Assembly: GCA_017554105.1 (NCBI GenBank) | Contig: JAFZIY010000008.1 | Coordinates: 1-64,000, forward strand | Reading direction: 5' to 3' | DNA from: Prevotella sp. | Lineage (GTDB): Bacteria > Bacteroidota > Bacteroidia > Bacteroidales > Bacteroidaceae | Length of the DNA: 64,000 nt | Shown here: piece by piece, positions 1-64,000 of the stretch | Position numbering within the stretch: position 1 is the first letter of the stretch | Layout: each line of letters begins with the position of its first letter | Translations under genes and position numbers: made by a program | Notes under the pieces: generated by a model | What the model was told of the DNA's origin: nothing | Seen by the model: only the letters and a program-made list of their open reading frames with translations | Database searches by the model: none

Positions 1-2742
1 ATCGCTGGCATTGCCGTCGATCATCTCCTGCAGCAGCTTAGCCACGCGCTCCTTCATCTTCTTGTTACCGAGAGCCATACCGAGACCGAACTCGCAGAAG
101 TCCTCGAACAGAGAGTTGTTGAAGCATGGACCCTGTCCCTTCTCGTTCTTGGTATAAGGAGTTGAAGGAATAGAAGCAGAGTAGATAGAAGAACAACCTG
201 TAGCGTTGGCAATCATCTGACGATCACCGAAGAGCTGAGAGATCAGCTTCACATAAGGAGTCTCACCACAACCGGCACAAGCACCAGAGAACTCGAAGAG
301 CGGCTGTGCGAACTGAGAGTTCTTCACGTTGCTCTTGATGTCAACGAGCTCCTGCTTGCTCTTCACGTCGTTCACGCAGTACTCCCACTTCTTAGCCTCG
401 AGCTTCATGTTCTCAGCATCGGGGTTGAACGGAGCCATAGTGAGCGCCTTACCGAGCTTCGGATTACCCGGACAGATGTCAGCACAGTTACCGCATCCTA
501 GACAGTCGAGTACGCTGACCTGGATAGCGAAGTGCATACCTGCCATAGCCTTCGGAGCCTTCATGTCGATGGTCTTACCCTCATAGCCCTTCACTTCCTC
601 GTCATCCATCACGAACGGACGGATAGCAGCGTGAGGACAGATATAAGCACACTGGTTACACTGGATACAGTTGTCGATATTCCATACAGGAACGAAGGCC
701 TCCACACCACGCTTCTCGTAGGCGGCAGTACCAACTTCCCAAGAACCATCAGTTGTACCGAATTTCGTGAATGCGCTAACGGGCAGCAGATCACCAGCCT
801 GTGCATTGATAGGACGAACCACTTCCTTCACGAATGCTGGAGCATTGTCGGCCTTTGGCTCATCGTCTGGTAGGTTAGCCCACTCAGGCTTCACAGCAAA
901 CTGCTTGTACTCACCACCGCGGTCGATAGCAGCATAGTTCTTATCAACCACATCCTGACCCTTAGCACCGTAAGACTTCAAGGCAGCAGCCTTCATCTTC
1001 TCAACAGCAAGCTCTACGGGAATTACCTCGGTGATGCGGAAGAATGCACTCTGCAGGATAGTATTGGTACGGTTACCCAGACCAATCTCCTGTGCAATCT
1101 TGGTTGCGTTGATAGTATATACTGTGATGTTGTTCTCTGCGAAATACTTCTTCACCTTGTTAGGCATGAACTTCTCCAACTCATCATCGTCGAAGATGGT
1201 GTTCAGCAAAAACTGACCATTCTTCTGCAGACCACGGGTTACATCATACATATGGAGGTAAGCCTGAACGTGGCAAGCCACGAAGTTAGGTGTGGTTACC
1301 AGGTAGGTAGAGCGGATAGGTGTATCGCCGAAACGCAGGTGAGAGCAGGTGAAACCTCCTGACTTCTTTGAGTCGTAAGAGAAGTAAGCCTGGCAATACT
1401 TGTCGGTGTTGTCACCAATAATCTTCACAGAGTTCTTGTTTGCACCTACGGTACCATCAGCACCCAGACCGAAGAACTTAGCCTGGAACATGCCAGCGCC
1501 ACCCAGAGCAATCTCCTCAACGGCAGGCAGAGAAGTGAAGGTCACGTCGTCTACGATACCGATGGTGAAATGATTCTTTGGCTCGGGCATAGCGAGGTTG
1601 TTGAACACGCTGATGATCTGAGCTGGAGTGGTGTCGTGAGAACCAAGACCGTAGCGACCACCAACGATTAGAGGACGATCCTCTACATCGTAGTAAGCAT
1701 CCTTAACGTCGAGGTACAGTGGCTCACCGTTAGCACCGGGCTCCTTGGTACGATCCAGAACAGCAATGCGCTTCACGCTCTTAGGAACAGAAGCGAGCAG
1801 GTGCTTCACTGAGAACGGACGATAGAGGTGAACAGAGATCATTCCCACCTTCTGACCATTAGCGTTCAGGTAGTCGATAGCCTCGCGGGCAGCATCTGTA
1901 GCAGAACCCATCAGGATGATCATGCGGTCAGCATCCTCGGCTCCATAGTAAGAGAAGAGGTGATACTCACGACCAGTGATCTTGCTAATTTCACCCAGGT
2001 ACTTTTCAACTACTTCAGGTACTGAATCGTAGTATGGATTACAAGCCTCACGATGTGTAAAGAAGGTCTCGGGGTTCTCGGCAGTACCACGAGTGATAGG
2101 ACGCTCTGGTGACATAGCACGATCACGGAAACGCTTGATGTACTCTTCCTTCACGAGGGGACGGATATCCTCCTGGTCCATGAGTTCAATCTTGTGATAC
2201 TCGTGAGAAGTGCGGAAACCGTCGAAGAAGTTCACGAATGGCACGCAGGTCTCGAGGGTAGCCAGGTGAGCCACAGCGGTGAGGTCCATCACCTCCTGTA
2301 CACCACCTTCGCAAAGCATAGCGAAACCAGTCTGACGGCAAGCCATCACATCCTGGTGGTCACCGAAGATACACAGAGAATGAGAAGCCAGAGTACGGGC
2401 AGATACATCGAATACGGTTGGGATCAACTCACCGGCGATCTTGTACATGTTGGGGATCATCAAGAGCAGACCCTGAGAAGCCGTGAATGTAGTTGTCAGG
2501 GCACCAGCCTGCAGTGATCCGTGAACGGCACCTGCGGCACCGGCCTCTGACTGCATCTCCTGAACCGTGACGTTCTGACCCCAGAGGTTCTTGCGACCCT
2601 TGGCAGCCCACTCATCAACGTGCTCCGCCATTGGTGATGACGGGGTGATTGGGTAGATAGCAGCTACTTCTGAGAACATATAGCTCACATGAGCAGCAGC
2701 CTCGTTACCATCACAAGTGATAAACTTTTTTTCTTTTGCCAT
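1..2742 (-). CDS. nifJ: Pyruvate:ferredoxin (flavodoxin) oxidoreductase, 3' end cut by window
   Basis: Oxidises pyruvate with CoA to acetyl-CoA and CO2, passing electrons to ferredoxin; cytoplasmic, central to anaerobic energy metabolism. The window holds the first 914 codons of a family usually near 1,190 residues, so the end lies beyond base 1. Visible in order: the N-terminal pyruvate-binding motif YPITPSSPMAE (about residues 30-40), a ferredoxin-like domain with two CxxCxxC clusters (CIQCNQC near 692 and CLGCGNC near 747), and the start of the TPP domain with SGACAGCGETPY near 821. The ATG at 2742 begins MAKEKKFITCDGNEAAAHV, a normal family start. I see no TAnnTTTG promoter in the 35-nt gap to the upstream gene. 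Confidence 0.97.
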   Translation of the reverse strand, partial: MAKEKKFITCDGNEAAAHVSYMFSEVAAIYPITPSSPMAEHVDEWAAKGRKNLWGQNVTVQEMQSEAGAAGAVHGSLQAGALTTTFTASQGLLLMIPNMYKIAGELIPTVFDVSARTLASHSLCIFGDHQDVMACRQTGFAMLCEGGVQEVMDLTAVAHLATLETCVPFVNFFDGFRTSHEYHKIELMDQEDIRPLVKEEYIKRFRDRAMSPERPITRGTAENPETFFTHREACNPYYDSVPEVVEKYLGEISKITGREYHLFSYYGAEDADRMIILMGSATDAAREAIDYLNANGQKVGMISVHLYRPFSVKHLLASVPKSVKRIAVLDRTKEPGANGEPLYLDVKDAYYDVEDRPLIVGGRYGLGSHDTTPAQIISVFNNLAMPEPKNHFTIGIVDDVTFTSLPAVEEIALGGAGMFQAKFFGLGADGTVGANKNSVKIIGDNTDKYCQAYFSYDSKKSGGFTCSHLRFGDTPIRSTYLVTTPNFVACHVQAYLHMYDVTRGLQKNGQFLLNTIFDDDELEKFMPNKVKKYFAENNITVYTINATKIAQEIGLGNRTNTILQSAFFRITEVIPVELAVEKMKAAALKSYGAKGQDVVDKNYAAIDRGGEYKQFAVKPEWANLPDDEPKADNAPAFVKEVVRPINAQAGDLLPVSAFTKFGTTDGSWEVGTAAYEKRGVEAFVPVWNIDNCIQCNQCAYICPHAAIRPFVMDDEEVKGYEGKTIDMKAPKAMAGMHFAIQVSVLDCLGCGNCADICPGNPKLGKALTMAPFNPDAENMKLEAKKWEYCVNDVKSKQELVDIKSNVKNSQFAQPLFEFSGACAGCGETPYVKLISQLFGDRQMIANATGCSSIYSASIPSTPYTKNEKGQGPCFNNSLFEDFCEFGLGMALGNKKMKERVAKLLQEMIDGNASD

Positions 2743-2777
2743 AATGTTTAAATTATAATGTTAATGTAGTTATATTT

Positions 2778-3965
2778 TTAATATAAGAATCCGAATAACC
2801 ATAATGGAATTTGGTTGTCAATTCCAACCTCAGTGTTATACCTGGCATAGATAGTATCTGGATTAACTCTCATCTTACTGAATTTTGTTGCATCACAGAT
2901 GCGGAATCTACGAGTACCATCGACGATATAGTGACTGTGTTTTCCTCCGTCATTCACTTGGTGGTCTTTCCAAAGTGAGTTCACGAAGAATGTTTCCATA
3001 ACATCTTGTTTCTCCACCTGTATTGGATAGATGGTGTACATAAGGTTCGAGTTATGCAACATCACCTTTGAAGGTTTCTTGGGGAAGTCTTGTCCAACGG
3101 GATAAATCATGTTTAACAACCGTGCATCAGTAAGATACTTGATGTAGTTCATTACGGTTGCGCGACTTGTCTCAACGTCATGGGCAAGCAGACTGATGTT
3201 TGGAGCCTTAGGACCATCAACCGCCAGTTGGTAGAATAGTTTCTTTATTTTGGTGAGGTATTTCAGTTCTATCTGTTTTATTAGCAGTATGTCAACCTCT
3301 GTCATCATGTTCATAGTCTTGAGCAGGTTCTCAGAGTAGTTGCGATGCTCAAGGAAGAAAGGATAGTATCCGTGGTGGACATAATCCTGGAAATACTTCA
3401 TCGGAGAAACCTTAGGTAGAATCTGCCTTACTATTCGTTCGTGGTTCTGGAGAATTTCATCGAGCGTGTAAGGTTTCATATAGTTGCCCGTCTGCAGGTT
3501 GAGAAACTCTCTAAATGAAAAACCTCTGAGGTTGTAACTCTTTACAATGCTATTGAGTTCTGGGTTCTCCTCTTTCAGTCGCATCACGCTGGATCCAGTA
3601 AAAACAATCTTTAATCCAGGATTCTCGTCATAACACCTCCTCAGTTGCTTGCTCCAGTTGGTTTCCTTGAACACTTGGTCTATGAGCAGAACCTTGCCAC
3701 CTTGTTTATAGAACTCGTGTGCGAAGTCTGCAATTCCATGTCCTTGGAAGAAGAAATTATTCATGTTAACGTAGAGGCACTTGCGGTCACGTGTGCCAAA
3801 ATTCTCCTTTGCATACTGGAGGAGGAATGTAGTCTTTCCGACGCCACGCGTACCCTTAATACCAATCATACGGTCGTCCCAATTTATTTCGTCCATCAGC
3901 AATCGACGAACAGGGGCGTTCACGTGTTCTACCAGATAGGTATGCGTGCGAAAGAAGGCTTCCAT
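2778..3965 (-). CDS. P-loop ATPase (AAA/DUF4143-like), altered Walker B
   Basis: A 395-residue protein of the AAA ATPase group common and repeated in Bacteroidales genomes; its cellular role is not known. Walker A is GTRGVGKT at residues 38-45. Walker B reads KVLLIDQVF (91-99): the acidic residue that normally follows Asp96 is Gln97 (CAA codon). A sensor-like VFTGSS motif follows, and the C-terminal half resembles the winged-helix plus nuclease-like portion of these proteins. An in-frame ATG at 4028 lies upstream of the promoter at 3993-4023, so the start is set at 3965. The gene is alone on its strand, divergent from the ATP-grasp-like gene. Hydrolysis may be impaired; this is inference. Confidence 0.85.
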   Translation of the reverse strand: MEAFFRTHTYLVEHVNAPVRRLLMDEINWDDRMIGIKGTRGVGKTTFLLQYAKENFGTRDRKCLYVNMNNFFFQGHGIADFAHEFYKQGGKVLLIDQVFKETNWSKQLRRCYDENPGLKIVFTGSSVMRLKEENPELNSIVKSYNLRGFSFREFLNLQTGNYMKPYTLDEILQNHERIVRQILPKVSPMKYFQDYVHHGYYPFFLEHRNYSENLLKTMNMMTEVDILLIKQIELKYLTKIKKLFYQLAVDGPKAPNISLLAHDVETSRATVMNYIKYLTDARLLNMIYPVGQDFPKKPSKVMLHNSNLMYTIYPIQVEKQDVMETFFVNSLWKDHQVNDGGKHSHYIVDGTRRFRICDATKFSKMRVNPDTIYARYNTEVGIDNQIPLWLFGFLY

Positions 3966-3992
3966 TCTTTGTAATGAGTTTGTTTTGAAATG

Positions 3993-4023
3993 CAAAGTTA
4001 CTAATAAATAATTAATTTGCAAA
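3993..4023 (-). promoter_or_regulatory. Promoter of the 2778-3965 ATPase gene
   Basis: On the minus strand TTTG (4020-4023) is followed by exactly 19 nt and TAACTTTG (3993-4000), the Bacteroidetes sigma-factor consensus. It lies between the two possible start codons and rules out the upstream one. Confidence 0.85.
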
Positions 4024-4029
4024 GTCAAG

Positions 4030-4061
4030 TTGGCAAAATATGATTTTTTTTATTAATTTTG
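4030..4061 (+). promoter_or_regulatory. Promoter of the 4093 gene
   Basis: TTGG (4030-4033), 20-nt spacer, TAATTTTG (4054-4061), about 31 nt before the ATG at 4093. It is divergent from, and nearly abuts, the promoter of the ATPase gene. Confidence 0.7.
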
Positions 4062-4092
4062 CGCTCAGATAGGGTTATATTTAGCATAAATA

Positions 4093-5175
4093 ATGAATTT
4101 ACATATATTTAATCCGGAACATGACATTGCTCTTGCATGTAATAAGAAGCGCTTTACTGCGCCTCATGCTGCACAAGAACTGCGCATGAATTTTGGATGG
4201 ATTCCTGCCTTGTGGGCATCCGATGGAGACATGGTTTTAGTTGATGATGTGGCATTTGCCATTAAAGCTGCTTCACGATTCAAGAATAAGAAGGCAGAAG
4301 TGTTATATGTTACTGATGCGGAAATCCGTAATGTGAGATTTGATACTGTTATTCCGTGGGGCTGGGACCAGTCTATTAAAACTCGTCTCCTTGATGCAGG
4401 AACTGATAATGAAATAATACCCGAGGATAATATAATGGAACATCTCCGTCAGTTATCGAATCGTAAACAGACAATTAACGCTCTGAAATACCTGCGTGCT
4501 GGATTGGAGAGTGTCACCTGCGGAGAGGCTTGCTCTGTTGATTCTGTATCCCAAGTGAAAGATATGGTTTCTTCAGGTGCTAATATCGTGGTGAAGGCTC
4601 CTTGGAGTAGTAGCGGCAGAGGTGTGCGTTACGTGGAAAACAATATTAGTCCTTCCGTACATGGATTTCTCAAGAACACAATTCGCGAGCAGGGAAATGT
4701 TATGGTGGAGCCATATTATAATAAGGTAAGGGATTTTGGTATGGAATTTGAATCGATGGCAGACGGCAGCGTGGTTTATCGAGGACTTTCCATATTTCAA
4801 ACTCGCAATGGAGCCTATTCTGGTAACTTGATAGCCAATGAAAATGATAAGATGGAGTTGTTATCACGCTATATAAAACCACAACTCATTGATGAAATAA
4901 GGGAAAGGGCATGCCGATATTTCATGGAATTACTGAAAGGATATTACCAAGGACCATTTGGAGTAGATATGATGATTGTCGCAAAAGACGATAATGAAAG
5001 TGGTTTCCTACTTCATCCATGTGTGGAGATTAATCTAAGAAGAACAATGGGGCATGTGGCATTGGATATAACACCAGATATTCCTGTCACTCATAAACTG
5101 ATGCATATAGACCATGAAGTGAACTATATTCTTCGTGTTTCACCATTGGAGACCCCATTTGTTAAGGTTTTGTGA
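4093..5175 (+). CDS. ATP-grasp-like protein of unknown substrate
   Basis: 360 residues, no signal peptide, so probably cytoplasmic. Features that suggest an ATP-grasp fold are the Gly/Ser-rich loop VVKAPWSSSGRGVRYV near residues 161-176, and a C-terminal GVDMMIV ... EINLRRTMG segment that resembles the Mg-binding D/E-x-N-x-R end of ATP-grasp ligases. The N-terminus NLHIFNPEHDIALACNK is distinctive of a Bacteroidales family of unknown function. Its stop codon (5173-5175) is 14 nt before the GH43 start at 5190, so the two are probably co-transcribed. A ligase or kinase is inferred from motifs only; no substrate can be named. Confidence 0.7.
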   Translation: MNLHIFNPEHDIALACNKKRFTAPHAAQELRMNFGWIPALWASDGDMVLVDDVAFAIKAASRFKNKKAEVLYVTDAEIRNVRFDTVIPWGWDQSIKTRLLDAGTDNEIIPEDNIMEHLRQLSNRKQTINALKYLRAGLESVTCGEACSVDSVSQVKDMVSSGANIVVKAPWSSSGRGVRYVENNISPSVHGFLKNTIREQGNVMVEPYYNKVRDFGMEFESMADGSVVYRGLSIFQTRNGAYSGNLIANENDKMELLSRYIKPQLIDEIRERACRYFMELLKGYYQGPFGVDMMIVAKDDNESGFLLHPCVEINLRRTMGHVALDITPDIPVTHKLMHIDHEVNYILRVSPLETPFVKVL

Positions 5176-5189
5176 TTAAAAGTATTGTA

Positions 5190-6824
5190 ATGAAAAGACT
5201 ACTATTTATTTTCTCCTCGTTGCTGTTCATGACGGCAAATGCACAATATGTTTCTGAAGTGTGGAGCCCCGATAACGGTGATGGCACATATACCAATCCT
5301 GTTATTAATGCGGATTATTCAGACCCTGATGTTTGTGTGGTCGGTGAAGATTATTATATGACTGCAAGTTCTTTCAATTGTGTGCCAGGTCTGCCTATAC
5401 TTCATTCTCGCGATCTCGTGAATTGGGAGATAATTGGTCATGCCCTGACTTCTCTCTATGAAGGTGATGAAAAGTTATTGCACAACTTCAATGTTCCTCA
5501 ACATGGAAAAGGTGTTTGGGCACCATCGATTAGATATCATAATGGTGAGTTCTATATATATTGGGGAGACCCAGACTTTGGCGTCTATATGGTAAAAACG
5601 AAAGACCCGGCTGGAAAGTGGGAGAGTCCTGTGTGTGTGATTCCTGGCGAGGGAATGATTGACACTACACCGTTATGGGATGACGATGGGCGTTGTTATC
5701 TGGTGAATGGATGGGCAAACTCTCGTTCGCGATTTGCTTCGGTACTTACTGTCCGGGAGTTGAACGCGGAAGGAACTCAGCCTATTTCTAATCCGGTAAT
5801 CGTGTTCGATGGTAATGGCACAGAGAACCGGACATGCGAAGGTCCTAAGTTTTACAAACGGGATGGATGGTACTGGATTTTGTGCCCCGCAGGTGGAGTT
5901 ACAAATGGTTTCCAATTAGCCATGCGTGCAAAGACACCTTACGGGCCGTATGAACATAAAGTGGTACTTGCGCAAGGAAAGACTAATATCAATGGACCTC
6001 ATCAAGGGGCATGGGTTCATACTCCTTTTGGGGAAGATTGGTTTCTTCATTTCCAGGATAAAGGAGCATACGGGCGAGTGGTTCATCTGCAACCTGTTGA
6101 CTGGGCGTCAGGATGGCCGATTATGGGAATAAAAGGGGGACCTGTCAGTAAGTACAGAAAACCCAAGAGCAATAGCGTTACCATCGTTAACCCCGTTGAA
6201 AGCGATGAGTTCAACGAATATCAACTTGGGAAACAATGGCAATGGCAAGCCAATTATGACCAGAAGTACGGAATGCCTACTGCATTTGGAACGATGCGTT
6301 TATATACGTACAAGATAGATGATGCTTCTTTCGGTCTATGGAATGTTCCGAACATGTTGCTGCAAAAAACGCCAGCGGATAGTTTTACAGCTACGACAAA
6401 GATTTGCATGACGGCTAAGGACCAGAATCAGTTGGGCGGGCTCATCATGATGGGGCTTGACTATAGTGCTCTTGTTGTCAAAAGAGTGGGGGACAAGTTC
6501 CATTTGCTTCAACTGACCAATTCAACTGACCAACGTAAAGCACATGGGGAGGAGCTTATTGCCACTCTCAAGCCTACTGAAAGCGATAGGATTGATTATC
6601 AGCCGGCAATTCATGAGACGATTTACCTGCGGATGGTGGTCGATAATGGTAAATGCAGGTTCTTCTATAGTCTCGACGGAAAGTCATACAAAGCGGCAGG
6701 CTCAGAGTTTCATATGAAAGAAGGCAAATGGATTGGTGCGAAGATGGGATTCGTATGTGTGGAACCTGCAGGTGATACAAATCGCGGTTGGATAGATATA
6801 GACTGGTTCCGTGTTACGAAATAA
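5190..6824 (+). CDS. Secreted glycoside hydrolase family 43 (beta-xylosidase/arabinofuranosidase type)
   Basis: Predicted to cleave xylan- or arabinan-derived oligosaccharides outside the cytoplasm. 544 residues. The signal peptide MKRLLFIFSSLLFMTANAQ ends at an AQ cleavage site. The five-bladed propeller (about 30-330) carries the three GH43 carboxylates: Asp45 in YSDPD (base), Asp158 in GMIDTTP (pKa modulator) and Glu217 in CEGPKF (acid), plus HQGAW. Residues from about 340 on look like the beta-sandwich domain usually found at the end of GH43 xylosidases. The ATG at 5190 is preferred over an in-frame GTG at 5172 because it begins the signal peptide. There is no SusC/SusD pair nearby, so it is not part of a classical polysaccharide utilisation locus here. 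Confidence 0.92.
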   Translation: MKRLLFIFSSLLFMTANAQYVSEVWSPDNGDGTYTNPVINADYSDPDVCVVGEDYYMTASSFNCVPGLPILHSRDLVNWEIIGHALTSLYEGDEKLLHNFNVPQHGKGVWAPSIRYHNGEFYIYWGDPDFGVYMVKTKDPAGKWESPVCVIPGEGMIDTTPLWDDDGRCYLVNGWANSRSRFASVLTVRELNAEGTQPISNPVIVFDGNGTENRTCEGPKFYKRDGWYWILCPAGGVTNGFQLAMRAKTPYGPYEHKVVLAQGKTNINGPHQGAWVHTPFGEDWFLHFQDKGAYGRVVHLQPVDWASGWPIMGIKGGPVSKYRKPKSNSVTIVNPVESDEFNEYQLGKQWQWQANYDQKYGMPTAFGTMRLYTYKIDDASFGLWNVPNMLLQKTPADSFTATTKICMTAKDQNQLGGLIMMGLDYSALVVKRVGDKFHLLQLTNSTDQRKAHGEELIATLKPTESDRIDYQPAIHETIYLRMVVDNGKCRFFYSLDGKSYKAAGSEFHMKEGKWIGAKMGFVCVEPAGDTNRGWIDIDWFRVTK

Positions 6825-6852
6825 TACTCATAAGAGTTATAAGACAACATAA

Positions 6853-6889
6853 AAACGGGCTTGCTGCAACTCTGCATTCAAGCCCGTTT
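6853..6889. terminator. Bidirectional intrinsic terminator
   Basis: An 11-bp stem AAACGGGCTTG (6853-6863) / CAAGCCCGTTT (6879-6889) with a 15-nt loop, placed between the 3' ends of the GH43 gene and the convergent His-rich gene. Confidence 0.85.
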
Positions 6890-6910
6890 CTTGTTATTAT
6901 AACAACGATA

Positions 6911-7186
6911 TTAATTCTCTATATTATATATATAGACGCACAACAACGTTACAATGATAGCCGTGACACATAATAATATGAAAATCCATTTCTCAGTCAG
7001 TTTGCGACGTTTCGCTGCCGACAAATTGTGTCTCTTGAATCGCTCACTTCCATCAACGTGTTTCCCACCATGACTCTCGTGGTGGTGATGATGATGGTGG
7101 TGATGCTCGTGATGAGAATGGTGCTCATGATGTTGCTCCTCATTTACGGGAGCCGATGCCATCTTCTCATTGTCTTCTGTTGCCAT
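6911..7186 (-). CDS. His-rich single-pass membrane peptide
   Basis: A 91-residue protein of unknown function. Residues about 19-42 are dominated by histidine, including a run of nine, with Glu, Ser and Gly between. Then comes a basic patch (FKRHNLSAAKRRKL) and one hydrophobic segment (WIFILLCVTAIIVTLLCVYIY) ending five residues from the C-terminus. The basic stretch before the membrane segment suggests that the His-rich part stays in the cytoplasm. Binding of Zn, Ni or Cu is plausible from composition but unproven. It has its own promoter (7221-7251) and shares the 6853-6889 terminator. Confidence 0.75.
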   Translation of the reverse strand: MATEDNEKMASAPVNEEQHHEHHSHHEHHHHHHHHHESHGGKHVDGSERFKRHNLSAAKRRKLTEKWIFILLCVTAIIVTLLCVYIYNIEN

Positions 7187-7220
7187 AATTAATAAGGATT
7201 AAGTTATAACATATATGCTG

Positions 7221-7251
7221 CAAATATAGACATATTTTTTCGAATATGCAA
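7221..7251 (-). promoter_or_regulatory. Promoter of the His-rich peptide gene
   Basis: Minus-strand TTGC (7248-7251), 19-nt spacer, TATATTTG (7221-7228), about 35 nt before the ATG at 7186. It lies right after the end of the pyrophosphatase gene. Confidence 0.75.
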
Positions 7252-7269
7252 TTATTTGCCATAAAATGT

Positions 7270-9462
7270 TTATAAGATGCATGCAACGGTTAATCCTGCC
7301 ATCACAATACTTACCATTGACATCAGCTTTATGAGGATGTTAAGCGATGGTCCGCTGGTGTCTTTGAATGGGTCGCCAACAGTGTCACCAACGATGGTTG
7401 CTTTGTGTGCAAACGAGCCCTTGCCTCCAAAGTTGCCTTCCTCAACATTCTTCTTGGCATTGTCCCATGCACCACCTGCATTCGCCATGAATACAGCAAG
7501 TGTGAAACCGCACGACAAACCACCCACAAGCAGGCCAAGAACACCTGCTACGCCGAGCAGACATCCCACGATAATAGGTATGATGATTGCCAGAATACTT
7601 GGGAAAATCATCTCGTGTTGGGCGGCACGTGTGGAGATTTCCACGCATGAACTATAGTCGGGAGTGGCCTTTCCCTCAAGAATACCTGCTATCTCGCGGA
7701 ACTGACGACGCACCTCCTCAACCATCTTCTGTGCGGCACGACCTACTGCCTCCATTGTGAGACCACAGAATAGGAATGCGGCCATAGCACCAATGAATGC
7801 ACCAACAAGAACCTTAGGATTCATAAGGTTCACCTGGAAGAAGTTCATGAAGTCTGGGATTGTTGCTTGGGCAGCGTCGATTATCTCGCCCTTCACGTTG
7901 GTCATCATTACACCAGCACGCTCCATAGCAATCTTTATTTCCTCGATGTAAGAGGCAAGCAGAGCAAGGGCAGTGAGAGCGGCAGAACCGATGGCGAAGC
8001 CTTTGCCTGTGGCTGCTGTTGTGTTACCAAGAGCGTCGAGTGCATCAGTACGATGACGTACTTCCTCGCCCAGTTCGCTCATCTCAGCATTACCACCAGC
8101 ATTGTCGGCGATAGGTCCGTAGGCATCTGTAGCCAGTGTAATGCCCAAAGTGGAGAGCATACCTACAGCAGCAATACCTACGCCATAAAGACCGTTTGCA
8201 AGACTCTGTGATGACATAGATAGGTCGAAGCCGTTGGCGCACAAATAACTCATCAGGATTGCTATGCCAATGGTGATAACAGGAATACATGTTGAAATCA
8301 TTCCTGTACCTATACCCTTTATGATAACTGTAGCTGAGCCTGTGAGACCTGCCTCAGAAATCTTCTGTGTAGGCTTATAGCTGTGAGAGGTGTAGTACTC
8401 GGTAGCTTGTCCGATGATAACACCAGCTGCAAGACCTGAGATAACCGAGAATGACAAACCTAACCAGTTCTCAACACCGAGCAAATAGAGGATTGCAAAG
8501 GTTGCTACGGCAATGAGTACGGCAGAAACGTTTGTACCTAATGACAATGACCTCAGAAGGTCGTGCATTGTGGCACCTTCTTTTGTGCGTACGAGGAAAA
8601 TGCCCAATAGCGACAGGAATACTCCAACGGCAGCAATAAGCATAGGGGCAATCACGGCCTTCAACTGAACATCAACACCCGACATTGCAAAGGCAGCTGC
8701 GCCAAGGGCTGCAGTAGAAAGCACAGAACCGCAATAGCTCTCATACAGGTCAGCACCCATACCAGCCACGTCGCCTACATTATCACCCACGTTATCTGCT
8801 ATTGTCGCAGGATTGCGAGGATCATCCTCAGGAATGTCAGCTTCCACCTTACCTACAATGTCTGCACCAACATCGGCTGCCTTGGTGTAGATACCTCCAC
8901 CAACACGTGCGAACAGGGCCTGCGTAGAGGCTCCCATACCGAATGTAAGCATTGTCGTGGTGATGGCAATGAGAGACTCATCGGTAAGCCAGTTAAGAAC
9001 AACAAACCAGATAGCGATGTCGAGCAGTCCCAAACCTACTACGGTGAGACCCATCACGGCACCTGAACGGAATGCTATTTTCAGACCTCCATCGAGGCTC
9101 TTACGTGCCGCATTGGCAGTACGTGCCGATGCGTAGGTAGCGGTCTTCATACCGAAGAAACCTGCCAATCCAGAGAAGAATCCACCCGTCAGGAATGCGA
9201 AGGGCACCCACGGGTTCTGAACATGAAGAACATAGGCCATAAAGGCGAAGATAACAGCAAGGATGATAAACACATAAAGTACAACCTTGTACTGCTGCTT
9301 GAGATAGGCCATTGCGCCTTTGCGAACATGACTGGCTATTTCTGCCATGCGTTCGGTGCCTTCAGATTCCTTCATCATCTGTGAGAAGAAATACCAGGCC
9401 ATGAGTAATGCCACGACTGATGCGATGGGCACTAACCAAAATACTACAGGAATTGTCATCAT
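7270..9462 (-). CDS. hppA: Membrane-bound, K+-dependent-type ion-pumping pyrophosphatase
   Basis: Hydrolyses PPi and pumps Na+ and/or H+ across the inner membrane. 730 residues with about 16 hydrophobic segments, a normal length. The substrate site shows DVGADIVGKVEADIPEDDP from residue 198 and the DNVGDNVGDVAGMGADLYES block. In the GNTTAATGKG motif (479-488), Ala483 and Gly486 occur where K+-independent enzymes have Lys and Thr, so this is the K+-requiring class. Known Bacteroides members pump Na+, or both Na+ and H+; the ion cannot be settled by eye. No promoter is visible in the 61-nt gap after the porin gene, which suggests co-transcription. PPDK at 12988 and PFOR at the left edge are metabolic partners around PPi and pyruvate. 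Confidence 0.96.
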   Translation of the reverse strand: MMTIPVVFWLVPIASVVALLMAWYFFSQMMKESEGTERMAEIASHVRKGAMAYLKQQYKVVLYVFIILAVIFAFMAYVLHVQNPWVPFAFLTGGFFSGLAGFFGMKTATYASARTANAARKSLDGGLKIAFRSGAVMGLTVVGLGLLDIAIWFVVLNWLTDESLIAITTTMLTFGMGASTQALFARVGGGIYTKAADVGADIVGKVEADIPEDDPRNPATIADNVGDNVGDVAGMGADLYESYCGSVLSTAALGAAAFAMSGVDVQLKAVIAPMLIAAVGVFLSLLGIFLVRTKEGATMHDLLRSLSLGTNVSAVLIAVATFAILYLLGVENWLGLSFSVISGLAAGVIIGQATEYYTSHSYKPTQKISEAGLTGSATVIIKGIGTGMISTCIPVITIGIAILMSYLCANGFDLSMSSQSLANGLYGVGIAAVGMLSTLGITLATDAYGPIADNAGGNAEMSELGEEVRHRTDALDALGNTTAATGKGFAIGSAALTALALLASYIEEIKIAMERAGVMMTNVKGEIIDAAQATIPDFMNFFQVNLMNPKVLVGAFIGAMAAFLFCGLTMEAVGRAAQKMVEEVRRQFREIAGILEGKATPDYSSCVEISTRAAQHEMIFPSILAIIIPIIVGCLLGVAGVLGLLVGGLSCGFTLAVFMANAGGAWDNAKKNVEEGNFGGKGSFAHKATIVGDTVGDPFKDTSGPSLNILIKLMSMVSIVMAGLTVACIL

Positions 9463-9523
9463 TTTGTTAGTTTTATATTTTGTTTAGGTTATGTTATTTC
9501 TTGGGGGAACCTTCCTACCTTGC

Positions 9524-10621
9524 TTAGAACCTGAAGTCGAGTTCCACGTCAACAAAGTTGTAGTTGTGCTTGTTCAGAGTGCGGTCGTTTACGAACGCAT
9601 ATTCTGCCGTCAGCTCCAGATTCTTTGAGAAGAAGTAGTTGAAACCTGCCTCATACATTGTCTTAGACGAAGCCCAGTCTTTCGACTGACGATAGCACTG
9701 GTAGCGAGCCTTAGCGTGTAACTTCGACTTCACTACAGGTACGATGCCAAACACATACCAACCGTCGGCTTTATCACCCTTGGAGTAGTCGATAACGTCG
9801 CTTCCTATGCTCTGGGCTGCCCATCCTTGGCTGTGGAGGTACTCGGCACGGAACGTATATTCGTCTTTGTCGTACTCTGCTGAGATAGCATAGCGGTTGA
9901 GCGGCAGACTAACCCTTTCGCCGTTGGCATCAAGCATTTTTCCGTGGCTTCCTGTCCATCCGAAGGCACCCACGCGAACGCCCTTTATTGGCATTACCCA
10001 TACGCCACCGATGACGTCCTTACGGCTGTCTTTATCGCTTCTGTTGATACCCTCACCGTTATAAACACCTATCTGATAGTGGAGCAGAGCCCTTCCAGCA
10101 CTGTTTGGGAGCACGTCACCCTGCAACTGGATACCGATGTCACGACCTCCTGATGATTTCTCACCGGCACGGTCTCCAAAGCCTGAGAGTCGGTTAATAA
10201 CGTCAGCGTATGCATACCATCCCTGAGTTATGGGGTGAGTAGGGTTCTCGAAGGTGAATGCTCGCTTGAACTGTCCTATTCTCACGCGTGCTTCCTTGTA
10301 TTTCACCCATTCTGTATAGAGGTCAACGAGTTGTACTGTCGGCTCTCCTGGTCCCTTGGCGTTGGTTCCTTGAATCTGTGCACGCCAGTCCCAGTCGCCA
10401 ATTTTTCCGTCGAGAATAACACGAAGCAAACGCAGGTTGAATGAGTTGCTCTTTGCTTCTTCCTGGTCTTTCCATTGATATTGAAGCATTCCGTAACCAC
10501 TTACCTTGAAGTTCTTTACCCATTGGGGAACCTCAATGGTATTCTTCTTCTCCGGTTCTTGTGCATTGGCGGTCAATGCGAAGGCCATCGCGCAGAGGGC
10601 CAAACTAATGAGTTTTTTCAT
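9524..10621 (-). CDS. Outer-membrane porin, OprO/OprP (phosphate-selective) type
   Basis: 365 residues. The signal peptide MKKLISLALCAMAFALTANA is followed by a beta-strand-rich protein with alternating aromatic and polar residues and a terminal Phe (DVELDFRF), the outer-membrane barrel signature. Family assignment rests on the pattern VSGYGMLQYQW ... LRLLRVILDGKIGDWDWRAQIQG and GQFKRAFTFENPTHP, typical of Bacteroidales porin O/P proteins. An anion or (pyro)phosphate substrate is suggested by the family and by the adjacent pyrophosphatase, but is inference. The ATG at 10621 sits only 2 nt beyond the rlmD stop, so the gene depends on the rlmD transcript unless an unseen promoter exists inside rlmD. 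Confidence 0.88.
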   Translation of the reverse strand: MKKLISLALCAMAFALTANAQEPEKKNTIEVPQWVKNFKVSGYGMLQYQWKDQEEAKSNSFNLRLLRVILDGKIGDWDWRAQIQGTNAKGPGEPTVQLVDLYTEWVKYKEARVRIGQFKRAFTFENPTHPITQGWYAYADVINRLSGFGDRAGEKSSGGRDIGIQLQGDVLPNSAGRALLHYQIGVYNGEGINRSDKDSRKDVIGGVWVMPIKGVRVGAFGWTGSHGKMLDANGERVSLPLNRYAISAEYDKDEYTFRAEYLHSQGWAAQSIGSDVIDYSKGDKADGWYVFGIVPVVKSKLHAKARYQCYRQSKDWASSKTMYEAGFNYFFSKNLELTAEYAFVNDRTLNKHNYNFVDVELDFRF

Positions 10622-10623
10622 AA

Positions 10624-12054
10624 TTATGATTGTTTGGTTAGTAATACTACGTTTTCCACGTGTGGTGTATGTGGGAACATATCGACTGGCTGAACGACCA
10701 TCACTTTGTACTGCTCGTCCAGAACCTGCAGGTCGCGGGCTTGCGTGGCAGGATTGCAACTGACATATACAATGCGCTCTGGGGCTGCCTTCAGAATGGT
10801 CTTTACCACGTCAGGGTGCATGCCTGCACGTGGGGGGTCTGTGATGATGATGTCTGGACGTCCGTGCTTTGCAATGAAGTCATCGTCAAGGATGTCCTTC
10901 ATGTCACCTGCATAGAACAGGGTATTGCCGATGCCGTTAATCTCGCTGTTCACTTTGGCATCTTCAATGGCTTCGGGCACATACTCGATGCCAATAACCT
11001 GACGTGCCTGGCGTGCCACGAAGTTGGCTATGGTGCCAGTTCCTGTATAGAGGTCATAGACCAACTCCTTGCCGGTCAGTTCTGCCAGTTCGCGAACCAC
11101 GCTGTAGAGATGGTATGCCTGTTCTGTGTTCGTTTGATAGAAACTCTTAGGTCCTACTTTGAACCTCAGGTCTTCCATCAGTTCAAAAATATGGTCATTA
11201 CCCTTGTAAAGGTTCAGTTCAAGGTCTCCAAATGTGTCGTTGCACTTTTGGTTGTCAACCCACATCAGCGATGTTATTTGAGGGAATGTGTCGGCGATGT
11301 GCTGCATCAGTGCCATTGCCCGTTCCTCGTCTCCCTGTTCCTCAAAATGGAATTGCACAAGCACCATCCACTCTCCTGTGTTAGAGTTGCGAATCATAAT
11401 GTCGCGCAGCAAGCCGTGTTGTTGGCGAAGGTCAAAGAAAGTCATACCCGTGGAGTATGCGAAGTCGCGTATGCTGTTGCGAATCTCATTATGCAAGGGA
11501 TGCATCAAGTGGCATCTCTCAATTGGCAGGATCTTATCGAATGCACCTGTTATGTGGAACCCTATAGCGCCCTCCTGTCTATTCAGTTCTTCTTCCGGCA
11601 AGGATTTCAGTTCTTCCCATGTCCGCCATTTCTTGTTAGAGCATCCAAACTCCAGTTTATTCCTGTATTCACGCGTCTGCTTGCTTCCTAATATCGGACT
11701 TATTTCAGGCAATTCCACCTTTCCTATACGATGCAACTGGTCGGTCACCTGTTTTTGCTTCATCTTCAGTTGTTCCGAGTAGGGTAGTATCTGCCACTTG
11801 CATCCGCCACATATTCCGAAGTGCTGGCACATAGGTTCTTGCCTGACATCGCTTTTCTTTATGAATCGTACAACTTCTCCTTCGGCGTAACTGTGTTTTT
11901 TCTTCTTTAGTTGTATATCGACCACATCGCCTGGAACGCAGAAAGGCACGAAGACAACCATGTCGTTAACACGCGCCAAAGCTTTGCCTTCGGCAGCACA
12001 GTCAGTGATTGTTACGTTTTCCAGTAGTGGTAAGGTTTTCTTCTTTCTAGACAT
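10624..12054 (-). CDS. rlmD: 23S rRNA (uracil-5-)-methyltransferase, RumA/RlmD type
   Basis: Methylates C5 of a conserved uridine in 23S rRNA using S-adenosylmethionine. 476 residues. The N-terminal TRAM domain (about 8-65) is followed by the iron-sulfur cysteines (CQHFGICGGCKWQ, near 80-92), a Rossmann methyltransferase core with YDLYTGTGTIANF, the DPPRAG motif, and the catalytic Cys in VSCNPATQARD. The family contains several closely related enzymes (RlmCD, TrmA-like), so the exact uridine is less sure than the class. It is the first gene of a likely rlmD - porin - hppA operon with a consensus promoter at 12120-12150. Confidence 0.93.
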   Translation of the reverse strand: MSRKKKTLPLLENVTITDCAAEGKALARVNDMVVFVPFCVPGDVVDIQLKKKKHSYAEGEVVRFIKKSDVRQEPMCQHFGICGGCKWQILPYSEQLKMKQKQVTDQLHRIGKVELPEISPILGSKQTREYRNKLEFGCSNKKWRTWEELKSLPEEELNRQEGAIGFHITGAFDKILPIERCHLMHPLHNEIRNSIRDFAYSTGMTFFDLRQQHGLLRDIMIRNSNTGEWMVLVQFHFEEQGDEERAMALMQHIADTFPQITSLMWVDNQKCNDTFGDLELNLYKGNDHIFELMEDLRFKVGPKSFYQTNTEQAYHLYSVVRELAELTGKELVYDLYTGTGTIANFVARQARQVIGIEYVPEAIEDAKVNSEINGIGNTLFYAGDMKDILDDDFIAKHGRPDIIITDPPRAGMHPDVVKTILKAAPERIVYVSCNPATQARDLQVLDEQYKVMVVQPVDMFPHTPHVENVVLLTKQS

Positions 12055-12119
12055 TATATTGCGAAATGTAAATTAAGGTTGCTTCTCAAATAGTATTAAC
12101 CTGCGTCATTTACTGTTTG

Positions 12120-12150
12120 CAAAGATAATTAAAAATGTTTAATATTCAAA
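12120..12150 (-). promoter_or_regulatory. Promoter of the rlmD operon
   Basis: Minus-strand TTTG (12147-12150), 19-nt spacer, TATCTTTG (12120-12127). It predicts a leader of about 60 nt before the ATG at 12054. Confidence 0.85.
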
Positions 12151-12915
12151 ATATTTTTTTGTTTTTTCTCCTAAACAATACAACTTTTGCCACGTCAGTT
12201 GTGGCATGTTGCAACGTCAGGAGACACTACTGAGGGTGTCAGGTGTATTTAATGAGATGGTCAGATGTATATTCTTGCGCGTGCGTATTATATTAATGTG
12301 TATTTGATGTACAAACTTATGTTTCAACACCATAATATGCGTTTCGATTTTTGTTTCAATGCATGCAAAAATGCGTTTTGACCTTGCGAAATCGACAATC
12401 AGGTGCTTCATTTTACCATAAATGCCTCTTGAAATGAATTTGATATGTTTTTTTAGAATCACTCATTTTGCTTCAAATGCATGATAAAGCATCGGAAAAA
12501 GCAGTTTTCATTCGTTTCGGGGCCTATAAATGAAGAAAAATGATGTTTTTTTGTGCTTTATTTGAGATGTTAGAACGTTGATGTCGTTGGGCGGGTTGTT
12601 GTATACGCTTGATAATCAGACTATTAGAGAAAAATATATACACAAGCGTTTCAGTGTTTCAGCGTTTCAGTTGTTTTTTGAAGGGTGTCATTTTTCTTCT
12701 TTTTATATATTTATATATATAATATATTGTTTATTAATTAGTTATATAAAAAAGAAGCCGAATTTGAAAAATAACTATATCTCAAATACACCTGAAACGC
12801 TGAAACACTGAAACGCATAAATACTCACTCTTTCCCTACAAGGCCACCCTTTTATATCATTACCTTTAAAAAAGTTGAAATGTAAGACAGTGGTAGCAAT
12901 TTTTCCTTTATTTTC
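12151..12915. other. AT-rich gene-free region with a relic repeat element
   Basis: Between the divergent rlmD and ppdK promoters there is no convincing gene. Open frames at 12217-12462 (minus) and 12578-12811 (plus) have biased composition and no family features. The region contains the inverted-repeat element at 12646-12816. The bases just beyond its right arm (12818-12850) resemble the 3' end of the small gene that sits next to the related element at 51.4 kb, so this may be the residue of a lost copy of that operon. Confidence 0.6.
12646..12816. repeat. Inverted-repeat element A: 3 x 8-bp units on each arm, AT-rich core
   Basis: The left arm (12646-12670) is G plus three 8-bp units CGTTTCAG, TGTTTCAG, CGTTTCAG. 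The right arm (12792-12816) is its exact reverse complement, 25 of 25 bases. The 121-nt core is very AT-rich and contains TGTCATT and AATTAGTTATATAA, both also present in element B at 51270-51424. The element could fold as a long hairpin or cruciform, or act as an iteron-type protein-binding site. Confidence 0.85.
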
Positions 12916-12946
12916 TTGCGAGGTTAATTTTTAATCCGTATATTTG
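12916..12946 (+). promoter_or_regulatory. Promoter of ppdK
   Basis: TTGC (12916-12919), 19-nt spacer, TATATTTG (12939-12946), about 41 nt before the ATG at 12988. Confidence 0.8.
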
Positions 12947-12987
12947 CACAATAATTCAAATACTAAGAGAAATTCAAAAAAATAACT

Positions 12988-15708
12988 ATGAGCGAAAAAA
13001 GAGTTTACCTTTTCGGCAACGGTAAAGCCGAGGGTAATGCAAAAATGAGAGAGGAACTTGGTGGCAAGGGTGCGAACCTTGCGGAAATGAATCTTATCGG
13101 TGTACCGGTTCCTCCAGGTTTCACAATCACAACAGACTGTTGTAACGAGTATTATCAGGTAGGTCAGCAGAAAATCATGGAGTTGCTGAATGATGACGTG
13201 ATGGCTGCTGTGAAGCACATCGAAGTACTTATGAACTCTAAGTTCGGCGACAAGGAGAATCCTCTGCTTGTTTCTGTTCGTTCAGGTGCTCGCGCTTCTA
13301 TGCCTGGTATGATGGACACCATCCTGAACCTTGGTCTGAACGACGAGGTTGCCGAGGGTATGGTGAAGAAAACTAACAATCCTCACTTCGTATACGACTC
13401 TTATCGTCGTTTCGTGCAGATGTACGGTGACGTGGTGCTCGAGATGAAGCCCGTGAACAAGACCGACATCGACCCGTTCGAGGAGATTATTGAGAAGGTG
13501 AAGAAAGAGAGCGGCGTTGTTCTCGACAAGGACCTCTCTGTTGAAGACCTGAAGAAGCTTGTTAAGCTGTTCAAGGCTGCCATCAAGGAGCGCACAGGTA
13601 AAGACTTCCCAGACAATCCTATCGAGCAGCTCTGGGGTGCTATCTGCGCTGTGTTCCGCAGCTGGATGAACGAGCGTGCTATCCTGTATCGTAAGATGGA
13701 AGGAATTCCCGACGAGTGGGGTACAGCCGTATCAGTTATGGCAATGGTATTCGGTAACATGGGTGACACCTCTGCTACCGGTGTATGCTTCAGCCGTGAT
13801 GCTGCCAATGGTGAGAACCTATTCAATGGTGAGTATCTGGTTAACGCTCAGGGTGAGGACGTTGTGGCAGGTATCCGTACCCCACAGCAGATCACAAAGA
13901 TCGGTTCTCAGCGCTGGGCAGAGCGCGCAGGTATCTCTGAGGAGGAGCGCGTAGCCAAGTATCCTTCAATGGAGGAGGCAATGCCTGAGATCTATAACGA
14001 GCTGAATGGTATCCAGGACAAGCTGGAGCACCACTATCACGACATGCAGGACATGGAGTTCACCGTTCAGGAAGGCAAGCTCTGGTTCCTCCAGACACGT
14101 AACGGTAAGCGTACAGGTGCTGCTATGGTTAAGATTGCCATCGACCTGCTCCATGAGGGTATGATTGATGAGAAGACTGCCATCCAGCGTTGCGAGCCTC
14201 AGAAGCTCGACGAGTTGCTGCACCCAGTATTCGACAAGAAGGCTCTCTCTGCTGCTAAGGTTATCGCTCAGGGTCTGCCTGCTTCTCCAGGTGCTGCCTG
14301 CGGTCAGATTGTATTCCACGCTGACGACGCTAAGGAGTGGCACGAGAATGGTCACAAGGTAGTTCTTGTTCGTATCGAGACATCTCCTGAGGATTTGGCT
14401 GGTATGGCTGCTGCCGAGGGTATCCTCACTGCTCGTGGTGGTATGACCTCTCACGCTGCCGTTGTGGCTCGTGGTATGGGTAAGTGCTGCGTATCAGGTG
14501 TAGGTGCTCTGAACGTTAGCTATGTCAACAAAACTGTTGAGATTGACGGCGTAGTATATAAGGAGGGTGATTACATTTCTCTGAATGGTTCTACTGGTCA
14601 GGTTTATGCTGGCGAGGTTCCAACCAAGGCTGCTGAGCTTTCAGGCGACTTCAAGGAGCTTATGGACCTCTGCGACAAGTACACCAAGCTGCAGGTTCGC
14701 ACCAACGCTGATACTCCACACGATGCACAGGTAGCTCGCGCTTTCGGTGCCAAGGGTATCGGTCTTACACGTACCGAGCACATGTTCTTCGATGACCAGA
14801 AGATTGTTGCTATGCGTGAGATGATTCTGGCTGACAGCGTTGCCGGACGTGAGAAGGCTCTTGCTAAGTTGCTTCCTTATCAGAAGGCTGACTTCAAGGG
14901 TATCCTCGAGGCTATGGACGGTCTGCCAGTTAACATCCGTCTGCTTGATCCACCTCTCCATGAGTTCGTTCCACACGATGAGGCTGGACAGAAAGAGATG
15001 GCTGACGCTATGGGCGTATCTCTTGAGACTATACAACGCCGTGTTGAATCTCTGTCAGAGAACAACCCAATGCTGGGTCATCGTGGTTGCCGTCTGGGTA
15101 TCACATTCCCAGAGATTACCGCTATGCAGACCAAGGCTATCCTCTCTGCAGCTTGCGAGCTGAAGAAGGAGGGTAAGAACCCAATGCCAGAGATCATGGT
15201 TCCTCTGATTGGTACTATCCATGAGCTTAAGCAGCAGAAGGAGGTTATCCAGTATGCCGCTAAGGAAGTATTCGCAGAGTACGGACTTGAGGTAGAGTTC
15301 GAGATTGGTACAATGATTGAGATTCCACGTGCTGCCCTCACAGCCGACCTGATTGCTACTGAGGCTCAGTACTTCTCATTCGGTACTAACGACCTTACTC
15401 AGATGACCTTCGGTTACAGCCGCGACGATATCGCATCGTTCCTGCCTGTATATCTCGACAAGAAGATTCTGAAGGTTGACCCATTCCAGGTACTTGACCA
15501 GACTGGTGTAGGTAAGCTTATCAAGTATGCCGTTAAGCAGGGTCGCGAGGTTCGTCCAGAGCTCCGTTGCGGTATCTGTGGTGAGCATGGTGGTGAGCCA
15601 TCAAGCGTTAAGTTCTGTGCTAAGATTGGCATGAACTACGCATCTTGCTCTCCATTCCGTGTTCCTATCGCTCGCCTTGCAGCCGCGCAGGCAGCTGTCG
15701 AAGAGTAA
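12988..15708 (+). CDS. ppdK: Pyruvate, phosphate dikinase
   Basis: Interconverts pyruvate + ATP + Pi and phosphoenolpyruvate + AMP + PPi in the cytoplasm; in anaerobes it can run in the glycolytic direction on PPi. 906 residues, full length. The N-terminal nucleotide-binding domain starts ELGGKGANLAEM; the central phosphohistidine domain has the swivelling His in LTARGGMTSHAAVVARGMGK; the C-terminal PEP/pyruvate barrel shows GTMIEIPRA and the active-site GICGEHGGEP. Codon use is strongly biased, which suggests high expression. It is monocistronic, with its own promoter and a strong terminator. Confidence 0.98.
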   Translation: MSEKRVYLFGNGKAEGNAKMREELGGKGANLAEMNLIGVPVPPGFTITTDCCNEYYQVGQQKIMELLNDDVMAAVKHIEVLMNSKFGDKENPLLVSVRSGARASMPGMMDTILNLGLNDEVAEGMVKKTNNPHFVYDSYRRFVQMYGDVVLEMKPVNKTDIDPFEEIIEKVKKESGVVLDKDLSVEDLKKLVKLFKAAIKERTGKDFPDNPIEQLWGAICAVFRSWMNERAILYRKMEGIPDEWGTAVSVMAMVFGNMGDTSATGVCFSRDAANGENLFNGEYLVNAQGEDVVAGIRTPQQITKIGSQRWAERAGISEEERVAKYPSMEEAMPEIYNELNGIQDKLEHHYHDMQDMEFTVQEGKLWFLQTRNGKRTGAAMVKIAIDLLHEGMIDEKTAIQRCEPQKLDELLHPVFDKKALSAAKVIAQGLPASPGAACGQIVFHADDAKEWHENGHKVVLVRIETSPEDLAGMAAAEGILTARGGMTSHAAVVARGMGKCCVSGVGALNVSYVNKTVEIDGVVYKEGDYISLNGSTGQVYAGEVPTKAAELSGDFKELMDLCDKYTKLQVRTNADTPHDAQVARAFGAKGIGLTRTEHMFFDDQKIVAMREMILADSVAGREKALAKLLPYQKADFKGILEAMDGLPVNIRLLDPPLHEFVPHDEAGQKEMADAMGVSLETIQRRVESLSENNPMLGHRGCRLGITFPEITAMQTKAILSAACELKKEGKNPMPEIMVPLIGTIHELKQQKEVIQYAAKEVFAEYGLEVEFEIGTMIEIPRAALTADLIATEAQYFSFGTNDLTQMTFGYSRDDIASFLPVYLDKKILKVDPFQVLDQTGVGKLIKYAVKQGREVRPELRCGICGEHGGEPSSVKFCAKIGMNYASCSPFRVPIARLAAAQAAVEE

Positions 15709-15731
15709 TAATCACTCTCATATAATGTAAG

Positions 15732-15757
15732 GGACTTGCTCAGAATTGGGCAAGTCC
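15732..15757 (+). terminator. Intrinsic terminator of ppdK
   Basis: Stem GGACTTGC (15732-15739) / GCAAGTCC (15750-15757), 10-nt loop, then TTTTTTTG. Confidence 0.9.
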
Positions 15758-15785
15758 TTTTTTGTTCCCCTCCCAATGGTTTTCT

Positions 15786-15820
15786 GACGTTTTTCTGGTA
15801 AAAAACGTCGCATAATATGC
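15786..15820. other. Two small hairpins in the ppdK - 16023 spacer
   Basis: GACGTTTTT (15786-15794) pairs with AAAAACGTC (15801-15809). It is followed at once by the palindrome GCATAATATGC (15810-15820) and a T-rich run. This may be a second terminator. The rest of the 314-nt gap is AT-rich with only the downstream promoter recognisable. Confidence 0.4.
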
Positions 15821-15965
15821 GTCTTTTTTCTACTTTAGTTTCTTAACATATAGGTATTTCAACTTATAATAAAAATATGACAAAAAACTGATAAATAATT
15901 ATATAACATATTGAAAATCAATAAATAACTATTTCAAAAACCTTAACAAAAATTATCCGAAAAAT

Positions 15966-15997
15966 TTTGTTCTACAGTTCAATATGCGGTAATTTTG
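15966..15997 (+). promoter_or_regulatory. Promoter of the 16023 gene
   Basis: TTTG (15966-15969), 20-nt spacer, TAATTTTG (15990-15997). Transcription should begin near 16003, which excludes the in-frame GTG at 16002 as a start codon. Confidence 0.8.
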
Positions 15998-16022
15998 CAG
16001 CGTGATTAGTCGACGAATCATA

Positions 16023-17048
16023 ATGTTTAACATCAAAAAGAATAGCAATATGATAATAACAGAAAATGAAAAACTCCAGGTTGTCTTTTCAAGCTTATTT
16101 GTAAGACATTATCCGAAATTGTATTCGGAAATTTCGGACATTATGTGGGAATATCACAAAGGATTTGGAACAGTCAGTCACACGAAAGACTATTGGGTAA
16201 GAGATTTTATGCCAATACAGATGGATGAGGATGTTTTCGTTAAGTTTGTATATAATCCTGATTATCTACAAGATAAGAAGAAGTACATTACAGATGTTGA
16301 CAAAGTCATAAAGAACTGTCCGTTTGCAGAAGATTACGAGATAGTGGACATTCCACTCGTCGTTGATGGTGGTAATATGGTCTTTTGTAAGGGTAAGAGA
16401 AACGGTAAAGAAACGCAATATGTTATCATGACAGAAAAGGTTTTCAGCGAAAATCCAACTTTCGTCAAAGAACAAATAGAGTGTCTTCTTAAATGCGCTT
16501 TTTTAACACCAGACTTGACAGTCGTCTGGCTCCCATGGGATAAAGAAGATATATATGGCCATACTGATGGAATAGTTAGATATGTTGGCATAAATAAATC
16601 TGGCAAACCAAGAGTATTAGTGAACTTGGAACTGTATGCTGATGATATTGCCCAAAAGATGCACTCAGCCCTAGCACAACATTTTGAAGTTATAGAACTC
16701 AAAATAAGCAAGTACGACGAACTGAGTTGGGCGTACATCAACTGCTTACAAACATGTGATTTCATTATCATACCAGGAATTGGTGATGTTGTCACAGACG
16801 CGGAAGCATTGGCTCAATACAAACATCTATTCCCCCAGTATGAAGACAACATTTATCAAGTTCAGATGCGTGATTTCATTGCGGAAAATGGTGGCGCATT
16901 GAATTGCCTAACATGGACAATCTATGCAAACTACCTCAAAGTATTAGCGAAATATACACGTATACCCATAATAGATTTGGAAGACTATAAGAAAGGTCAA
17001 ATCGTGAAAGAGATTGATGATATGCTTAAAAACAAGCTTTCATTATAA
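16023..17048 (+). CDS. Agmatine/peptidylarginine deiminase family protein (PAD_porph)
   Basis: Predicted guanidine-group hydrolase (agmatine or arginine side chain to ureido product plus ammonia). 341 residues from the ATG at 16023; a second ATG at 16050 is also possible. Catalytic elements of the family are all visible: VRDFMP near the N-terminus, VVDGGNMV, the His in GHTDGIVR, and the nucleophilic Cys295 in GGALNCLTW. No signal peptide is seen, which fits a cytoplasmic agmatine deiminase better than a secreted peptidylarginine deiminase. Identity to true AguA cannot be judged by eye. The gene and its downstream neighbours are more AT-rich than the flanking metabolic genes, so transfer is possible. 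Confidence 0.8.
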   Translation: MFNIKKNSNMIITENEKLQVVFSSLFVRHYPKLYSEISDIMWEYHKGFGTVSHTKDYWVRDFMPIQMDEDVFVKFVYNPDYLQDKKKYITDVDKVIKNCPFAEDYEIVDIPLVVDGGNMVFCKGKRNGKETQYVIMTEKVFSENPTFVKEQIECLLKCAFLTPDLTVVWLPWDKEDIYGHTDGIVRYVGINKSGKPRVLVNLELYADDIAQKMHSALAQHFEVIELKISKYDELSWAYINCLQTCDFIIIPGIGDVVTDAEALAQYKHLFPQYEDNIYQVQMRDFIAENGGALNCLTWTIYANYLKVLAKYTRIPIIDLEDYKKGQIVKEIDDMLKNKLSL

Positions 17049-17065
17049 ACTTTTACTATCATAAA

Positions 17066-17097
17066 TTGGGTCAACGCCCGTTTTCTTTATATATTTG
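17066..17097 (+). promoter_or_regulatory. Promoter of the 17124 gene
   Basis: TTGG (17066-17069), 20-nt spacer, TATATTTG (17090-17097), 27 nt before the ATG. Confidence 0.7.
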
Positions 17098-17123
17098 CAA
17101 CAAGAATCTAAAAGAATTGAATC

Positions 17124-17774
17124 ATGGAAAAAGAATTTGAACTATTGAAAAATCCATTTGATGGATTATCAAATTATGAAAGAATCAAAGTCAAATGTGC
17201 AGAAATTGCACGTAAACTATTTTGTAACTATCGTATTAAATGTAATAACACAACTTTCAGTTTTGCAGAAATCGAATTCTATTATTATGATAGGAATGCT
17301 TATTTGAAAGACAATAAACAATTTAAATGGCAAGAAGTGACATATCCTCGTGATGATTATAAAGCAGGACAGTTGTTTTATCATCTTAGCGGAATAGATA
17401 TTTGCTTTGATAGCCAATATAAGAAGGAAAAAGTCAAATTTGGTGGTATTCTTATTCGTGCTATAAAAGATGAAAGTGGCTTGATTATAGCTGGTCCATT
17501 GAATTGTAAAGATGAAATACTGAATACATGCAAGAATGGAAATATGCCAGAGTTAATATGTACATCTGAAAAGCGAAAAATAGTGCTTGTACCAACTTAT
17601 CGTTCATTGGGAAAGACTGGAACAGATAAAGAAAATGACAGCTTGTGTTTTTTTGATGGTAGTATCGGAATTGGCGATTGGAACCCCGAAAGGGATAGGT
17701 TTGTTACGAAAACAGGAACAATAGAAAAGAAAAAAGGTTCTTATGACACATCAAAATTCATTGTAAATAAATAA
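17124..17774 (+). CDS. Unknown protein, 216 residues
   Basis: I do not recognise this protein with confidence. It is basic and has no signal peptide or membrane segment. The segment FSFAEIEFYYYD (about 46-57), the central FYHLSGIDICF and the following GGILIRAI recall the layout of Mpg-type 3-methyladenine DNA glycosylases (EAY motif, then a substrate strand ending in LIRA). The usual downstream Gly-Pro-Lys region is only loosely present, so this is a guess. The gene has its own promoter and terminator, lies in an AT-rich stretch, and has no functional partner. Confidence 0.6.
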   Translation: MEKEFELLKNPFDGLSNYERIKVKCAEIARKLFCNYRIKCNNTTFSFAEIEFYYYDRNAYLKDNKQFKWQEVTYPRDDYKAGQLFYHLSGIDICFDSQYKKEKVKFGGILIRAIKDESGLIIAGPLNCKDEILNTCKNGNMPELICTSEKRKIVLVPTYRSLGKTGTDKENDSLCFFDGSIGIGDWNPERDRFVTKTGTIEKKKGSYDTSKFIVNK

Positions 17775-17795
17775 TGGAGCTGAAAACTAAAAGGT

Positions 17796-17822
17796 GGCAG
17801 GGTCTCATTATGAGACCTTGCC
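17796..17822 (+). terminator. Intrinsic terminator of the 17124 gene
   Basis: Stem GGCAGGGTCTCA (17796-17807) / TGAGACCTTGCC (17811-17822) with one G-T pair and a TTA loop, followed by TTTTTTA. Confidence 0.88.
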
Positions 17823-17841
17823 ATTTTTTATACTTTTTTTG

Positions 17842-17872
17842 TTGCTTATTTCATGAAAATGTAGTAATATTG
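17842..17872 (+). promoter_or_regulatory. Likely promoter of the DUF3256 gene
   Basis: TTGC (17842-17845), 19-nt spacer, TAATATTG (17865-17872), one mismatch from the TAnnTTTG consensus. Confidence 0.55.
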
Positions 17873-17934
17873 CACTCTGAAATGATATTTCATCTTAGAT
17901 AAAGTGTGAAACTTTAAGTGTTTAACGATAGACA

Positions 17935-18582
17935 ATGAAAAGTATATTTATTACATTCATTTTATATTTTACGTCGTATGCCGCAGCTTTTGCTCAGATA
18001 TCGATGCGCGATTTGTGGATACAAATGCCTGATAGCATAGTACCATATTTAAATAATAGTGTACGAATGGAAATGGCTGACTTATACCAAATGAAGGTAA
18101 AGGCAGAGTCAAAAAATTTACTTGAAGGAACGTCTGTAATTGACACGTTGACAAGTGATTATATGCGTGTGTCTTTGAATTCAAATAGTGTCATGCAAAT
18201 AAAACAGTTACCGACGGAATCTTCGTTTGTCATCTGTGTTATTAAGACATTTGTTGCACCAGAGGCAGAGAGTGAGGTTAGTTTCTTCAATCCAGAATGG
18301 AAGCCATTGAAAGGGTCATATGGATTGCCTTTGTCTGATGATGCTGACATGTTAAAGAAGGAGTTTACATTTCGTCCTGATACAATGACGCCTGAGCGTT
18401 ATGATGAGTTACTCACTCAACTTGATCCTATAATGCTTCATTCCGAGGTATTGGCTAATGAAAATGTAGTGGTTTTTGAACTCAGTCAACCATTACTTTC
18501 AAAAGAAGACAAAGTAAATATTAATGCAATAATTAAGCAAAGGAAGTTTAAATGGAATGGGCAAACGTTTATAGAATGTTAA
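17935..18582 (+). CDS. DUF3256-type secreted protein
   Basis: 215 residues of unknown function. A hydrophobic signal segment (MKSIFITFILYFTSYAAAFAQ) ends at AQ and suggests export to the periplasm. The mature part begins with MRDLWIQMPDSIVPYLN, the conserved opening of the Bacteroidales DUF3256 family (a domain of unknown function), followed by predicted beta strands. No catalytic motif is evident. It is monocistronic. Confidence 0.75.
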   Translation: MKSIFITFILYFTSYAAAFAQISMRDLWIQMPDSIVPYLNNSVRMEMADLYQMKVKAESKNLLEGTSVIDTLTSDYMRVSLNSNSVMQIKQLPTESSFVICVIKTFVAPEAESEVSFFNPEWKPLKGSYGLPLSDDADMLKKEFTFRPDTMTPERYDELLTQLDPIMLHSEVLANENVVVFELSQPLLSKEDKVNINAIIKQRKFKWNGQTFIEC

Positions 18583-18631
18583 ATTTCTGCTTATTTCCAT
18601 GCTAATTGCTTGCATAATAAATTATTATGTG

Positions 18632-18713
18632 TAATTTTGCATCGTGTTTTTCATGGTATTAGATTATTAAGGTTATTAAAGGATTGATTGTCGTGAGACA
18701 ATCAATTTTTTTT
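18632..18713 (+). ncRNA. Putative orphan small transcript
   Basis: A TAATTTTG box (18632-18639) with TTGC 18 nt upstream (18610-18613) is followed about 45 nt later by the strong terminator at 18683-18713. Between them there is no open frame. This would give an RNA of roughly 70 nt. Alternatively the hairpin simply ends a long 3' untranslated region of the DUF3256 gene. Confidence 0.35.
18683..18713 (+). terminator. Strong intrinsic terminator
   Basis: A 10-bp perfect stem ATTGATTGTC (18683-18692) / GACAATCAAT (18697-18706) with a GTGA tetraloop and a run of T. It lies about 100 nt after the DUF3256 stop and before the promoter of the transporter gene. Confidence 0.9.
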
Positions 18714-18766
18714 GTGTATTGTTTGTATTTCATCAAGAATTCATCACAAACTTTTGATGCATTTAT

Positions 18767-18797
18767 TTTGATGAAATGTTTTTTTAACGTACCTTTG
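18767..18797 (+). promoter_or_regulatory. Promoter of the nucleoside transporter operon
   Basis: TTTG (18767-18770), 19-nt spacer, TACCTTTG (18790-18797): a full match to the consensus, 33 nt before the ATG at 18830. Confidence 0.88.
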
Positions 18798-18829
18798 TAG
18801 GCAAATTAATAACTTAAAATCTATTGATT

Positions 18830-20164
18830 ATGAATTTGAAGTTCCGTCTTTCTTTGATGAATTTCCTGGAGTTTGCAGTGTGGGGTGCATATCTCACATG
18901 TATGAGTAATTATCTAGGTAAGGCTGGAATGGGAGCAGAGGTACCCTGGTTCTATGCCATTCAAGGTATTGTTTCTATCTTTATGCCGACTTTAATGGGT
19001 ATTGTAGCAGATAAGTATATCCAGCCACAGCGCTTGTTGGGTCTTTGCCATTTGCTCGCCGGTGCATTCATGCTTGGCTGTTGGTGGATGGGTATGAACA
19101 ATCCTACGCCCGACAAGACCACTTTCATCACGCTCTACACCTTGAGTGTCGCGTTCTACATGCCTACCATTGCGCTGGCCAATACGACGGCTTTCTCTAT
19201 CTTGACGCGTAATGGCATGGACACAGTCAAGGATTTCCCGCCTATTCGCGTGCTTGGTACAGTAGGTTTCATCGTTACCATGTGGTTTGTCAACTGTGCT
19301 GTTTGGGATAATGGCTCGTTCCTGTTCACTTTAGGTGAGAACGCCCATAAGTTCCAATACACTTACATGCAGTTCTTCGTTTCAGGTCTGCTCAGTTTTG
19401 TTCTTTTTGCCTATTGCTTCACGCTCCCGGCATGTCCGTTGTACAAGAAGGCGGAGAAGACCTCTCTGGCTGAGTCGTTCGGACTGAACGCATTCAAACT
19501 GTTCAAGACGAAGAAGATGGCTCTGTTCTTCATCTTCTCGGCTCTGTTGGGCATGTGCCTGCAGGTGACCAATGGCTATGCTGGTCCTTTTATTACCAGT
19601 TTCAAGGGAAGCGATATCGCAGAGGTGGCTAATTCCTTTGCTGCAAATAATGCCACGTTGCTGACTTCTATTTCGCAGATTAGTGAGGCCCTATGTATTC
19701 TTATGATTCCGTTCTGTCTTAAGAGATTCGGTATCAAGATTGTCATGCTTATGTCTATGTTCGCATGGGTGTTCCGCTTCGGTCTCTTCGGCGTGGGTAA
19801 TCCCGCAATGCCTGGTGTCATCTTCTTCATCCTCTCCTGCATTGTATATGGAGTGGCCTTCGATTTCTTCAACGTGTCGGGTGGTATCTTCGTCGATCAG
19901 GAGTGCGAGCCTTCAGTTAAGGCTTCTGCTCAGGGATTGTTCATGATGATGACAAATGGCGTGGGTGCTACAATAGGAACATTGGCCGCAGGTGCTATCA
20001 TTAATTCGTTCTGTTCATGGCAGGACGTTGTGGTGAATGGTGTAAGTCAGAGTTTCCTCTTAGGTGACTGGAAGACTTGCTGGTTCATCTTCGCAGCCTT
20101 TGCACTTGTAGTTGCTGTTTCATTTGCATTGATATTTAATCCTGACAGGAAGAAAAAGTCATAA
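18830..20164 (+). CDS. Nucleoside:H+ symporter family (NupG/XapB-like) MFS permease
   Basis: Inner-membrane uptake of nucleosides with protons is the family role. 444 residues with about 12 hydrophobic segments. The opening LKFRLSLMNFLEFAVWGAYL and the segment PPIRVLGTVGFIVTMW are characteristic of the nuc_H_symport family rather than general sugar MFS proteins. The ATG at 18830 follows the promoter; an upstream TTG at 18824 adds only two codons. The stop abuts the ATG of the next gene at 20165, so translation is probably coupled. Confidence 0.9.
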   Translation: MNLKFRLSLMNFLEFAVWGAYLTCMSNYLGKAGMGAEVPWFYAIQGIVSIFMPTLMGIVADKYIQPQRLLGLCHLLAGAFMLGCWWMGMNNPTPDKTTFITLYTLSVAFYMPTIALANTTAFSILTRNGMDTVKDFPPIRVLGTVGFIVTMWFVNCAVWDNGSFLFTLGENAHKFQYTYMQFFVSGLLSFVLFAYCFTLPACPLYKKAEKTSLAESFGLNAFKLFKTKKMALFFIFSALLGMCLQVTNGYAGPFITSFKGSDIAEVANSFAANNATLLTSISQISEALCILMIPFCLKRFGIKIVMLMSMFAWVFRFGLFGVGNPAMPGVIFFILSCIVYGVAFDFFNVSGGIFVDQECEPSVKASAQGLFMMMTNGVGATIGTLAAGAIINSFCSWQDVVVNGVSQSFLLGDWKTCWFIFAAFALVVAVSFALIFNPDRKKKS

Positions 20165-20731
20165 ATGATTAATAAGATAAGACTTCGGTTTGTTAGTGTA
20201 TCAGAGATAGTAGGAACGAACGATCTTGCCCTGATGATACTTGCTGACGAGCAGTATGAACGTCAGATATCCATTGTATGTAGTCGTCCTATGGCATTAC
20301 AACTGGATATCCGAAATAATAAGCTGCCTATAGCCAACCGTATGCTGCCCGAAGTCTTATCGAGAATCATTGCCGAGCAGACGGACTTGCGTTTTTATAT
20401 GTTCATTAACGATGTCTCTGACGGGCAATATGAGGCGATGGTCGTCAATGCCGATACGTTTGAGACAACGCCTATCCGTGTCTCAGATGCCGTATTGCTT
20501 TCAATCGCGGGTAACATCCCCCTTTATATTGACGAGCAACTAATGATGCGGCAGTCTGTTCCTTATCTGAAGCCTTCCAATAACGAGATGAGGGTTCCTC
20601 TTCCTATGAATACCATGAGCGTGGAGATGCTCGACAAGGCGATTGAACGTGCCATTAGTGAGGAGAACTACGAACAGGCTTCATTGCTGACAGAAGAGAG
20701 AAAGCGTCGTAATACCACTCTTGATAATTAA
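20165..20731 (+). CDS. Bifunctional nuclease (BFN/DUF151) domain protein with UVR motif
   Basis: 188 residues. Residues about 8-135 match the BFN domain (ILADEQYERQISIVCSRPMA, then the DxxPSDA-like region RVSDAVLLSIAGNIPLYIDE), known from plant and bacterial nucleases acting on RNA and DNA. Residues about 148-183 (MLDKAIERAISEENYEQASLLTEE) form a UvrB/UvrC-type helical hairpin. Cytoplasmic. The cellular role in bacteria is not established. It starts directly after the transporter stop and is followed 11 nt later by rsmE, so it is the middle gene of an operon. Confidence 0.85.
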   Translation: MINKIRLRFVSVSEIVGTNDLALMILADEQYERQISIVCSRPMALQLDIRNNKLPIANRMLPEVLSRIIAEQTDLRFYMFINDVSDGQYEAMVVNADTFETTPIRVSDAVLLSIAGNIPLYIDEQLMMRQSVPYLKPSNNEMRVPLPMNTMSVEMLDKAIERAISEENYEQASLLTEERKRRNTTLDN

Positions 20732-20742
20732 ACTTCTATACG

Positions 20743-21477
20743 ATGAAAGAAGCGAGATATTTCTATGTTCCCGAGGCAGAGATAAGAAACGAACTTCCCG
20801 AAGAGGAAGCCATGCATGCTCTGAGGGTGCTTAGACTTAAGAGTGGTGACGAGATGTTCCTCATGGATGGAAAGGGAACATTCTATCGTGCTATTGTTAC
20901 TCTTGCTGCCACCAAACGATGTCTATATGAGATTACAGAGACAATTCCCCAAAGCCCTGTTTGGAACGGTCACCTTCACATTGCCGTTGGTCCTACAAAG
21001 ATGATGGACAGAATGGAGTGGTTCGTTGAGAAAGCAACGGAGGTGGGAATAGACGAGTTTAGTTTCCTGAATTGCCAGTTCTCCGAGAGAAAGGTGTTGC
21101 GTACGGTCCGTCTCGACAAGATTATCATCTCTGCCGTTAAGCAGAGTCGCAAGGCGTGGAAGCCGATAGTAAATCAAATGGAATTGTTCAATGACTTTGT
21201 GAGAAGGCCCCTAAAGGGAAGAAAGTACATTGCCCATTGCTACGATGAGATAGAGCGTGCTGACCTTTTCACGGAATTAGGACAGCCATACTCTAGTGAA
21301 GATGATGCTGACGTTACGGTAATGATTGGTCCAGAAGGCGACTTTTCTATAAATGAGGTGAAACTTGCTATGGAACAAGGTTTCATTCCTGTATCCCTTG
21401 GCCAATGCCGTTTGCGAACAGAGACAGCCGCTCTTGCTGCCGCTATGATGGCACAGTTGTCTCGTCGCATCATATAA
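20743..21477 (+). CDS. rsmE: 16S rRNA (uracil-1498-N3)-methyltransferase
   Basis: Methylates N3 of U1498 in 16S rRNA. 244 residues. The N-terminal PUA-like RNA-binding domain (ARYFYVPEAEI ... HALRVLRLKSGDEMFLMDGKG) is followed by a SPOUT methyltransferase with the trefoil-knot signatures VMIGPEGDFSINEV and SLGQCRLRTETAALAA near the C-terminus. Length is normal. It lies between the BFN gene and the DUF4836 lipoprotein, with gaps of 11 and 8 nt. Confidence 0.95.
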   Translation: MKEARYFYVPEAEIRNELPEEEAMHALRVLRLKSGDEMFLMDGKGTFYRAIVTLAATKRCLYEITETIPQSPVWNGHLHIAVGPTKMMDRMEWFVEKATEVGIDEFSFLNCQFSERKVLRTVRLDKIIISAVKQSRKAWKPIVNQMELFNDFVRRPLKGRKYIAHCYDEIERADLFTELGQPYSSEDDADVTVMIGPEGDFSINEVKLAMEQGFIPVSLGQCRLRTETAALAAAMMAQLSRRII

Positions 21478-21485
21478 CTATTATA

Positions 21486-22829
21486 ATGAAAAAGCGAATG
21501 AAGTATTTATATAGGTTTTTGGTAGTAGCATCATTACTGTTACTATTCTCATGTTCCAATGATGACTATCTCAATGTATTGCCTCGTGAGAGCGTGGCCA
21601 TTGCCTCTATAGATGTTCAGCGTTTTTCTTCTTCGGGCGATGAAGCCATAATAAGTCTTCTTAATGATGCATGGGGTGTTAGCATTAAAGAGGCAAAAGG
21701 CATTGACCTTTCGTCTAAGGCATATGTATATGAGACACCTGATGGTACGCTCGGTTTTGTGGCACGTGTAAATGATGCTGATGAACTGACGGATTTGTTC
21801 ACAAGTCTGTCAGAGAGTGGTAAGTGCACGAAGCCAGAGGAGAGACGTGGCAACATGTTTGTTACCGTCAACGATTCATGGCTTGTCGGTTATTCTGATG
21901 ATGCCATGATTGTTATCGGCCCGATAACCCTAATGCAGCGAAACGCCACTGAGCAGAAGATGCAGCGCATGTTTGCCAATAAGGAGAACCAAGGGGCAAA
22001 AGAATCGAGGTTATTCCAACGCCTTGATTCACTCGAGTCTCCAGTAGCATTGGTGGCACAGGTATCAGCTCTTCCAGAACAGATAGTATTGCCCTTCACC
22101 ATTGGTGCTCCCAAGGAAGCGGACGCATCACAGATAATACTCACGGCAACGATGGGACAGGAGGACGGTATTATGGTTATAAGGGGTAATACCTCATCTT
22201 TCAATAAGAATATTGACAAGAAACTGAAGGAAAATGAGCAGGTGCTACAGCCAATTACGGATGACATGTTTGGCAGTCTTTCACCATCTGATATCGGATT
22301 CCTATTCATGAATGCCAATGGTGAGGAGTTGTTAAAGGTGTTACAACAAAACGTGGCATTTCAGGCATTGCTCGCAGGCGCTAACACCGCTGTGGATATG
22401 GACAATATCATCAGGAGCGTAAAAGGCGATATGGTATTCTCGTTGTCCGACATCAGGGGTGATTTTGACTTCAGGGCACGTCTCGGGAAAAAGGATTTCC
22501 TAAAAGACATTGGATATTGGAAGAGTTCTTGTCCCTCAGGTTCAAGTATCACTGATACGGGAAAGGATGCTTATATATATAAGAATGCTGATATGAGTTA
22601 TTCTTTTGCTGTAACCCCTGACAATCTTTTTGTTTCGTCCTTGCGTCATAGTGAAGGAAAGGCGGTAGAAGATATCGCAATACAATTACCCAAGGCTTTG
22701 TCTGATAGGATAAAGGGCTCACGTCTTGCAATGATGATAGACGTCAGTAAGATAGACAACAAGACCATTTCAGACATACTAAAGCCTGTTATGGGCAATG
22801 CTGACAAGATTCTGTATATTAAGGAATAA
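21486..22829 (+). CDS. DUF4836-type lipoprotein
   Basis: 447 residues of unknown function. The start MKKRMKYLYRFLVVASLLLLFSC gives a lipoprotein signal with Cys at about residue 23; the mature protein is therefore lipid-anchored, probably in the outer membrane or periplasm. The body (LNVLPRESVAIASIDVQRF ... DGTLGFVARVNDADELTDLF) resembles the DUF4836 family of Bacteroidales. An upstream frame extension to 21405 overlaps rsmE and lacks the signal at its N-terminus, so the start is placed at 21486. It is probably the last gene of the 18830 operon or is coupled to the ABC genes after it. Confidence 0.78.
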   Translation: MKKRMKYLYRFLVVASLLLLFSCSNDDYLNVLPRESVAIASIDVQRFSSSGDEAIISLLNDAWGVSIKEAKGIDLSSKAYVYETPDGTLGFVARVNDADELTDLFTSLSESGKCTKPEERRGNMFVTVNDSWLVGYSDDAMIVIGPITLMQRNATEQKMQRMFANKENQGAKESRLFQRLDSLESPVALVAQVSALPEQIVLPFTIGAPKEADASQIILTATMGQEDGIMVIRGNTSSFNKNIDKKLKENEQVLQPITDDMFGSLSPSDIGFLFMNANGEELLKVLQQNVAFQALLAGANTAVDMDNIIRSVKGDMVFSLSDIRGDFDFRARLGKKDFLKDIGYWKSSCPSGSSITDTGKDAYIYKNADMSYSFAVTPDNLFVSSLRHSEGKAVEDIAIQLPKALSDRIKGSRLAMMIDVSKIDNKTISDILKPVMGNADKILYIKE

Positions 22830-22852
22830 TAGGAAATAAACAATCAAAAATA

Positions 22853-23497
22853 GTGAACACCATAAGTTTTAAGAACGTTCTGCCTCATGTCTTTTCCGAA
22901 AACAAAGACATGCAAAGTGATATGTGGCGTCGGGAAGTGGAGTTCTTGAAAGAGAAGACATATCTCATTGAAGCAGATAGCGGCAAGGGCAAAAGCACTT
23001 TCTGTAGCTATGTCATAGGTTATCGTCATGATTATGACGGGCAGATAATGTTCGATGGCAAAGATGTTGCCACCATGAAAGTATCCGACTGGACAAACGT
23101 CAGGAGGCAAAACATCAGTTATCTTTTCCAGGAACTGCGTCTTTTTCCTGAACTGACGGCATTCGAGAACGTGGAAATAAAGAACAAGTTGACTGCTTTC
23201 AAGACACGTTCAGAGATAGAGCAATGGTTTGAGAGACTTGATATTGCTGACAAGATGAACGTGAAAATAGGTTTTATGTCATTCGGACAGCAGCAACGAG
23301 TAGCCTTGATACGTGCTTTGGTACAGCCATTCGATTTCATTATAGCAGACGAGCCGATAAGCCATCTCGATGAGCGCAACTCTGTTAAGATGGGAGAGAT
23401 TATGATGGAAGAGGCAAGACGTCAGGGAGCAGGTGTTATAGTCACAAGCATCGGAAAGCATATGGAGATGCCTTACGATGGGATTCTGAAATTATAG
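22853..23497 (+). CDS. ABC transporter ATP-binding protein
   Basis: 214 residues; powers the permease encoded next. Walker A is ADSGKGKST near residue 45. The Q-loop region (YLFQELRLF), the signature FMSFGQQQRVALIRAL (canonical LSGGQ reads MSFGQ) and Walker B FIIADEPISHLD are intact. The start is a GTG (VNTISFKNVLPHVF); the next ATG would cut into the first strand. It lies 9 nt before the permease gene. The pairing resembles LolCDE/MacB-type systems that move lipoproteins or perform mechanical work rather than import. Confidence 0.88.
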   Translation: MNTISFKNVLPHVFSENKDMQSDMWRREVEFLKEKTYLIEADSGKGKSTFCSYVIGYRHDYDGQIMFDGKDVATMKVSDWTNVRRQNISYLFQELRLFPELTAFENVEIKNKLTAFKTRSEIEQWFERLDIADKMNVKIGFMSFGQQQRVALIRALVQPFDFIIADEPISHLDERNSVKMGEIMMEEARRQGAGVIVTSIGKHMEMPYDGILKL

Positions 23498-23506
23498 AGT
23501 ACAGAT

Positions 23507-24706
23507 ATGAGTTTAGTTTGGAAGTTACTTCGTCAACATATAAGTGTGCCCCAACTGGCAGGATTCTTCTTTGCCAATCTTTTTGGTATGTTCATTGTGC
23601 TGATGGGTTACCAGTTCTATCGTGATGTGGTGCCCGTTTTCACGGCCAAGGACACGTTCATGAAGGCCGACTTTATGGTGTTAAGCAAAAAGATAGGTAA
23701 CGCGACAACATTGACAGGACAGTCGAACACATTCAGTGGCGCTGAAATAGATGACCTTTCTGGGCAGTCCTTTGTTAAGAATGTCGGTGCTTTCACATCG
23801 GCTGATTTCCGTGTCAATGCCTCAATGTCCGTTTCTGGACAAAGTCTACTTTCTTCGGAGATTTTCCTTGAGAGTGTTCCCGATCAGTTCATTGATATCC
23901 CGCTTAGCGACTGGAGTTATTCTGAGGGTGGGAAAGAGGTGCCAATAATTCTTCCTCGCTCATATATTAACATGTATAACTTTGGCTTTGCGCAAAGCAG
24001 AAAGTTGCCAAAGATTAGCGATGGGTTTGCAAGTACGATAGACGTACGACTTTTCGTTCATGGAAACAACAAGTCGGAAGAGTATAAAGGTAAGGTTATA
24101 GGATTCTCGAATAAACTGAACACGATACTTGTTCCGCAATCGTTTATTGACTACGGTAATTCGCAGTACTCGTCGTCTGATGCCCAGCCTCCGACGCGTC
24201 TTATCCTTGAAGTTGATAATCCTACCGACGAGGGTGTTGCCGCATATCTTGAGAGTCATGGCCTTGAACTTGAGAGAGGCGACCTTAATGCTGAGAAGAC
24301 GGCGTCTTTCCTTCGTCTGCTTGTGACGATAGTGATGGCTGTGGGCTTGCTAATAAGCATCCTGAGTTTCTATATCCTGATGCTGAGCATATATCTTCTT
24401 GTTCAGAAGAATGCAGCAAAACTGGAGAATCTGTTGCTTATAGGCTATAGTCCAGCACAGGTGGCACGTCCCTATCAGATACTTACGCTCGTATTAAACG
24501 TAGCTGTATTTATTATTGCAATAGTATTGCTTGTTGTCGTGAGAGGCTATTACATCGATACCATATACTCTTTGTTCCCTCAACTTCCTGATTCCACAAT
24601 CCTGTATTCTGTTGTTCTGGGAGTAATTCTCCTGTTTGTCGTGTCTATAATTAATATCTTTGTCATTCGCAGGAAGATACAAAGAATATGGTATCGCAAG
24701 GACTGA
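23507..24706 (+). CDS. FtsX/MacB-type ABC transporter permease
   Basis: 399 residues. One membrane helix near the N-terminus (LAGFFFANLFGMFIVLMGYQF), a long extracytoplasmic domain (about 45-265), then three helices at the C-terminus: the topology of FtsX-like permeases. These work by mechanotransmission, for example lipoprotein release or regulation of wall hydrolases. The substrate is unknown. The neighbouring DUF4836 lipoprotein could be a client, but this rests only on adjacency. Confidence 0.85.
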   Translation: MSLVWKLLRQHISVPQLAGFFFANLFGMFIVLMGYQFYRDVVPVFTAKDTFMKADFMVLSKKIGNATTLTGQSNTFSGAEIDDLSGQSFVKNVGAFTSADFRVNASMSVSGQSLLSSEIFLESVPDQFIDIPLSDWSYSEGGKEVPIILPRSYINMYNFGFAQSRKLPKISDGFASTIDVRLFVHGNNKSEEYKGKVIGFSNKLNTILVPQSFIDYGNSQYSSSDAQPPTRLILEVDNPTDEGVAAYLESHGLELERGDLNAEKTASFLRLLVTIVMAVGLLISILSFYILMLSIYLLVQKNAAKLENLLLIGYSPAQVARPYQILTLVLNVAVFIIAIVLLVVVRGYYIDTIYSLFPQLPDSTILYSVVLGVILLFVVSIINIFVIRRKIQRIWYRKD

Positions 24707-24749
24707 ACAATCCCCTATACTATTTTTTATATCAAAAACACCTTATAAG

Positions 24750-25088
24750 ATGAAAATTACAAAAGAACAACTTGAGGAGAAAATCATGCCCAACTTCAAG
24801 GGAGGTGACGGACGATACATTATGCGCGCATTTGACGATAGTGACAACAAACTGATGTTTGGAACGCTTGAGCCTGGATGCTCCATCGGATACCATACTC
24901 ACACTCAGAACTCAGAGACGATGTATATCATCAGCGGTGTCGCAACGTATATCCTTGAGGGTGGAGTAGAGGAAGTTGTACTTCCCGGAGAGGTGCACTA
25001 TTGTGCCAAAGGAGCCAGTCATAGTCTTCAGAACAGAGGTACGGAGAATCTCATGTTCTTTGCCGTTGTTGGCGAGCATCACGAATAG
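24750..25088 (+). CDS. Small cupin-domain protein
   Basis: 112 residues, a single beta-barrel cupin. Motif 1 is seen in GCSIGYHTHTQNSETMYIISG (metal ligands His, His, Glu) and motif 2 around PGEVHYCAKGASHSL. Such proteins bind sugars or small metabolites, or act as isomerases or sensors; no substrate can be inferred. The ATG at 24750 fits the domain boundary. A bidirectional terminator follows. Confidence 0.88.
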   Translation: MKITKEQLEEKIMPNFKGGDGRYIMRAFDDSDNKLMFGTLEPGCSIGYHTHTQNSETMYIISGVATYILEGGVEEVVLPGEVHYCAKGASHSLQNRGTENLMFFAVVGEHHE

Positions 25089-25108
25089 TGAGGTTACCTG
25101 TTAAAAGA

Positions 25109-25143
25109 ATGAGGGTGGATTTTGTTTTCAAATCCACCCTCAT
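25109..25143. terminator. Bidirectional terminator between the cupin gene and valS
   Basis: A 14-bp perfect stem ATGAGGGTGGATTT (25109-25122) / AAATCCACCCTCAT (25130-25143) with a 7-nt T-rich loop, just beyond both converging stop codons. Confidence 0.92.
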
Positions 25144-25145
25144 TT

Positions 25146-27884
25146 CTATAGTTTCTTTTTCAGTTCTGCTATCGAAAGCTTAAGCGATGCAATCTTTTCC
25201 TCAGAGTCGCTTTGTTTCTTACGTTCCAATGCGACTACTGCCTCTGGTGCATGGGCGACGAACTTCTCGTTAGAGAGTTTCTTCATCACACCCGCAAGGA
25301 AGCCTTCAAGATGCTTCAACTGAGCCTCCTGCTTCTCAATCTCGGCAGCAACGTCAATCATGTCTCCGAGGGGAACGGCATACTCATGAGTACCCACCAT
25401 GAATTGTGAGGCGTCGGATTGTTTCTCTGCAACCGTCTCAATACCCTTCAGGTTAGCCATTTTCACAACTATTGGAGAATAGGCTGCGAATGCATCCTCA
25501 CCGATAGCCTGCAATTGCATTTGCTCTTTGTTGGGAATGTTCTTCTGGTTGCGAACCGTGCGAACTCCGGAAACTATCTGCTTTACGATCTCTATATCAG
25601 CAACAAGTTTCTTGTCGGCATCCGTTGCTTCACCAAGAACAAGCATCTCACGCATGATGCTGTCACCTTCGTTGCGTTCATAGATGTGCTGCCAAAGTTC
25701 CTCTGTTATAAATGGCATGAACGGATGGAGCATTTTCAGCAACTTGTCGAAGAACCCGAGGGTTGCCTCATATGTCTTCTTGTCTATCGGTTGCTGATAA
25801 GCCGGCTTCACCATCTCAAGATACCAACTTGAGAACTCGTCCCAGAAGAGGCGATAAACAGTCATCAACGCCTCTGATATACGATACTTCGAGAACTGGT
25901 CGTTCAGTTCTTCGTTTGTCGTACGGAGCATAGCCTCGAACCATTCAACGGCAATCTTGTTTGCCTCAGGCTGTTCGATGTCTGCTGTTTCCCATCCCTT
26001 TACGAGTCGGAAAGCATTCCATATCTTATTGTTGAAGTTACGTCCTTGCTCGCAAAGACTCTCGTCGAAGAGAATGTCATTTCCCGCAGGAGCAGAAAGC
26101 ATCATTCCCATGCGGACGCCATCGGCACCATACTTGTCGATAAGTTCTATCGGGTCGGGAGAGTTTCCGAGACTCTTTGACATCTTGCGTCCAAGTTTGT
26201 CACGAACGATACCTGTGAAGTAAACGTTCTTGAACGGGAACTTGCCCATGTATTCCTCGCCAGCCATAATCATTCGGGCAACCCAGAAGAAGATGATGTC
26301 TGGACCAGTAACAAGGTCACTTGTGGGATAATAGTATTTTATCTCATCGTTTCCGGGGTTGTTGATGCCGTCGAAGAGCGACACAGGCCACAACCAAGAA
26401 CTGAACCAAGTGTCGAGAGCATCTTCGTCTTGACGGAGTTTGAATTCGGCACCTTTAAGTTGTGGGTATTTCTCTTCAGCGAGTTTATATGCCTTTTCCT
26501 CAGTTTCTGCAACAACAAAAGCCTCTTCTGGAATAGCCTCACCCGTCTGGGGGAGGTTGGAGGGGGCTTCAATATAGTATGCCGGAATGCGGTGTCCCCA
26601 CCACAACTGGCGCGAAATACACCAGTCTTGAATGTTCTCAAGCCAGTTCTTGTATGTGTTTACATACTTTGTCGGATAGAAGTGCATCTCGCCATTGAGC
26701 ACTGGAGGCAGAGCGATGTCGGCAAAGTGCTGCATGCGTAGGAACCACTGAAGCGAGAGTCTCGGCTCGATGGCTGTGTCAGGATTACGCTCTGAATAGC
26801 CCACCTTGTTGGTATAGTCCTCAACGCGTTCCATGAGACCGGCTGAAAGCAGGTCCTTTGCTATCTGCTCACGGCATTCGAAGCGGTCCATTCCAACATA
26901 TATTGGCGACTGCTCGGATATCGTACCGTCGGCATTGAATATGTCTATTGTCTCAAGATTGTGAGTCTTGCCAAGCATATAGTCGTTGGTATCGTGTGCC
27001 GGCGTAACCTTCAGACAGCCGGTACCAAACTCAATATCCACATAGCGGTCCTCGATGACTGGGATTACTCTGCCCACAAGCGGTACAATCACCTTCCTTC
27101 CCTTCAACCACAGGTTCTTCGGGTCTTTGGGGTTGATACACATTGCGGTATCACCCATGATGGTCTCTGGTCGGGTAGTTGCAACAACGGCATAATAACC
27201 ACGCTCGTCTTTATGTATCACATTGCCTTCTGTGCCCTCAAACTTCTCAATGCCCTCAGTACAGTCATCAGCAAGATAATACTTCAGATGGTATAGTTTC
27301 GACTGTTCTTCCTTGTAAAGCACTTCCTCGTTACTCAGGGCCGTGAGTGCTTTTGGGTCCCAGTTCACCATTCGCAAACCGCGATAGATAAGTCCTTTGT
27401 TGTAAAGGTCGACGAATACTTTTATGACGCTCTCCGAGCGCTTCTCGTCCATAGTGAACGCAGTACGGTCCCAGTCGCACGAAGCACCAAGCCTGCGCAA
27501 CTGCTTCAGGATGATTCCGCCGTGCTCATGAGTCCAATCCCAAGCATGCTCGAGGAACTGCTCGCGTGTCAGGTCATGTTTCTTGATGCCCTGCTCGGCA
27601 AGTTTTCTCACCACCTTAGCCTCAGTAGCGATTGACGCATGGTCGGTACCTGGTACCCAGCAAGCGTTTTTGCCTTCCATGCGGGCACGTCTTACGAGGA
27701 TGTCCTGTATGGTGTTGTTCAGCATGTGGCCCATGTGAAGCACGCCGGTGACGTTTGGTGGCGGAATGACTATCGTATATGGCTCGCGTCCATCAGGTTT
27801 AGAACTGAACAGCTTGTTGTCAAGCCAGTATTGATACCATTTCGACTCCACCTCGCGTGGATTATACTTCGTTGCTAATTCCAT
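25146..27884 (-). CDS. valS: Valyl-tRNA synthetase
   Basis: Charges tRNA-Val. 912 residues, class Ia. [15 protein letters not shown] carries the HIGH-type motif near residue 45, the editing domain contains [13 protein letters not shown], and KMSKS appears as [14 protein letters not shown]. The C-terminal region ends in the helical coiled-coil arm typical of ValRS. At about residues 440-450 the segment [11 protein letters not shown] coincides with a C/G-rich dispersed repeat (26538-26571) that appears to have inserted in frame next to the zinc/CP1 region. It has its own consensus promoter. Confidence 0.98.
26538..26571. repeat. C/G-rich dispersed repeat inside valS
   Basis: The stretch with CTGGGGGAGGTTGGAGGGGG matches the C/G-rich palindrome family seen at 40002, 49600, 53205 and 60446. 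Here it is translated in frame as part of [11 protein letters not shown]. Confidence 0.6.
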
Positions 27885-27932
27885 CTTGTATCTTGTTTTA
27901 TTCTTTTCTTCTTACATAATTAAAAAACGGTG

Positions 27933-27963
27933 CAAAGTTACGAAAAATAGAGGGGAGAACAAA
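27933..27963 (-). promoter_or_regulatory. Promoter of valS
   Basis: Minus-strand TTTG (27960-27963), 19-nt spacer, TAACTTTG (27933-27940): a full match to the consensus, with a leader of about 45 nt. Confidence 0.88.
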
Positions 27964-28006
27964 ACAAATTATACGTTTTTTGTTTGAGCATGCCGTAAAT
28001 CGTGAT

Positions 28007-28072
28007 GCGGAAGGTGTCCTTTCGTGTGACGGAAGATGGTCTTTTGCACTACGAAAGATGCCCTTTCGGGTT
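28007..28072. repeat. Three imperfect 22-bp tandem repeats
   Basis: Units begin at 28007, 28029 and 28051, each of the form CGRAAGRTGNYCTTTYG and itself partly self-complementary (CGAAAG ... CTTTCG). The rest of the valS - mazG gap (28073-28210) holds two degenerate copies of AGTATCTCCTGA... (28079 and 28123) and no gene. Confidence 0.65.
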
Positions 28073-28210
28073 CCAAGAAGTATCTCCTGAACACATCACT
28101 TGTATATATCTGACCTGCTTAGGAGTATCTCCTGACCTCCTCACCTGTGCTTCCTGACAACAACAGAAATATTATATAGTCGCATAGAACGTGAAAAAAA
28201 ATGTCTGATG

Positions 28211-28242
28211 TTGTGCAATGTCAGATTATTTTGTTACTTTTG
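28211..28242 (+). promoter_or_regulatory. Promoter of mazG
   Basis: TTGT (28211-28214), 20-nt spacer, TACTTTTG (28235-28242), 18 nt before the ATG at 28261. An in-frame ATG at 28201 lies upstream of it and is rejected. Confidence 0.7.
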
Positions 28243-28260
28243 CATCAAAATAATGAAACG

Positions 28261-29097
28261 ATGCATACAAGAGAAGAAAAACTCGAGGCTTTCGGAAGAT
28301 TGCTTGATGTGCTCGACAGACTTAGGGTAGAGTGCCCCTGGGACCGCAAGCAGACCAACGAGAGCCTACGCCCCAATACCATAGAGGAGACATTTGAACT
28401 GTGCGATGCTCTCTTGAAGGATGACACGAAGAACATCTGCAAGGAGCTCGGAGATGTGATTATGCACGTCATATTCTATGCAAGGATAGGGGAAGAGAAA
28501 GAGAGTTTTGACATTGCTGACGTGTGCAACAAAGAGGCTGACAAGCTGATTTTCCGCCATCCGCATGTATATGGCGAGGCAGAGTCGCTGAAACACTCAT
28601 CGCTGATACAGGCAGAGGAAGGCAAGGAACTAAGTTCCGGGCAGGTACTTGAGAACTGGGAGCAGATAAAACTGCGTGAGAAGGACGGCAACAAGAGTGT
28701 ACTCTCGGGCGTTCCAGAGTCTCTTCCGTCGCTTATTAAGGCCTACCGCATTCAAGACAAGGCTCGTAACGTGGGCTTTGACTGGGAAGATAAGCAGGAC
28801 GTATGGGCAAAGGTGAGAGAAGAACTCAATGAACTTGAGGAAGAACTGAAGCGTGAGGATAAGGAAAAATCTACCCGCGAACTGGGCGATTTCCTCTTCT
28901 CGGTTATCAATGCCGCACGTCTTTACCATCTCAATCCAGACAATGCGCTGGAGCATACCAACCAGAAATTCATCCGTAGGTTTAACTATATTGAGGAACA
29001 TTCAATTAAAGCAGGTAAACCACTGACAGAGATGACGTTAGAAGAGATGGATAAACTATGGAATGAAGCAAAAGAAACAGAAAAACAACAATTATGA
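28261..29097 (+). CDS. mazG: Nucleoside triphosphate pyrophosphohydrolase MazG
   Basis: Hydrolyses (d)NTPs to NMP and PPi, probably for pool cleaning and stress control. 278 residues with two MazG folds. The first (about 28-110) shows CPWDRKQTNESLRPNTIEETFE and the EExxE...EELGD metal site as CKELGDVIMHVIFYARI. The second (about 155-265) carries VGFDWED and REELNELEEELKRED ... RELGDFLFSVINAAR. Start chosen from the promoter. The stop overlaps the ATG of the next gene (ATGA at 29094-29097). Confidence 0.95.
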   Translation: MHTREEKLEAFGRLLDVLDRLRVECPWDRKQTNESLRPNTIEETFELCDALLKDDTKNICKELGDVIMHVIFYARIGEEKESFDIADVCNKEADKLIFRHPHVYGEAESLKHSSLIQAEEGKELSSGQVLENWEQIKLREKDGNKSVLSGVPESLPSLIKAYRIQDKARNVGFDWEDKQDVWAKVREELNELEEELKREDKEKSTRELGDFLFSVINAARLYHLNPDNALEHTNQKFIRRFNYIEEHSIKAGKPLTEMTLEEMDKLWNEAKETEKQQL

Positions 29098-29657
29098 GAA
29101 AACTACTTTTTATAAGTCTTGCAGCCATTCTTGTGATGATGGTTGCCAGTTGTGATGATAAGAAAACGGGGAACATCTTCGGCGGTGCCGACTCGTTGCT
29201 GATAGACAGTACCTCCGAACAGGACAGTTCTTTGTATGGCAGGTGTGGCGACGGCTGTGCTATGAATACCTTGCAACTCATAACTGACAAGGGCGATACC
29301 TTGGAGTTGAACTACGACCCGGATGCTGAAAAATCACCTGTGCAGGGTGGAGTAGCCGTTGGCGACCGTGTGGCCGTACAGTTGGGCAAGGACGCTTATG
29401 GTACAACGATTGCAGCAAGTGTTATCAACCTTACCACACTTCTTGGCACCTGGCAGAGCCTCGACCGCAAGTTTGAGGTTAAGGAGGGTGGTGTGGTCGA
29501 GACTGTCGTTAACGAGCAGAAGCCATACACATCGTGGAAAATCGTTAACGGAAAGCTTGTACTCAGCACAGACACGTTCAGTATCTATGAACTTGGTGCC
29601 GACTCTCTTTACCTGGAGAACGATGTTGGTATATTCGCCTACAAGAGAGTGAAGTAA
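29094..29657 (+). CDS. Lipocalin-like lipoprotein
   Basis: 187 residues. The signal MRKLLFISLAAILVMMVASC places a lipidated Cys at residue 20, so it is a lipid-anchored envelope protein. The C-terminal half (about 110-187) has the pattern LLGTWQSLDRKFEVKEGG ... WKIVNGKLVLSTDTFSIYELGADSLYL, like the lipocalin-like domain of small Bacteroidales lipoproteins. Function unknown. It overlaps mazG by 4 nt and abuts the RNase Z gene, so the three are co-translated. Confidence 0.8.
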   Translation: MRKLLFISLAAILVMMVASCDDKKTGNIFGGADSLLIDSTSEQDSSLYGRCGDGCAMNTLQLITDKGDTLELNYDPDAEKSPVQGGVAVGDRVAVQLGKDAYGTTIAASVINLTTLLGTWQSLDRKFEVKEGGVVETVVNEQKPYTSWKIVNGKLVLSTDTFSIYELGADSLYLENDVGIFAYKRVK

Positions 29658-30572
29658 ATGACTCCTTTCCGACTGTATATCCTGGGGTGTGGCAGTGCTT
29701 TGCCAACCCTTCGTCACTATGCCTCGTCGCAGATTGTAGAGCTACGGGGCAAGCAGTTTATGATTGATTGTGGCGAGGGAACACAGATGCAGGTGCGCCG
29801 TTCGAAGATAAACTTCAACAAGATACAGGCCGTTTTCATATCACATATTCACGGAGACCATTGCTTCGGACTTATCGGAATGATAAGTACGTTCGGCTTA
29901 CAAGGCAGGAAGTCGCCTTTGCACGTCTATTCTCCAAAGGAACTTGAGCAGATGCTGACGTCACAGATAAGCCTATTCTGTCCTCATCTCGGCTTCGAAG
30001 TGGTGTTCCATGCGGTCAATCCTGATGAGCAAAGCATAGTTTATGAGGACAACAGCCTTACCGTCGAGACGATTCCCCTGGAGCATCGTATGCCTTGTTG
30101 CGGATATCTTTTCCGTGAGAAGCCCACATTGCCGCATATCCGCCGCGACATGATTGACTATCTTGAAATACCCATAAGTCAGATAAACAACATAAAGCGA
30201 GGGGCTGACTGGACAAAAGAGGATGGTACGGTTGTGCCCAATAGTGAGCTTGTTTCGCCTCCCGATCCTTCACGTTCCTATGCCTATTGTTCCGACACTC
30301 GTTACATTCCAACTCTCCACGAGCGTCTGAAGGGGGTCGACTTGCTGTATCATGAAAGTACATACGGTGAAGACAACCTTACTCGGGCAGAGACTTACTA
30401 TCACAGTACGGCTCGTCAGGCAGCCCTTGTCGCGCGTGATGCAGGGGTCGGACGACTGTTGCTGGGACACTATAGTTCACGCTATCAAGACGAGAATGTA
30501 TTGCTTAACGAGGCGCGTGAAGTCTTCAAAAACACATATCTGACCGATGAAAATGCTGTTTTTGACATATAA
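29658..30572 (+). CDS. rnz: Ribonuclease Z
   Basis: Endonucleolytic maturation of the 3' ends of tRNA precursors. 304 residues, metallo-beta-lactamase fold. Zinc ligands are visible in ISHIHGDHCFGLIG (HxHxDH, about residues 62-67), then His in IPLEHRMPCCGY, the Asp in CSDTRYIP and His in GHYSSRY. Length agrees with bacterial RNase Z. It begins directly after the lipoprotein stop codon. Confidence 0.95.
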   Translation: MTPFRLYILGCGSALPTLRHYASSQIVELRGKQFMIDCGEGTQMQVRRSKINFNKIQAVFISHIHGDHCFGLIGMISTFGLQGRKSPLHVYSPKELEQMLTSQISLFCPHLGFEVVFHAVNPDEQSIVYEDNSLTVETIPLEHRMPCCGYLFREKPTLPHIRRDMIDYLEIPISQINNIKRGADWTKEDGTVVPNSELVSPPDPSRSYAYCSDTRYIPTLHERLKGVDLLYHESTYGEDNLTRAETYYHSTARQAALVARDAGVGRLLLGHYSSRYQDENVLLNEAREVFKNTYLTDENAVFDI

Positions 30573-30585
30573 TTTGCCAAAAAAT

Positions 30586-30616
30586 TTGCAAGTTATCTGA
30601 AAAAACACTATATTTG
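30586..30616 (+). promoter_or_regulatory. Promoter of the 30643 gene
   Basis: TTGC (30586-30589), 19-nt spacer, TATATTTG (30609-30616), 26 nt before the ATG. Confidence 0.75.
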
Positions 30617-30642
30617 CATCGATTAATCAAGATGACGCGCGT

Positions 30643-30951
30643 ATGATAAAGAGAATATTACTTGTTTCAATGGCTATGGTGTTGCTTTTCGGAACGCCAA
30701 CCATAAGCCGTGCGGAGAGTGCTATTGAAATTATCGACAACGAGTTTCAGAATATAACAATCTCCGTACAAGAGTCTGTATTGCATATATCTGGTGCTAA
30801 CGGACAAGTGGTGCAGATATACAATGTCGCAGGCGTGATGGTGAAAAGCATTAAGGTGGAGGGCAACGACCGCCGCATTGAGCTGAACCTGAACAAAGGA
30901 TGCTACATCGTAAAGGTTGGCAAGGTAGTCAGGAAAATCTCCATCAAGTAG
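30643..30951 (+). CDS. Small exported protein resembling a T9SS C-terminal sorting domain
   Basis: 102 residues: a signal peptide (MIKRILLVSMAMVLLFGTPTISRAES), then about 70 residues of predicted beta-sandwich with GANGQVVQIYNVAGVMVKSIKVEG and a final GCYIVKVGKVVRKISIK. The second part looks like the C-terminal secretion signal of type IX cargo (Por secretion tail), but there is almost no cargo domain between signal and tail. It may be a remnant, a stand-alone decoy, or a small structural protein. The L,D-transpeptidase gene follows after 33 nt. Confidence 0.7.
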   Translation: MIKRILLVSMAMVLLFGTPTISRAESAIEIIDNEFQNITISVQESVLHISGANGQVVQIYNVAGVMVKSIKVEGNDRRIELNLNKGCYIVKVGKVVRKISIK

Positions 30952-30984
30952 ACCTTATAAACTAAATTAAACTACAAAAGGGTT

Positions 30985-32517
30985 TTGTCTAAGCAGTTAG
31001 TTGTACTCTTCATCGTGCTGACCACATTGTTTTCATGCACAGATGTTGAGAAACGGTCGTATCAGGATATCACGCTCGAGGCGCTTTCAGGTTTGAAATC
31101 GTCTAAGTATGAGTTGAGTTCAGAAGCCATACGTGAGCAGGTAAAGCAGTTGATAAAGAGCGAGACTTCTTCATCGGCTGCCGTTAAGTATGTGTGCGAC
31201 TATTATAATGCAGACAAGCCTTTGGTATGGATTGACCGTCACGGTATGGATTCCCGTGCCGATACCCTGCTTTCTTTCGTGTCAAGGGTTGAGGAGATGG
31301 GATTTAAGAAGGAAATCTTCCGGGTCGCACAGATAGAAGAGGACCTTGAGAAGGTGAGGAACCTCGATTTCGACGAGTCGTCCAATAGTGTCAACAAGGT
31401 GCTTGCAAGACTAGAATACAATCTCTCCCGTGCCTTCATGAGATATTCTTCCGGGCAGAACTTCGGTTTTGTAAATCCGTCACTTGTGCTTAATCGTGAC
31501 CCTGAGAACAACAGTGATACGGCCCGGATGATATATAAGCACCAGTTCGATGTCAAGATGCAACATGCCACCGACTCATTCTATAAGAGTGCTGTTGGTG
31601 TTGCTGCCAATGGAGATTTGGGCAATTTCCTTCGTAAGATGCAACCTAAGCGCAAGTTGTATGCCAAGTTACAGGAACGCCTGAATAGCGGGAAACTCTC
31701 CGACTCAGAGTGGTACACAACCCTTTGTAATATGGAGCGTTGCCGTTGGAACGAGGCTTTGATAGAGGATAATTGCCAGAAATATATCTTTGTGAACATT
31801 CCTGCCTTCATGCTTCATGCCGTTGATGGCAACAATGTGTTGTCTATGAAGATATGTTGCGGTGCTGTTAAGACAAAGACTCCTTTGCTCACGAGTGAAA
31901 TTGTGCGCATGGAACTCAACCCCAACTGGAATGTTCCGTCATCGATTGCAAAGGGTATTGCTGGTAGCATTGGCTATATGCAGCGAAACAACATGTTCAT
32001 TTACGACGTTAACAAAGGTAGGTTGCCGGCAAGCAGCGCCTCCCGAGAGCGTATTCTGAGCGGTAAGCAGCGCATAGTTCAGAACGGTGGCCCAGGCAAC
32101 TCACTCGGAAGAATCGTCTTCAGGTTCCAGAACAGTTTCTCGGTATATCTTCATCACACGTCCTCTCCTTGGCATTTCCAGAGTACAAATCGTGCTGTCT
32201 CACATGGTTGCGTCAGGGTGGAGAAGCCATACGAACTGGCTTTATTCCTGTTGAAGGACAAGGATGAGGACCTCGCAAAGAAGATAAAGTACTCTATGAC
32301 ATACACGATGAAGAGAGACAGCGAGGGTAACTTACTTTCTTCTGTGGCCAAGGACAGTCTTGTGAGCAATGTCCCCGTGACGCCTCACGTTCCTGTCTTC
32401 CTGTCGTATTACACTTTGTATCCCGACAATAGTGGAAACCTTGTATCATATCCGGACGTATATGGTTATGACAAGCGCATCATAGAGCAACTGAAACCCT
32501 ATGCGAAACGCAGATAA
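30985..32517 (+). CDS. L,D-transpeptidase (YkuD/YcbB-like) lipoprotein, TTG start
   Basis: Forms meso-DAP cross-links or attaches proteins in peptidoglycan. 510 residues. The signal (SKQLVVLFIVLTTLFSC) puts a lipidated Cys at about 18. The YkuD catalytic domain lies at about 270-420, with HHTSSPWHF and the nucleophile in SHGCVR; the long N-terminal part matches the YcbB type. There is no ATG in frame before the signal peptide, and a stop lies at 30958, so TTG at 30985 is the only workable start, with AAAAGGG just upstream. Confidence 0.9.
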   Translation: MSKQLVVLFIVLTTLFSCTDVEKRSYQDITLEALSGLKSSKYELSSEAIREQVKQLIKSETSSSAAVKYVCDYYNADKPLVWIDRHGMDSRADTLLSFVSRVEEMGFKKEIFRVAQIEEDLEKVRNLDFDESSNSVNKVLARLEYNLSRAFMRYSSGQNFGFVNPSLVLNRDPENNSDTARMIYKHQFDVKMQHATDSFYKSAVGVAANGDLGNFLRKMQPKRKLYAKLQERLNSGKLSDSEWYTTLCNMERCRWNEALIEDNCQKYIFVNIPAFMLHAVDGNNVLSMKICCGAVKTKTPLLTSEIVRMELNPNWNVPSSIAKGIAGSIGYMQRNNMFIYDVNKGRLPASSASRERILSGKQRIVQNGGPGNSLGRIVFRFQNSFSVYLHHTSSPWHFQSTNRAVSHGCVRVEKPYELALFLLKDKDEDLAKKIKYSMTYTMKRDSEGNLLSSVAKDSLVSNVPVTPHVPVFLSYYTLYPDNSGNLVSYPDVYGYDKRIIEQLKPYAKRR

Positions 32518-32526
32518 AGTATCTCC

Positions 32527-33087
32527 ATGAGCAAAGAAGACAGCATACTAATCTCGCAGCTTGCTGACCCGAAAACACGAAGGGAGGCGTTTGCAGTTGT
32601 CGTAAGACAATACAGCGAGCGTCTCTACTGGCATATTAGACGTATAGTGGTTACTCATGACGATGCTGACGATGTGCTTCAGAACACCTTTATGAAGGCG
32701 TGGGGAGCCCTTGACGACTTTCATGGAACGTCCCAGATATCCACGTGGCTTTATCGCATTGCCGTGAATGAGTCGCTCGATCATCTGCGACGCAACAAGA
32801 ACAAGATTAGTTCTGATGCCGACATCACGGTTGCCAACCGCCTTACCGCCGACGATTATTTCGATGGCGACTCTGCCGCCGCATTGCTTCAGGAGGCCAT
32901 AGAGACACTACCTGATGTTCAACGCACGGTATTCACACTACGCTACTACGACGAAATGAAATATAGTGATATGAGCGATGTGCTCGGAACATCTGAAGGA
33001 GCATTGAAGGCATCATATCACATAGCCGTAAAAAAAATATCTCAATACGTATTAAACCATCGAACTAACATTACGTCAAAGGACTAA
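32527..33087 (+). CDS. ECF-type RNA polymerase sigma factor
   Basis: 186 residues. Region 2 (about 22-90) reads VRQYSERLYWHIRRIVVTHDDADDVLQNTFMKAWGAL ... ISTWLYRIAVNESLDHLRR, and region 4 (about 125-175) reads ALLQEAIETLPDVQRTVFTLRYYDEMKYSDMSDVLGTSEGALKASYHIAVKKI. It directs RNA polymerase to a small regulon. The next two genes, a one-helix membrane protein and a Spy-like protein, form the usual ECF cluster, so autoregulation under envelope stress is likely. It begins 9 nt after the L,D-transpeptidase stop. Confidence 0.93.
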   Translation: MSKEDSILISQLADPKTRREAFAVVVRQYSERLYWHIRRIVVTHDDADDVLQNTFMKAWGALDDFHGTSQISTWLYRIAVNESLDHLRRNKNKISSDADITVANRLTADDYFDGDSAAALLQEAIETLPDVQRTVFTLRYYDEMKYSDMSDVLGTSEGALKASYHIAVKKISQYVLNHRTNITSKD

Positions 33088-33100
33088 AAAACAATAAGAT

Positions 33101-33466
33101 ATGAAGGAAGAAGATATCCTGAAGACTTCTTTTGGCAAGGAAAATCCGTTCCGTGTCCCCGAGGGTTATTTCGAGGCACTCGAGAGTCGTGTTATGAATA
33201 ACTTGCCCGAAGAGAAAGCTTCAATAAGAACAGTAGCCAAGGAGATACCTCTGTGGAGGCGGTTGAGGCCCTATGTGGCAGCAGCTGCATTCTTTGGTGT
33301 GATGGTTGGAGGATACCTTATCTATCAGAAGAACAACCCTGAGGCTCCTCTTCCATCTGAGAACGTTGCCAGCATGATGCAAAGCGACGACTATAATATC
33401 GATACTGCTGCCGACTATGCTATGTTGGACAATGAGGATTTCTATGCATACCTCGCAGGAGAGTAA
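33101..33466 (+). CDS. Single-pass membrane protein, probable anti-sigma partner
   Basis: 121 residues with one membrane helix (about 67-85, YVAAAAFFGVMVGGYLIYQ). The cytoplasmic N-terminus opens with the FRVPEGYFEAL motif common to proteins encoded next to ECF sigma factors in Bacteroidales. The acidic C-terminal tail would be periplasmic. No zinc-type anti-sigma HxxxCxxC motif is present. The role as sigma regulator is inferred from position and topology only. Confidence 0.75.
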   Translation: MKEEDILKTSFGKENPFRVPEGYFEALESRVMNNLPEEKASIRTVAKEIPLWRRLRPYVAAAAFFGVMVGGYLIYQKNNPEAPLPSENVASMMQSDDYNIDTAADYAMLDNEDFYAYLAGE

Positions 33467-33482
33467 TTATCTTACACGGTAT

Positions 33483-33941
33483 ATGAAACGATATGTAATA
33501 TTATTCCTTTTGTTCTCATCCGTTTTGACGGTTTGTGCCCAACGGCCACAAGGGAACAATTTCTTCGACCCTAATAGATTCAGGGCCGAGATGGAACAAT
33601 TTATCACCAAGGAGGCATGCCTGACACCCAAGGAGGCTTCCGAATTCTTCCCTCTCTTCGACGAGATGTTGCGCAAGGAGAGAGCGTTGTTCGGTCAGAT
33701 GGCAAACATCAGCAGGGTGAAGCCGGCGACAGAGAAGGGGTGTATTGAAGCTGTGAAGAAGTGCGATGAACTTGATATACAGATTAAGGAGTTGCAGCAG
33801 CAGTATCATAACCGCTTCTTGAAGATTCTTCCTGCCAGTAAGGTATTTGATGTAATCAAGGCACAGAACCGCTTCCATCGCCAGATGTTCAAGAACAGGA
33901 TGGGAAGAGGAGGAATGGGACGTGGACGAGGTATGAGATAA
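33483..33941 (+). CDS. Spy/CpxP-like periplasmic protein
   Basis: 152 residues. A signal peptide (MKRYVILFLLFSSVLTVCAQ) is followed by an almost fully helical, charged domain with LTPKEASEFFPLFDEML, which resembles LTxxQ-type periplasmic chaperones (Spy, CpxP). The tail is Gly/Arg/Met-rich (RMGRGGMGRGRGMR). In ECF clusters such a protein usually buffers or senses envelope stress. The ATG at 33483 starts the signal peptide; upstream frame extension overlaps the previous gene. Confidence 0.8.
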   Translation: MKRYVILFLLFSSVLTVCAQRPQGNNFFDPNRFRAEMEQFITKEACLTPKEASEFFPLFDEMLRKERALFGQMANISRVKPATEKGCIEAVKKCDELDIQIKELQQQYHNRFLKILPASKVFDVIKAQNRFHRQMFKNRMGRGGMGRGRGMR

Positions 33942-33988
33942 GCCTACACTTAGAGAGTAAGGTTTCTGAAAGGGATATATCTATAAAA

Positions 33989-34021
33989 AACGCATGCCAA
34001 TAATTTTCTGTGGCATGCGTT
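33989..34021. terminator. Bidirectional terminator between the ECF cluster and thiL
   Basis: An 11-bp stem AACGCATGCCA (33989-33999) / TGGCATGCGTT (34011-34021), with A- and T-runs on the outer sides. Confidence 0.9.
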
Positions 34022-34027
34022 TCTTTT

Positions 34028-35143
34028 TTATTCCTGACTCATGTGGTTCCACCCCTGAGCCTTCAGTTCGAATTCCTGGTTGTCCCGGCTGACCAGCATC
34101 AGTCCCAGTTCAGGCCGGGTAATATGTCCTATGAGATGAACATCGTCCACGTCCTTAATCTTCTCGTGGTCGCCGATTGGAATGGTGAAGAGCAGTTCGT
34201 AATCCTCCCCGCCATTCAAGGCACAGGTGGTAACGTTCATGTTCAGTTCTTCGGCCATTACCGCTGTCTGGTAGTCAATCGGGATGTTTTTCTCGAAGAT
34301 GCGACATCCTACGCCCGATTGCTTGCAGATATGATGAAGTTCAGATGAGAGTCCGTCACTAATATCCATCATGGCGGTGGGACGTATGCCAGCCTCTCTT
34401 AGTCGTTCTATAATGTCGCCTCTCGCCTCTGCCTTCAGTTGGCGTTGCAGCAGATACTCCTTGCCAGCGAAGTCGGGTTGGAAGTCGCTCAATGCCTTCT
34501 GTTGAGCATCCAGTATTGAACGCTTCGTGTCGTATGTGCCATCCGCCTTTGCCTCCTTTATTTTCCGGTTCAGTTCATTCACCTGCTGGTAATATACGCT
34601 TTTCTCCCTCTCCAGCAGTTGAAGTCCCATGTATGCCGCACCAAGGTCACCGCTTACACATACTAGATCGGTGTCTTTTGCACCGTTTCGGTACACTATG
34701 TCCTCCTCCTTTGCATCGCCTATGCATGTTATGCTGATTGCAAGACCCGTCAGCGAGGATGTTGTGTCGCCTCCCACGATGTCAACGTTCCATTTGTTGC
34801 ATGCGGCTCGCACTCCATCGTAGAAGCTCTCTATGTCTTCGACAGAGAAGCGTTTGCTAAGTGCTATGCTGAGGAGCAACTGTCGTGGAGTGCCGTTCAT
34901 CGCGAAGATGTCGCTGATGTTTACCATTGCCGCCTTATATCCCAGGTTGCGCAGGTCGGTATAGGTGAGGTCGAAGTGCACTCCTTCCATCAGCATGTCG
35001 GTAGTTGTCAGCACTCGTGTGGAAGGGTAGGAGAGCACAGCACAATCGTCGCCCACGCCTTTCAGGGTGGACGACTGCTGTGGGATGATGTCTTTAGTGA
35101 GTCGGTCAATAAGTCCGAACTCCCCAATCTTAGATATATCCAT
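34028..35143 (-). CDS. thiL: Thiamine-monophosphate kinase
   Basis: Phosphorylates TMP to thiamine diphosphate, the cofactor of PFOR. 371 residues, PurM/AIR-synthase fold: GEFGLIDRL, GVGDDCAVL, TTDMLMEGVHF, NISDIFAMNGTPRQ, VGGDTTSS and MMDISDGLSSELHHI are all family motifs. An insertion of about 45 charged residues after GAAYMGLQLLEREKS makes it longer than E. coli ThiL (about 325); similar insertions occur in Bacteroidetes. It lies 14 nt after the purine nucleoside phosphorylase gene in the same operon. Confidence 0.96.
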   Translation of the reverse strand: MDISKIGEFGLIDRLTKDIIPQQSSTLKGVGDDCAVLSYPSTRVLTTTDMLMEGVHFDLTYTDLRNLGYKAAMVNISDIFAMNGTPRQLLLSIALSKRFSVEDIESFYDGVRAACNKWNVDIVGGDTTSSLTGLAISITCIGDAKEEDIVYRNGAKDTDLVCVSGDLGAAYMGLQLLEREKSVYYQQVNELNRKIKEAKADGTYDTKRSILDAQQKALSDFQPDFAGKEYLLQRQLKAEARGDIIERLREAGIRPTAMMDISDGLSSELHHICKQSGVGCRIFEKNIPIDYQTAVMAEELNMNVTTCALNGGEDYELLFTIPIGDHEKIKDVDDVHLIGHITRPELGLMLVSRDNQEFELKAQGWNHMSQE

Positions 35144-35157
35144 GTTTGAGTGGTGGG

Positions 35158-35967
35158 TTATGAGCGTTTAATCATCTCCCTCATTATCTCAGTCATTATA
35201 GGCTGTGCGGCATTTGCAGCCACCTGTACCTCCTCGTGTGATACTTCCACTGGATCGTCAAAGCCTCCGAGGTCGGTTATGATGCTTATACCGAAGGTCT
35301 TGATGCCACAGTGGTGTGCAACGATAACCTCAGGTACGGTACTCATTCCGACTGCATCGCCTCCGAGCAGATGATACATGCGGTATTCTGCCGGTGTCTC
35401 GAACGTAGGACCCTGAACACCCATATATACACCATGAACCACTCTGATGCCTTTTTCCTCGGCAATCTTGTCTGCCAGTTCAATCAGTTTGTGGTCGTAT
35501 GTCTCGTGCATGTCGGGGAAACGAGGACCTGTTGGGAAGTTCTTTCCATGAAGAGGATGCTCTGGGAAGAAGTTGATGTGGTCGTCGATAATCATCAGGT
35601 CGCCAATCTTGAAACTGGGGTTCATACCACCAGCCGCATTACTAACGAAGAGAGTCTTGATGCCCAGTTCGTACATCACGCGTACCGGGAAGGTCACTTC
35701 TTTCATGGTGTATCCCTCATAGAAGTGGAATCGTCCCTGCATTGCCATGATGTCCTTGCCTCCTAGCTTACCAAAGATGAGTTTTCCGCTATGTCCCTCA
35801 ACCGTAGAAACCGGCATGTTGGGAATCTCGCTGTATGGGAACTCATAAGTGTCTGTTATTTCTGTAGCCAATTGTCCCAGTCCTGTGCCCAGAACAATTG
35901 CCGTCTGTGGACTTGTGGTCATCCTTTCCCTTATCCAGGACGCCGTTTCTTTAATTTTTTCGTACAT
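35158..35967 (-). CDS. punA: Purine-nucleoside phosphorylase
   Basis: Phosphorolysis of guanosine and inosine to base plus ribose-1-phosphate. 269 residues, the trimeric PNP size. Motifs: VLGTGLGQLA (phosphate site), QGRFHFYEGY, VSNAAGGMNPSF, YMGVQGPTFETPAEYRM and MSTVPEVIVAHHCGI. First gene of the punA - thiL pair, with a consensus promoter. It may work with the nucleoside permease at 18830. Confidence 0.96.
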   Translation of the reverse strand: MYEKIKETASWIRERMTTSPQTAIVLGTGLGQLATEITDTYEFPYSEIPNMPVSTVEGHSGKLIFGKLGGKDIMAMQGRFHFYEGYTMKEVTFPVRVMYELGIKTLFVSNAAGGMNPSFKIGDLMIIDDHINFFPEHPLHGKNFPTGPRFPDMHETYDHKLIELADKIAEEKGIRVVHGVYMGVQGPTFETPAEYRMYHLLGGDAVGMSTVPEVIVAHHCGIKTFGISIITDLGGFDDPVEVSHEEVQVAANAAQPIMTEIMREMIKRS

Positions 35968-36013
35968 AGTGTTTAGATTTATTGTAAGTTATTGATGGTT
36001 ATGAAAACTGAGA

Positions 36014-36044
36014 CAAAGATAATAAATTATTTTTATATCTGCAA
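36014..36044 (-). promoter_or_regulatory. Promoter of punA - thiL
   Basis: Minus-strand TTGC (36041-36044), 19-nt spacer, TATCTTTG (36014-36021), about 46 nt before the ATG at 35967. Confidence 0.82.
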
Positions 36045-36068
36045 GCGAACAACACAAGAAATATCAGC

Positions 36069-37229
36069 CTAAAACTTAATTGTATTAGTCTTCTCCTCTT
36101 TATTCTCCTTATGCTCTTTATGCTCCTCCTTCGCCTTCGTGAGGATACTGTTTCTTGAGTTCTTGCTTACGTAGTCAATGATTTTCTGGTTGAACATTTC
36201 CTGCTGGTCCAGCATGAACTGTACTTCAACGGGTAGGGTGAAGATGTTGTGCCTCACCTCTTCGCTCAATCCGTCCATACCGAATATCCTGGTGGCGTCC
36301 TTCTCGGTCGTGATAATCAGTTTCGGCTCAGGCAATTCAGAGAACTTCTCGTTCAGTCGTCTGATGTCCTTTGCCGTAAACTGATGGTGGTCGCCGAAGG
36401 TCATAGGATGTATGTTCTCGGTATATGGCTTGAGGTCGTAAATCATCTGCTTTGGCGAAGCAATTCCTGTCAGCAGAAGCACGTTATGCTGTTTCGTCAG
36501 TTCCTCCAGTCTCATCTCATCTCCACAATAAAGTGGTATGAGGTTGCCATATTTCAGCATTGTGAAATACAACTTCTGGTAAGGTCTGAGGTTCATTGCC
36601 TTGATAAGCACACGAAACTCCATTGGCTTCATGTCTGCAGGACATTTGGTCACGATGACGATGTCGGCTCTGCTCTTGCCCTCTTTCGGTTCTCTTAGCC
36701 TTCCTGCGGGCAACAGTTTGTCGTAAATTATAAGTCTATGGTAATCGACGAGCAGGATGTTTATTCCTGGTTTGACATATCGATGCTGAAAGGCGTCGTC
36801 AAGCAAAACCACCTCTGTGTCTTTTGCTATATTGTTATCGGTCAGCATGTCGATACCGTGACACCTGTTCTTGTCAACCGCTACATATATGTCAGGGAAC
36901 TTCTTCTTCATCTGCAACGGCTCGTCGCCTATCTCACCTATGGTGGAGTCCTTACTTGCCAGAATAAATCCCTTGCTCTTGCGCTTATACCCACGACTGA
37001 GCACGGCAACCTTCACCTTATCCTTGAGCAGCTTCACGAGATACTCCACGTGTGGAGTCTTCCCCGAGCCGCCCACGGTAATGTTACCTACGGAGATGAC
37101 AGGCACGTCGAAACTGCGACTCTTCAGCATCCCTATGTCAAAGAGCTGATTCCTGAGTCGCACCGCGCCGCCATAGACCCAGCTACACGGCAGCAGCCAT
37201 TCGTTAATCTTTATAAAGTCGCCTTCCAT
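36069..37229 (-). CDS. lpxK: Tetraacyldisaccharide 4'-kinase
   Basis: Adds the 4'-phosphate of lipid A at the inner membrane. 386 residues. The N-terminal hydrophobic patch (LLPCSWVYGGAVRLRNQLFDIG) is followed by Walker A VGNITVGGSGKTP near residue 50 and by VLSRGYKRKSKGF; LDDAFQHRYVKPGINILLVDYHR is the second conserved block. The last 20 residues are an unusual Lys/Glu/His tail (KEEHKEHKENKEEK). It lies 18 nt after sppA. With kdsA/kdsD at 46-47.8 kb, this marks LPS or lipid A synthesis. Confidence 0.95.
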   Translation of the reverse strand: MEGDFIKINEWLLPCSWVYGGAVRLRNQLFDIGMLKSRSFDVPVISVGNITVGGSGKTPHVEYLVKLLKDKVKVAVLSRGYKRKSKGFILASKDSTIGEIGDEPLQMKKKFPDIYVAVDKNRCHGIDMLTDNNIAKDTEVVLLDDAFQHRYVKPGINILLVDYHRLIIYDKLLPAGRLREPKEGKSRADIVIVTKCPADMKPMEFRVLIKAMNLRPYQKLYFTMLKYGNLIPLYCGDEMRLEELTKQHNVLLLTGIASPKQMIYDLKPYTENIHPMTFGDHHQFTAKDIRRLNEKFSELPEPKLIITTEKDATRIFGMDGLSEEVRHNIFTLPVEVQFMLDQQEMFNQKIIDYVSKNSRNSILTKAKEEHKEHKENKEEKTNTIKF

Positions 37230-37247
37230 CTCTTATGCGCTTTGTTA

Positions 37248-39020
37248 TCATTCCACTTTCAGGTAGAACGGCATTCTTGCCTGGATAGCGTTCTGCTTGT
37301 CCATAGTGCGAAGCAGCAGGAACGGCTCGTAGTATTCACCCAGCACGAGGCGAGCCTGTGCCTCGATGTAGTTGTTGTCGTTAAACTGTTTGAGCAGTTG
37401 TGTCTCCCAGCCCTCAGGCTCTGGATATGCCACGCTGTGATACTCCTTGAGTTTAGCCAGTTCTGCGGCCTTCTTTATCGCTTCGTCGAGACCTCCGAGG
37501 GCGTCAACGAGTTTTATCTTCAGGGCGTCTTGTCCGAGCCATACGTGACCCTGGGCAATCTTCTCCACTTCCTCAACCGACATCTTACGGCCCTCTGCCA
37601 CGCGTGAGCGGAACAGGTTGTAGCCTCTTTCGATATACTTGTTAAGGTATGACATCTCCTCTTCTGTGATAGGACGTGAGATGGTACCGAATGTAGAGAA
37701 CTTATTTGTCTTAACCTCCTCGAACTTCACGCCCAGTTTCTCGGTCAGCAACTGACTTGCGTCGGGGAACATACCGAAGATACCGATAGAGCCTGTGAGT
37801 GTTGTCGGCTCAGCATAGATGTAGTTACCGATACAGCTGATGTAATAACCTCCCGATGCAGCCATACCTCCCATTGAAACAACCACAGGTTTCTTTGCCT
37901 TGAGTTGCTTCATTGAGTGCCATATCTGCTCTGAAGCGTAAGCTGAACCTCCTCCGGTATTGATACGGAGCACCACAGCCTTGATGTCATCATCGTTCAT
38001 CAGTTTCTCCAGGTCTTTGCAAACCTTCTGTGCGTCGATGGTGTGACCCTGGCTTAGTATACTTCCAGCAGCACCGTCAACGACATCGCCGTAAGCATAG
38101 TAAACGGCAATTGCCTCACCATTGTCTCTGCTACCTTTCACGTTGGCCATGCTGCTAAGGCTCAGCTTGTTGATATTATCGTCCTTGCCTATCTTCAGCA
38201 TTTCCTTCACCACGTCCTTCACCTCTTCGGTATAGACTAGTTTGTCAACCATCTTACACTTAACGAAGTTCTCTGGTTCTCCAAATGTGATGAGACTGTC
38301 GGCATATTGGTTGAGCTGTTCAACGCTGATCTTCCTGCTTTCCGACACATCCTTCAGGATGTTATCCCAGATACCGTTCACGTAAGCTGTTATCTGCTCG
38401 CGGTTAGGTTCACTCATCTTGTCGGCGGTGAACATTTCCGGTGCGCTCTTGTATGCACCCACCTTTGCCAACTGTACCTTTACTCCGAACTTTGCCAGGA
38501 AGTCCTTGAAGAGCATCTGCTGTGATGCCAGACCGTGCCAGTCAATCATTCCCTGTGGGTTCATGAGCAACTTGTCGGCAACAGAGGCGAGGTAGTATGT
38601 TCCTTGGGTGTATGAGTCTCCGTATGCCACAATCCACTTTCCGCTCTTCTTGAAGTCAACAAGAGCCTTGCGGATAGCCTGAAGTGAGGCGTATGAGTCA
38701 GCCGAGAAGGAACCGGCCTCAATATAAATACCTTTTATCTTGTCGTTTTCCTTCGCTTTCTTTATGCCGTTCAATACTTCGTCGAGTCCTTTTGTTGATG
38801 AGGTCTCACCCATGAACTGTGTAAGCACGTCGTTCTCTGCACGTTCCTCAAGTGAACCGGAGAGTGACAGAACCATCACTGAATTGTCTGAAACAGGTGC
38901 TGTAGAATTGCCCGAGGCAATCATTCCTACGATACTCATCATTCCGAATGCGACGATGATAATTGTGAAAATCAGAAGGCCAACAATAGTGGCGGCGGTG
39001 TATTTAAGAAAGTCTTTCAT
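37248..39020 (-). CDS. sppA: Signal peptide peptidase SppA, 67K type
   Basis: Membrane-bound serine protease that degrades cleaved signal peptides. 590 residues. One N-terminal membrane helix (about 8-35) precedes two tandem S49 domains. The catalytic Lys lies in the first half near [22 protein letters not shown], and the nucleophilic Ser in the second half in [13 protein letters not shown]. Length equals the two-domain E. coli form. First gene of sppA - lpxK. Confidence 0.95.
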
Positions 39021-39056
39021 GATTAAGAACTAATAAAAATTTTGGTTTATAATCTG

Positions 39057-39087
39057 CAAAAGTATGGATATTTTTTATAATAAGCAA
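39057..39087 (-). promoter_or_regulatory. Promoter of sppA - lpxK
   Basis: Minus-strand TTGC (39084-39087), 19-nt spacer, TACTTTTG (39057-39064), about 37 nt before the ATG at 39020. Confidence 0.82.
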
Positions 39088-39103
39088 ATTTTAAGGTCAT
39101 TTA

Positions 39104-39136
39104 TTGCGATTATGTAACTTATTTTGGGTACTTTTG
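39104..39136 (+). promoter_or_regulatory. Promoter of the 39144 gene, almost no leader
   Basis: TTGC (39104-39107), 21-nt spacer, TACTTTTG (39129-39136). The ATG at 39144 is only 7 nt after the last G, so the mRNA should have a very short leader or none. Confidence 0.65.
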
Positions 39137-39143
39137 CATCATT

Positions 39144-39911
39144 ATGAAAAGAGCGATAGTAATAGGGGCATCGTCGGGTATCGGCAGGGAAGTGGCGCGC
39201 CTGCTGCTTGCCGACGGTTGGAATCTTGGTATTGCAGCTCGTCGCACAGAGTTGCTCGAGGAGTTGCGAAGCGAGTGTCCCGAGCGCGTGACGGTTGCTT
39301 CTATTGATGTAACCGACGACGATGCGCCCAAGAAGTTGTTGAGTCTTGTAAACGAGATAGGTGGAGTAGGGCTGTTCTTCTATGCTTCCGGAATAGGTAA
39401 GCAGAACATGCCGCTCGACGAAGAGGTAGAGATGCAGACGGTGGAAACCAATGTCGTGGGCTTCACGAGGATGATAGACACCATGTTTAACTACATGTCG
39501 GAACATCAGGGAGGTCACATTGCGGTAATCTCTTCGATTGCTGGGACTAAGGGACTCGGTGCCGCCCCGTCGTATAGTGCCACCAAGTCGTTCCAGGCAA
39601 AGTATATCGAGGCACTTCAGCAACTCGCGAATATGCGTAACCTGAATATCCGCTTCACCGACATTCAGCCAGGATTCGTAGATACCGCCTTACTCGGCGA
39701 TGGTAACAAATATCCTCTCCTGATGCGCAAGGAGGATGTGGCAAGGCAGATATACAATGCCATCAGCAAGCAAAAGGGTAGACGCATCATAGACTGGCGC
39801 TATCGTCTGCTCACCTTCTTCTGGCGACTCATACCACGATGGGTGTGGGTAAGGCTTAAGGTAAGACCCACCTCCATCTCCTCCCCAAGGGAGGAGGATT
39901 TGAACACCTAA
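39144..39911 (+). CDS. Short-chain dehydrogenase/reductase
   Basis: 255 residues, NAD(P)-binding Rossmann fold. The cofactor loop is GASSGIGREVA (about 8-18) with Arg-Arg after strand 2 (GIAARRTELL), which suggests NADPH. Catalytic residues are Ser in VISSIAG, and Tyr/Lys in PSYSATKSF (YxxxK). Substrate unknown. The C-terminus past about residue 240 (RPTSISSPREEDLNT) is encoded by a C/G-rich dispersed repeat at 39868-39903, so the original end of the protein may have been replaced. Confidence 0.88.
   Translation: MKRAIVIGASSGIGREVARLLLADGWNLGIAARRTELLEELRSECPERVTVASIDVTDDDAPKKLLSLVNEIGGVGLFFYASGIGKQNMPLDEEVEMQTVETNVVGFTRMIDTMFNYMSEHQGGHIAVISSIAGTKGLGAAPSYSATKSFQAKYIEALQQLANMRNLNIRFTDIQPGFVDTALLGDGNKYPLLMRKEDVARQIYNAISKQKGRRIIDWRYRLLTFFWRLIPRWVWVRLKVRPTSISSPREEDLNT
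39868..39903. repeat. C/G-rich palindromic repeat at the end of the SDR gene
   Basis: Contains CTCCTCCCCAAGGGAGGAG, part of the dispersed C/G-rich family. It overlaps the last codons of the SDR gene. Confidence 0.65.
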
Positions 39912-39944
39912 AAGACTAAGATTACAAATTTCACGAATTCTGCT

Positions 39945-40000
39945 TAACTCATAACTCCTAATTCCTAACTCCTAATTCCTAACTCCTAACTCCTAACTTA
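39945..40000. repeat. Eight 7-bp tandem repeats (TAACTCC/TAATTCC)
   Basis: Exact 7-bp period: TAACTCA, TAACTCC, TAATTCC, TAACTCC, TAATTCC, TAACTCC, TAACTCC, TAACTTA. It is followed at once by a C/G-rich palindrome at 40002-40036 (CCTCCCTTCGGGAGGGG). The same heptamer, reversed (GAGTTAG), recurs at 48817-48850. Confidence 0.85.
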
Positions 40001-40001
40001 A

Positions 40002-40036
40002 CCCTCCTCCCTTCGGGAGGGGTTGGGGGTAGGTAT
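40002..40036. repeat. C/G-rich palindrome, possible radA terminator
   Basis: CCCTCCTCCCTTCGGGAGGG forms a hairpin with a TTCG loop right beside the radA stop codon at 40037. Confidence 0.65.
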
Positions 40037-41470
40037 TTATCCAAACAGCAGGCGGAGTGCCTCTTCGACCTTGCGGACAGGGTGGAGACGTATGTTGTAG
40101 TTATGATGTGCCATTCCCTGCATGTTGTATTTGGGGAAGATGATGTCGGTGAATCCCAGTTTCTCCGCCTCTGCGATACGTTGCTCGATACGGCTTATGG
40201 GACGCACCTCACCACTAAGTCCCACCTCGCCAGCCATACACCATCCACCTTCTATAGGAGTATCGACATTGGAGGAGAGCACGGCGGCAATCACGGAGAG
40301 GTCCATAGCAAGGTCGGTAACGCGCAATCCTCCCGCGATGTTGAGGAACACGTCCTTCTGGGCGAGTTTGAATCCCACTCTTTTCTCTAGAACTGCCAAC
40401 AGCATGTTGAGTCTTCGCTGGTCGAAGCCCGTTGCCGTGCGTTGTGGAGTGCCGTATGCTGCCGTTGACACGAGAGCCTGAGTCTCCACGAGGAACGGTC
40501 TGACACCCTCTATTGCCGAACTTATGGCTATTCCCGATAGTCCTTCATGATCTTGTGTGAGAAGCAGTTCCGACGGGTTGTTCACCTGTCGCAGTCCGTT
40601 CTTGCGCATCTCATAGATACCGAGTTCAGAAGTGCTTCCGAAGCGGTTCTTCATTGAGCGCAGGATGCGGTACATATAATGCTGATCGCCCTCGAATTGT
40701 ATCACGGTATCCACGATATGCTCCAGTATCTTCGGTCCTGCCAGCGTTCCCTCCTTATTGATATGACCGATAAGAATCACGGGAACGCCACTTGCCTTTG
40801 CAAAGCGCAATAGGGCAGCCGCACACTCACGAACCTGTGTGATACTTCCAGGTGAGGAATCCACGTCCTCTGTCGAGATGGTCTGTATTGAGTCGATTAT
40901 CACTATCTCCGGCTGCACCTCCTTTATATGGTTGAAGATAGCCTCAAGCGATGTCTCGGTAAGTATCAGTAGGTTGTCGATGCCTTGTACCGACCTCTGT
41001 GCGGTATCGTCCGACCCGTCATCCTCAACGTCCAGCAGTCGCTCAGCCCTCATCTTCAGTTGCTGGGCGCTTTCCTCTCCGCTCACGTACAGCACTTTCT
41101 TGTCCGTGAGGTTGAGTATCGTCTGCAAGGTAAGCGTGCTCTTTCCTATGCCCGGCTCACCACCGAGCAGCACTATGCTTCCCTGTACCAGTCCGCCGCC
41201 AAGCACCCTGTTCAGTTCCTCGTCGTGCATGTCTATCCTCGGGACGTCCTTTGATGATATCTCATGCAGCCGCATCGGCTTGTTCTTCTCTCCGTTCCGT
41301 GCGTTCCTGACGTTCGAGGCGGCCGACCGGGCAGCCATCTGACCGGTGTCGTTGCTTATCCTTATCTCCTTGAATGTGTTCCATTGTCCGCAGGAAGGGC
41401 ATTTGCCAATCCATTTCGCCGATTCCTGTCCGCAATTGGAGCATACGTATGCTATCTTGTCTTTTGCCAT
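40037..41470 (-). CDS. radA: DNA repair protein RadA
   Basis: RecA-like ATPase that promotes branch migration in recombination. 477 residues. The N-terminal zinc ribbon has CSNCGQ ... CPSCGQ (residues about 10-27). Walker A is GGEPGIGKSTL, the RadA-specific KNRFG motif appears in MKNRFGSTSELGIYEM, and the C-terminal Lon-like domain shows QTALVSTAAYGTPQR, GLRVTDLAMDL and EVGLSGEVRPIS. Monocistronic, with a consensus promoter divergent from the 41658 gene. Confidence 0.97.
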   Translation of the reverse strand: MAKDKIAYVCSNCGQESAKWIGKCPSCGQWNTFKEIRISNDTGQMAARSAASNVRNARNGEKNKPMRLHEISSKDVPRIDMHDEELNRVLGGGLVQGSIVLLGGEPGIGKSTLTLQTILNLTDKKVLYVSGEESAQQLKMRAERLLDVEDDGSDDTAQRSVQGIDNLLILTETSLEAIFNHIKEVQPEIVIIDSIQTISTEDVDSSPGSITQVRECAAALLRFAKASGVPVILIGHINKEGTLAGPKILEHIVDTVIQFEGDQHYMYRILRSMKNRFGSTSELGIYEMRKNGLRQVNNPSELLLTQDHEGLSGIAISSAIEGVRPFLVETQALVSTAAYGTPQRTATGFDQRRLNMLLAVLEKRVGFKLAQKDVFLNIAGGLRVTDLAMDLSVIAAVLSSNVDTPIEGGWCMAGEVGLSGEVRPISRIEQRIAEAEKLGFTDIIFPKYNMQGMAHHNYNIRLHPVRKVEEALRLLFG

Positions 41471-41510
41471 TATGTTTTTCTTCTCGTTGTCAATAAAAAT
41501 AAATTCGCAA

Positions 41511-41541
41511 CAAAATTACTAATATTTTTTCTTGTTACAAA
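41511..41541 (-). promoter_or_regulatory. Promoter of radA
   Basis: Minus-strand TTTG (41538-41541), 19-nt spacer, TAATTTTG (41511-41518): a full consensus match. Confidence 0.85.
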
Positions 41542-41550
41542 ATAATTCGT

Positions 41551-41558
41551 TACTTTTG
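41551..41558 (+). promoter_or_regulatory. TACTTTTG box for the 41658 gene
   Basis: A good -7 box with no clear TTTG at the right distance. It gives a leader of about 95 nt that contains AGCGG/CGCT-type pairing and CGGGGCCTGCCC followed by six T just before the ATG, possibly an attenuator hairpin. Confidence 0.45.
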
Positions 41559-41657
41559 CAGCATCAAAAGCGGCTAATATCGCTATTATATAATGAGCGA
41601 AGGGTGACTCCAGATTTTGAAAGGAATACGGGGCCTGCCCTTTTTTGAATTATAACG

Positions 41658-42569
41658 ATGAGAAAAGCATTTGTTATACTACTGTCAGCCATATTGCTGA
41701 CCGGTTGCGGTCAGAGTTACGAGGAGGCCCGTGAGCAGTCTGCCCGTGAGCAGGCATTGCTCAGGAAGAAGGACTCCCTGGCCCTGAAGATAGGTGTTTT
41801 GCCGACCATCGACTGCCTCCCGATGTTTATTATAAAGGAACGCGCGTGGATTGACACCACCAGGGCCGATGTAAGGTTCAAGGACATCGAGTCGCATATC
41901 GCAGCCGACGACGCCCTGAGGAAGGGTAAGTTGGAGGGTATGGTCACCGAACTCGTGAGGGCAGAGCGCCTGAAGCGACAGGGAGTGGACCTGACGTACG
42001 TTGCAGCCACGCCACTCTCCTGGCAGTTCATCACCAACAAGAAGGCGAGGATAAAAGACCTGAAGGGCCTTACCGACAAGATGATTGCAATGACGCGTTT
42101 CTCTGCCACCGCGATGCTGGCTGATATGGCAGTCGACAGTTCGAAGGTCAAGTCGGAATATGTCTTCCGCGTACAGGTCAACAATCCGCAGATAAGACTC
42201 AGCATGATTATCAACAACGAGATGGATGCCGTGCTCCTGCCCGAGCCACAGGCAACGGTGGCCCGTCTTGCCGGCAATCCCGTCATCATGGACTCAAGGA
42301 ACAAGGACATGCGGATGGGAGCGATAGCATTCTCCGACAAGGCGATGAACGACAACAGGAGGAAGGTGCAGATAGACGAGTTCATCAAGGCATACAACCG
42401 TGCATGCGACTCCATAAACCACTATGGTTTAACGGGTTATGTGTCAATAATAAATAAATACATGAAGGTTGACGAGCAGGCCATTAAGTCGTTGCCCAAG
42501 ATAAAGTTCGACCATGCAGGCCATCCGCGTGAGAAAGACATCGCGAGGGCAAACAGTTGGTTGAGATAA
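41658..42569 (+). CDS. Solute-binding lipoprotein (NMT1/ABC type)
   Basis: 303 residues. The lipoprotein signal MRKAFVILLSAILLTGC places Cys at residue 17. The mature protein has the periplasmic-binding fold of ABC-type uptake systems: IGVLPTIDCLPMFIIKERAWI (ligand pocket start), KGKLEGMVTELVRAERLK, and AVLLPEPQATVARLAG. This resembles the NMT1/SsuA-like group that binds sulfonates, nitrate or thiamine precursors. No permease or ATPase gene is next to it, so the ligand is open. The TPR protein gene follows 20 nt later. Confidence 0.82.
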   Translation: MRKAFVILLSAILLTGCGQSYEEAREQSAREQALLRKKDSLALKIGVLPTIDCLPMFIIKERAWIDTTRADVRFKDIESHIAADDALRKGKLEGMVTELVRAERLKRQGVDLTYVAATPLSWQFITNKKARIKDLKGLTDKMIAMTRFSATAMLADMAVDSSKVKSEYVFRVQVNNPQIRLSMIINNEMDAVLLPEPQATVARLAGNPVIMDSRNKDMRMGAIAFSDKAMNDNRRKVQIDEFIKAYNRACDSINHYGLTGYVSIINKYMKVDEQAIKSLPKIKFDHAGHPREKDIARANSWLR

Positions 42570-42589
42570 TCGTTTAGAACACTATTACT

Positions 42590-44794
42590 ATGGAAAATAT
42601 CGAGATGGAAGTCCTGTATCACTCATTGGAGGAAATCGCCAACGGACATGTCTATGTGGCTGTTTCCCTGATGCGTCAGTATGCCCTGAACCATAGTCTC
42701 GGACAGTGGCGTGACGAACTTGAGGGCATCACCGAGGACTATGAACTGATGATAGGCTACATGGAGAAAGGCATCGTCGACCCCGACCGTGAGAAGATAC
42801 ACCGGCGCATCAGCACGAGGCTCGACCGTTGCGTGCGCAACATTATCCTTCACAACATGATAAAGACGTCACCCTTCTATATCGAGGCAAACAGGAAGGG
42901 CGGTGAGGCGAAACTCGAGACCGAGGAACTCAGGGCAGTGCTCGAGGGCTTCGTGAGCGAGCAGGCCATGCTTGAACTCCTCGACGAGGAAGAGGGTAGG
43001 GCAAAGACCAGCGAGACCTATCTGCGTCACGTTAACGACATGTCTGTGTTCTTCCATCGTATAATAGTATCACCGCAATGGAGCGAGAGCATGGGCAGTC
43101 AGATGTCCGGACTCCTCACGTCGCCCACCATCGACACCTTCGACGCACAGGTGCTTATAAGTGCTATAACACTTGCCGCATTGAATCATGAGGACCGTCA
43201 GAAGATACTGGCCCTCATCAATATATATCGCAATGCCACCGACGAGAGCGTGAGGCAGAGAGCACTGGTAGGATGGGTGTTTGCCGCCGCCATGTGCGAC
43301 AAACCGAACGACGAGGTGAAGGCCCTGTGCGAGGACGACGATGTGGTGCGCGAGATTTCCGACATGCAGATGCAGGTCATGTTCTGCCTTAATGCAGAGA
43401 AAGACAACCAGTTGATACAGAAGGACATCATCCCCGAGTTGATGAAGAACCAGGGATTCAACATCACCAGGTTCGGTATCATCGAGGAGAAGGAGGACGA
43501 TCCAATGGAGGACATCCTCAACCCCAATGCCGCCGACGAGCGTGTCGAGAAACTGGAGAGCACCATGCAGCGCATGGAGAAGATGCGCAAGGAAGGGTCA
43601 GACATCTATTTCGGCGGTTTCTCACAGATGAAGCGCTTCACGTTCTTCAACGACATGTCCAACTGGTTCTGGCCGTTCTTCACCGAGCATCCCGCCATTC
43701 AGGACTCTCTGGAGAAGATAGGGAAGGGCGATTTCATAGACAACCTGCTCAACAGCGGTCCCTTCTGCGAGAGCGACAAGTATTCGTTCATCCTCTCCAT
43801 GAAGACCGTCTTCGACCAGTTGCCCGACAATATCCGCGAGATGATGAAGAGCGGGTACGAGATGGGACCCGTGATTCCTGATGCCGACCGCAACTCCAGC
43901 GCCTACATCCGTCGCATGTACCTGCAGGACCTCTATCGTTTCTTCCGTCTGAGCATCCATAAAGCATCCCTGAGTAATCCCTTTGCCGACGAGAAGGCCT
44001 ATCTCTTCGTCACGAGCAAGGCATTCTGGGGAACGCGTGTTGAGGACCGACTGGCCGAACTCGCCATGTTCATGCGCCGCCGTCAGCTTGCAAGTTGTTT
44101 CAAGGCCGTTGCCGAGAGATACCTCCGTTCACATAAGGACGCGAACGACAGCGACTACATCCATATCGCCTCCCTGTATTACTTTGAGTATATGAACAAT
44201 GCCTTTGCGGCTTATAAAATACTACAAGACGCATGGGACAGGGGAGCGTTGAGCGACGACCCCCCGGGACTGAAGTTGTTCGGACGTGTCTCTATGGTCT
44301 GGAAAGACTATGAAATGGCAAGCAGTTGCTATCAGCGGCTCCATGAACTGCATCCCGAGAACAACTACGCGCTCAACTATTGTGTCGCCCTGATGAAGAA
44401 GGCCAGTTATGGCGAGGCACTCGAGATGCTCTACAGGCTCGACTACGAGTCACCGTCGGCCAATACCACCCGCGCTTTGGCATGGGCACTGATGGGAAGC
44501 GGCAAGACAGCACAGGCAGAGGCACTTTACGAGAAACTCCTGCAGCAAGACCAGAAAGCCCCCGAGGACTACCTCAACGCGGCCTATTGCCACTGGTTTG
44601 GCGGTGACATACAGAATGCCGTGCGCCTGTTCCGTGAGTACAGGGCGACGTTAGGCAGCGACGAACTGCCCTCCAACTGGCTTACAAAGGAGTTTGAGAA
44701 AGACATACTGATGCTCGAGACCAACAACATGAAGCCCGTCGATATGATGCTGATGGCCGACATCGTGGAGAAGAACACTAAAGGAACGGACTGA
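42590..44794 (+). CDS. Large helical TPR-repeat protein
   Basis: 734 residues, almost entirely helical, without signal peptide or membrane helix, so probably cytoplasmic. Tetratricopeptide-like pairs are clearest in the last 200 residues (MASSCYQRLHELHPENNYALNYCVALMKKASYGEALEM is one region, with further pairs after it). The N-terminal half is a conserved Bacteroidales region of unknown role. A scaffold function is likely, but no partner can be named. Its last 17 bases overlap the 3' end of the convergent PLD gene. Confidence 0.78.
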   Translation: MENIEMEVLYHSLEEIANGHVYVAVSLMRQYALNHSLGQWRDELEGITEDYELMIGYMEKGIVDPDREKIHRRISTRLDRCVRNIILHNMIKTSPFYIEANRKGGEAKLETEELRAVLEGFVSEQAMLELLDEEEGRAKTSETYLRHVNDMSVFFHRIIVSPQWSESMGSQMSGLLTSPTIDTFDAQVLISAITLAALNHEDRQKILALINIYRNATDESVRQRALVGWVFAAAMCDKPNDEVKALCEDDDVVREISDMQMQVMFCLNAEKDNQLIQKDIIPELMKNQGFNITRFGIIEEKEDDPMEDILNPNAADERVEKLESTMQRMEKMRKEGSDIYFGGFSQMKRFTFFNDMSNWFWPFFTEHPAIQDSLEKIGKGDFIDNLLNSGPFCESDKYSFILSMKTVFDQLPDNIREMMKSGYEMGPVIPDADRNSSAYIRRMYLQDLYRFFRLSIHKASLSNPFADEKAYLFVTSKAFWGTRVEDRLAELAMFMRRRQLASCFKAVAERYLRSHKDANDSDYIHIASLYYFEYMNNAFAAYKILQDAWDRGALSDDPPGLKLFGRVSMVWKDYEMASSCYQRLHELHPENNYALNYCVALMKKASYGEALEMLYRLDYESPSANTTRALAWALMGSGKTAQAEALYEKLLQQDQKAPEDYLNAAYCHWFGGDIQNAVRLFREYRATLGSDELPSNWLTKEFEKDILMLETNNMKPVDMMLMADIVEKNTKGTD

Positions 44795-46046
44795 GCAGAT
44801 GGGCAAACCATCCACGGAACTTCTGCCAGGGTGTTCTCCAGCGGTCCCACGTCTCTTCCGTCAACTTGAACGAGTGCCTCTTGTCGCGCTCGAACATGTC
44901 GTTCAGTTCGCGTGTGGTGCATGGGTCGACAATCACGGCATTCTCCTCGTAGTCGAACCGCAGGCTCCTGGCGTCGAGGTTGGCGCTTCCCACGGTGCAT
45001 ACCTGACCGTCAACCATTATTATCTTCGTATGGTGGAACCCGTTCTGATAAATCCATACGTCGGCTCCGCGCTTCATCAGTTTGTGCATGTTATAGAAAC
45101 TGCAGTCGGGAGTCAGCGGAATGTCGCTGTTTGCCGCAATCATCAGTTCCACCTTCACGCCTCTTTTTATCGCTCTCTTCAGCGCCTTCTTTACGCTCGG
45201 TATCAGTGTGAAGTACGGGTTTATTAGTTTTATGCTGTCCCTGGCGTTGTCTATGGCACTCACATAGAACTGCCGTGTAATCTTAGGCGACTTCTCAGGC
45301 TCGCGGTTCACTATCCCCACCATCTTCCTGCCCGCCGTCGATGTGGTGTCGGGCTTCAGGCTCTGGAAGTACTCAGGCGTCCTCTGCGCCTCTCCGCGAT
45401 AGTACTGTGCGCCGCATATCTGCTCGCCGGTCACCTCCTTCCATATCCTCACGAAAATCTCCTGCAGGTCGTTGACGGCACTTCCCTCGATGCGGCAGTG
45501 CATGTCGCGCCATTCGCCCACCACGTCGGTGCCCTTGATGTAGTAGTCGGCCACGTTCATGCCGCCCGTGTATGCTATCTTGCCGTCGATGATTACAATC
45601 TTGCGGTGGTCGCGTCCGAAGATGCCCATCACCCACGGGAATCTCAGGGGCTTGAACTCATACAACTGAATGCCCTGAGCCCTGCGGTGCTCTACGTGCC
45701 TGTTCTTCAGCGGCTTGTTGTTCGACGTGTTGCCGAAGCCGTCGAACAGCGCCCTTACCACCACGCCCTCCTTCACCTTGTCGGCAAGAATCTCGAAGAG
45801 CAGGTCGGCGATGGAGTCGTTCCTGAAGTTGAAGTACTCCAGATGCACCGACTCCTTTGCATCCCTTATCGCCTGGAACATGTCGTCGAACTTCTCCTGT
45901 CCCGACATCAGCAGCGTCACCGAGTTGTCGTTGGTGAACACAACCCCGTTCCTGCGCATGTCGTCAACGATGAGAGAGTCGGCCCTTTGTGCGTTGCATA
46001 AGGTGCAACACACGCAGAGTAAGAATAAGGAAAGCAGTCTAGACAT
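44778..46046 (-). CDS. Phospholipase D-type phosphatidyltransferase (cardiolipin synthase-like), exported
   Basis: 422 residues with two HKD motifs: HRKIVIIDGKIAYTGG (about 145-160) and HHTKIIMVDGQVCTVGSANLD (about 340-360). This is the arrangement of bacterial cardiolipin synthases. Unlike the usual enzymes with two N-terminal membrane helices, it starts with a cleavable-looking signal peptide (MSRLLSLFLLCVCCTLCNAQ), so it may act in the periplasm. It follows kdsD by 4 nt. Phospholipid synthesis, or a periplasmic phosphodiesterase, are both possible. Confidence 0.85.
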   Translation of the reverse strand: MSRLLSLFLLCVCCTLCNAQRADSLIVDDMRRNGVVFTNDNSVTLLMSGQEKFDDMFQAIRDAKESVHLEYFNFRNDSIADLLFEILADKVKEGVVVRALFDGFGNTSNNKPLKNRHVEHRRAQGIQLYEFKPLRFPWVMGIFGRDHRKIVIIDGKIAYTGGMNVADYYIKGTDVVGEWRDMHCRIEGSAVNDLQEIFVRIWKEVTGEQICGAQYYRGEAQRTPEYFQSLKPDTTSTAGRKMVGIVNREPEKSPKITRQFYVSAIDNARDSIKLINPYFTLIPSVKKALKRAIKRGVKVELMIAANSDIPLTPDCSFYNMHKLMKRGADVWIYQNGFHHTKIIMVDGQVCTVGSANLDARSLRFDYEENAVIVDPCTTRELNDMFERDKRHSFKLTEETWDRWRTPWQKFRGWFAHLLSPFL

Positions 46047-46050
46047 TATT

Positions 46051-47025
46051 TTATATCATGCACGAATAGTGGTCAACCACTCCAAGGAGATGCTTCTCCT
46101 GGTCGGTAACAAGAACGGTATGTATGAAATTCTTATGCATTATCTTCTGAATCTCGGTAATCTTGGTGTCCTCGAGAACACACTTCGGCGTGCGCGTCAT
46201 TATCTCCTCCACGGTGTGGTTGACGAAGTCGGCCTGCCAACGCTCCATAGCGCGTCGGATGTCACCGTCGGTGATAAGACCTATAATCTTCTCGTTCTCG
46301 TCGAGCGAGACGCCAAGACCGAGTTTTCCCTTGCTTACCAGTATAATCGCCTCGCCCAAGTGCATCTCCTTCGGTATGACGGGCAGGTCGTTCGAGCGCA
46401 TGACGTCCTTGGCAGTGGTGAGCAACCGCTTGCCCAGTTCGCCTCCGGGATGGAACTGCGCGAAGTCCTTGGGCTTGAATTTCCTCACCTCCATCAGTGC
46501 CACCGCCAGCGCGTCGCCCATCACCAGTGCCGCCGTGGTGCTGCTCGTGGGTGCCAGGTTCAGCGGACACGCCTCCTTGCTCACCTTCACCTTCAGATGC
46601 ACGGTGCTGTATTTTGCGAGCAGGCTCTTCTCGTTGCCGCTCATTCCAATTATCGGTATGTGCATGTGAAGCACCATAGGGATGAACCTCAGCAGTTCGT
46701 CGGTCTGTCCCGAGTAACTTATGGCAATCACCACGTCGTCGCTGGTCATCACGCCGAGGTCGCCGTGGAACACGTCGAGCGGGTTGATGAAGAACGACGG
46801 AGTGCCCGTGCTGGATAGGGTAGCGGCAATCTTCGCTCCTATGTGTCCGCTCTTTCCCACACCCGTCACTATGACCTTTCCCTTGCAGTTGAGTATGAGT
46901 TCCACCGCGCGGTCGAACCCCTCGTCCAGTTGGTTGAGCAGTTCGAGCACGGCATTGCCTTCCGCCCTGATGCACTGCATGGCATACTGCCTCACGTTAG
47001 CCATTCTTTCGTTCTGGTTGCTCAT
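46051..47025 (-). CDS. kdsD: D-arabinose-5-phosphate isomerase (KdsD/KpsF)
   Basis: Converts ribulose-5-phosphate to arabinose-5-phosphate, the precursor of Kdo. 324 residues: a SIS domain (about 40-185; VTGVGKSGHIGAKIAATLSSTGTPSFF, then the SYSGQTDEL and PLNLAPTSSTTAALVMGDALA motifs) and two CBS domains (about 210-324). Translation starts 6 nt after the kdsA stop. Together with kdsA and lpxK it marks Kdo-lipid A synthesis. Confidence 0.96.
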   Translation of the reverse strand: MSNQNERMANVRQYAMQCIRAEGNAVLELLNQLDEGFDRAVELILNCKGKVIVTGVGKSGHIGAKIAATLSSTGTPSFFINPLDVFHGDLGVMTSDDVVIAISYSGQTDELLRFIPMVLHMHIPIIGMSGNEKSLLAKYSTVHLKVKVSKEACPLNLAPTSSTTAALVMGDALAVALMEVRKFKPKDFAQFHPGGELGKRLLTTAKDVMRSNDLPVIPKEMHLGEAIILVSKGKLGLGVSLDENEKIIGLITDGDIRRAMERWQADFVNHTVEEIMTRTPKCVLEDTKITEIQKIMHKNFIHTVLVTDQEKHLLGVVDHYSCMI

Positions 47026-47031
47026 ATACTC

Positions 47032-47787
47032 TTATAATATTAGTTGTTTCACGATGCCCTCCAGATCGTCGAGATAAAGCATGTTAGGACCGTCAGAGAG
47101 TCCCTTGTCGGGGTCGGGATGCACCTCGAAGAAATATCCTGTGGCACCGAATGCCTTGGCTGCCAGCGCCATGTTGGGCACGAAACGGCGGTCGCCCGAT
47201 GTCTTTCCACCGCCTGCTCCCGGTCGTTGCACGCTGTGCGTACAGTCCATTATCACCGTGTCCGTTATGTCGAGCATGTCGGGAATGTTGCGGAAGTCAA
47301 CCACCAGGTTGTTGTATCCGAAGGTGTTGCCGCGTTCCGTCAGCCATACCTCCTTAGCACCTGCCTCCCTCGCTTTCTCCACGGGGTAGCGCATGTCCTG
47401 TCCGCTCAGGAACTGAGCCTTCTTTATGTTTATCGCCTTGCCCGTCCTGGCAGCAGCCACGAGCAGGTCGGTCTGACGGCACAGGAAGGCGGGTATCTGC
47501 AGCACGTCGCACACCTCGCCGGCAGCCTCCGCCTGATGGCTCTCGTGTATGTCGGTGAGAATGCGCAGCCCGTATCTCTCCTTGATGTCAGCCAGCATCT
47601 GCAAACCCTTCTCAAGTCCCGGACCACGGAACGAGTGGATGCTCGTGCGGTTGGCCTTGTCGAACGACGACTTGAATATGATGTCGGTACCCAGTTCCTT
47701 ATTGATGGAAACCAACCTCTGTGCCACTATGTCGAGCAGTTCAGCCGACTCAATGACACACGGACCTGCAATGAAAATAGGTTTCAT
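47032..47787 (-). CDS. kdsA: 3-deoxy-8-phosphooctulonate synthase
   Basis: Condenses arabinose-5-phosphate with PEP to Kdo-8-phosphate. 251 residues, somewhat short of the 280 of E. coli. Motifs: FIAGPCVIES, FKSSFDKANRTSIHSFRGPGL, LTDIHE, QIPAFLCRQTDLL, VWLTERGNTFGYNNLVVD, MDCTHSVQ and FFEVHPDP. First gene of kdsA - kdsD - PLD. Cys in GPC is compatible with the metal-dependent class, but this was not checked further. Confidence 0.97.
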   Translation of the reverse strand: MKPIFIAGPCVIESAELLDIVAQRLVSINKELGTDIIFKSSFDKANRTSIHSFRGPGLEKGLQMLADIKERYGLRILTDIHESHQAEAAGEVCDVLQIPAFLCRQTDLLVAAARTGKAINIKKAQFLSGQDMRYPVEKAREAGAKEVWLTERGNTFGYNNLVVDFRNIPDMLDITDTVIMDCTHSVQRPGAGGGKTSGDRRFVPNMALAAKAFGATGYFFEVHPDPDKGLSDGPNMLYLDDLEGIVKQLIL

Positions 47788-47812
47788 GATTAATTCGTTT
47801 AATATTCTGTTG

Positions 47813-47844
47813 CAAAATTAGCACAATTTGTTCAAAACGCCCAA
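47813..47844 (-). promoter_or_regulatory. Promoter of kdsA operon
   Basis: Minus-strand TTGG (47841-47844), 20-nt spacer, TAATTTTG (47813-47820), 26 nt before the ATG. Confidence 0.7.
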
Positions 47845-47891
47845 TTATTTTGTCTAAATCGAGGTAAAAGACTAAAAAAAGCACTAAAAGC

Positions 47892-47922
47892 TTGCTCATT
47901 TCAAAATAAATGTAGACCTTTG
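47892..47922 (+). promoter_or_regulatory. Likely promoter of the OMP gene
   Basis: TTGC (47892-47895), 19-nt spacer, GACCTTTG (47915-47922). The -7 box lacks the leading TA. The leader is about 65 nt and ends with AGAAAGGG before the ATG. Confidence 0.5.
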
Positions 47923-47990
47923 CGCCCGATTTCAGGAACAATCACATTAATTACCGTATTTTTACAAATTAAAAAAGAAAGGGTAAAAAG

Positions 47991-48527
47991 ATGAAAAAAA
48001 TTGTAATGACATTCGTTGCAGCCGTAATGGCTGTCAGTGCTTCTGCACAGGTTTATGTTGGTGGTAACGTCGGTATTGCAAGCGTTGACCCAGCAGGTGG
48101 TGAGAGCGAGACCGTATTCACCGTACTTCCTGAGGTAGGTTACAGCTTCAACTCTGATTGGGCTGCCGGTGTTGCTTTCGGTTGGAGCAAGGGTTCTCTC
48201 CAGGAGCCAGAGCTCTCTTTCGACACCAGCCTGACACGTACCTTCTCAGTAAACCCATACGTACGTTACACCGCACTCAAGGGCAAGCACGTAAACCTCT
48301 TCGTCGATGGTTCATTCGGCTACTGCCACTACAACGGCATTGGCGATGCATGGTCTATCGGTCTGAAGCCAGGTGTTGCTGTTAACCTCGACAAGTTCAG
48401 CTTCGTTGCTCACGTAGGTTTCGTAGGTTACGAGAACTTCAAACCAAAGTATAGCGACGCTTCAAGCGTATGGGGCGTTGACTTCGACAGCAACAACGTA
48501 TCACTCGGAGTATACTACAACTTCTAA
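47991..48527 (+). CDS. Small outer-membrane beta-barrel protein
   Basis: 178 residues. The signal peptide MKKIVMTFVAAVMAVSASAQ is followed by eight likely beta strands with Gly/aromatic alternation (VYVGGNVGIASVD ... LPEVGYSFNSDWAAGVAFGW ... NVSLGVYYNF) and a C-terminal Phe: the OmpA/OmpW-like eight-strand barrel. Ligand unknown. Codon use is strongly biased (as in ppdK), which suggests abundant expression. Monocistronic with its own terminator. Confidence 0.87.
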   Translation: MKKIVMTFVAAVMAVSASAQVYVGGNVGIASVDPAGGESETVFTVLPEVGYSFNSDWAAGVAFGWSKGSLQEPELSFDTSLTRTFSVNPYVRYTALKGKHVNLFVDGSFGYCHYNGIGDAWSIGLKPGVAVNLDKFSFVAHVGFVGYENFKPKYSDASSVWGVDFDSNNVSLGVYYNF

Positions 48528-48560
48528 ACAATAGAATTAACCATTCTGAAATCAAGCGAA

Positions 48561-48585
48561 AAGTCCGGCCAATAAAGCCGGGCTT
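48561..48585 (+). terminator. Intrinsic terminator of the OMP gene
   Basis: AAGTCCGGC (48561-48569) pairs with GCCGGGCTT (48577-48585), one G-T pair, then seven T. Confidence 0.88.
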
Positions 48586-48632
48586 TTTTTAGTTTGATTT
48601 TAGTTGACAAGTTGACGAGTAAACAAGTTAAT

Positions 48633-48732
48633 TGTAGGGGCGAACCCCCGTGTTAGCCCATATGTTTACCGCAATTCATGTTCACGTGTAATCTGCTGTT
48701 CTTTGCGGGCTAACACAGGGGTTCACCCTACA
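48633..48732. repeat. 100-bp palindromic repeat, copy 1
   Basis: The left arm TGTAGGGGCGAACCCCCGTG...TTAGCCC is mirrored by GGGCTAACACAGGGGTTC...CCCTACA. The core contains ACCGCAATTCATGTTCA. Same family as copies at 48861 and 60601. It is bounded by short direct runs such as ACAAGTTGACGAG and ACAAGTTAAT. Confidence 0.88.
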
Positions 48733-48816
48733 TTCTCATCACATAATATATCGCCAGGAGCCACAAGTGACCTACCTAGAAGCCACAAGTGATTTTGTCA
48801 GGAACGACTTCTATGG

Positions 48817-48850
48817 GAGTTACGAGTTAGGAGTGAGGAGTTAGGAGTTG
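48817..48850. repeat. Five 7-bp tandem repeats (GAGTTAG type)
   Basis: GAGTTAC, GAGTTAG, GAGTGAG, GAGTTAG, GAGTTG: the reverse complement of the CTAACTC heptamer array at 39945-40000. It sits between two copies of the 100-bp palindrome. Confidence 0.7.
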
Positions 48851-48860
48851 ACAAGTAACT

Positions 48861-48961
48861 TGTAGGGGCGAACCCCCGTGTTAGCCCGTATGTTTACCGC
48901 AATTCATGTTCATGTGCTATCTGCTATTCCTTGCGGGCTAACACTGGGGTTCGCCCCTACA
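48861..48961. repeat. 100-bp palindromic repeat, copy 2
   Basis: Same orientation as copy 1, about 228 bp downstream, with intact outer arms (TGTAGGGGCGAACCCCCGTG and GGGGTTCGCCCCTACA). The whole 48528-49000 gap holds only the terminator and repeats; no gene is seen. Confidence 0.88.
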
Positions 48962-49000
48962 ATTCTCACTTCTTCCTGCGCGAGGCGCACACGTCAAAAT

Positions 49001-49933
49001 TCAACCTTCAAAATTCCACCTTCGTTTCCACATCTCCCCGAAATCCTTGCACCCTTCCGGTAACTGATGATGCACGAGCCCCGGCAGCACCTTCTGCAGT
49101 TGCATGAAGAGGCGTTCGCCGGGGGCGTCGCGGTCAGGGAACATATGATATTCAATTGATAATTGAGAATTGATAATTGACAATTGTTCCTTGTCCTTTT
49201 TCGTCAACAGCGTGGCGGAGGGTATGGCGATGGCCTTGCGACCAGAGGACAGCATTGCCCAGCAGTCAGAGCAGCCCTCGGTAATCCACAGTTCCTCACC
49301 CGGTCGCAGCAGGTTCAATACGGGCAGGTTGTATATGCCACACTGCGAGCCCTGAGGAAAGCGAAATCGTGGTATGTCCCCCTTGGGGGATTTAGGGGGG
49401 TCGAGGTTACGGTTCTGTATGCCCACCAGCCGCCCCTCACGGTCGTAATACGGTATCTGCAGCCAAGGCACCTGCCTCTTGTCCTTCCACGATGTCAGCC
49501 TACACCAGCGCACCACCCGCGGGTCAATCCTCCGCTCATCATACAGAAACCGCCGTGCCTCAGGCGAAAGCCAAGGTCTCTCAAAGAAACGCTCATAACG
49601 AGCCCCCTCCCAACCTCCCCCCGTAGGGGAGGCTTCCCTCTCATCTCTCCAGTCTCCCCTCCCTACGGGGGAGGGGTCGGGGGAGAGGCTCAACCATTTT
49701 ATGGCCTCTTTGAAGTCCATATTCATTTGCTTCATCACCAAATCAATCGTTCCCCCATGCGCCCCACAAGCGAAGCAGCGGAACGTGTTCCTGCGCCTGC
49801 AGAACGACAGCGAGGCGTGATGGTCGTCGTGGAACGGGCACAGCGCCTTATGCCTCACCACCTGCATCCCAAGTCGCTCTGCGACCCCCTCAATGGGAAG
49901 GTCGCGGAGCTTCTGAAGTTCTAGTCTATCCAT
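49001..49933 (-). CDS. Primase-like protein: CHC2 zinc finger plus Toprim, with repeat insertions
   Basis: 310 residues. The CHC2 zinc finger uses Cys32, His35, Cys53 and Cys56 (CPFHDDH ... FRCFACGAHGG). The C-terminal Toprim-like part has WITEGCSDCWAM and FPDRDAPGERL (Glu and DxD metal site). It lacks the long RNA-polymerase and helicase-binding parts of DnaG, so it is an element- or phage-type small primase. Three dispersed repeats are read in frame: residues about 84-112 (49600-49691), the DPPKSPKGDIP segment (49376-49400), and QLSIINSQLSIE (49153-49187). The start overlaps the end of the DUF3987-like gene by 8 nt, which suggests coupled translation. Confidence 0.82.
   Translation of the reverse strand: MDRLELQKLRDLPIEGVAERLGMQVVRHKALCPFHDDHHASLSFCRRRNTFRCFACGAHGGTIDLVMKQMNMDFKEAIKWLSLSPDPSPVGRGDWRDEREASPTGGGWEGARYERFFERPWLSPEARRFLYDERRIDPRVVRWCRLTSWKDKRQVPWLQIPYYDREGRLVGIQNRNLDPPKSPKGDIPRFRFPQGSQCGIYNLPVLNLLRPGEELWITEGCSDCWAMLSSGRKAIAIPSATLLTKKDKEQLSIINSQLSIEYHMFPDRDAPGERLFMQLQKVLPGLVHHQLPEGCKDFGEMWKRRWNFEG
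49153..49187. repeat. Five 7-bp repeats (TAATTGA type) inside the primase gene
   Basis: CAATTGA, TAATTGA, GAATTGA, TAATTGA, CAATTGT, exact 7-bp period, translated as QLSIINSQLSIE just before the Toprim DxD strand. Confidence 0.8.
49376..49400. repeat. Short C/G-rich palindrome inside the primase gene
   Basis: CCCCCTTGGGGG (49378-49389) followed by ATTTAGGGGGG, read in frame as part of DPPKSPKGD. Confidence 0.65.
49600..49691. repeat. 92-bp C/G-rich palindromic insertion inside the primase gene
   Basis: The arms GAGCCCCCTCCCAACCTCCC... and ...GGGGTCGGGGGAGAGGCTC are imperfect reverse complements. It encodes about 30 Pro/Gly/Arg-rich residues between the zinc finger and the next conserved region. 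Confidence 0.8.
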
Positions 49934-51233
49934 TGTCTTTCAAGTATTTTTCCGTTTTGGTATAAAGACCAGTCTCAGCCGAGTAGGTGATAAAGCCACG
50001 GAACACCCATTGATACAACTGATTCTTTGTGCCCTCTGCACTCTTGCCAAGACTGGTGCGGAGTGCCACCAACTGAGCCTCGTTGAACTTGTCAGGAAGG
50101 TCTTCCAGCATGTTCTTCGGACCATCCTTGCTTGCCTCGTTAGTGCTAATGTCGCCCCCTTTCAGCAAGTCCGCAAATATCTGCATCTTGCTCCAGATGT
50201 CATGATAGACGAGCCATTCCACCAATTCACCCATCGGCTTCGTCCACGTCTGATTGTTAAGTGCCCACATCACGCATCCAGCTTTCCAGCCCGATACCAG
50301 CGCACGCTTTGAGACGTCCCACAGCACATCATCGTCGGCAAGATCAGCAAGCGAGGCCATGTCCAGGGCCAGATTATCAATCAGTTTGTTCAGCGAACGG
50401 ATGATGAAACGACCCTTGCAGATGTCGAGGCGCATCAGATATTCATCCAGTTTGCGGTAGAACTCATCGTTGTACTTACCCAGACGTGGAATCTTGCCGT
50501 CACGGCTTGAGCGCGGCTTGTAGGAAAACACCATACGTCCGAACGTACCGTTGAAGAATTCGTTCTTATAGAACTTACGTGCAGCAAACGGCGTACTTGA
50601 TATCGTCAGGTTGGCACGCAGAATAGGGTTGCCCGTGATACCATCAGCCGTTGCCCTTAATGCACCCGCGCGCTGGCGGTCGTAGATGTTACGGAGCATC
50701 TGAGTTACCTGCCTGTGACCTCCACACATACGGTCGGCCATCTCCACCTCGGGCATGTTGATATATTGTGTGCGGTCGCCCAAACTCTCAAGGGCCATCG
50801 CGTTCTGGAGGAAAGCAGGGTTAGTCACATCCGAGGGAGGAAACCAGAATGCCACGTCCGGGCGTATAGGCTTCTCCTTGTTCGCGCCCTTTGTCTTTAC
50901 TGTCTTCTGCCAACTCACGAGTTTCTGCATTTCAGTATCGTCGTGCTGATGGAAGTCGCGACAAATAGCCTCTACAAGATAGGACAATTGTCCCTTGTTA
51001 CCCCCACTTTCTGCCACCAAATGTGCCATCATACCGCATGGTTCCTTCCAAGTGAGGTCAGGATACTGAAATTCTGCTCCACAAATGTGTGCGCCAAGTA
51101 TAGGGAAAAACATCGGAACCAGGGGTTCATACATGTCTTTTGAGGCCTGTGAAAGCAGGATTTTCAGGCATTCTGTCCCTCTGCCAAGGTTCGGCATCTT
51201 AGGTGCTTTTTGTTTTGTAATATCGTATTTCAT
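49926..51233 (-). CDS. DUF3987-like protein with degenerate P-loop
   Basis: 435 residues, no signal peptide. It looks like the primase/helicase-associated DUF3987 group of Bacteroidales elements: MMAHLVAESGGNKGQLSYL (about 68-86) lies where Walker A would be but reads SGGNKGQL instead of GxxGxGKS, so ATP binding may be lost. Other conserved blocks are LTISSTPFAARKFY and a helical C-terminal half. It is cotranscribed with the primase-like gene (8-nt overlap) and preceded by inverted-repeat element B. Replication of a mobile element is the inferred setting. Confidence 0.65.
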   Translation of the reverse strand: MKYDITKQKAPKMPNLGRGTECLKILLSQASKDMYEPLVPMFFPILGAHICGAEFQYPDLTWKEPCGMMAHLVAESGGNKGQLSYLVEAICRDFHQHDDTEMQKLVSWQKTVKTKGANKEKPIRPDVAFWFPPSDVTNPAFLQNAMALESLGDRTQYINMPEVEMADRMCGGHRQVTQMLRNIYDRQRAGALRATADGITGNPILRANLTISSTPFAARKFYKNEFFNGTFGRMVFSYKPRSSRDGKIPRLGKYNDEFYRKLDEYLMRLDICKGRFIIRSLNKLIDNLALDMASLADLADDDVLWDVSKRALVSGWKAGCVMWALNNQTWTKPMGELVEWLVYHDIWSKMQIFADLLKGGDISTNEASKDGPKNMLEDLPDKFNEAQLVALRTSLGKSAEGTKNQLYQWVFRGFITYSAETGLYTKTEKYLKDNG

Positions 51234-51269
51234 TGATATACTGCTTTTTAGATAAAAATTTAATGTTCC

Positions 51270-51424
51270 AATCTTACAGTCTTACAGTCTTACAGACGTT
51301 TTTTTTGATATGTCATTACCCTCTATTATATATATAAATACTTATATATCAATTAGTTATATAATATTTAGAAGGGGGTTGTAATACATGTTTTTTGATT
51401 GTAAGACTGTAAGACTGTAAGATT
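51270..51424. repeat. Inverted-repeat element B: 3 x 8-bp units on each arm, AT-rich core
   Basis: The left arm (51270-51294) is AA followed by three TCTTACAG units (last one short by a base). The right arm (51400-51424) is its exact reverse complement, 25 of 25. The 105-nt core has TGTCATT, a run of TA steps and AATTAGTTATATAA, as in element A at 12646-12816, while the arm units differ. It fills the 206-nt gap between the small gene (stop 51440) and the DUF3987-like gene (start 51233). Confidence 0.88.
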
Positions 51425-51439
51425 TTTGACTCACTCACT

Positions 51440-51829
51440 TCACTCTACGAGGCCCTTCAGTGCCTGGCGAATCTCATTGCACACGGCGAGGGCGAAGCCA
51501 TCGACCGAGAAGCCGGCATCGGTCTTCAGTTTCTTGAAGTACAAACGTATGCTGCCGTCATTCCAGCGCGTCAGTGTGATATGCTCGCCATCGAAGAGTT
51601 TCGGGTTTCTCCTACAGGCAGTGGGCGTGACTGTTTCGATGAACGTGTAGTGGGCGTCGCGCGAGATGAACTCCTCCACGATGGCGTCCGAGTCGAGACA
51701 TAGCAGACCGCGGTACTCCTTGCCCGCTTGCATGTGCTCGTCGCTGCTGAGAACCGTTTTCAGGTCACAGCCAAGATCTGTGCTTTTGTGCCAACCTTCA
51801 TGGCTGGGCTTCTTTGAATAAATAGACAT
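51440..51829 (-). CDS. Small protein at the head of the primase operon
   Basis: 129 residues, function not recognised. It starts MSIYSKKPSHEGWHKSTDLG; the later part (RNPKLFDGEHITLTRWNDGSIRLYFKKL) looks like a small alpha/beta domain. Its place upstream of the DUF3987-like and primase-like genes suggests a replication accessory role, as for the small proteins found there in Bacteroidales elements. An extension to 51868 adds 13 residues without family features, so the ATG at 51829 is used. The 3' end is followed 15 nt later by element B. Confidence 0.6.
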   Translation of the reverse strand: MSIYSKKPSHEGWHKSTDLGCDLKTVLSSDEHMQAGKEYRGLLCLDSDAIVEEFISRDAHYTFIETVTPTACRRNPKLFDGEHITLTRWNDGSIRLYFKKLKTDAGFSVDGFALAVCNEIRQALKGLVE

Positions 51830-51979
51830 AATAATTATAGGTATTAAAATGCCCTCTCGCACTTGCACGATGATATAGAAAGGCGTACTTCATCCCGTGC
51901 CCGGAGCCGTGCTCAGTTTTTGACTGCCGACAGACTTTAAAAAGAAAGCAGCAGAAACCCCGATATGGAATTCCTGCTG

Positions 51980-51987
51980 CAAAGGTA
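51980..51987 (-). promoter_or_regulatory. TACCTTTG box of the primase operon
   Basis: Minus-strand TACCTTTG; transcription would begin near 51973, leaving a leader of about 145 nt before 51829. No TTTG at the expected distance; that region is instead occupied by a near-palindrome (52010-52029). Confidence 0.55.
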
Positions 51988-52009
51988 AGCACTACCGTTC
52001 ATCAAAACT

Positions 52010-52029
52010 ATAGTGCATAAATGTACTAT
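52010..52029. promoter_or_regulatory. Near-palindromic operator candidate
   Basis: ATAGTGCAT AA ATGTACTAT: 9-bp arms with one mismatch, upstream of the TACCTTTG box and next to the end of the 52042 gene. It fits a repressor site or a terminator stem. Confidence 0.4.
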
Positions 52030-52041
52030 ATTTTTTTCGGA

Positions 52042-52509
52042 CTATTCAAACAACTCATCAATCATCGCACGCCATCGCTGTGGCTTCTGGGCGTTATACA
52101 CCTGAGTCAGCAGCGAGTACAGACGGGTGACGCCAAACAATTTGCCGAGACTCTCCTCAGGGAAGTTCTCGCCAGCGTTGCCTGTACTCGTATGCACATA
52201 GCCAAATACCTTTCCGAGGAAATAAGCCAGTTCCGAACGGTTCCCCCTGTCGTCCGTCCCAATCCAGCGAAACCTGCCGTTCTCCTCTCTCATATATCCA
52301 CGTTCTATGGCTTTATGGAAATACTTCCGCGCCCTTGCCGTATCCAGTTCCTTCGGCAGACTGTCATCGTTACCGTTATCGTTACCTTCCACCACCATGT
52401 CCTTGCCGTTCACTATCGTTATGGGTCCGTTGTCATGTATGTGGAACATCGGACCGTTGAACGTCACCTTGCCGTTGAACGTCGCGCCCGCTATCTTCGT
52501 CTTCTTCAT
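52042..52509 (-). CDS. Unknown protein with N-terminal FNGPM motif
   Basis: 155 residues. The N-terminus has GATFNGKVTFNGPMFHIHDNGPITIVNG (two short beta-strand-like repeats, split here by residues about 8-35), then a charged linker and a helical domain (about 55-155) with FHKAIERGYMREENGRFRWIG and a WRAMIDELFE end. It resembles small proteins of Bacteroidales mobile elements, but I cannot name a function. The stop of the upstream gene is 4 nt away, and both share the FNGPM(F/Y)xxHD motif. Confidence 0.65.
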   Translation of the reverse strand: MKKTKIAGATFNGKVTFNGPMFHIHDNGPITIVNGKDMVVEGNDNGNDDSLPKELDTARARKYFHKAIERGYMREENGRFRWIGTDDRGNRSELAYFLGKVFGYVHTSTGNAGENFPEESLGKLFGVTRLYSLLTQVYNAQKPQRWRAMIDELFE

Positions 52510-52513
52510 GGCC

Positions 52514-52948
52514 TTACTCGTTGATTGTCACCTCACCCGTGTCATGCACGTCATACATCGGACCGTTGAATGTCGGTTCGTTCATCACCACGCCGCCCTG
52601 TGCCGCACAGTCGGGCATGGGCATCACCTTGTCAATCATCGGCAGTTCCCTCGCCCGCAGTTCCTCGGGCATCGTCCAGTGCATGAACGTGCGCAGGAAA
52701 GCCCAGCGGTCGATGCTGTTCAGCCTGCTCACGAACGCTTTTATCTTCTCCAGCGAGAGGATGAAGCAATTCTTCAGAAACATGTTCTCCATCTCCGAAG
52801 CAGCCTTCATCGTCTCCGCCGTCTCACACCTCTGTCTCCAGTATTCGGCCTCCTTCCGTGCCTCCTCCAGTTGCTCGTTCAGAGCCGTAATCCTTTGCGC
52901 GCTCAGCATGTCCGCCAGCGCGCCAAACTCATCGGTATTAAGTTGCAT
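52514..52948 (-). CDS. Unknown protein with C-terminal FNGPM motif
   Basis: 144 residues. Helical, with a coiled coil at about 18-60 (ITALNEQLEEARKEAEYWRQRCETAE), a middle region with a Trp-rich FLRTFMHWTMPEELRARELP, and a C-terminal tail EPTFNGPMYDVHDTGEVTINE. The tail repeats the motif that opens the next gene, also at DNA level (52538-52577 against 52430-52469). The start at 52948 is fixed by a strong AGGAGGT at 52953-52959, four nt upstream, which is unusual in this genome. Confidence 0.65.
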   Translation of the reverse strand: MQLNTDEFGALADMLSAQRITALNEQLEEARKEAEYWRQRCETAETMKAASEMENMFLKNCFILSLEKIKAFVSRLNSIDRWAFLRTFMHWTMPEELRARELPMIDKVMPMPDCAAQGGVVMNEPTFNGPMYDVHDTGEVTINE

Positions 52949-52952
52949 TATT

Positions 52953-52959
52953 ACCTCCT
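52953..52959 (-). promoter_or_regulatory. Strong Shine-Dalgarno (AGGAGGT)
   Basis: A full AGGAGGT four nt before the ATG at 52948. Most genes in this window lack any such site, so it hints at foreign origin. Confidence 0.7.
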
Positions 52960-53035
52960 CTTTTCTAAAAATCTTTAAACAGTTACTTTATTTGCAGTCT
53001 TCCCCGCCACTCACATTTGACGGGATATATCTCGG

Positions 53036-53067
53036 CTAAGGTACAAAAAATCCACCCATCCGCCAAA
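53036..53067 (-). promoter_or_regulatory. Likely promoter of the FNGPM gene pair
   Basis: Minus-strand TTTG (53064-53067), 20-nt spacer, TACCTTAG (53036-53043), one mismatch. Confidence 0.5.
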
Positions 53068-53142
53068 AGAATGAGTGGAGAAAATCAGTATTTAAGACAT
53101 TTTAAACTTCGGCACATTTTGCCCTTTTTGTGCAACCTCACC

Positions 53143-53194
53143 CCTCTATCCGTTCACACACAATCCGTTGCCGAAAATCGCTCGTGCGAAGGTT
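53143..53194. repeat. 52-bp direct repeat, left copy (flanks higBA)
   Basis: Begins CCTCTATCCGTTCACACACA and ends TCGTGCGAAGGTT. It matches 53972-54023 with two substitutions and encloses the toxin-antitoxin genes. A C/G-rich palindrome follows at 53205-53244. Confidence 0.88.
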
Positions 53195-53204
53195 GAAAGA
53201 GAAG

Positions 53205-53244
53205 AATGATTCCTCCCCCTTGGGGAGGCCGGGAGGGGGTCCTT
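53205..53244. repeat. C/G-rich dispersed palindrome
   Basis: TCCTCCCCCTTGGGGAGG followed by CCGGGAGGGGG; same family as 40002 and 60446, located just after the higA stop. Confidence 0.7.
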
Positions 53245-53249
53245 CCCCG

Positions 53250-53561
53250 TCAGAAAACTGCTGCAATCTTCTTGATTTCCTTCAGCATTTCAAACAATGA
53301 GGAATCCTTGCGTGCCGTCTGCATGTTGTACTTTGTCTGCAGGTACATCAGCGAGTCGGCAGGCACGTCGAGGGCAGCCTCGAACATCAGCGCCGTCTTC
53401 GCCGTCAGCGGACGACGACCGTTTAGAATCTCGTTTACCACCGAATATGCCAGTCCCATGTTGTCAGCCAACTTCCTCTGGCTGATACCACGCTCCTCTA
53501 TCTCATCCTTCAGCACCTCGCCCGGATGAGTGGCATATGCTCCATAACCTAAGTTTCCCAT
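53250..53561 (-). CDS. higA: HigA-type antitoxin
   Basis: 103 residues. The opening THPGEVLKDEIEERGISQRKLADNMGL is the HigA/VapI-type helix-turn-helix, completed by VNEILNGRRPLTAKTALMFEAALDV. It neutralises HigB and is expected to repress the operon by binding the palindrome at 53918-53936. It follows higB by 5 nt, the usual toxin-first order. Confidence 0.93.
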   Translation of the reverse strand: MGNLGYGAYATHPGEVLKDEIEERGISQRKLADNMGLAYSVVNEILNGRRPLTAKTALMFEAALDVPADSLMYLQTKYNMQTARKDSSLFEMLKEIKKIAAVF

Positions 53562-53566
53562 ACGTT

Positions 53567-53875
53567 CTATTTATAATGATTCGACAATTCAATAATGTTG
53601 CAAATGGTGATTCCCTCTGTCTCGTTCGATTTGAACTCGACACGATACTGGTCGTTCACGCGTACCGACTCCAACCCCTTCTTGTTGCCCAACAACTTTT
53701 CATAGTGCAGGGCACGATAGCGGTACAAGTCCGTCACTTTGTCAACAGAGTCAAGGATGTTTATCACGCGCACGTACCGACGTACAACATCAGGCTGGTA
53801 GCGATGTTTTTTATCTCTTGCCACACCGTCGTAGAACAGTTCGCGCAGATAATCCTTTTCAAAATTAATCTCCAT
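53567..53875 (-). CDS. higB: HigB-type toxin (RelE superfamily mRNA interferase)
   Basis: 102 residues, RelE/ParE fold. The typical core is VDKVTDLYRYRALHYEKLLGNKKGLESVRVNDQYRVEFKSNE, with the conserved basic RVNDQYRVEF strand near residue 76 and an NIIELSNHYK end. It is expected to cleave mRNA at the ribosome when the antitoxin is degraded. First gene of the operon, with a palindrome over its promoter. Confidence 0.92.
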   Translation of the reverse strand: MEINFEKDYLRELFYDGVARDKKHRYQPDVVRRYVRVINILDSVDKVTDLYRYRALHYEKLLGNKKGLESVRVNDQYRVEFKSNETEGITICNIIELSNHYK

Positions 53876-53894
53876 ATTACTGCAACTTTGCCTG

Positions 53895-53925
53895 CAAAGA
53901 TATGAAACATTCTTGATATTCGCAA
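53895..53925 (-). promoter_or_regulatory. Promoter of higBA
   Basis: Minus-strand TTGC (53922-53925), 19-nt spacer, TATCTTTG (53895-53902), 20 nt before the ATG at 53875. Confidence 0.82.
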
Positions 53926-53936
53926 ATTTTGCGAAT
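53918..53936. promoter_or_regulatory. higBA operator palindrome
   Basis: ATTCGCAAA T TTTGCGAAT: a perfect 9-bp inverted repeat around one base, covering the -33 box. Its place and symmetry fit autorepression by HigA. Confidence 0.82.
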
Positions 53937-53971
53937 TATTTTTTTGTATAAATAAAAAAAACACCCATCCG

Positions 53972-54023
53972 CCTCTATTCGTTCACACACAATCCGTTGC
54001 CGAAAATCGCTCGTGCGAAAGTT
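53972..54023. repeat. 52-bp direct repeat, right copy (flanks higBA)
   Basis: CCTCTATTCGTTCACACACA ... TCGTGCGAAAGTT, 50 of 52 identical with 53143-53194. CACCCATCCGCC also precedes both FNGPM and higBA blocks (53053 and 53962). Confidence 0.88.
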
Positions 54024-54041
54024 TATATCTCATTCATCAAA

Positions 54042-54614
54042 TCAGCCAGGATACTCCCCCTCACCAAGCGATTTTTTGTATATCCTAATCATATTTCGAG
54101 CATTATTGGCATAAAACTCAAGTATCTCGATATCCTCTGAATGGTCGCCCTCCTCCTGTTTCAGTTGGGCTATCCTCGCCTCATAATCAGCCAATTTACC
54201 CTCATATTCTATCACTCTTTGCCGATGCAGTTCATCTTTCTCCTCGATTATTCTATTCATATTATCGAAGTATTCCTGACGCTCAGCCTCTGTCATACCA
54301 TCATACTCCCCGAGCATTATCATCTCTTCCAATTCCTCCTCTTCCCGTTCTTCCTCTTCTAGCCTCCGTTCTTCCTCTTCCCATTCCTCCTCTTCTAGCA
54401 TCCATTCCTCCTCTTCCCGTTCTTCCTCTTCTAGCCTCCGTTCTTCCTCTTCCCATTCCTCCTCTGCTAGTCTCCGTTCCTCTGCCCGTATTCTCCTTTC
54501 CCTCTCAGCCAACATGGCCTTATTTTGCATATACTCGTTTCGCAAATCCCTCTGGTAAGAGCGAATTGCTTTCTTGGTTATGAGTAACCCCACTAAACTT
54601 TCCCAAAAACCCAT
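54042..54614 (-). CDS. Glu-rich coiled-coil protein with internal 24-residue repeats
   Basis: 190 residues, function unknown. The N-terminus (MGFWESLVGLLITKKAIRSYQRDL) may contact a membrane; then comes a long charged helix. Residues about 48-100 consist of two nearly perfect 24-residue repeats (E-rich, with WMLEEEEWEEEERRLEEEE as the core), encoded by two 72-bp DNA repeats. A second helical part with IIEEKDELHRQRVIEYEGKLADYEARI follows. AGGAGGT at 54619-54625 fixes the ATG at 54614 over a GTG at 54620. Confidence 0.65.
   Translation of the reverse strand: MGFWESLVGLLITKKAIRSYQRDLRNEYMQNKAMLAERERRIRAEERRLAEEEWEEEERRLEEEEREEEEWMLEEEEWEEEERRLEEEEREEEELEEMIMLGEYDGMTEAERQEYFDNMNRIIEEKDELHRQRVIEYEGKLADYEARIAQLKQEEGDHSEDIEILEFYANNARNMIRIYKKSLGEGEYPG
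54332..54475. repeat. Two 72-bp coding tandem repeats
   Basis: 54332-54403 and 54404-54475 differ at only a few positions. Each is itself a doubled 36-bp unit. Copy number could change by slippage without breaking the frame. Confidence 0.85.
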
Positions 54615-54618
54615 AGGC

Positions 54619-54625
54619 ACCTCCT
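54619..54625 (-). promoter_or_regulatory. Strong Shine-Dalgarno (AGGAGGT)
   Basis: Five nt spacing to the ATG at 54614; decides the start of the coiled-coil protein. Confidence 0.7.
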
Positions 54626-54775
54626 TGTTATTTCTTCAGATTATGTTTCTATACCATATAATAATATATCAAGCGAGCGATATAAAACGCAAGCATTTTA
54701 ATATAGCCACGCGTCACCTTGTTGATTGCGACCTCTGTCAAGTAGCCTTGTGCACATCAATAGTTTAATTAGTTA

Positions 54776-55393
54776 TCATTGAAGCTCCAAGAAAGTAATA
54801 ATCTCTGATGGGAGTTTCTTGGCTGCCATTTTACTATTTGAGTCAAGGCTATTAAAGTAATTAATCAATTTTCTTTTGTCAGATATGGGAATATTATTAA
54901 TTCCATTACTATTGATGTAATTGAGAAGCATTCTTAATCCGAAAGACCCAACGAATGAAGAAAATGCTTTTTTAGATGGTAAAATCTTAATAGAAATACC
55001 ATTTGTAAGATTTACTGTCTTTATCCTTTGATTGTTATAACATACAATGTTTAGAGGTATTGTATTCTTTATGCCCATAAGATATTGAGCATATTCACTT
55101 ATCGGACAAATCTCATAACCTTCTTTATGGGCAATTGCTTTTAGTATGGTAATGACAGGTGGGTAAATTGGCTTGTTGCCATCATATTTGGGATAACAAT
55201 AGACTCCACGACTGACCCTAATTAAAATACCCCTTTTGCAAAGATGTACCAAGATTGACCTGATATGAGTATAGGATAATCTTTCTATATTCATGAAATC
55301 TTTAATTGTTAGGATGGTCCCCCTCTTATTAGTCTTTAAATACTCCATGACTCTATATAATACAGAGTCAACAATATCATTATTTGTATTCAT
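54776..55393 (-). CDS. DUF6088 / AbiEi-like winged-helix protein
   Basis: 205 residues. The N-terminal winged helix (about 1-68: VLYRVMEYLKTNKRGTILTIKDF ... RSILVHLCKRGILIRVSRGVYCYP) is followed by the conserved Bacteroidales DUF6088 body (ILKAIAHKEGYEICPISEYAQYLMGI). The family is related to AbiEi antitoxins/regulators, but no AbiEii toxin is adjacent. It is the last gene of the AT-rich restriction-type operon, 19 nt after the Z1 gene, so a control role in that system is likely but inferred. Confidence 0.75.
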   Translation of the reverse strand: MNTNNDIVDSVLYRVMEYLKTNKRGTILTIKDFMNIERLSYTHIRSILVHLCKRGILIRVSRGVYCYPKYDGNKPIYPPVITILKAIAHKEGYEICPISEYAQYLMGIKNTIPLNIVCYNNQRIKTVNLTNGISIKILPSKKAFSSFVGSFGLRMLLNYINSNGINNIPISDKRKLINYFNSLDSNSKMAAKKLPSEIITFLELQ

Positions 55394-55412
55394 AATATAT
55401 ATTACTAGCTAA

Positions 55413-57307
55413 TTAATCAACATTATAAAAACAACAATCATCCGGGAATTTTATATTTGGGATCCATAGTGGATGTCCATCCCAACCCTTATCTTTGCTA
55501 CCTATTACACGATACATAGTTAAAACGACTTCCTTTTTGAATGAATCACCTAACACTCTATCATTTGGAGATAACAATGTACCTGTACCTTTGGCAACAT
55601 CACGATCTATCCTTACAATTAACTTGCATTTTAATTGTGGCTTTTTCATCTTCAATCCTTGTATGCAAGCAATATACTTATTAGTATTGAAATCCTCTAA
55701 TGTTTCACTTTTTACAAGATTAAGAAGCCTAATAATAAGCTCTGGTTCAACATCTATATTTTTTTCAGATGCATATTGTTCAATTATTTCATTAATTGTT
55801 TCAACATTTATACTTAGTGGTGTTTCGGCGAATAAATTTACGCCACCGTGTATTAAGTTTAGGTATTTGTTGTCCACTACATTCTTTCGAGTAGGTCTTA
55901 TATTGCTTGGGAAAATAAGCTGAATGTTTTCCAAATTCTCTTCCACTTGCTTAATTAACATTTCATTTGAAGCATTAAGGTCAGAAAACAATTTGTACAA
56001 ACCTTGGGGGATAAACATACGCACAATTTGCTTTTCTCTATCATATCCAAATATGCGAGAATGTTGCCAAAATGTGTCTGCTTGTGGTGTCTTTGATGTC
56101 CTACAATAATACACCGTTTGCAGATTAGGAAATGTAATTCCTCTGCCTAAAGTGTTACCACCAACTACGATATTAAACCCTTTTGACAAATCTAAAGCAT
56201 CGGGATTATTAGGGTCTCTACAAACAAAACTTTTAGAATTTAGAGGAATGACCATAACCTCTTTATTATCAAGAATTTCAATTACAGATTCTTTAATGTC
56301 TTCATAATCCTCTAAATCTGGTTTTGTTTGTTGTAAATCTTTCCATTCTTCACAAAGTTTTTTATCAAAGATTTTTTCTTCAGTTGACCTTTGCAATAAA
56401 TCGAGATGATCTTGAACTGTCGCAACAAATAAATTATGTACACTAATACTAATGCTTGGATGTATCATAAAGTTGCAATTGTTCTGACCATTGATTTTCT
56501 TATGGGCGCAGTTTATCAAAAAGGAAAAAATACTTTTACTAAGCCCAATTGGGCAAATCTTATCACCACCTTGTTTTATAGAGTCAAGTTCATAATCGGG
56601 GGTGAAAATTGTGTTTAGTGACTTTGTTCTAGGATAAAAATAATTACCTCCCAAATAATTAGCTCCTGGCTTAAAGTAATATACAAATTGAGGTCGCCAT
56701 CCTGACAATGATGTCTGTAGAATAATGGCTTGAGGAGTTGCGGTTACTTCAACATATATTGTACTAGCAGCAGACGATTTAATTTCTGACAATCTCTTAT
56801 TAATTGTACTAACCCTGTATCTATTAATTAAAGTATTAAGGCTTGCTGCATCGGCTTCATCATCAAATATAACAAGGAATAGTCCCTTGCAGACATTTGT
56901 ACTTAGTAAATGGTTTTTCCACCTTGACAATACACGAGAATTCTTTTTAAAACTACTACAGTAGGTTTTATAAGGGATGCTGGTGTTAATAAAGAATCCT
57001 CTTTCTCATTTAACACATTAAAACCAGATAACGATTCCTTAACCCTATTATATGTTTGCCTATGGAGATCAACATTGTCAGTAGTTAGTAGCAAGAAAAC
57101 CTTGTAACCATCATCAGCCATTGCAGAAATTATGCCTAGCATTTGGGCGGTTTTACCACTTTGAACATTTCCGAGCAACAAAGCATTAAGTTGCTTGGTA
57201 ATATTAAAGTTTTCATTTATTCTTTGAATAAACGACGCAGATGTTACAGTTATAGTTTGCACTAATTCTGCATTATCAATTTTAGATATATAATCGTTAA
57301 GAAACAT
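55413..57307 (-). pseudogene. Z1-domain P-loop ATPase, split by a frameshift
   Basis: Two overlapping frames make one gene. 57307-56903 encodes the N-terminal part with Walker A GNVQSGKTAQML (about 46-57) and ends prematurely. The rest (Walker B-like VIFDDEADAASLN, then the Z1 region with GGNTLGRGITFPNLQTVYYCR) is read from a different frame down to 55413. The switch lies at a 5-A run on the coding strand (56944-56948): adding one A restores LKKNSRVLSRWKNHL. A full protein would have about 630 residues. Z1 proteins occur with methyltransferases in restriction-like systems. True inactivation, slippage or a sequencing error are all possible. Confidence 0.88.
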
Positions 57308-57311
57308 AATA

Positions 57312-58349
57312 CTATACTAAAGATAAGATGAATTTTCCAGTTGTTGTCTTTTCTAATCTTAAATATTTCTTGCCAAATCTTCTCAAAGTCTCCTCGGTAA
57401 CAGGTGTGCCAATCTCCAAAGCCCCACAATTTTCCATTTGGCCTTTTATCCATCGCCCTAATATTTTCAAGTCTTTTTCAGACCTGAAGTTTTTAGAGTA
57501 GTCCCCCTGTCTTGAACATTCAAATTCATATCCATCTGAGGTAATAACTGTAAATGCACCTTGTTCTTTATCAGGAATCAAATCTACACCAGGTAAATTT
57601 ATCCCTAATATAATTTCAACTTCATACCATCCTCTTGGACTGTATTTTCCTTTTATTTTTCCTTTCCCAAAATATGTATTAAGGTTACTTTTAGCTTCTG
57701 TTTTTAATGGGATATCAACATGGTCTCCTGTAGTAGTTTTTAGTTCTTCTTGTAATTGGCTATTAGTAAGTTTCTTTACATATGAATAATCTTTGAGTAA
57801 TTCAGCGTCTATTTCTTTGAACTTTTCTATTTGGGGAAGATCGCTAAAATTTGTTCCAAGTGCATTAGTGATTCTTTGTATGTAAGTGTTTATTTGACAC
57901 CCCTCATCATTTTGAAACAAAACGTCTGTTTCGATAAGGTTTTGTGATGTACCTACGAAACTGCCAAGATTTGATGAGCCTACAAATGATGCTAGGCACG
58001 CACTTCCTTGCATAAATGAATACATCTTGCCGTGATATAATGCTTGGGAAGATAACAAAACTTTGCCAACATTATATCTAGTTAAATAGCCATCTAATTC
58101 CTTAATTGCATTATATTGAGGTCTTGTAAAACCATCTAAATAATTCATGCCTATGAATAAGGAAAGTTTTAGCCCTCCTTCGCGGAACTCAACTATTTGT
58201 TTTAGGGCAGCAATTGAGTCATTTGTTATGAAACCTGTTGCAATATTAAAGTCAGTTGCATTATCAACCAACCTGTTATACATACTTGAAATACTCCTTG
58301 TATGTACTTGCTGTTGTATGATTGGATTTGCGGGCAATAATAATTCCAT
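57312..58349 (-). CDS. Phospholipase D-type restriction endonuclease (NgoFVII family-like)
   Basis: 345 residues. The PLD half-motif is clear: ALYHGKMYSF (HxK) followed by GSACLASFVGSSNLGSF (the GSxN part), at about residues 100-125. Such enzymes (BfiI, NgoFVII) cut DNA without metal, with the single motif forming a dimeric active site. The C-terminal half (GKGKIKGKYSPRGWYEVEIILG) would recognise DNA. It starts 7 nt after the methyltransferase stop and ends 4 nt before the Z1 gene. Target sequence unknown. Confidence 0.82.
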   Translation of the reverse strand: MELLLPANPIIQQQVHTRSISSMYNRLVDNATDFNIATGFITNDSIAALKQIVEFREGGLKLSLFIGMNYLDGFTRPQYNAIKELDGYLTRYNVGKVLLSSQALYHGKMYSFMQGSACLASFVGSSNLGSFVGTSQNLIETDVLFQNDEGCQINTYIQRITNALGTNFSDLPQIEKFKEIDAELLKDYSYVKKLTNSQLQEELKTTTGDHVDIPLKTEAKSNLNTYFGKGKIKGKYSPRGWYEVEIILGINLPGVDLIPDKEQGAFTVITSDGYEFECSRQGDYSKNFRSEKDLKILGRWIKGQMENCGALEIGTPVTEETLRRFGKKYLRLEKTTTGKFILSLV

Positions 58350-58356
58350 ATTACAT

Positions 58357-59448
58357 CTATTTGGTAATTAATTTATATCTATCCTCAAATGAAAGTTTTA
58401 TTAAATGCTCTCTTTGTTTGGCTAAATCAACTATTTCATATTCCCCGAAGAATAAAGGTTTTAATGCGTTTGCAAGAGCATGTACACCAACAGGAGGCAC
58501 TGCATTTCCTATCTGTCTTCTAACTTCCGTAGTGTTTCCATAGAATACAAAATCATCCGGAAATGCTTGAATCCTAGCTCTTTCTCTATTAGTTAATGGT
58601 CTATTTTCTGGGTAATGATATCCCCATGTGCCGCCTCCACCAGCAGCAATTATCGTCTTTGATGGCTCTCCTCGGTGTATTCTTCTATAAACGTGACTAA
58701 TCATCCCCTTGACATAGTATGGACTATCCTTGGGTATGCATGTAAAATTTCCTCCTTCTGGGATAAGGCTAATTATTTTTTTTGTCCTTTCCTTTACTCT
58801 TAAAAGTTCATTGTTGTAAGGTACATCCTCTACACCTTTGAAAGCTTCTCCAACTGTTACATATGGCAATAACCCTTCACCAACTCCATGTGTTGGCTTG
58901 GGATGTTCAAAATGAAAACCAGTATCAACCCTTATACCAACTATTAAGACTCGCTCTCTAAATTCAGGAACTCCATAATCTGCAAAATCGTAAAGATGTG
59001 GAATAACGACATAGCCAGGCTCTATGTTTTGGAAATCCTCAATAATTTGTTTAATTGCTTTTCTCTTGTTCGCAGTCAGAATTCCTTTTACATTTTCTGC
59101 AACAAACGCCTTGGGTTTTTTGGCATCTACAAACCTGAGGAAACTCTTATATAGATTTCCACGTTCTCCGTTAAGTCCAGGTTGTTTCCAAATTATAGAA
59201 AAGTCTTGACAAGGAAAACCACCAAGAATTAAATCACAATCAGGTACAGAGGAATCTGTATAGGGATCTATTTTTTCGATATCACCTTCAACAATAATAT
59301 CACCAAAATGATGCCTAAAAGTCTCACAAGCTTCGTGTTTGAAGTCATTTGCCCACAGTGTTTTGTAATTGCCCACCTGTTCAAAACCAAGATCTAAGCC
59401 ACCGCATCCAGAAAATAAAGATACAATTCTAATATTTTTTTCTTCCAT
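58357..59448 (-). CDS. DNA (cytosine-5-)-methyltransferase
   Basis: 363 residues. Motif I is IVSLFSGCGGLDLGFE; motif IV carries the catalytic Cys in GGFPCQDFSI; motif VI is VAENVKGI; motif VIII-like is YGVPEFRERVLIVG; IX/X are RIQAFPDDFVFYG and RRQIGNAVPP. The variable recognition region lies at about 215-290. It should protect host DNA from the PLD-type nuclease encoded next. The ATG at 59448 fits the domain start; 59481 would add 11 residues. First gene of a four-gene AT-rich operon with a consensus promoter. Confidence 0.95.
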   Translation of the reverse strand: MEEKNIRIVSLFSGCGGLDLGFEQVGNYKTLWANDFKHEACETFRHHFGDIIVEGDIEKIDPYTDSSVPDCDLILGGFPCQDFSIIWKQPGLNGERGNLYKSFLRFVDAKKPKAFVAENVKGILTANKRKAIKQIIEDFQNIEPGYVVIPHLYDFADYGVPEFRERVLIVGIRVDTGFHFEHPKPTHGVGEGLLPYVTVGEAFKGVEDVPYNNELLRVKERTKKIISLIPEGGNFTCIPKDSPYYVKGMISHVYRRIHRGEPSKTIIAAGGGGTWGYHYPENRPLTNRERARIQAFPDDFVFYGNTTEVRRQIGNAVPPVGVHALANALKPLFFGEYEIVDLAKQREHLIKLSFEDRYKLITK

Positions 59449-59499
59449 ATATTGAATATCAGTTTCGCAATAATTAATCATAAGTTTGCAACTTAGCCG

Positions 59500-59530
59500 C
59501 AAATATACAAAAAGCAGAGCGTAAAACAAA
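59500..59530 (-). promoter_or_regulatory. Promoter of the restriction-type operon
   Basis: Minus-strand TTTG (59527-59530), 19-nt spacer, TATATTTG (59500-59507): full consensus. Confidence 0.88.
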
Positions 59531-59561
59531 ATAATAGGGAGGAAATATTAAAAATTAGGAG

Positions 59562-59601
59562 TTCTTTCTCCGATTTGTTATGAAAGCGGCAAAGCCGAGC
59601 G
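59562..59601. repeat. 40-bp inverted repeat, left copy (flanks HU-like gene)
   Basis: TTCTTTCTCCGATTTGTTAT followed by GAAAGCGGCAAAGCCGAGCG. It matches the reverse complement of 60535-60574 at 36 of 40 bases. The following stretch to 59750 is G/C-rich with small stems such as GCTCGAA/TTCGAGC; no gene is seen. Confidence 0.85.
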
Positions 59602-59795
59602 ACGAGTTAGGAATTCTTTCAGTCGCTTCGCTTTCTCCAGACTCGCTTTGCTCGAAGGAGCGAACAAGTTCGAGCGGTGAAAGCGCCGCAAGCGTCGAGC
59701 GAGGAGTTTTGATGGGTCGCCGGAGGCGATTACCAATGACGAATTATGAAGGAAAAAAATAATTAAAGAATTACTTGAAAATAATGCCTTAAATA

Positions 59796-59827
59796 TTTGG
59801 AAATAAGGAAATAATTTAGTATCTTTG
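59796..59827 (+). promoter_or_regulatory. Promoter of the HU-like gene
   Basis: TTTG (59796-59799), 20-nt spacer, TATCTTTG (59820-59827). The leader of about 170 nt is a low-complexity A/T/C stretch with repeated ATTAAAACATTCAAA and CTAATTTACTAA. Confidence 0.75.
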
Positions 59828-60004
59828 TATCGGTAATAGCGGACGAGTAGACAAGTTAAATGTCAAAGCGCGCGGACAAATGACAAGTCAGCAACATTAA
59901 AACATTCAAAAATTAAAACATTCAAACAACCAATCTCAACCAACACAAAAACTATTTAATTTACTAAACCACTAATTTACTAATCTACTAAACAACTAAA
60001 AACT

Positions 60005-60442
60005 ATGGCAGTACTTTACAAACTTCAACAGGACAATCGCGAGAACTCTACCCACAGGGGTATGTGGTACGCTCGCGCAAAGATGCTCGACATCATCGAA
60101 CTCGACGAACTGGCTCAGCTCATCCAGGACAACACCACAGCAAAGAAGGCGGACGCTCAGGCGGTGCTCACCGAAATGGTGGAGCAGATGAGGTCGCTGC
60201 TGAAACGGTCGTATGCCGTGAGGATCCCCGGACTGGGTATCTTCAAGGTGAGCCTGAAGACCTCGCCGGCTCCCTCCGCAAAGGAGTTCTCGGCAGCCAA
60301 CAACGTGAAGGGCATGCGCCTGAACTTCCTCAATGAGTGGACCGTGGACAAGAACGGCAAGCGCACCATCACCATGCTGCAGGGCGTGACAGCGAAGGAG
60401 TTGCCGAAGAATGACGTAGGCACGGACCAACCGGAACCCTAA
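60005..60442 (+). CDS. HU-like DNA-binding protein (HU-HIG type)
   Basis: 145 residues. Bacteroidales HU-related domain: MAVLYKLQQDNRENSTHRGMWYARA, then the IHF/HU-like helical part LDELAQLIQDNTTAKKADAQAVLTEMVEQM and the beta arm SYAVRIPGLGIFKVSLKTSPA. Expected to bend or coat DNA. Such genes are commonly found singly and near mobile regions. It is enclosed by 40-bp inverted repeats (59562-59601, 60535-60574). Confidence 0.9.
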   Translation: MAVLYKLQQDNRENSTHRGMWYARAKMLDIIELDELAQLIQDNTTAKKADAQAVLTEMVEQMRSLLKRSYAVRIPGLGIFKVSLKTSPAPSAKEFSAANNVKGMRLNFLNEWTVDKNGKRTITMLQGVTAKELPKNDVGTDQPEP

Positions 60443-60445
60443 AGC

Positions 60446-60514
60446 CCCTCCCGACCTCCCCTGGGGGAGGAGAGGGAAACTCTCCCCCGACCCCTCCCCG
60501 AGGGGGAGGGGAGA
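60446..60514. repeat. C/G-rich palindromic repeat cluster
   Basis: Two adjoining palindromes, CCTCCCCTGGGGGAGG and CCCCTCCCCGAGGGGGAGGGG-like, right after the HU-like stop codon; may also act as a terminator. Confidence 0.75.
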
Positions 60515-60534
60515 GAATTCCTTAAGCTACTACG

Positions 60535-60574
60535 CGCTCGGCTCTGCCGCTTTCATAGCGAAGCGGAGAAAGAA
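60535..60574. repeat. 40-bp inverted repeat, right copy (flanks HU-like gene)
   Basis: CGCTCGGCTCTGCCGCTTTC then ATAGCGAAGCGGAGAAAGAA, the reverse complement of 59562-59601 with four differences. Confidence 0.85.
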
Positions 60575-60600
60575 TTTTACTAATTTCATAAATTAAGAAA

Positions 60601-60703
60601 TGTAGGGGCGAACCCCAGTGTTAGCCCGCAAGGAATATCAGATAACACGTGAACATGAATTGCGGTAACCATATACGGGCTAACACGGGGGTTCGCCCCT
60701 ACA
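60601..60703. repeat. 100-bp palindromic repeat, copy 3 (inverted)
   Basis: Same family as 48633 and 48861 but in the opposite orientation: TGAACATGAATTGCGGTAAC-like core on the plus strand. The rest of the 60443-60813 gap holds the repeats above and a weak stem near the MscS stop; no gene. Confidence 0.88.
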
Positions 60704-60813
60704 AGAAACTTGTAAACTTTTAACCTTTAACCCATAACCTATAACCTTTATGAAATTCAACCCTCAACCAACAAAAAGGGCCGGCATTGTGCCAGCCTTT
60801 TTTGTTGTTACCT

Positions 60814-63159
60814 TCAACCTTCTTTTATCACATGAATGTCTCTCTGTGGGAACGGTATCTGGATGTCGTTCTTGTTCAGGGTGTCGTAGATGCACTCCAT
60901 GATGTCGCCCACCACGTAGATCTGCTTTATGGCGTCCACCCAGCAGAGCAGTTGGAAGTTGACGCTGCTGTCGCCGAACTCGGAGAACACGGCCCGCACC
61001 TTCTTCTTCTTGTCGATGTTGGGGTGCTTGAGGTCTATTACGGCCTGCTCGACGAGTCTGCACACGTCCTTGACATTGGAACCGTAGGCCACACTGAAGG
61101 GTATGAGGGCAAGCACATAGCCGTGGTTACGGGTGAGGTTCTTGTAGTTCTTGGTGAACAGTTGGGAGTTCTGGAACGCTATCACGGAGCCGTCGATAGC
61201 CTCGATCATGGTGCTGGTGTAACTGATGGAACTGACGCGTCCCTTCGTGCCGTCGCACTCTATCCAGTCGCCTATCTTGATGCGTCCTGCCATGAGGGAG
61301 ATGCCGTAGTAGATGTTCTCGAGGATGTCCTTCAGGGCGAAACCGACACCGGTGGAGAGACCTCCGGAAACGACTACGAGCCATGTGTTGTTCACCTTCA
61401 TGATGGCGAGGCTAATGAGCAGCCAGGCGCCCCATATCACCACCTGAAGCACGTTGCGCACCATGACGCTACGGCTGCCTGCCGTCCTCGGGTCTTTCTC
61501 CTGGAAGTACTGTGTCAACATTGACAGCGTGATGCGGTTGATGAACCTGAAGATGAACCACAGCGAGGCCACGATGATGATGTTGAGTATGCTGACGCTG
61601 ACGAACTTGGTGTCGATGAACCGTTTCTTGATGATGCCCATCACGACGTCGCTGAGGTTGAACACGTCGGCGGCATAGTAGATGGAGAGGATGATGGAGC
61701 CGAGTCCCATAACGGGCAGCAGCACCTCGTAGATGAACCGGAACAGCCATGTCTTGCCGATGGGCATCTCCTCGACGTGATGGCGGTCGCTGTACCTGTG
61801 CATCCATGAACTGATGCAGGTGATGGTGAGTATGCAGGTGAGTTGCATTATCCACCAGATGAGCATCTGTACGCTCAGCAGCGTGTAGCCTATCCATGAG
61901 CATATGACGCTGGCCACGAATACTCCGAGCGAGATGTAGGTGTAGGTCATGTCGCTCTTGGGTATCTTCTTGTGGTGGCGTCGTATCACTATCCACTGCC
62001 AGATGGCGCAGAAGAGAAGCACCGGCGGGAATATCAGGTTGACGAGGTCGTTGGGGATGAGCACGATACGGAACGAGATGACCACGAAGCCTATCGCCAC
62101 GAGGGGGGCATAGGCCTTGAACGTGCTCTTTATCTGGTCGCCGTCGACACGCAGGAGGAGCGAGAAGAGTATCACGCCGAGCAGCCACGCATATTCCACG
62201 AGGAGTCCGCTGGCCATGATGAGGAAGTTCTGGTTGACCGTAGCCCTCAGTATTCCGAGTATCAGGGCGAAGGTTATGGTGGTGGTGGCCAGTATGATAC
62301 ATGTGCGCTTCTTCAGGAACTGCTGCGAGCGGAACCGCTTAGGCAGAATGTACCTGATGCCCACGATGTTGAGTATTATGGCCAGCGTGCCGTATATTAG
62401 TATAAAGGAGAAGAGGAAGAGGATTATCTTGACGTCCCATTGCGAACTGACTCCCTCCATCGGCTTGTATTTCTCGGTCACCGAGTCGGCGGTCTTCGAC
62501 ATCTGGTACTGGAGGCTCTTGATAATCGACCAGTAGGGCTCTCCTCCGTTCTTGAATATGTTTGTCTGTATCTCGTTGTATCGCTGGTTGGCGTAGTCGT
62601 TGAGATTCTTCAACTGTTCCTCGGCTCGCTCGTAGTTCTTGATGTACTCGGCCATAGTCTCCTTTGTCACCACGTAGTTGTTGCGGATGCTCACGGCGAG
62701 TGTCAGACACACGTCGTGGTCGGTCTTTGCCTGGTCGTCGAGTTGCCGTGTGGGCATCTTGCTAAGGCTTGTCACGAGGCTGTCGTAGCGTGCTATCTCG
62801 GTGTTCATCTCGTCGACGAACTGTCGGAAGGGCAGGGTTGACTTCTTGAAGTCCTGATACTGGTTGGTGGCTTCGTGGCAAGCGTATGTGAGGTCGAACA
62901 CGTAGTTGGGCTTCTGCGAGTAGAGCATGAGCGCGTTCTGGTTGCTCTTCGACATCGTGGAGAAGAGGTTGTTGAGTATGCGCTTGTTCATGTCCCTGGA
63001 GGTCTTCAGGTCTTCCTCCATCTCGATGTATGTCTTCGTGAGTTCCTTGCGTAATATAGATAATGTCTTGCCCAGGTTTTCCTCCTTGAGCACTGCGTGC
63101 ATCGGCATTGCAATCAGCAGAGCGAGCACTATGGTAATCAGTTTCAGGTGTCTCATCAT
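60814..63159 (-). CDS. Large MscS-type mechanosensitive channel
   Basis: 781 residues (780 if the second of two adjacent ATG codons is used). A signal peptide (MRHLKLITIVLALLIAMPMHA) is followed by a helical periplasmic region (about 25-220), about 11 membrane helices, and the MscS domain near 540-760, with the pore helix ending in GLSTGVGFALKDILENIYYGI and the cytoplasmic WIECDGTKGRVSSISYTSTMIEA. This is the MscK/YbiO-like long type. It relieves turgor on osmotic downshift. An upstream ATG at 63216 lies before the promoter and is rejected. Confidence 0.92.
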   Translation of the reverse strand: MMRHLKLITIVLALLIAMPMHAVLKEENLGKTLSILRKELTKTYIEMEEDLKTSRDMNKRILNNLFSTMSKSNQNALMLYSQKPNYVFDLTYACHEATNQYQDFKKSTLPFRQFVDEMNTEIARYDSLVTSLSKMPTRQLDDQAKTDHDVCLTLAVSIRNNYVVTKETMAEYIKNYERAEEQLKNLNDYANQRYNEIQTNIFKNGGEPYWSIIKSLQYQMSKTADSVTEKYKPMEGVSSQWDVKIILFLFSFILIYGTLAIILNIVGIRYILPKRFRSQQFLKKRTCIILATTTITFALILGILRATVNQNFLIMASGLLVEYAWLLGVILFSLLLRVDGDQIKSTFKAYAPLVAIGFVVISFRIVLIPNDLVNLIFPPVLLFCAIWQWIVIRRHHKKIPKSDMTYTYISLGVFVASVICSWIGYTLLSVQMLIWWIMQLTCILTITCISSWMHRYSDRHHVEEMPIGKTWLFRFIYEVLLPVMGLGSIILSIYYAADVFNLSDVVMGIIKKRFIDTKFVSVSILNIIIVASLWFIFRFINRITLSMLTQYFQEKDPRTAGSRSVMVRNVLQVVIWGAWLLISLAIMKVNNTWLVVVSGGLSTGVGFALKDILENIYYGISLMAGRIKIGDWIECDGTKGRVSSISYTSTMIEAIDGSVIAFQNSQLFTKNYKNLTRNHGYVLALIPFSVAYGSNVKDVCRLVEQAVIDLKHPNIDKKKKVRAVFSEFGDSSVNFQLLCWVDAIKQIYVVGDIMECIYDTLNKNDIQIPFPQRDIHVIKEG

Positions 63160-63164
63160 GTGCG

Positions 63165-63196
63165 CAAAGTTAATAATTATCCATGCTTCCACCAAA
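63165..63196 (-). promoter_or_regulatory. Promoter of the MscS gene, nearly leaderless
   Basis: Minus-strand TTTG (63193-63196), 20-nt spacer, TAACTTTG (63165-63172). The ATG codons at 63159 and 63156 are 5 and 8 nt beyond the box. Confidence 0.75.
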
Positions 63197-63257
63197 TGTT
63201 TTGCGCCAAATTCCACTTTTTTTTACTTTTCACTTTAGGTCTTTCCATTTTTTTTCG

Positions 63258-63265
63258 TAAATTTG
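63258..63265 (+). promoter_or_regulatory. TAAATTTG box of the 63271 gene, nearly leaderless
   Basis: The ATG at 63271 comes five bases after the box. The -33 box is poor (TTTA at 63234-63237, 20-nt spacer). Confidence 0.55.
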
Positions 63266-63270
63266 CGCCA

Positions 63271-64000
63271 ATGAAACTGATAGCAGATAGTGGAAGCACC
63301 AAGACATCATGGGTACTTGCCGAGGGTGGCAGTGCTGTGAGGAGGGTGAGTACGGCGGGCATCAACCCCGTTGTACAGGGTGAGGAAACGATAGTTTCGA
63401 CGCTTCGGGAGTTGGCCTCGCAACTGGATGAGAAGCCCTCGGAGATTCATTTCTTCGGTGCGGGATGTCGCGGTGAGGCGAGCCTGCTGATGAGGAAATG
63501 CCTCGACGTGGTGTTCCCTGATGCCGTGATTGAGGTGGAGAGCGACCTGCTGGGGGCTGCTCGTGCCTTGTTCGCCGACAAGGAGGGCATCGCCTGTATC
63601 CTGGGTACGGGAAGCAACTCGTGTCTATACGACGGGAAGGGCATCGTTGAGAATGTGCCTCCGCTCGGCTTTATCCTCGGCGACGAGGGTAGTGGTGCCG
63701 CTCTCGGGAAGACGTTCATCAATGCCCTGTTCAAGGGTGACCTGCCTGAGGAAATTAAGCGTGAATATCTGGAGGAGACAGGTCAGAATTACGAGGACAT
63801 CATACGTCGTGTCTATCGTGAACCGAATGCCAACCGCTATCTCGCAACCACTTCGTTGTTTATATCAAAGCACTTGGATTTCAAACCATTAGCCGATATT
63901 GTTGAGCAAAACATCGAATGTTTCTTTACGAAGAATGTAGATAAGTACGGACGCAGGGACGTGCCTGTGGGGGCGGTGGGGAGCATCGCCTATGTCTATG
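63271..64000 (+). CDS. BadF/BadG-type sugar kinase (N-acetylglucosamine kinase-like), 3' end cut by window
   Basis: The first 243 codons are visible. An ASKHA-fold kinase: the phosphate-1 loop is LIADSGSTKTSWVL (residues 3-16), then a GAGCRGE motif near 66-72, VESDLLGAARAL near 90, the phosphate-2 loop ILGTGSNSCLYDGK near 112 and GFILGDEGSGAALGK. This matches N-acetylglucosamine kinases and related BadF/BadG ATPases of Bacteroidales; a role in amino-sugar recycling is likely. The last part lies beyond base 64000. Confidence 0.9.
   Translation, partial: MKLIADSGSTKTSWVLAEGGSAVRRVSTAGINPVVQGEETIVSTLRELASQLDEKPSEIHFFGAGCRGEASLLMRKCLDVVFPDAVIEVESDLLGAARALFADKEGIACILGTGSNSCLYDGKGIVENVPPLGFILGDEGSGAALGKTFINALFKGDLPEEIKREYLEETGQNYEDIIRRVYREPNANRYLATTSLFISKHLDFKPLADIVEQNIECFFTKNVDKYGRRDVPVGAVGSIAYVY

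What the first reader, a model, noticed from the sequence alone, without database searches (positions are those of the whole stretch)
51270..51424. Element B is homologous to A in core and flanks, but both arms carry a different 8-bp unit
B has the same design (25-bp perfect inverted arms, three 8-mers, AT-rich core with TGTCATT and AATTAGTTATATAA), and the outer flanks also align (TTAGATAAAAAT-like left side; CTCACTC...CTAC-AGGCC right side). Yet the unit is TCTTACAG rather than CGTTTCAG. All six units must have changed together. That is concerted evolution, as expected of a sequence-specific recognition system, for example an initiator or recombinase and its cognate repeats, or an RNA stem under compensatory change. 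Its position inside the DUF3987-like/primase-like operon points to element replication.
Basis: partly seen in the sequence, partly recalled or inferred. Interest (0 to 1): 0.8.

Follow-up and report, generated by a model that had tools for sequence, protein, structure and literature searches.

The report
Repeat array read by neighbouring helicase-like protein
A stretch of DNA with three short repeats on each side of an AT-rich centre changes its repeats in step with a few amino acids of the protein encoded next to it, which suggests that this poorly known protein recognises the stretch, most likely as a starting point for copying DNA.

Summary
Element B (51270-51424) has perfect 25-bp inverted arms of three TCTTACAG units around a 105-bp core. 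It lies 36 bp before the start codon of a 435-aa DUF3987-like protein (P435), followed by a primase. The arrangement recurs in 78 of 85 upstream regions of related cassettes (near-duplicates included). The unit differs between cassettes but mostly agrees within one. Unit bases co-vary with residues of one predicted recognition helix at P435's C-terminus: residue 408 with base 4, residue 407 with base 1. Phylogenetically independent pairs support both; 12 control columns, tested against base 4, do not. In held-out loci base 4 was predicted in 47 of 52 (always guessing T: 33). Base 1 was right in 25 of 36, no better than always guessing G (26), because N407 failed. SMALL and the primase show no such cluster. 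P435 therefore very probably reads the arrays as DNA; an RNA stem is disfavoured. Best explanation: an iteron-type replication origin and its initiator, organised like phage P4 alpha. Binding, replication and mobility were not shown. An autoregulatory operator remains the main rival.

The parts
51270..51294 (.). P435-proximal repeat array of element B (three CTTACA units, 8-bp spacing)
   Evidence: 8 of 8 CTTACAN{0,4}CTTACA matches in the genome lie in B or its copy on contig C15
51295..51399 (.). AT-rich core between the arrays
   Evidence: mean AT 0.74 over 62 elements, against 0.46 in the mostly coding upstream flank, but 0.71 in the leader before the P435 start
51400..51424 (.). P435-distal repeat array of element B, inverted
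49926..51233 (-). P435: DUF3987-like ATPase with predicted C-terminal winged helix; proposed initiator that reads the arrays
   Evidence: no direct Pfam match
50001..50027 (-). codons 403-411 of P435: predicted recognition helix; residues 404, 407, 408 and 411 co-vary with the units
49001..49933 (-). primase with CHC2 zinc finger, directly after P435
51440..51829 (-). SMALL: 129-aa protein of unknown function, upstream gene of the cassette
   Evidence: no family match
12646..12816 (.). element A: homologous arrays with GTTTCA units, in a decayed copy without P435, between a tRNA (uracil-5-)-methyltransferase-like gene and a pyruvate phosphate dikinase gene
53250..56930 (-). [not shown]

Best explanation
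Element B is most likely an iteron-type replication origin of a chromosomally integrated replication module, and P435 is its initiator. Supported here by co-variation: the C-terminal winged helix of P435 reads each repeat unit in double-stranded DNA. Residue 408 (with 411) goes with base 4, residue 407 with base 1; residue 404 may go with base 3. Inferred: P435 molecules assemble on the three sites of each inverted array, one assembly on either side of the AT-rich core. Its ATPase then opens the core and the adjacent primase starts synthesis. The units of one element change together because one helix must read all six, so a change of helix selects the matching change in every unit. Also inferred: modules diversify their unit so that they do not act on each other's origins or are not attacked through them.
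For: Mutual information between P435 columns and unit bases peaks at Y407 for base 1 (z 19; next N404 10.0, then D126 outside the helix 8.3) and at Q408 for base 4 (z 27; then G413 13.6, F411 12.7, P380 10.2, N404 8.9). For the whole unit the order is Q408, Y407, N404, F411. SMALL and primase columns reach at most 6.1 without clustering. In 74 loci residue 407 gives R/K to G 46 of 49, Y to C 13 of 14, N/A to A 8 of 8; residue 408 gives Q/H to A 16 of 16, K to C 37 of 40, V/N to T 15 of 18. On a 132-row tree built without the C-terminus, independent pairs go the same way in 15.1 of 21 (base 1 G, 407 R/K) and 8.6 of 9 (base 4 C, 408 K), the opposite way in 0.0 on average; 12 control columns tested against base 4 C give nothing. 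Held-out base 4: 47 of 52, where always guessing T gives 33. The helix codons lie about 1.2 kb from the array, and 30-residue bins between them average lower (0.6-2.8 against 5.9 for base 4), though single outside columns reach z 10. Inverted arrays flank an AT-rich core next to a DUF3987-type ATPase and a primase. Tandem CTTACA units occur only in cassette copies (8 of 8); tandem TTTCAG in 7 of 9. TAnnTTTG (Bacteroidetes promoter box, recalled) occurs on the sense strand in 0 of 77 elements, against a mononucleotide-shuffle mean of 7.7.
Against: No replication, melting, binding or excised form was shown. Held-out base 1 was right in 25 of 36, while always guessing G gives 26: R to G held (17 of 18) but N to A failed (4 of 12). 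Held-out rows are also related to each other (up to 97% identity), and 8 of 67 gave no unit. The leader before the start codon is nearly as AT-rich as the core (0.71 against 0.74), and TAnnTTTG is depleted on the other strand too (5 of 77 against 20), so neither point is specific. P435 is absent from the plasmid and phage collections and found once in IMG/VR. I did not search for integrases. The P-loop of P435 is unusual and helicase activity is assumed. No structure prediction was possible. Of 9 longer homologues only 3 had a clear array by my test, and two of those break the simple rule for base 4.
Confidence: 0.62

Rival explanations
1. The arrays are an autoregulatory operator: P435 binds them to control its own operon, and replication starts elsewhere or not at all.
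For: The element sits directly upstream of the P435 start codon, usually within about 50 bp. The co-variation shows recognition, not its purpose. The leader is as AT-rich as the core. In three longer homologues the arrays also lie upstream, 1.7-3 kb away.
Against: Two inverted triple arrays around a core mostly 96-118 bp long are more than an operator needs (inference). No TAnnTTTG box on the sense strand, though other promoters are not excluded. P435 is an ATPase-type protein with a primase partner.
Confidence: 0.23
2. The arrays are recombination or transposition ends, and the decayed copies are MITE-like derivatives moved by P435 or an unknown enzyme.
For: Seven copies in one genome with different neighbouring reading frames (compared by eye). 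Three decayed copies share the same end at the P-loop codons of P435.
Against: Homology continues outside both arms into SMALL and P435, so the arms are not the ends. No family search linked P435 to a recombinase. Target duplications were not looked for.
Confidence: 0.08
3. The element acts as an RNA hairpin kept by compensatory change.
For: Arms are complementary in most copies.
Against: Mismatches between arms show no wobble bias: G.T 17, A.C 23, other 33 of 1313 pairs in 61 arm pairs (small counts). The bases follow residues of a DNA-binding-like helix, with R to G and Q to A as in classical duplex contacts (recalled). No Rfam family reached its gathering score in 51000-51700.
Confidence: 0.03

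Closest known systems
Phage P4 alpha protein with its ori (origin recognition, helicase and primase)
   Same: An initiator with an origin-binding domain reads short repeats; helicase and primase functions are linked (P4 details largely recalled; the title of Ziegelin 1993 was seen in a reference list of PMC8628076).
   Different: Primase is a separate CHC2 protein; the ATPase is of the DUF3987 kind; found in Prevotellaceae and other Bacteroidales contigs; unit sequence differs from cassette to cassette.
PLE satellite RepA and its iterons in Vibrio cholerae, with the ICP1 nuclease Odn
   Same: Initiator and iterons of integrated elements diversify; a phage nuclease that imitates the initiator may select for change (passages of PMC8263062).
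   Different: [quoted passage not shown] no relation of P435 to that RepA was tested; no nuclease was looked for here.
BT4734-like/DUF3987 proteins of Bacteroidales
   Same: P435 aligns over nearly its whole length with the C-terminal part of these proteins of about 750-820 aa; 3 of 9 examined loci have similar arrays.
   Different: P435 lacks their N-terminal part; the other six loci showed no clear array by my test.
PINSR, the 188-bp Prevotella intermedia group repeat
   Same: A Prevotella intergenic repeat family of similar length (passages of PMC4755523).
   Different: PINSR lacks terminal inverted repeats and has 177-184 copies per genome; no sequence comparison was made here.

Membership tests
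iteron-type origin with cognate initiator | several copies of a short repeat that the initiator recognises | tested here: met
   repeats in 78 of 85 upstream regions; co-variation with the P435 helix (base 4 also held-out); binding itself not tested
iteron-type origin with cognate initiator | adjacent AT-rich region for melting | tested here: inconclusive
   core AT 0.74 against 0.46 in the mostly coding flank, but 0.71 in the leader, 62 elements; melting not tested
iteron-type origin with cognate initiator | supports replication of linked DNA | not testable with these tools
   needs an experiment or read depth
P4 alpha type initiator | ATPase/helicase domain joined to an origin-binding winged helix | tested here: inconclusive
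   DUF3987 match in one homologue (L196, 34.2 bits, cut-off 27); winged helix inferred from sequence; no structure
P4 alpha type initiator | sequence kinship to P4 alpha | tested here: inconclusive
   no PDB relative of the P435 profile (one unrelated hit at E 0.023) and no Pfam match; P4 alpha itself was not compared
MITE | terminal inverted repeats are the ends of the element, with target duplication | tested here: not met
   homology extends beyond both arms; target duplications not tested
structured RNA | wobble pairs favoured among arm mismatches on the transcribed strand | tested here: not met
   G.T 17 against A.C 23 in 61 arm pairs; counts are small
phage or plasmid replication module | present in phage or plasmid records | tested here: not met
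   no match in 50,697 phage and 72,556 plasmid records; one IMG/VR contig

The most novel reading that the evidence does not exclude
DUF3987-type proteins of Bacteroidales are origin initiators whose single recognition helix follows a largely residue-to-base code. Many integrated replication modules, some beside defence genes, have diversified their origins combinatorially under pressure to avoid cross-initiation or origin-directed attack, so that origin specificity can in good part be read from protein sequence.
Probability: 0.38. Interest if true: 0.85.

Novelty: new variant of a known kind. Interest (0 to 1): 0.72.

Why it matters
It proposes a function (sequence-specific origin recognition) for a protein family labelled 'unknown function' and names the residues and bases involved. 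Dozens of natural protein-array pairs give a ready-made set for studying how a DNA-binding protein and its sites change together. If the modules are mobile, the code would also help to tell which of them can act on each other.

Tried and rejected
RNA hairpin: no wobble bias, and only three microRNA-family matches below the gathering scores in Rfam. SMALL or primase as reader: no clustered co-variation. Unit changes on the primase tree equal shuffles (40 against mean 41.5, 93 of 500 as low; some primase rows are fragments), and on the SMALL tree they are slightly fewer (24 against 26.3, 14 of 500). Genome-wide regulator: tandem CTTACA units occur only in B and C15 (8 of 8); of tandem TTTCAG, 7 of 9 lie in A or C16 and 2 elsewhere; single units were not searched. 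Circular small contigs: none of 15 whole contigs had terminal overlaps. An IMG/VR contig with three CTTACAG units (L272) has them in one orientation only and no P435 in the 11.5 kb held; judged unrelated. Arms as transposon ends: homology passes beyond them.

Rows dropped: of 85 upstream regions, 75 were labelled by me from the output, before residues were looked at. Seven were left unlabelled as weak, ambiguous or empty (L095, L106, L108, L111, L116, L136, L146). Three were set aside (L049, L052, L063); L052 and L063 repeat L078 and L094, L049 was used later as held-out. L083 had no P435 in my gene table, so 74 entered. Held-out: 111 loci gave 108 full P435 and 67 after identity filters; 59 had a unit. 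One search used 132 rows, the 74 plus 58 of those 59 (L223 had no readable helix); its base-1 A test added residue S after the held-out table had been seen.

Odds for the origin were lowered from 0.66 to 0.62 and for the operator raised from 0.20 to 0.23; the novel case from 0.40 to 0.38.

Full report
What is there. Element B is as described: 25-bp perfect inverted arms at 51270-51294 and 51400-51424, each with three CTTACA units 8 bp apart, around a 105-bp core. On the minus strand it lies between SMALL (51440-51829), whose stop codon is 15 bp from one arm, and the 435-aa gene P435 (start codon at 51233, 36 bp from the other arm). P435 overlaps the start of a primase gene (49001-49933; CHC2 zinc finger). 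Element A (12646-12816) is homologous in its core but lies between housekeeping genes.

Copies in this genome. Searches of the whole genome found seven copies. B and C16 sit in intact cassettes (SMALL, element, P435, primase). C22 keeps about 88 codons of P435. C15, C21a, C21b and A keep at most decayed fragments of the flanking genes (for A I judged the flank by eye). C15, C21a and C21b share one end, at the P-loop codons of P435 (end of C15). So A and B are members of a dispersed family, and A is a decayed one.

The arrays. Of 85 upstream regions, 75 gave a unit I could assign and 3 more with arrays were set aside; 7 were weak, ambiguous or empty. The step is usually a hexamer NNNNCA; bases 1, 3 and 4 vary between elements, base 2 is nearly always T, and two elements end in CG (17 units among 75). 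Units mostly agree within an element on both sides, and spacings are mirrored. The core is AT-rich (0.74 against 0.46 in the mostly coding upstream flank), but the leader is nearly as rich (0.71; 62 elements). CTAAAAAG recurs in the leader of 51 of 77 elements, TATAACTA (38 of 77) and TAGTTATA (39 of 77) in the core.

Which protein reads them. Units follow the P435 tree (35 changes, shuffles 42 or more, 0 of 500 as low), not the primase tree (40 against 41.5), and weakly the SMALL tree (24 against 26.3, 14 of 500). Column by column, the strongest signals sit in one stretch of P435, GT(403)(404)QL(407)(408)W(410)(411)R: residue 407 with base 1 (z 19), residue 408 with base 4 (z 27), with 404 and 411 adding. 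Outside columns reach 8.3 for base 1 (D126) and 10.2 for base 4 (P380); G413, next to the helix, reaches 13.6. SMALL (48 rows) and primase (69 rows) reach at most 6.1. The stretch reads as a recognition helix with a wing after it (my reading of the sequence). W409 is invariant and R412 nearly so, while 403, 404, 407, 408, 410 and 411 vary (182 rows). The training table is close to a code: R/K to G 46 of 49, Y to C 13 of 14, N/A to A 8 of 8; Q/H to A 16 of 16, K to C 37 of 40, V/N to T 15 of 18. R to G, Q to A and N to A are classical duplex-DNA contacts (recalled).

Controls. On a tree from residues 1-375 only, with 74 rows, independent pairs go the same way in 6.6 of 7 (base 4 C, 408 K), 6.0 of 7 (base 4 T), 6.4 of 8 (base 4 A), 7.0 of 8 (base 1 G, 407 R/K), 5.3 of 8 (base 1 A, p 0.06) and 3.4 of 4 (base 1 C, too few). 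With 132 rows, training and held-out together: 8.6 of 9, 9.8 of 15, 11.6 of 17, 15.1 of 21, 9.3 of 17 and 8.5 of 10 in the same order, with 0.0 opposite on average. For base 3 the tests were short of significance (1.9 of 2 for C with H404; 5.0 of 8, p 0.06, for G with D/A404). Twelve columns drawn at random from 95 gave no signal against base 4 C; no control was run for base 1.

Held-out test. Of 67 P435 at most 95% identical to any training row, 59 had a callable unit. Base 4 was right in 47 of 52 with a coded residue (V to T 33 of 38, Q to A 9 of 9, K to C 5 of 5); always guessing T would give 33. Base 1 was right in 25 of 36 (R to G 17 of 18, Y to C 2 of 3, A to A 2 of 2, N to A 4 of 12, H to T 0 of 1); always guessing G would give 26. 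Eight of the 11 base-1 misses share H404 and N407 with units GTCTCA or GTCACA. So base 4 is confirmed outside the training set, and the base-1 code is incomplete: context such as residue 404 must matter. The rows are related to each other, so these counts are not independent trials.

Wider kinship. BT4734-type proteins of about 750-820 aa align with P435 over nearly its length. Of six scanned, five pass the BT4734-like_N cut-off and one the DUF3987 cut-off. Of nine such loci, three have a comparable double array. In L195 residues A407 and Q408 fit unit ATGACA. In L197 and L198 R407 fits base 1 of GTGACA, but K408 breaks the simple rule for base 4; it matches only the small K408 plus S411 group of the training table (L092, L122), a comparison made afterwards and by eye.

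How it probably works. Recognition of the arrays by the P435 helix is strongly supported, by co-variation only. That this serves replication is inferred from the ATPase and primase genes, the inverted arrays around an AT-rich core, the scarcity of other tandem targets in the genome and the lack of a promoter box on the sense strand (the box is depleted on the other strand too). P4 alpha and the PLE RepA are the nearest models. The eLife paper on Odn (PMC8263062), seen in passages only, shows a satellite's iterons under attack, which offers one reason for diversification. An operator remains the main rival.

Literature. Twelve papers hold DUF4248 or DUF3987, one of them both. Passages of PMC6231650 and PMC10434189, PMC8628076 and PMC4755523 were seen. 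Searches for HU-HIG, P4 origin terms, Prevotella with iteron terms, BT4734/VirE terms and initiator co-evolution terms listed nothing that, by title, abstract start or the passages seen, describes these arrays or this code. The library holds open-licence papers only.

Noticed in passing
48630-48964 and 60601-60703: GTAGGGGCGAACCCC palindromic repeats lie on both sides of the island that holds the cassette; 19 exact matches genome-wide, 16 of them in opposite-strand pairs 43-86 bp apart. Their nature is unknown.
   Followed up: partly
L033, L034, L035 (contigs C15, C21): Three decayed copies share the same truncation at the P-loop codons of P435, as if one truncated copy had spread.
   Followed up: partly
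genomes: Twelve partial P435 matches in the listing keep the origin-near N-terminal part and end at residues 88-122 (one at a contig edge). C-terminal-only pieces appeared only at contig edges, beside an N-terminal piece, or as longer homologues. The listing was cut, so this is not a full count.
   Followed up: no
51234-51269: The leader between array and P435 start carries a CTAAAAAG motif that recurs in 51 of 77 leaders; no function known.
   Followed up: no
[not shown]
   Followed up: partly
L272:2890-2911: An IMG/VR contig carries three CTTACAG units in one orientation before a 367-aa gene, without P435 in the stretch held.
   Followed up: partly
L194 (own genome, contig C12): A 752-aa BT4734-like homologue of P435 is present in the same genome, without a clear array by my test.
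   Followed up: partly
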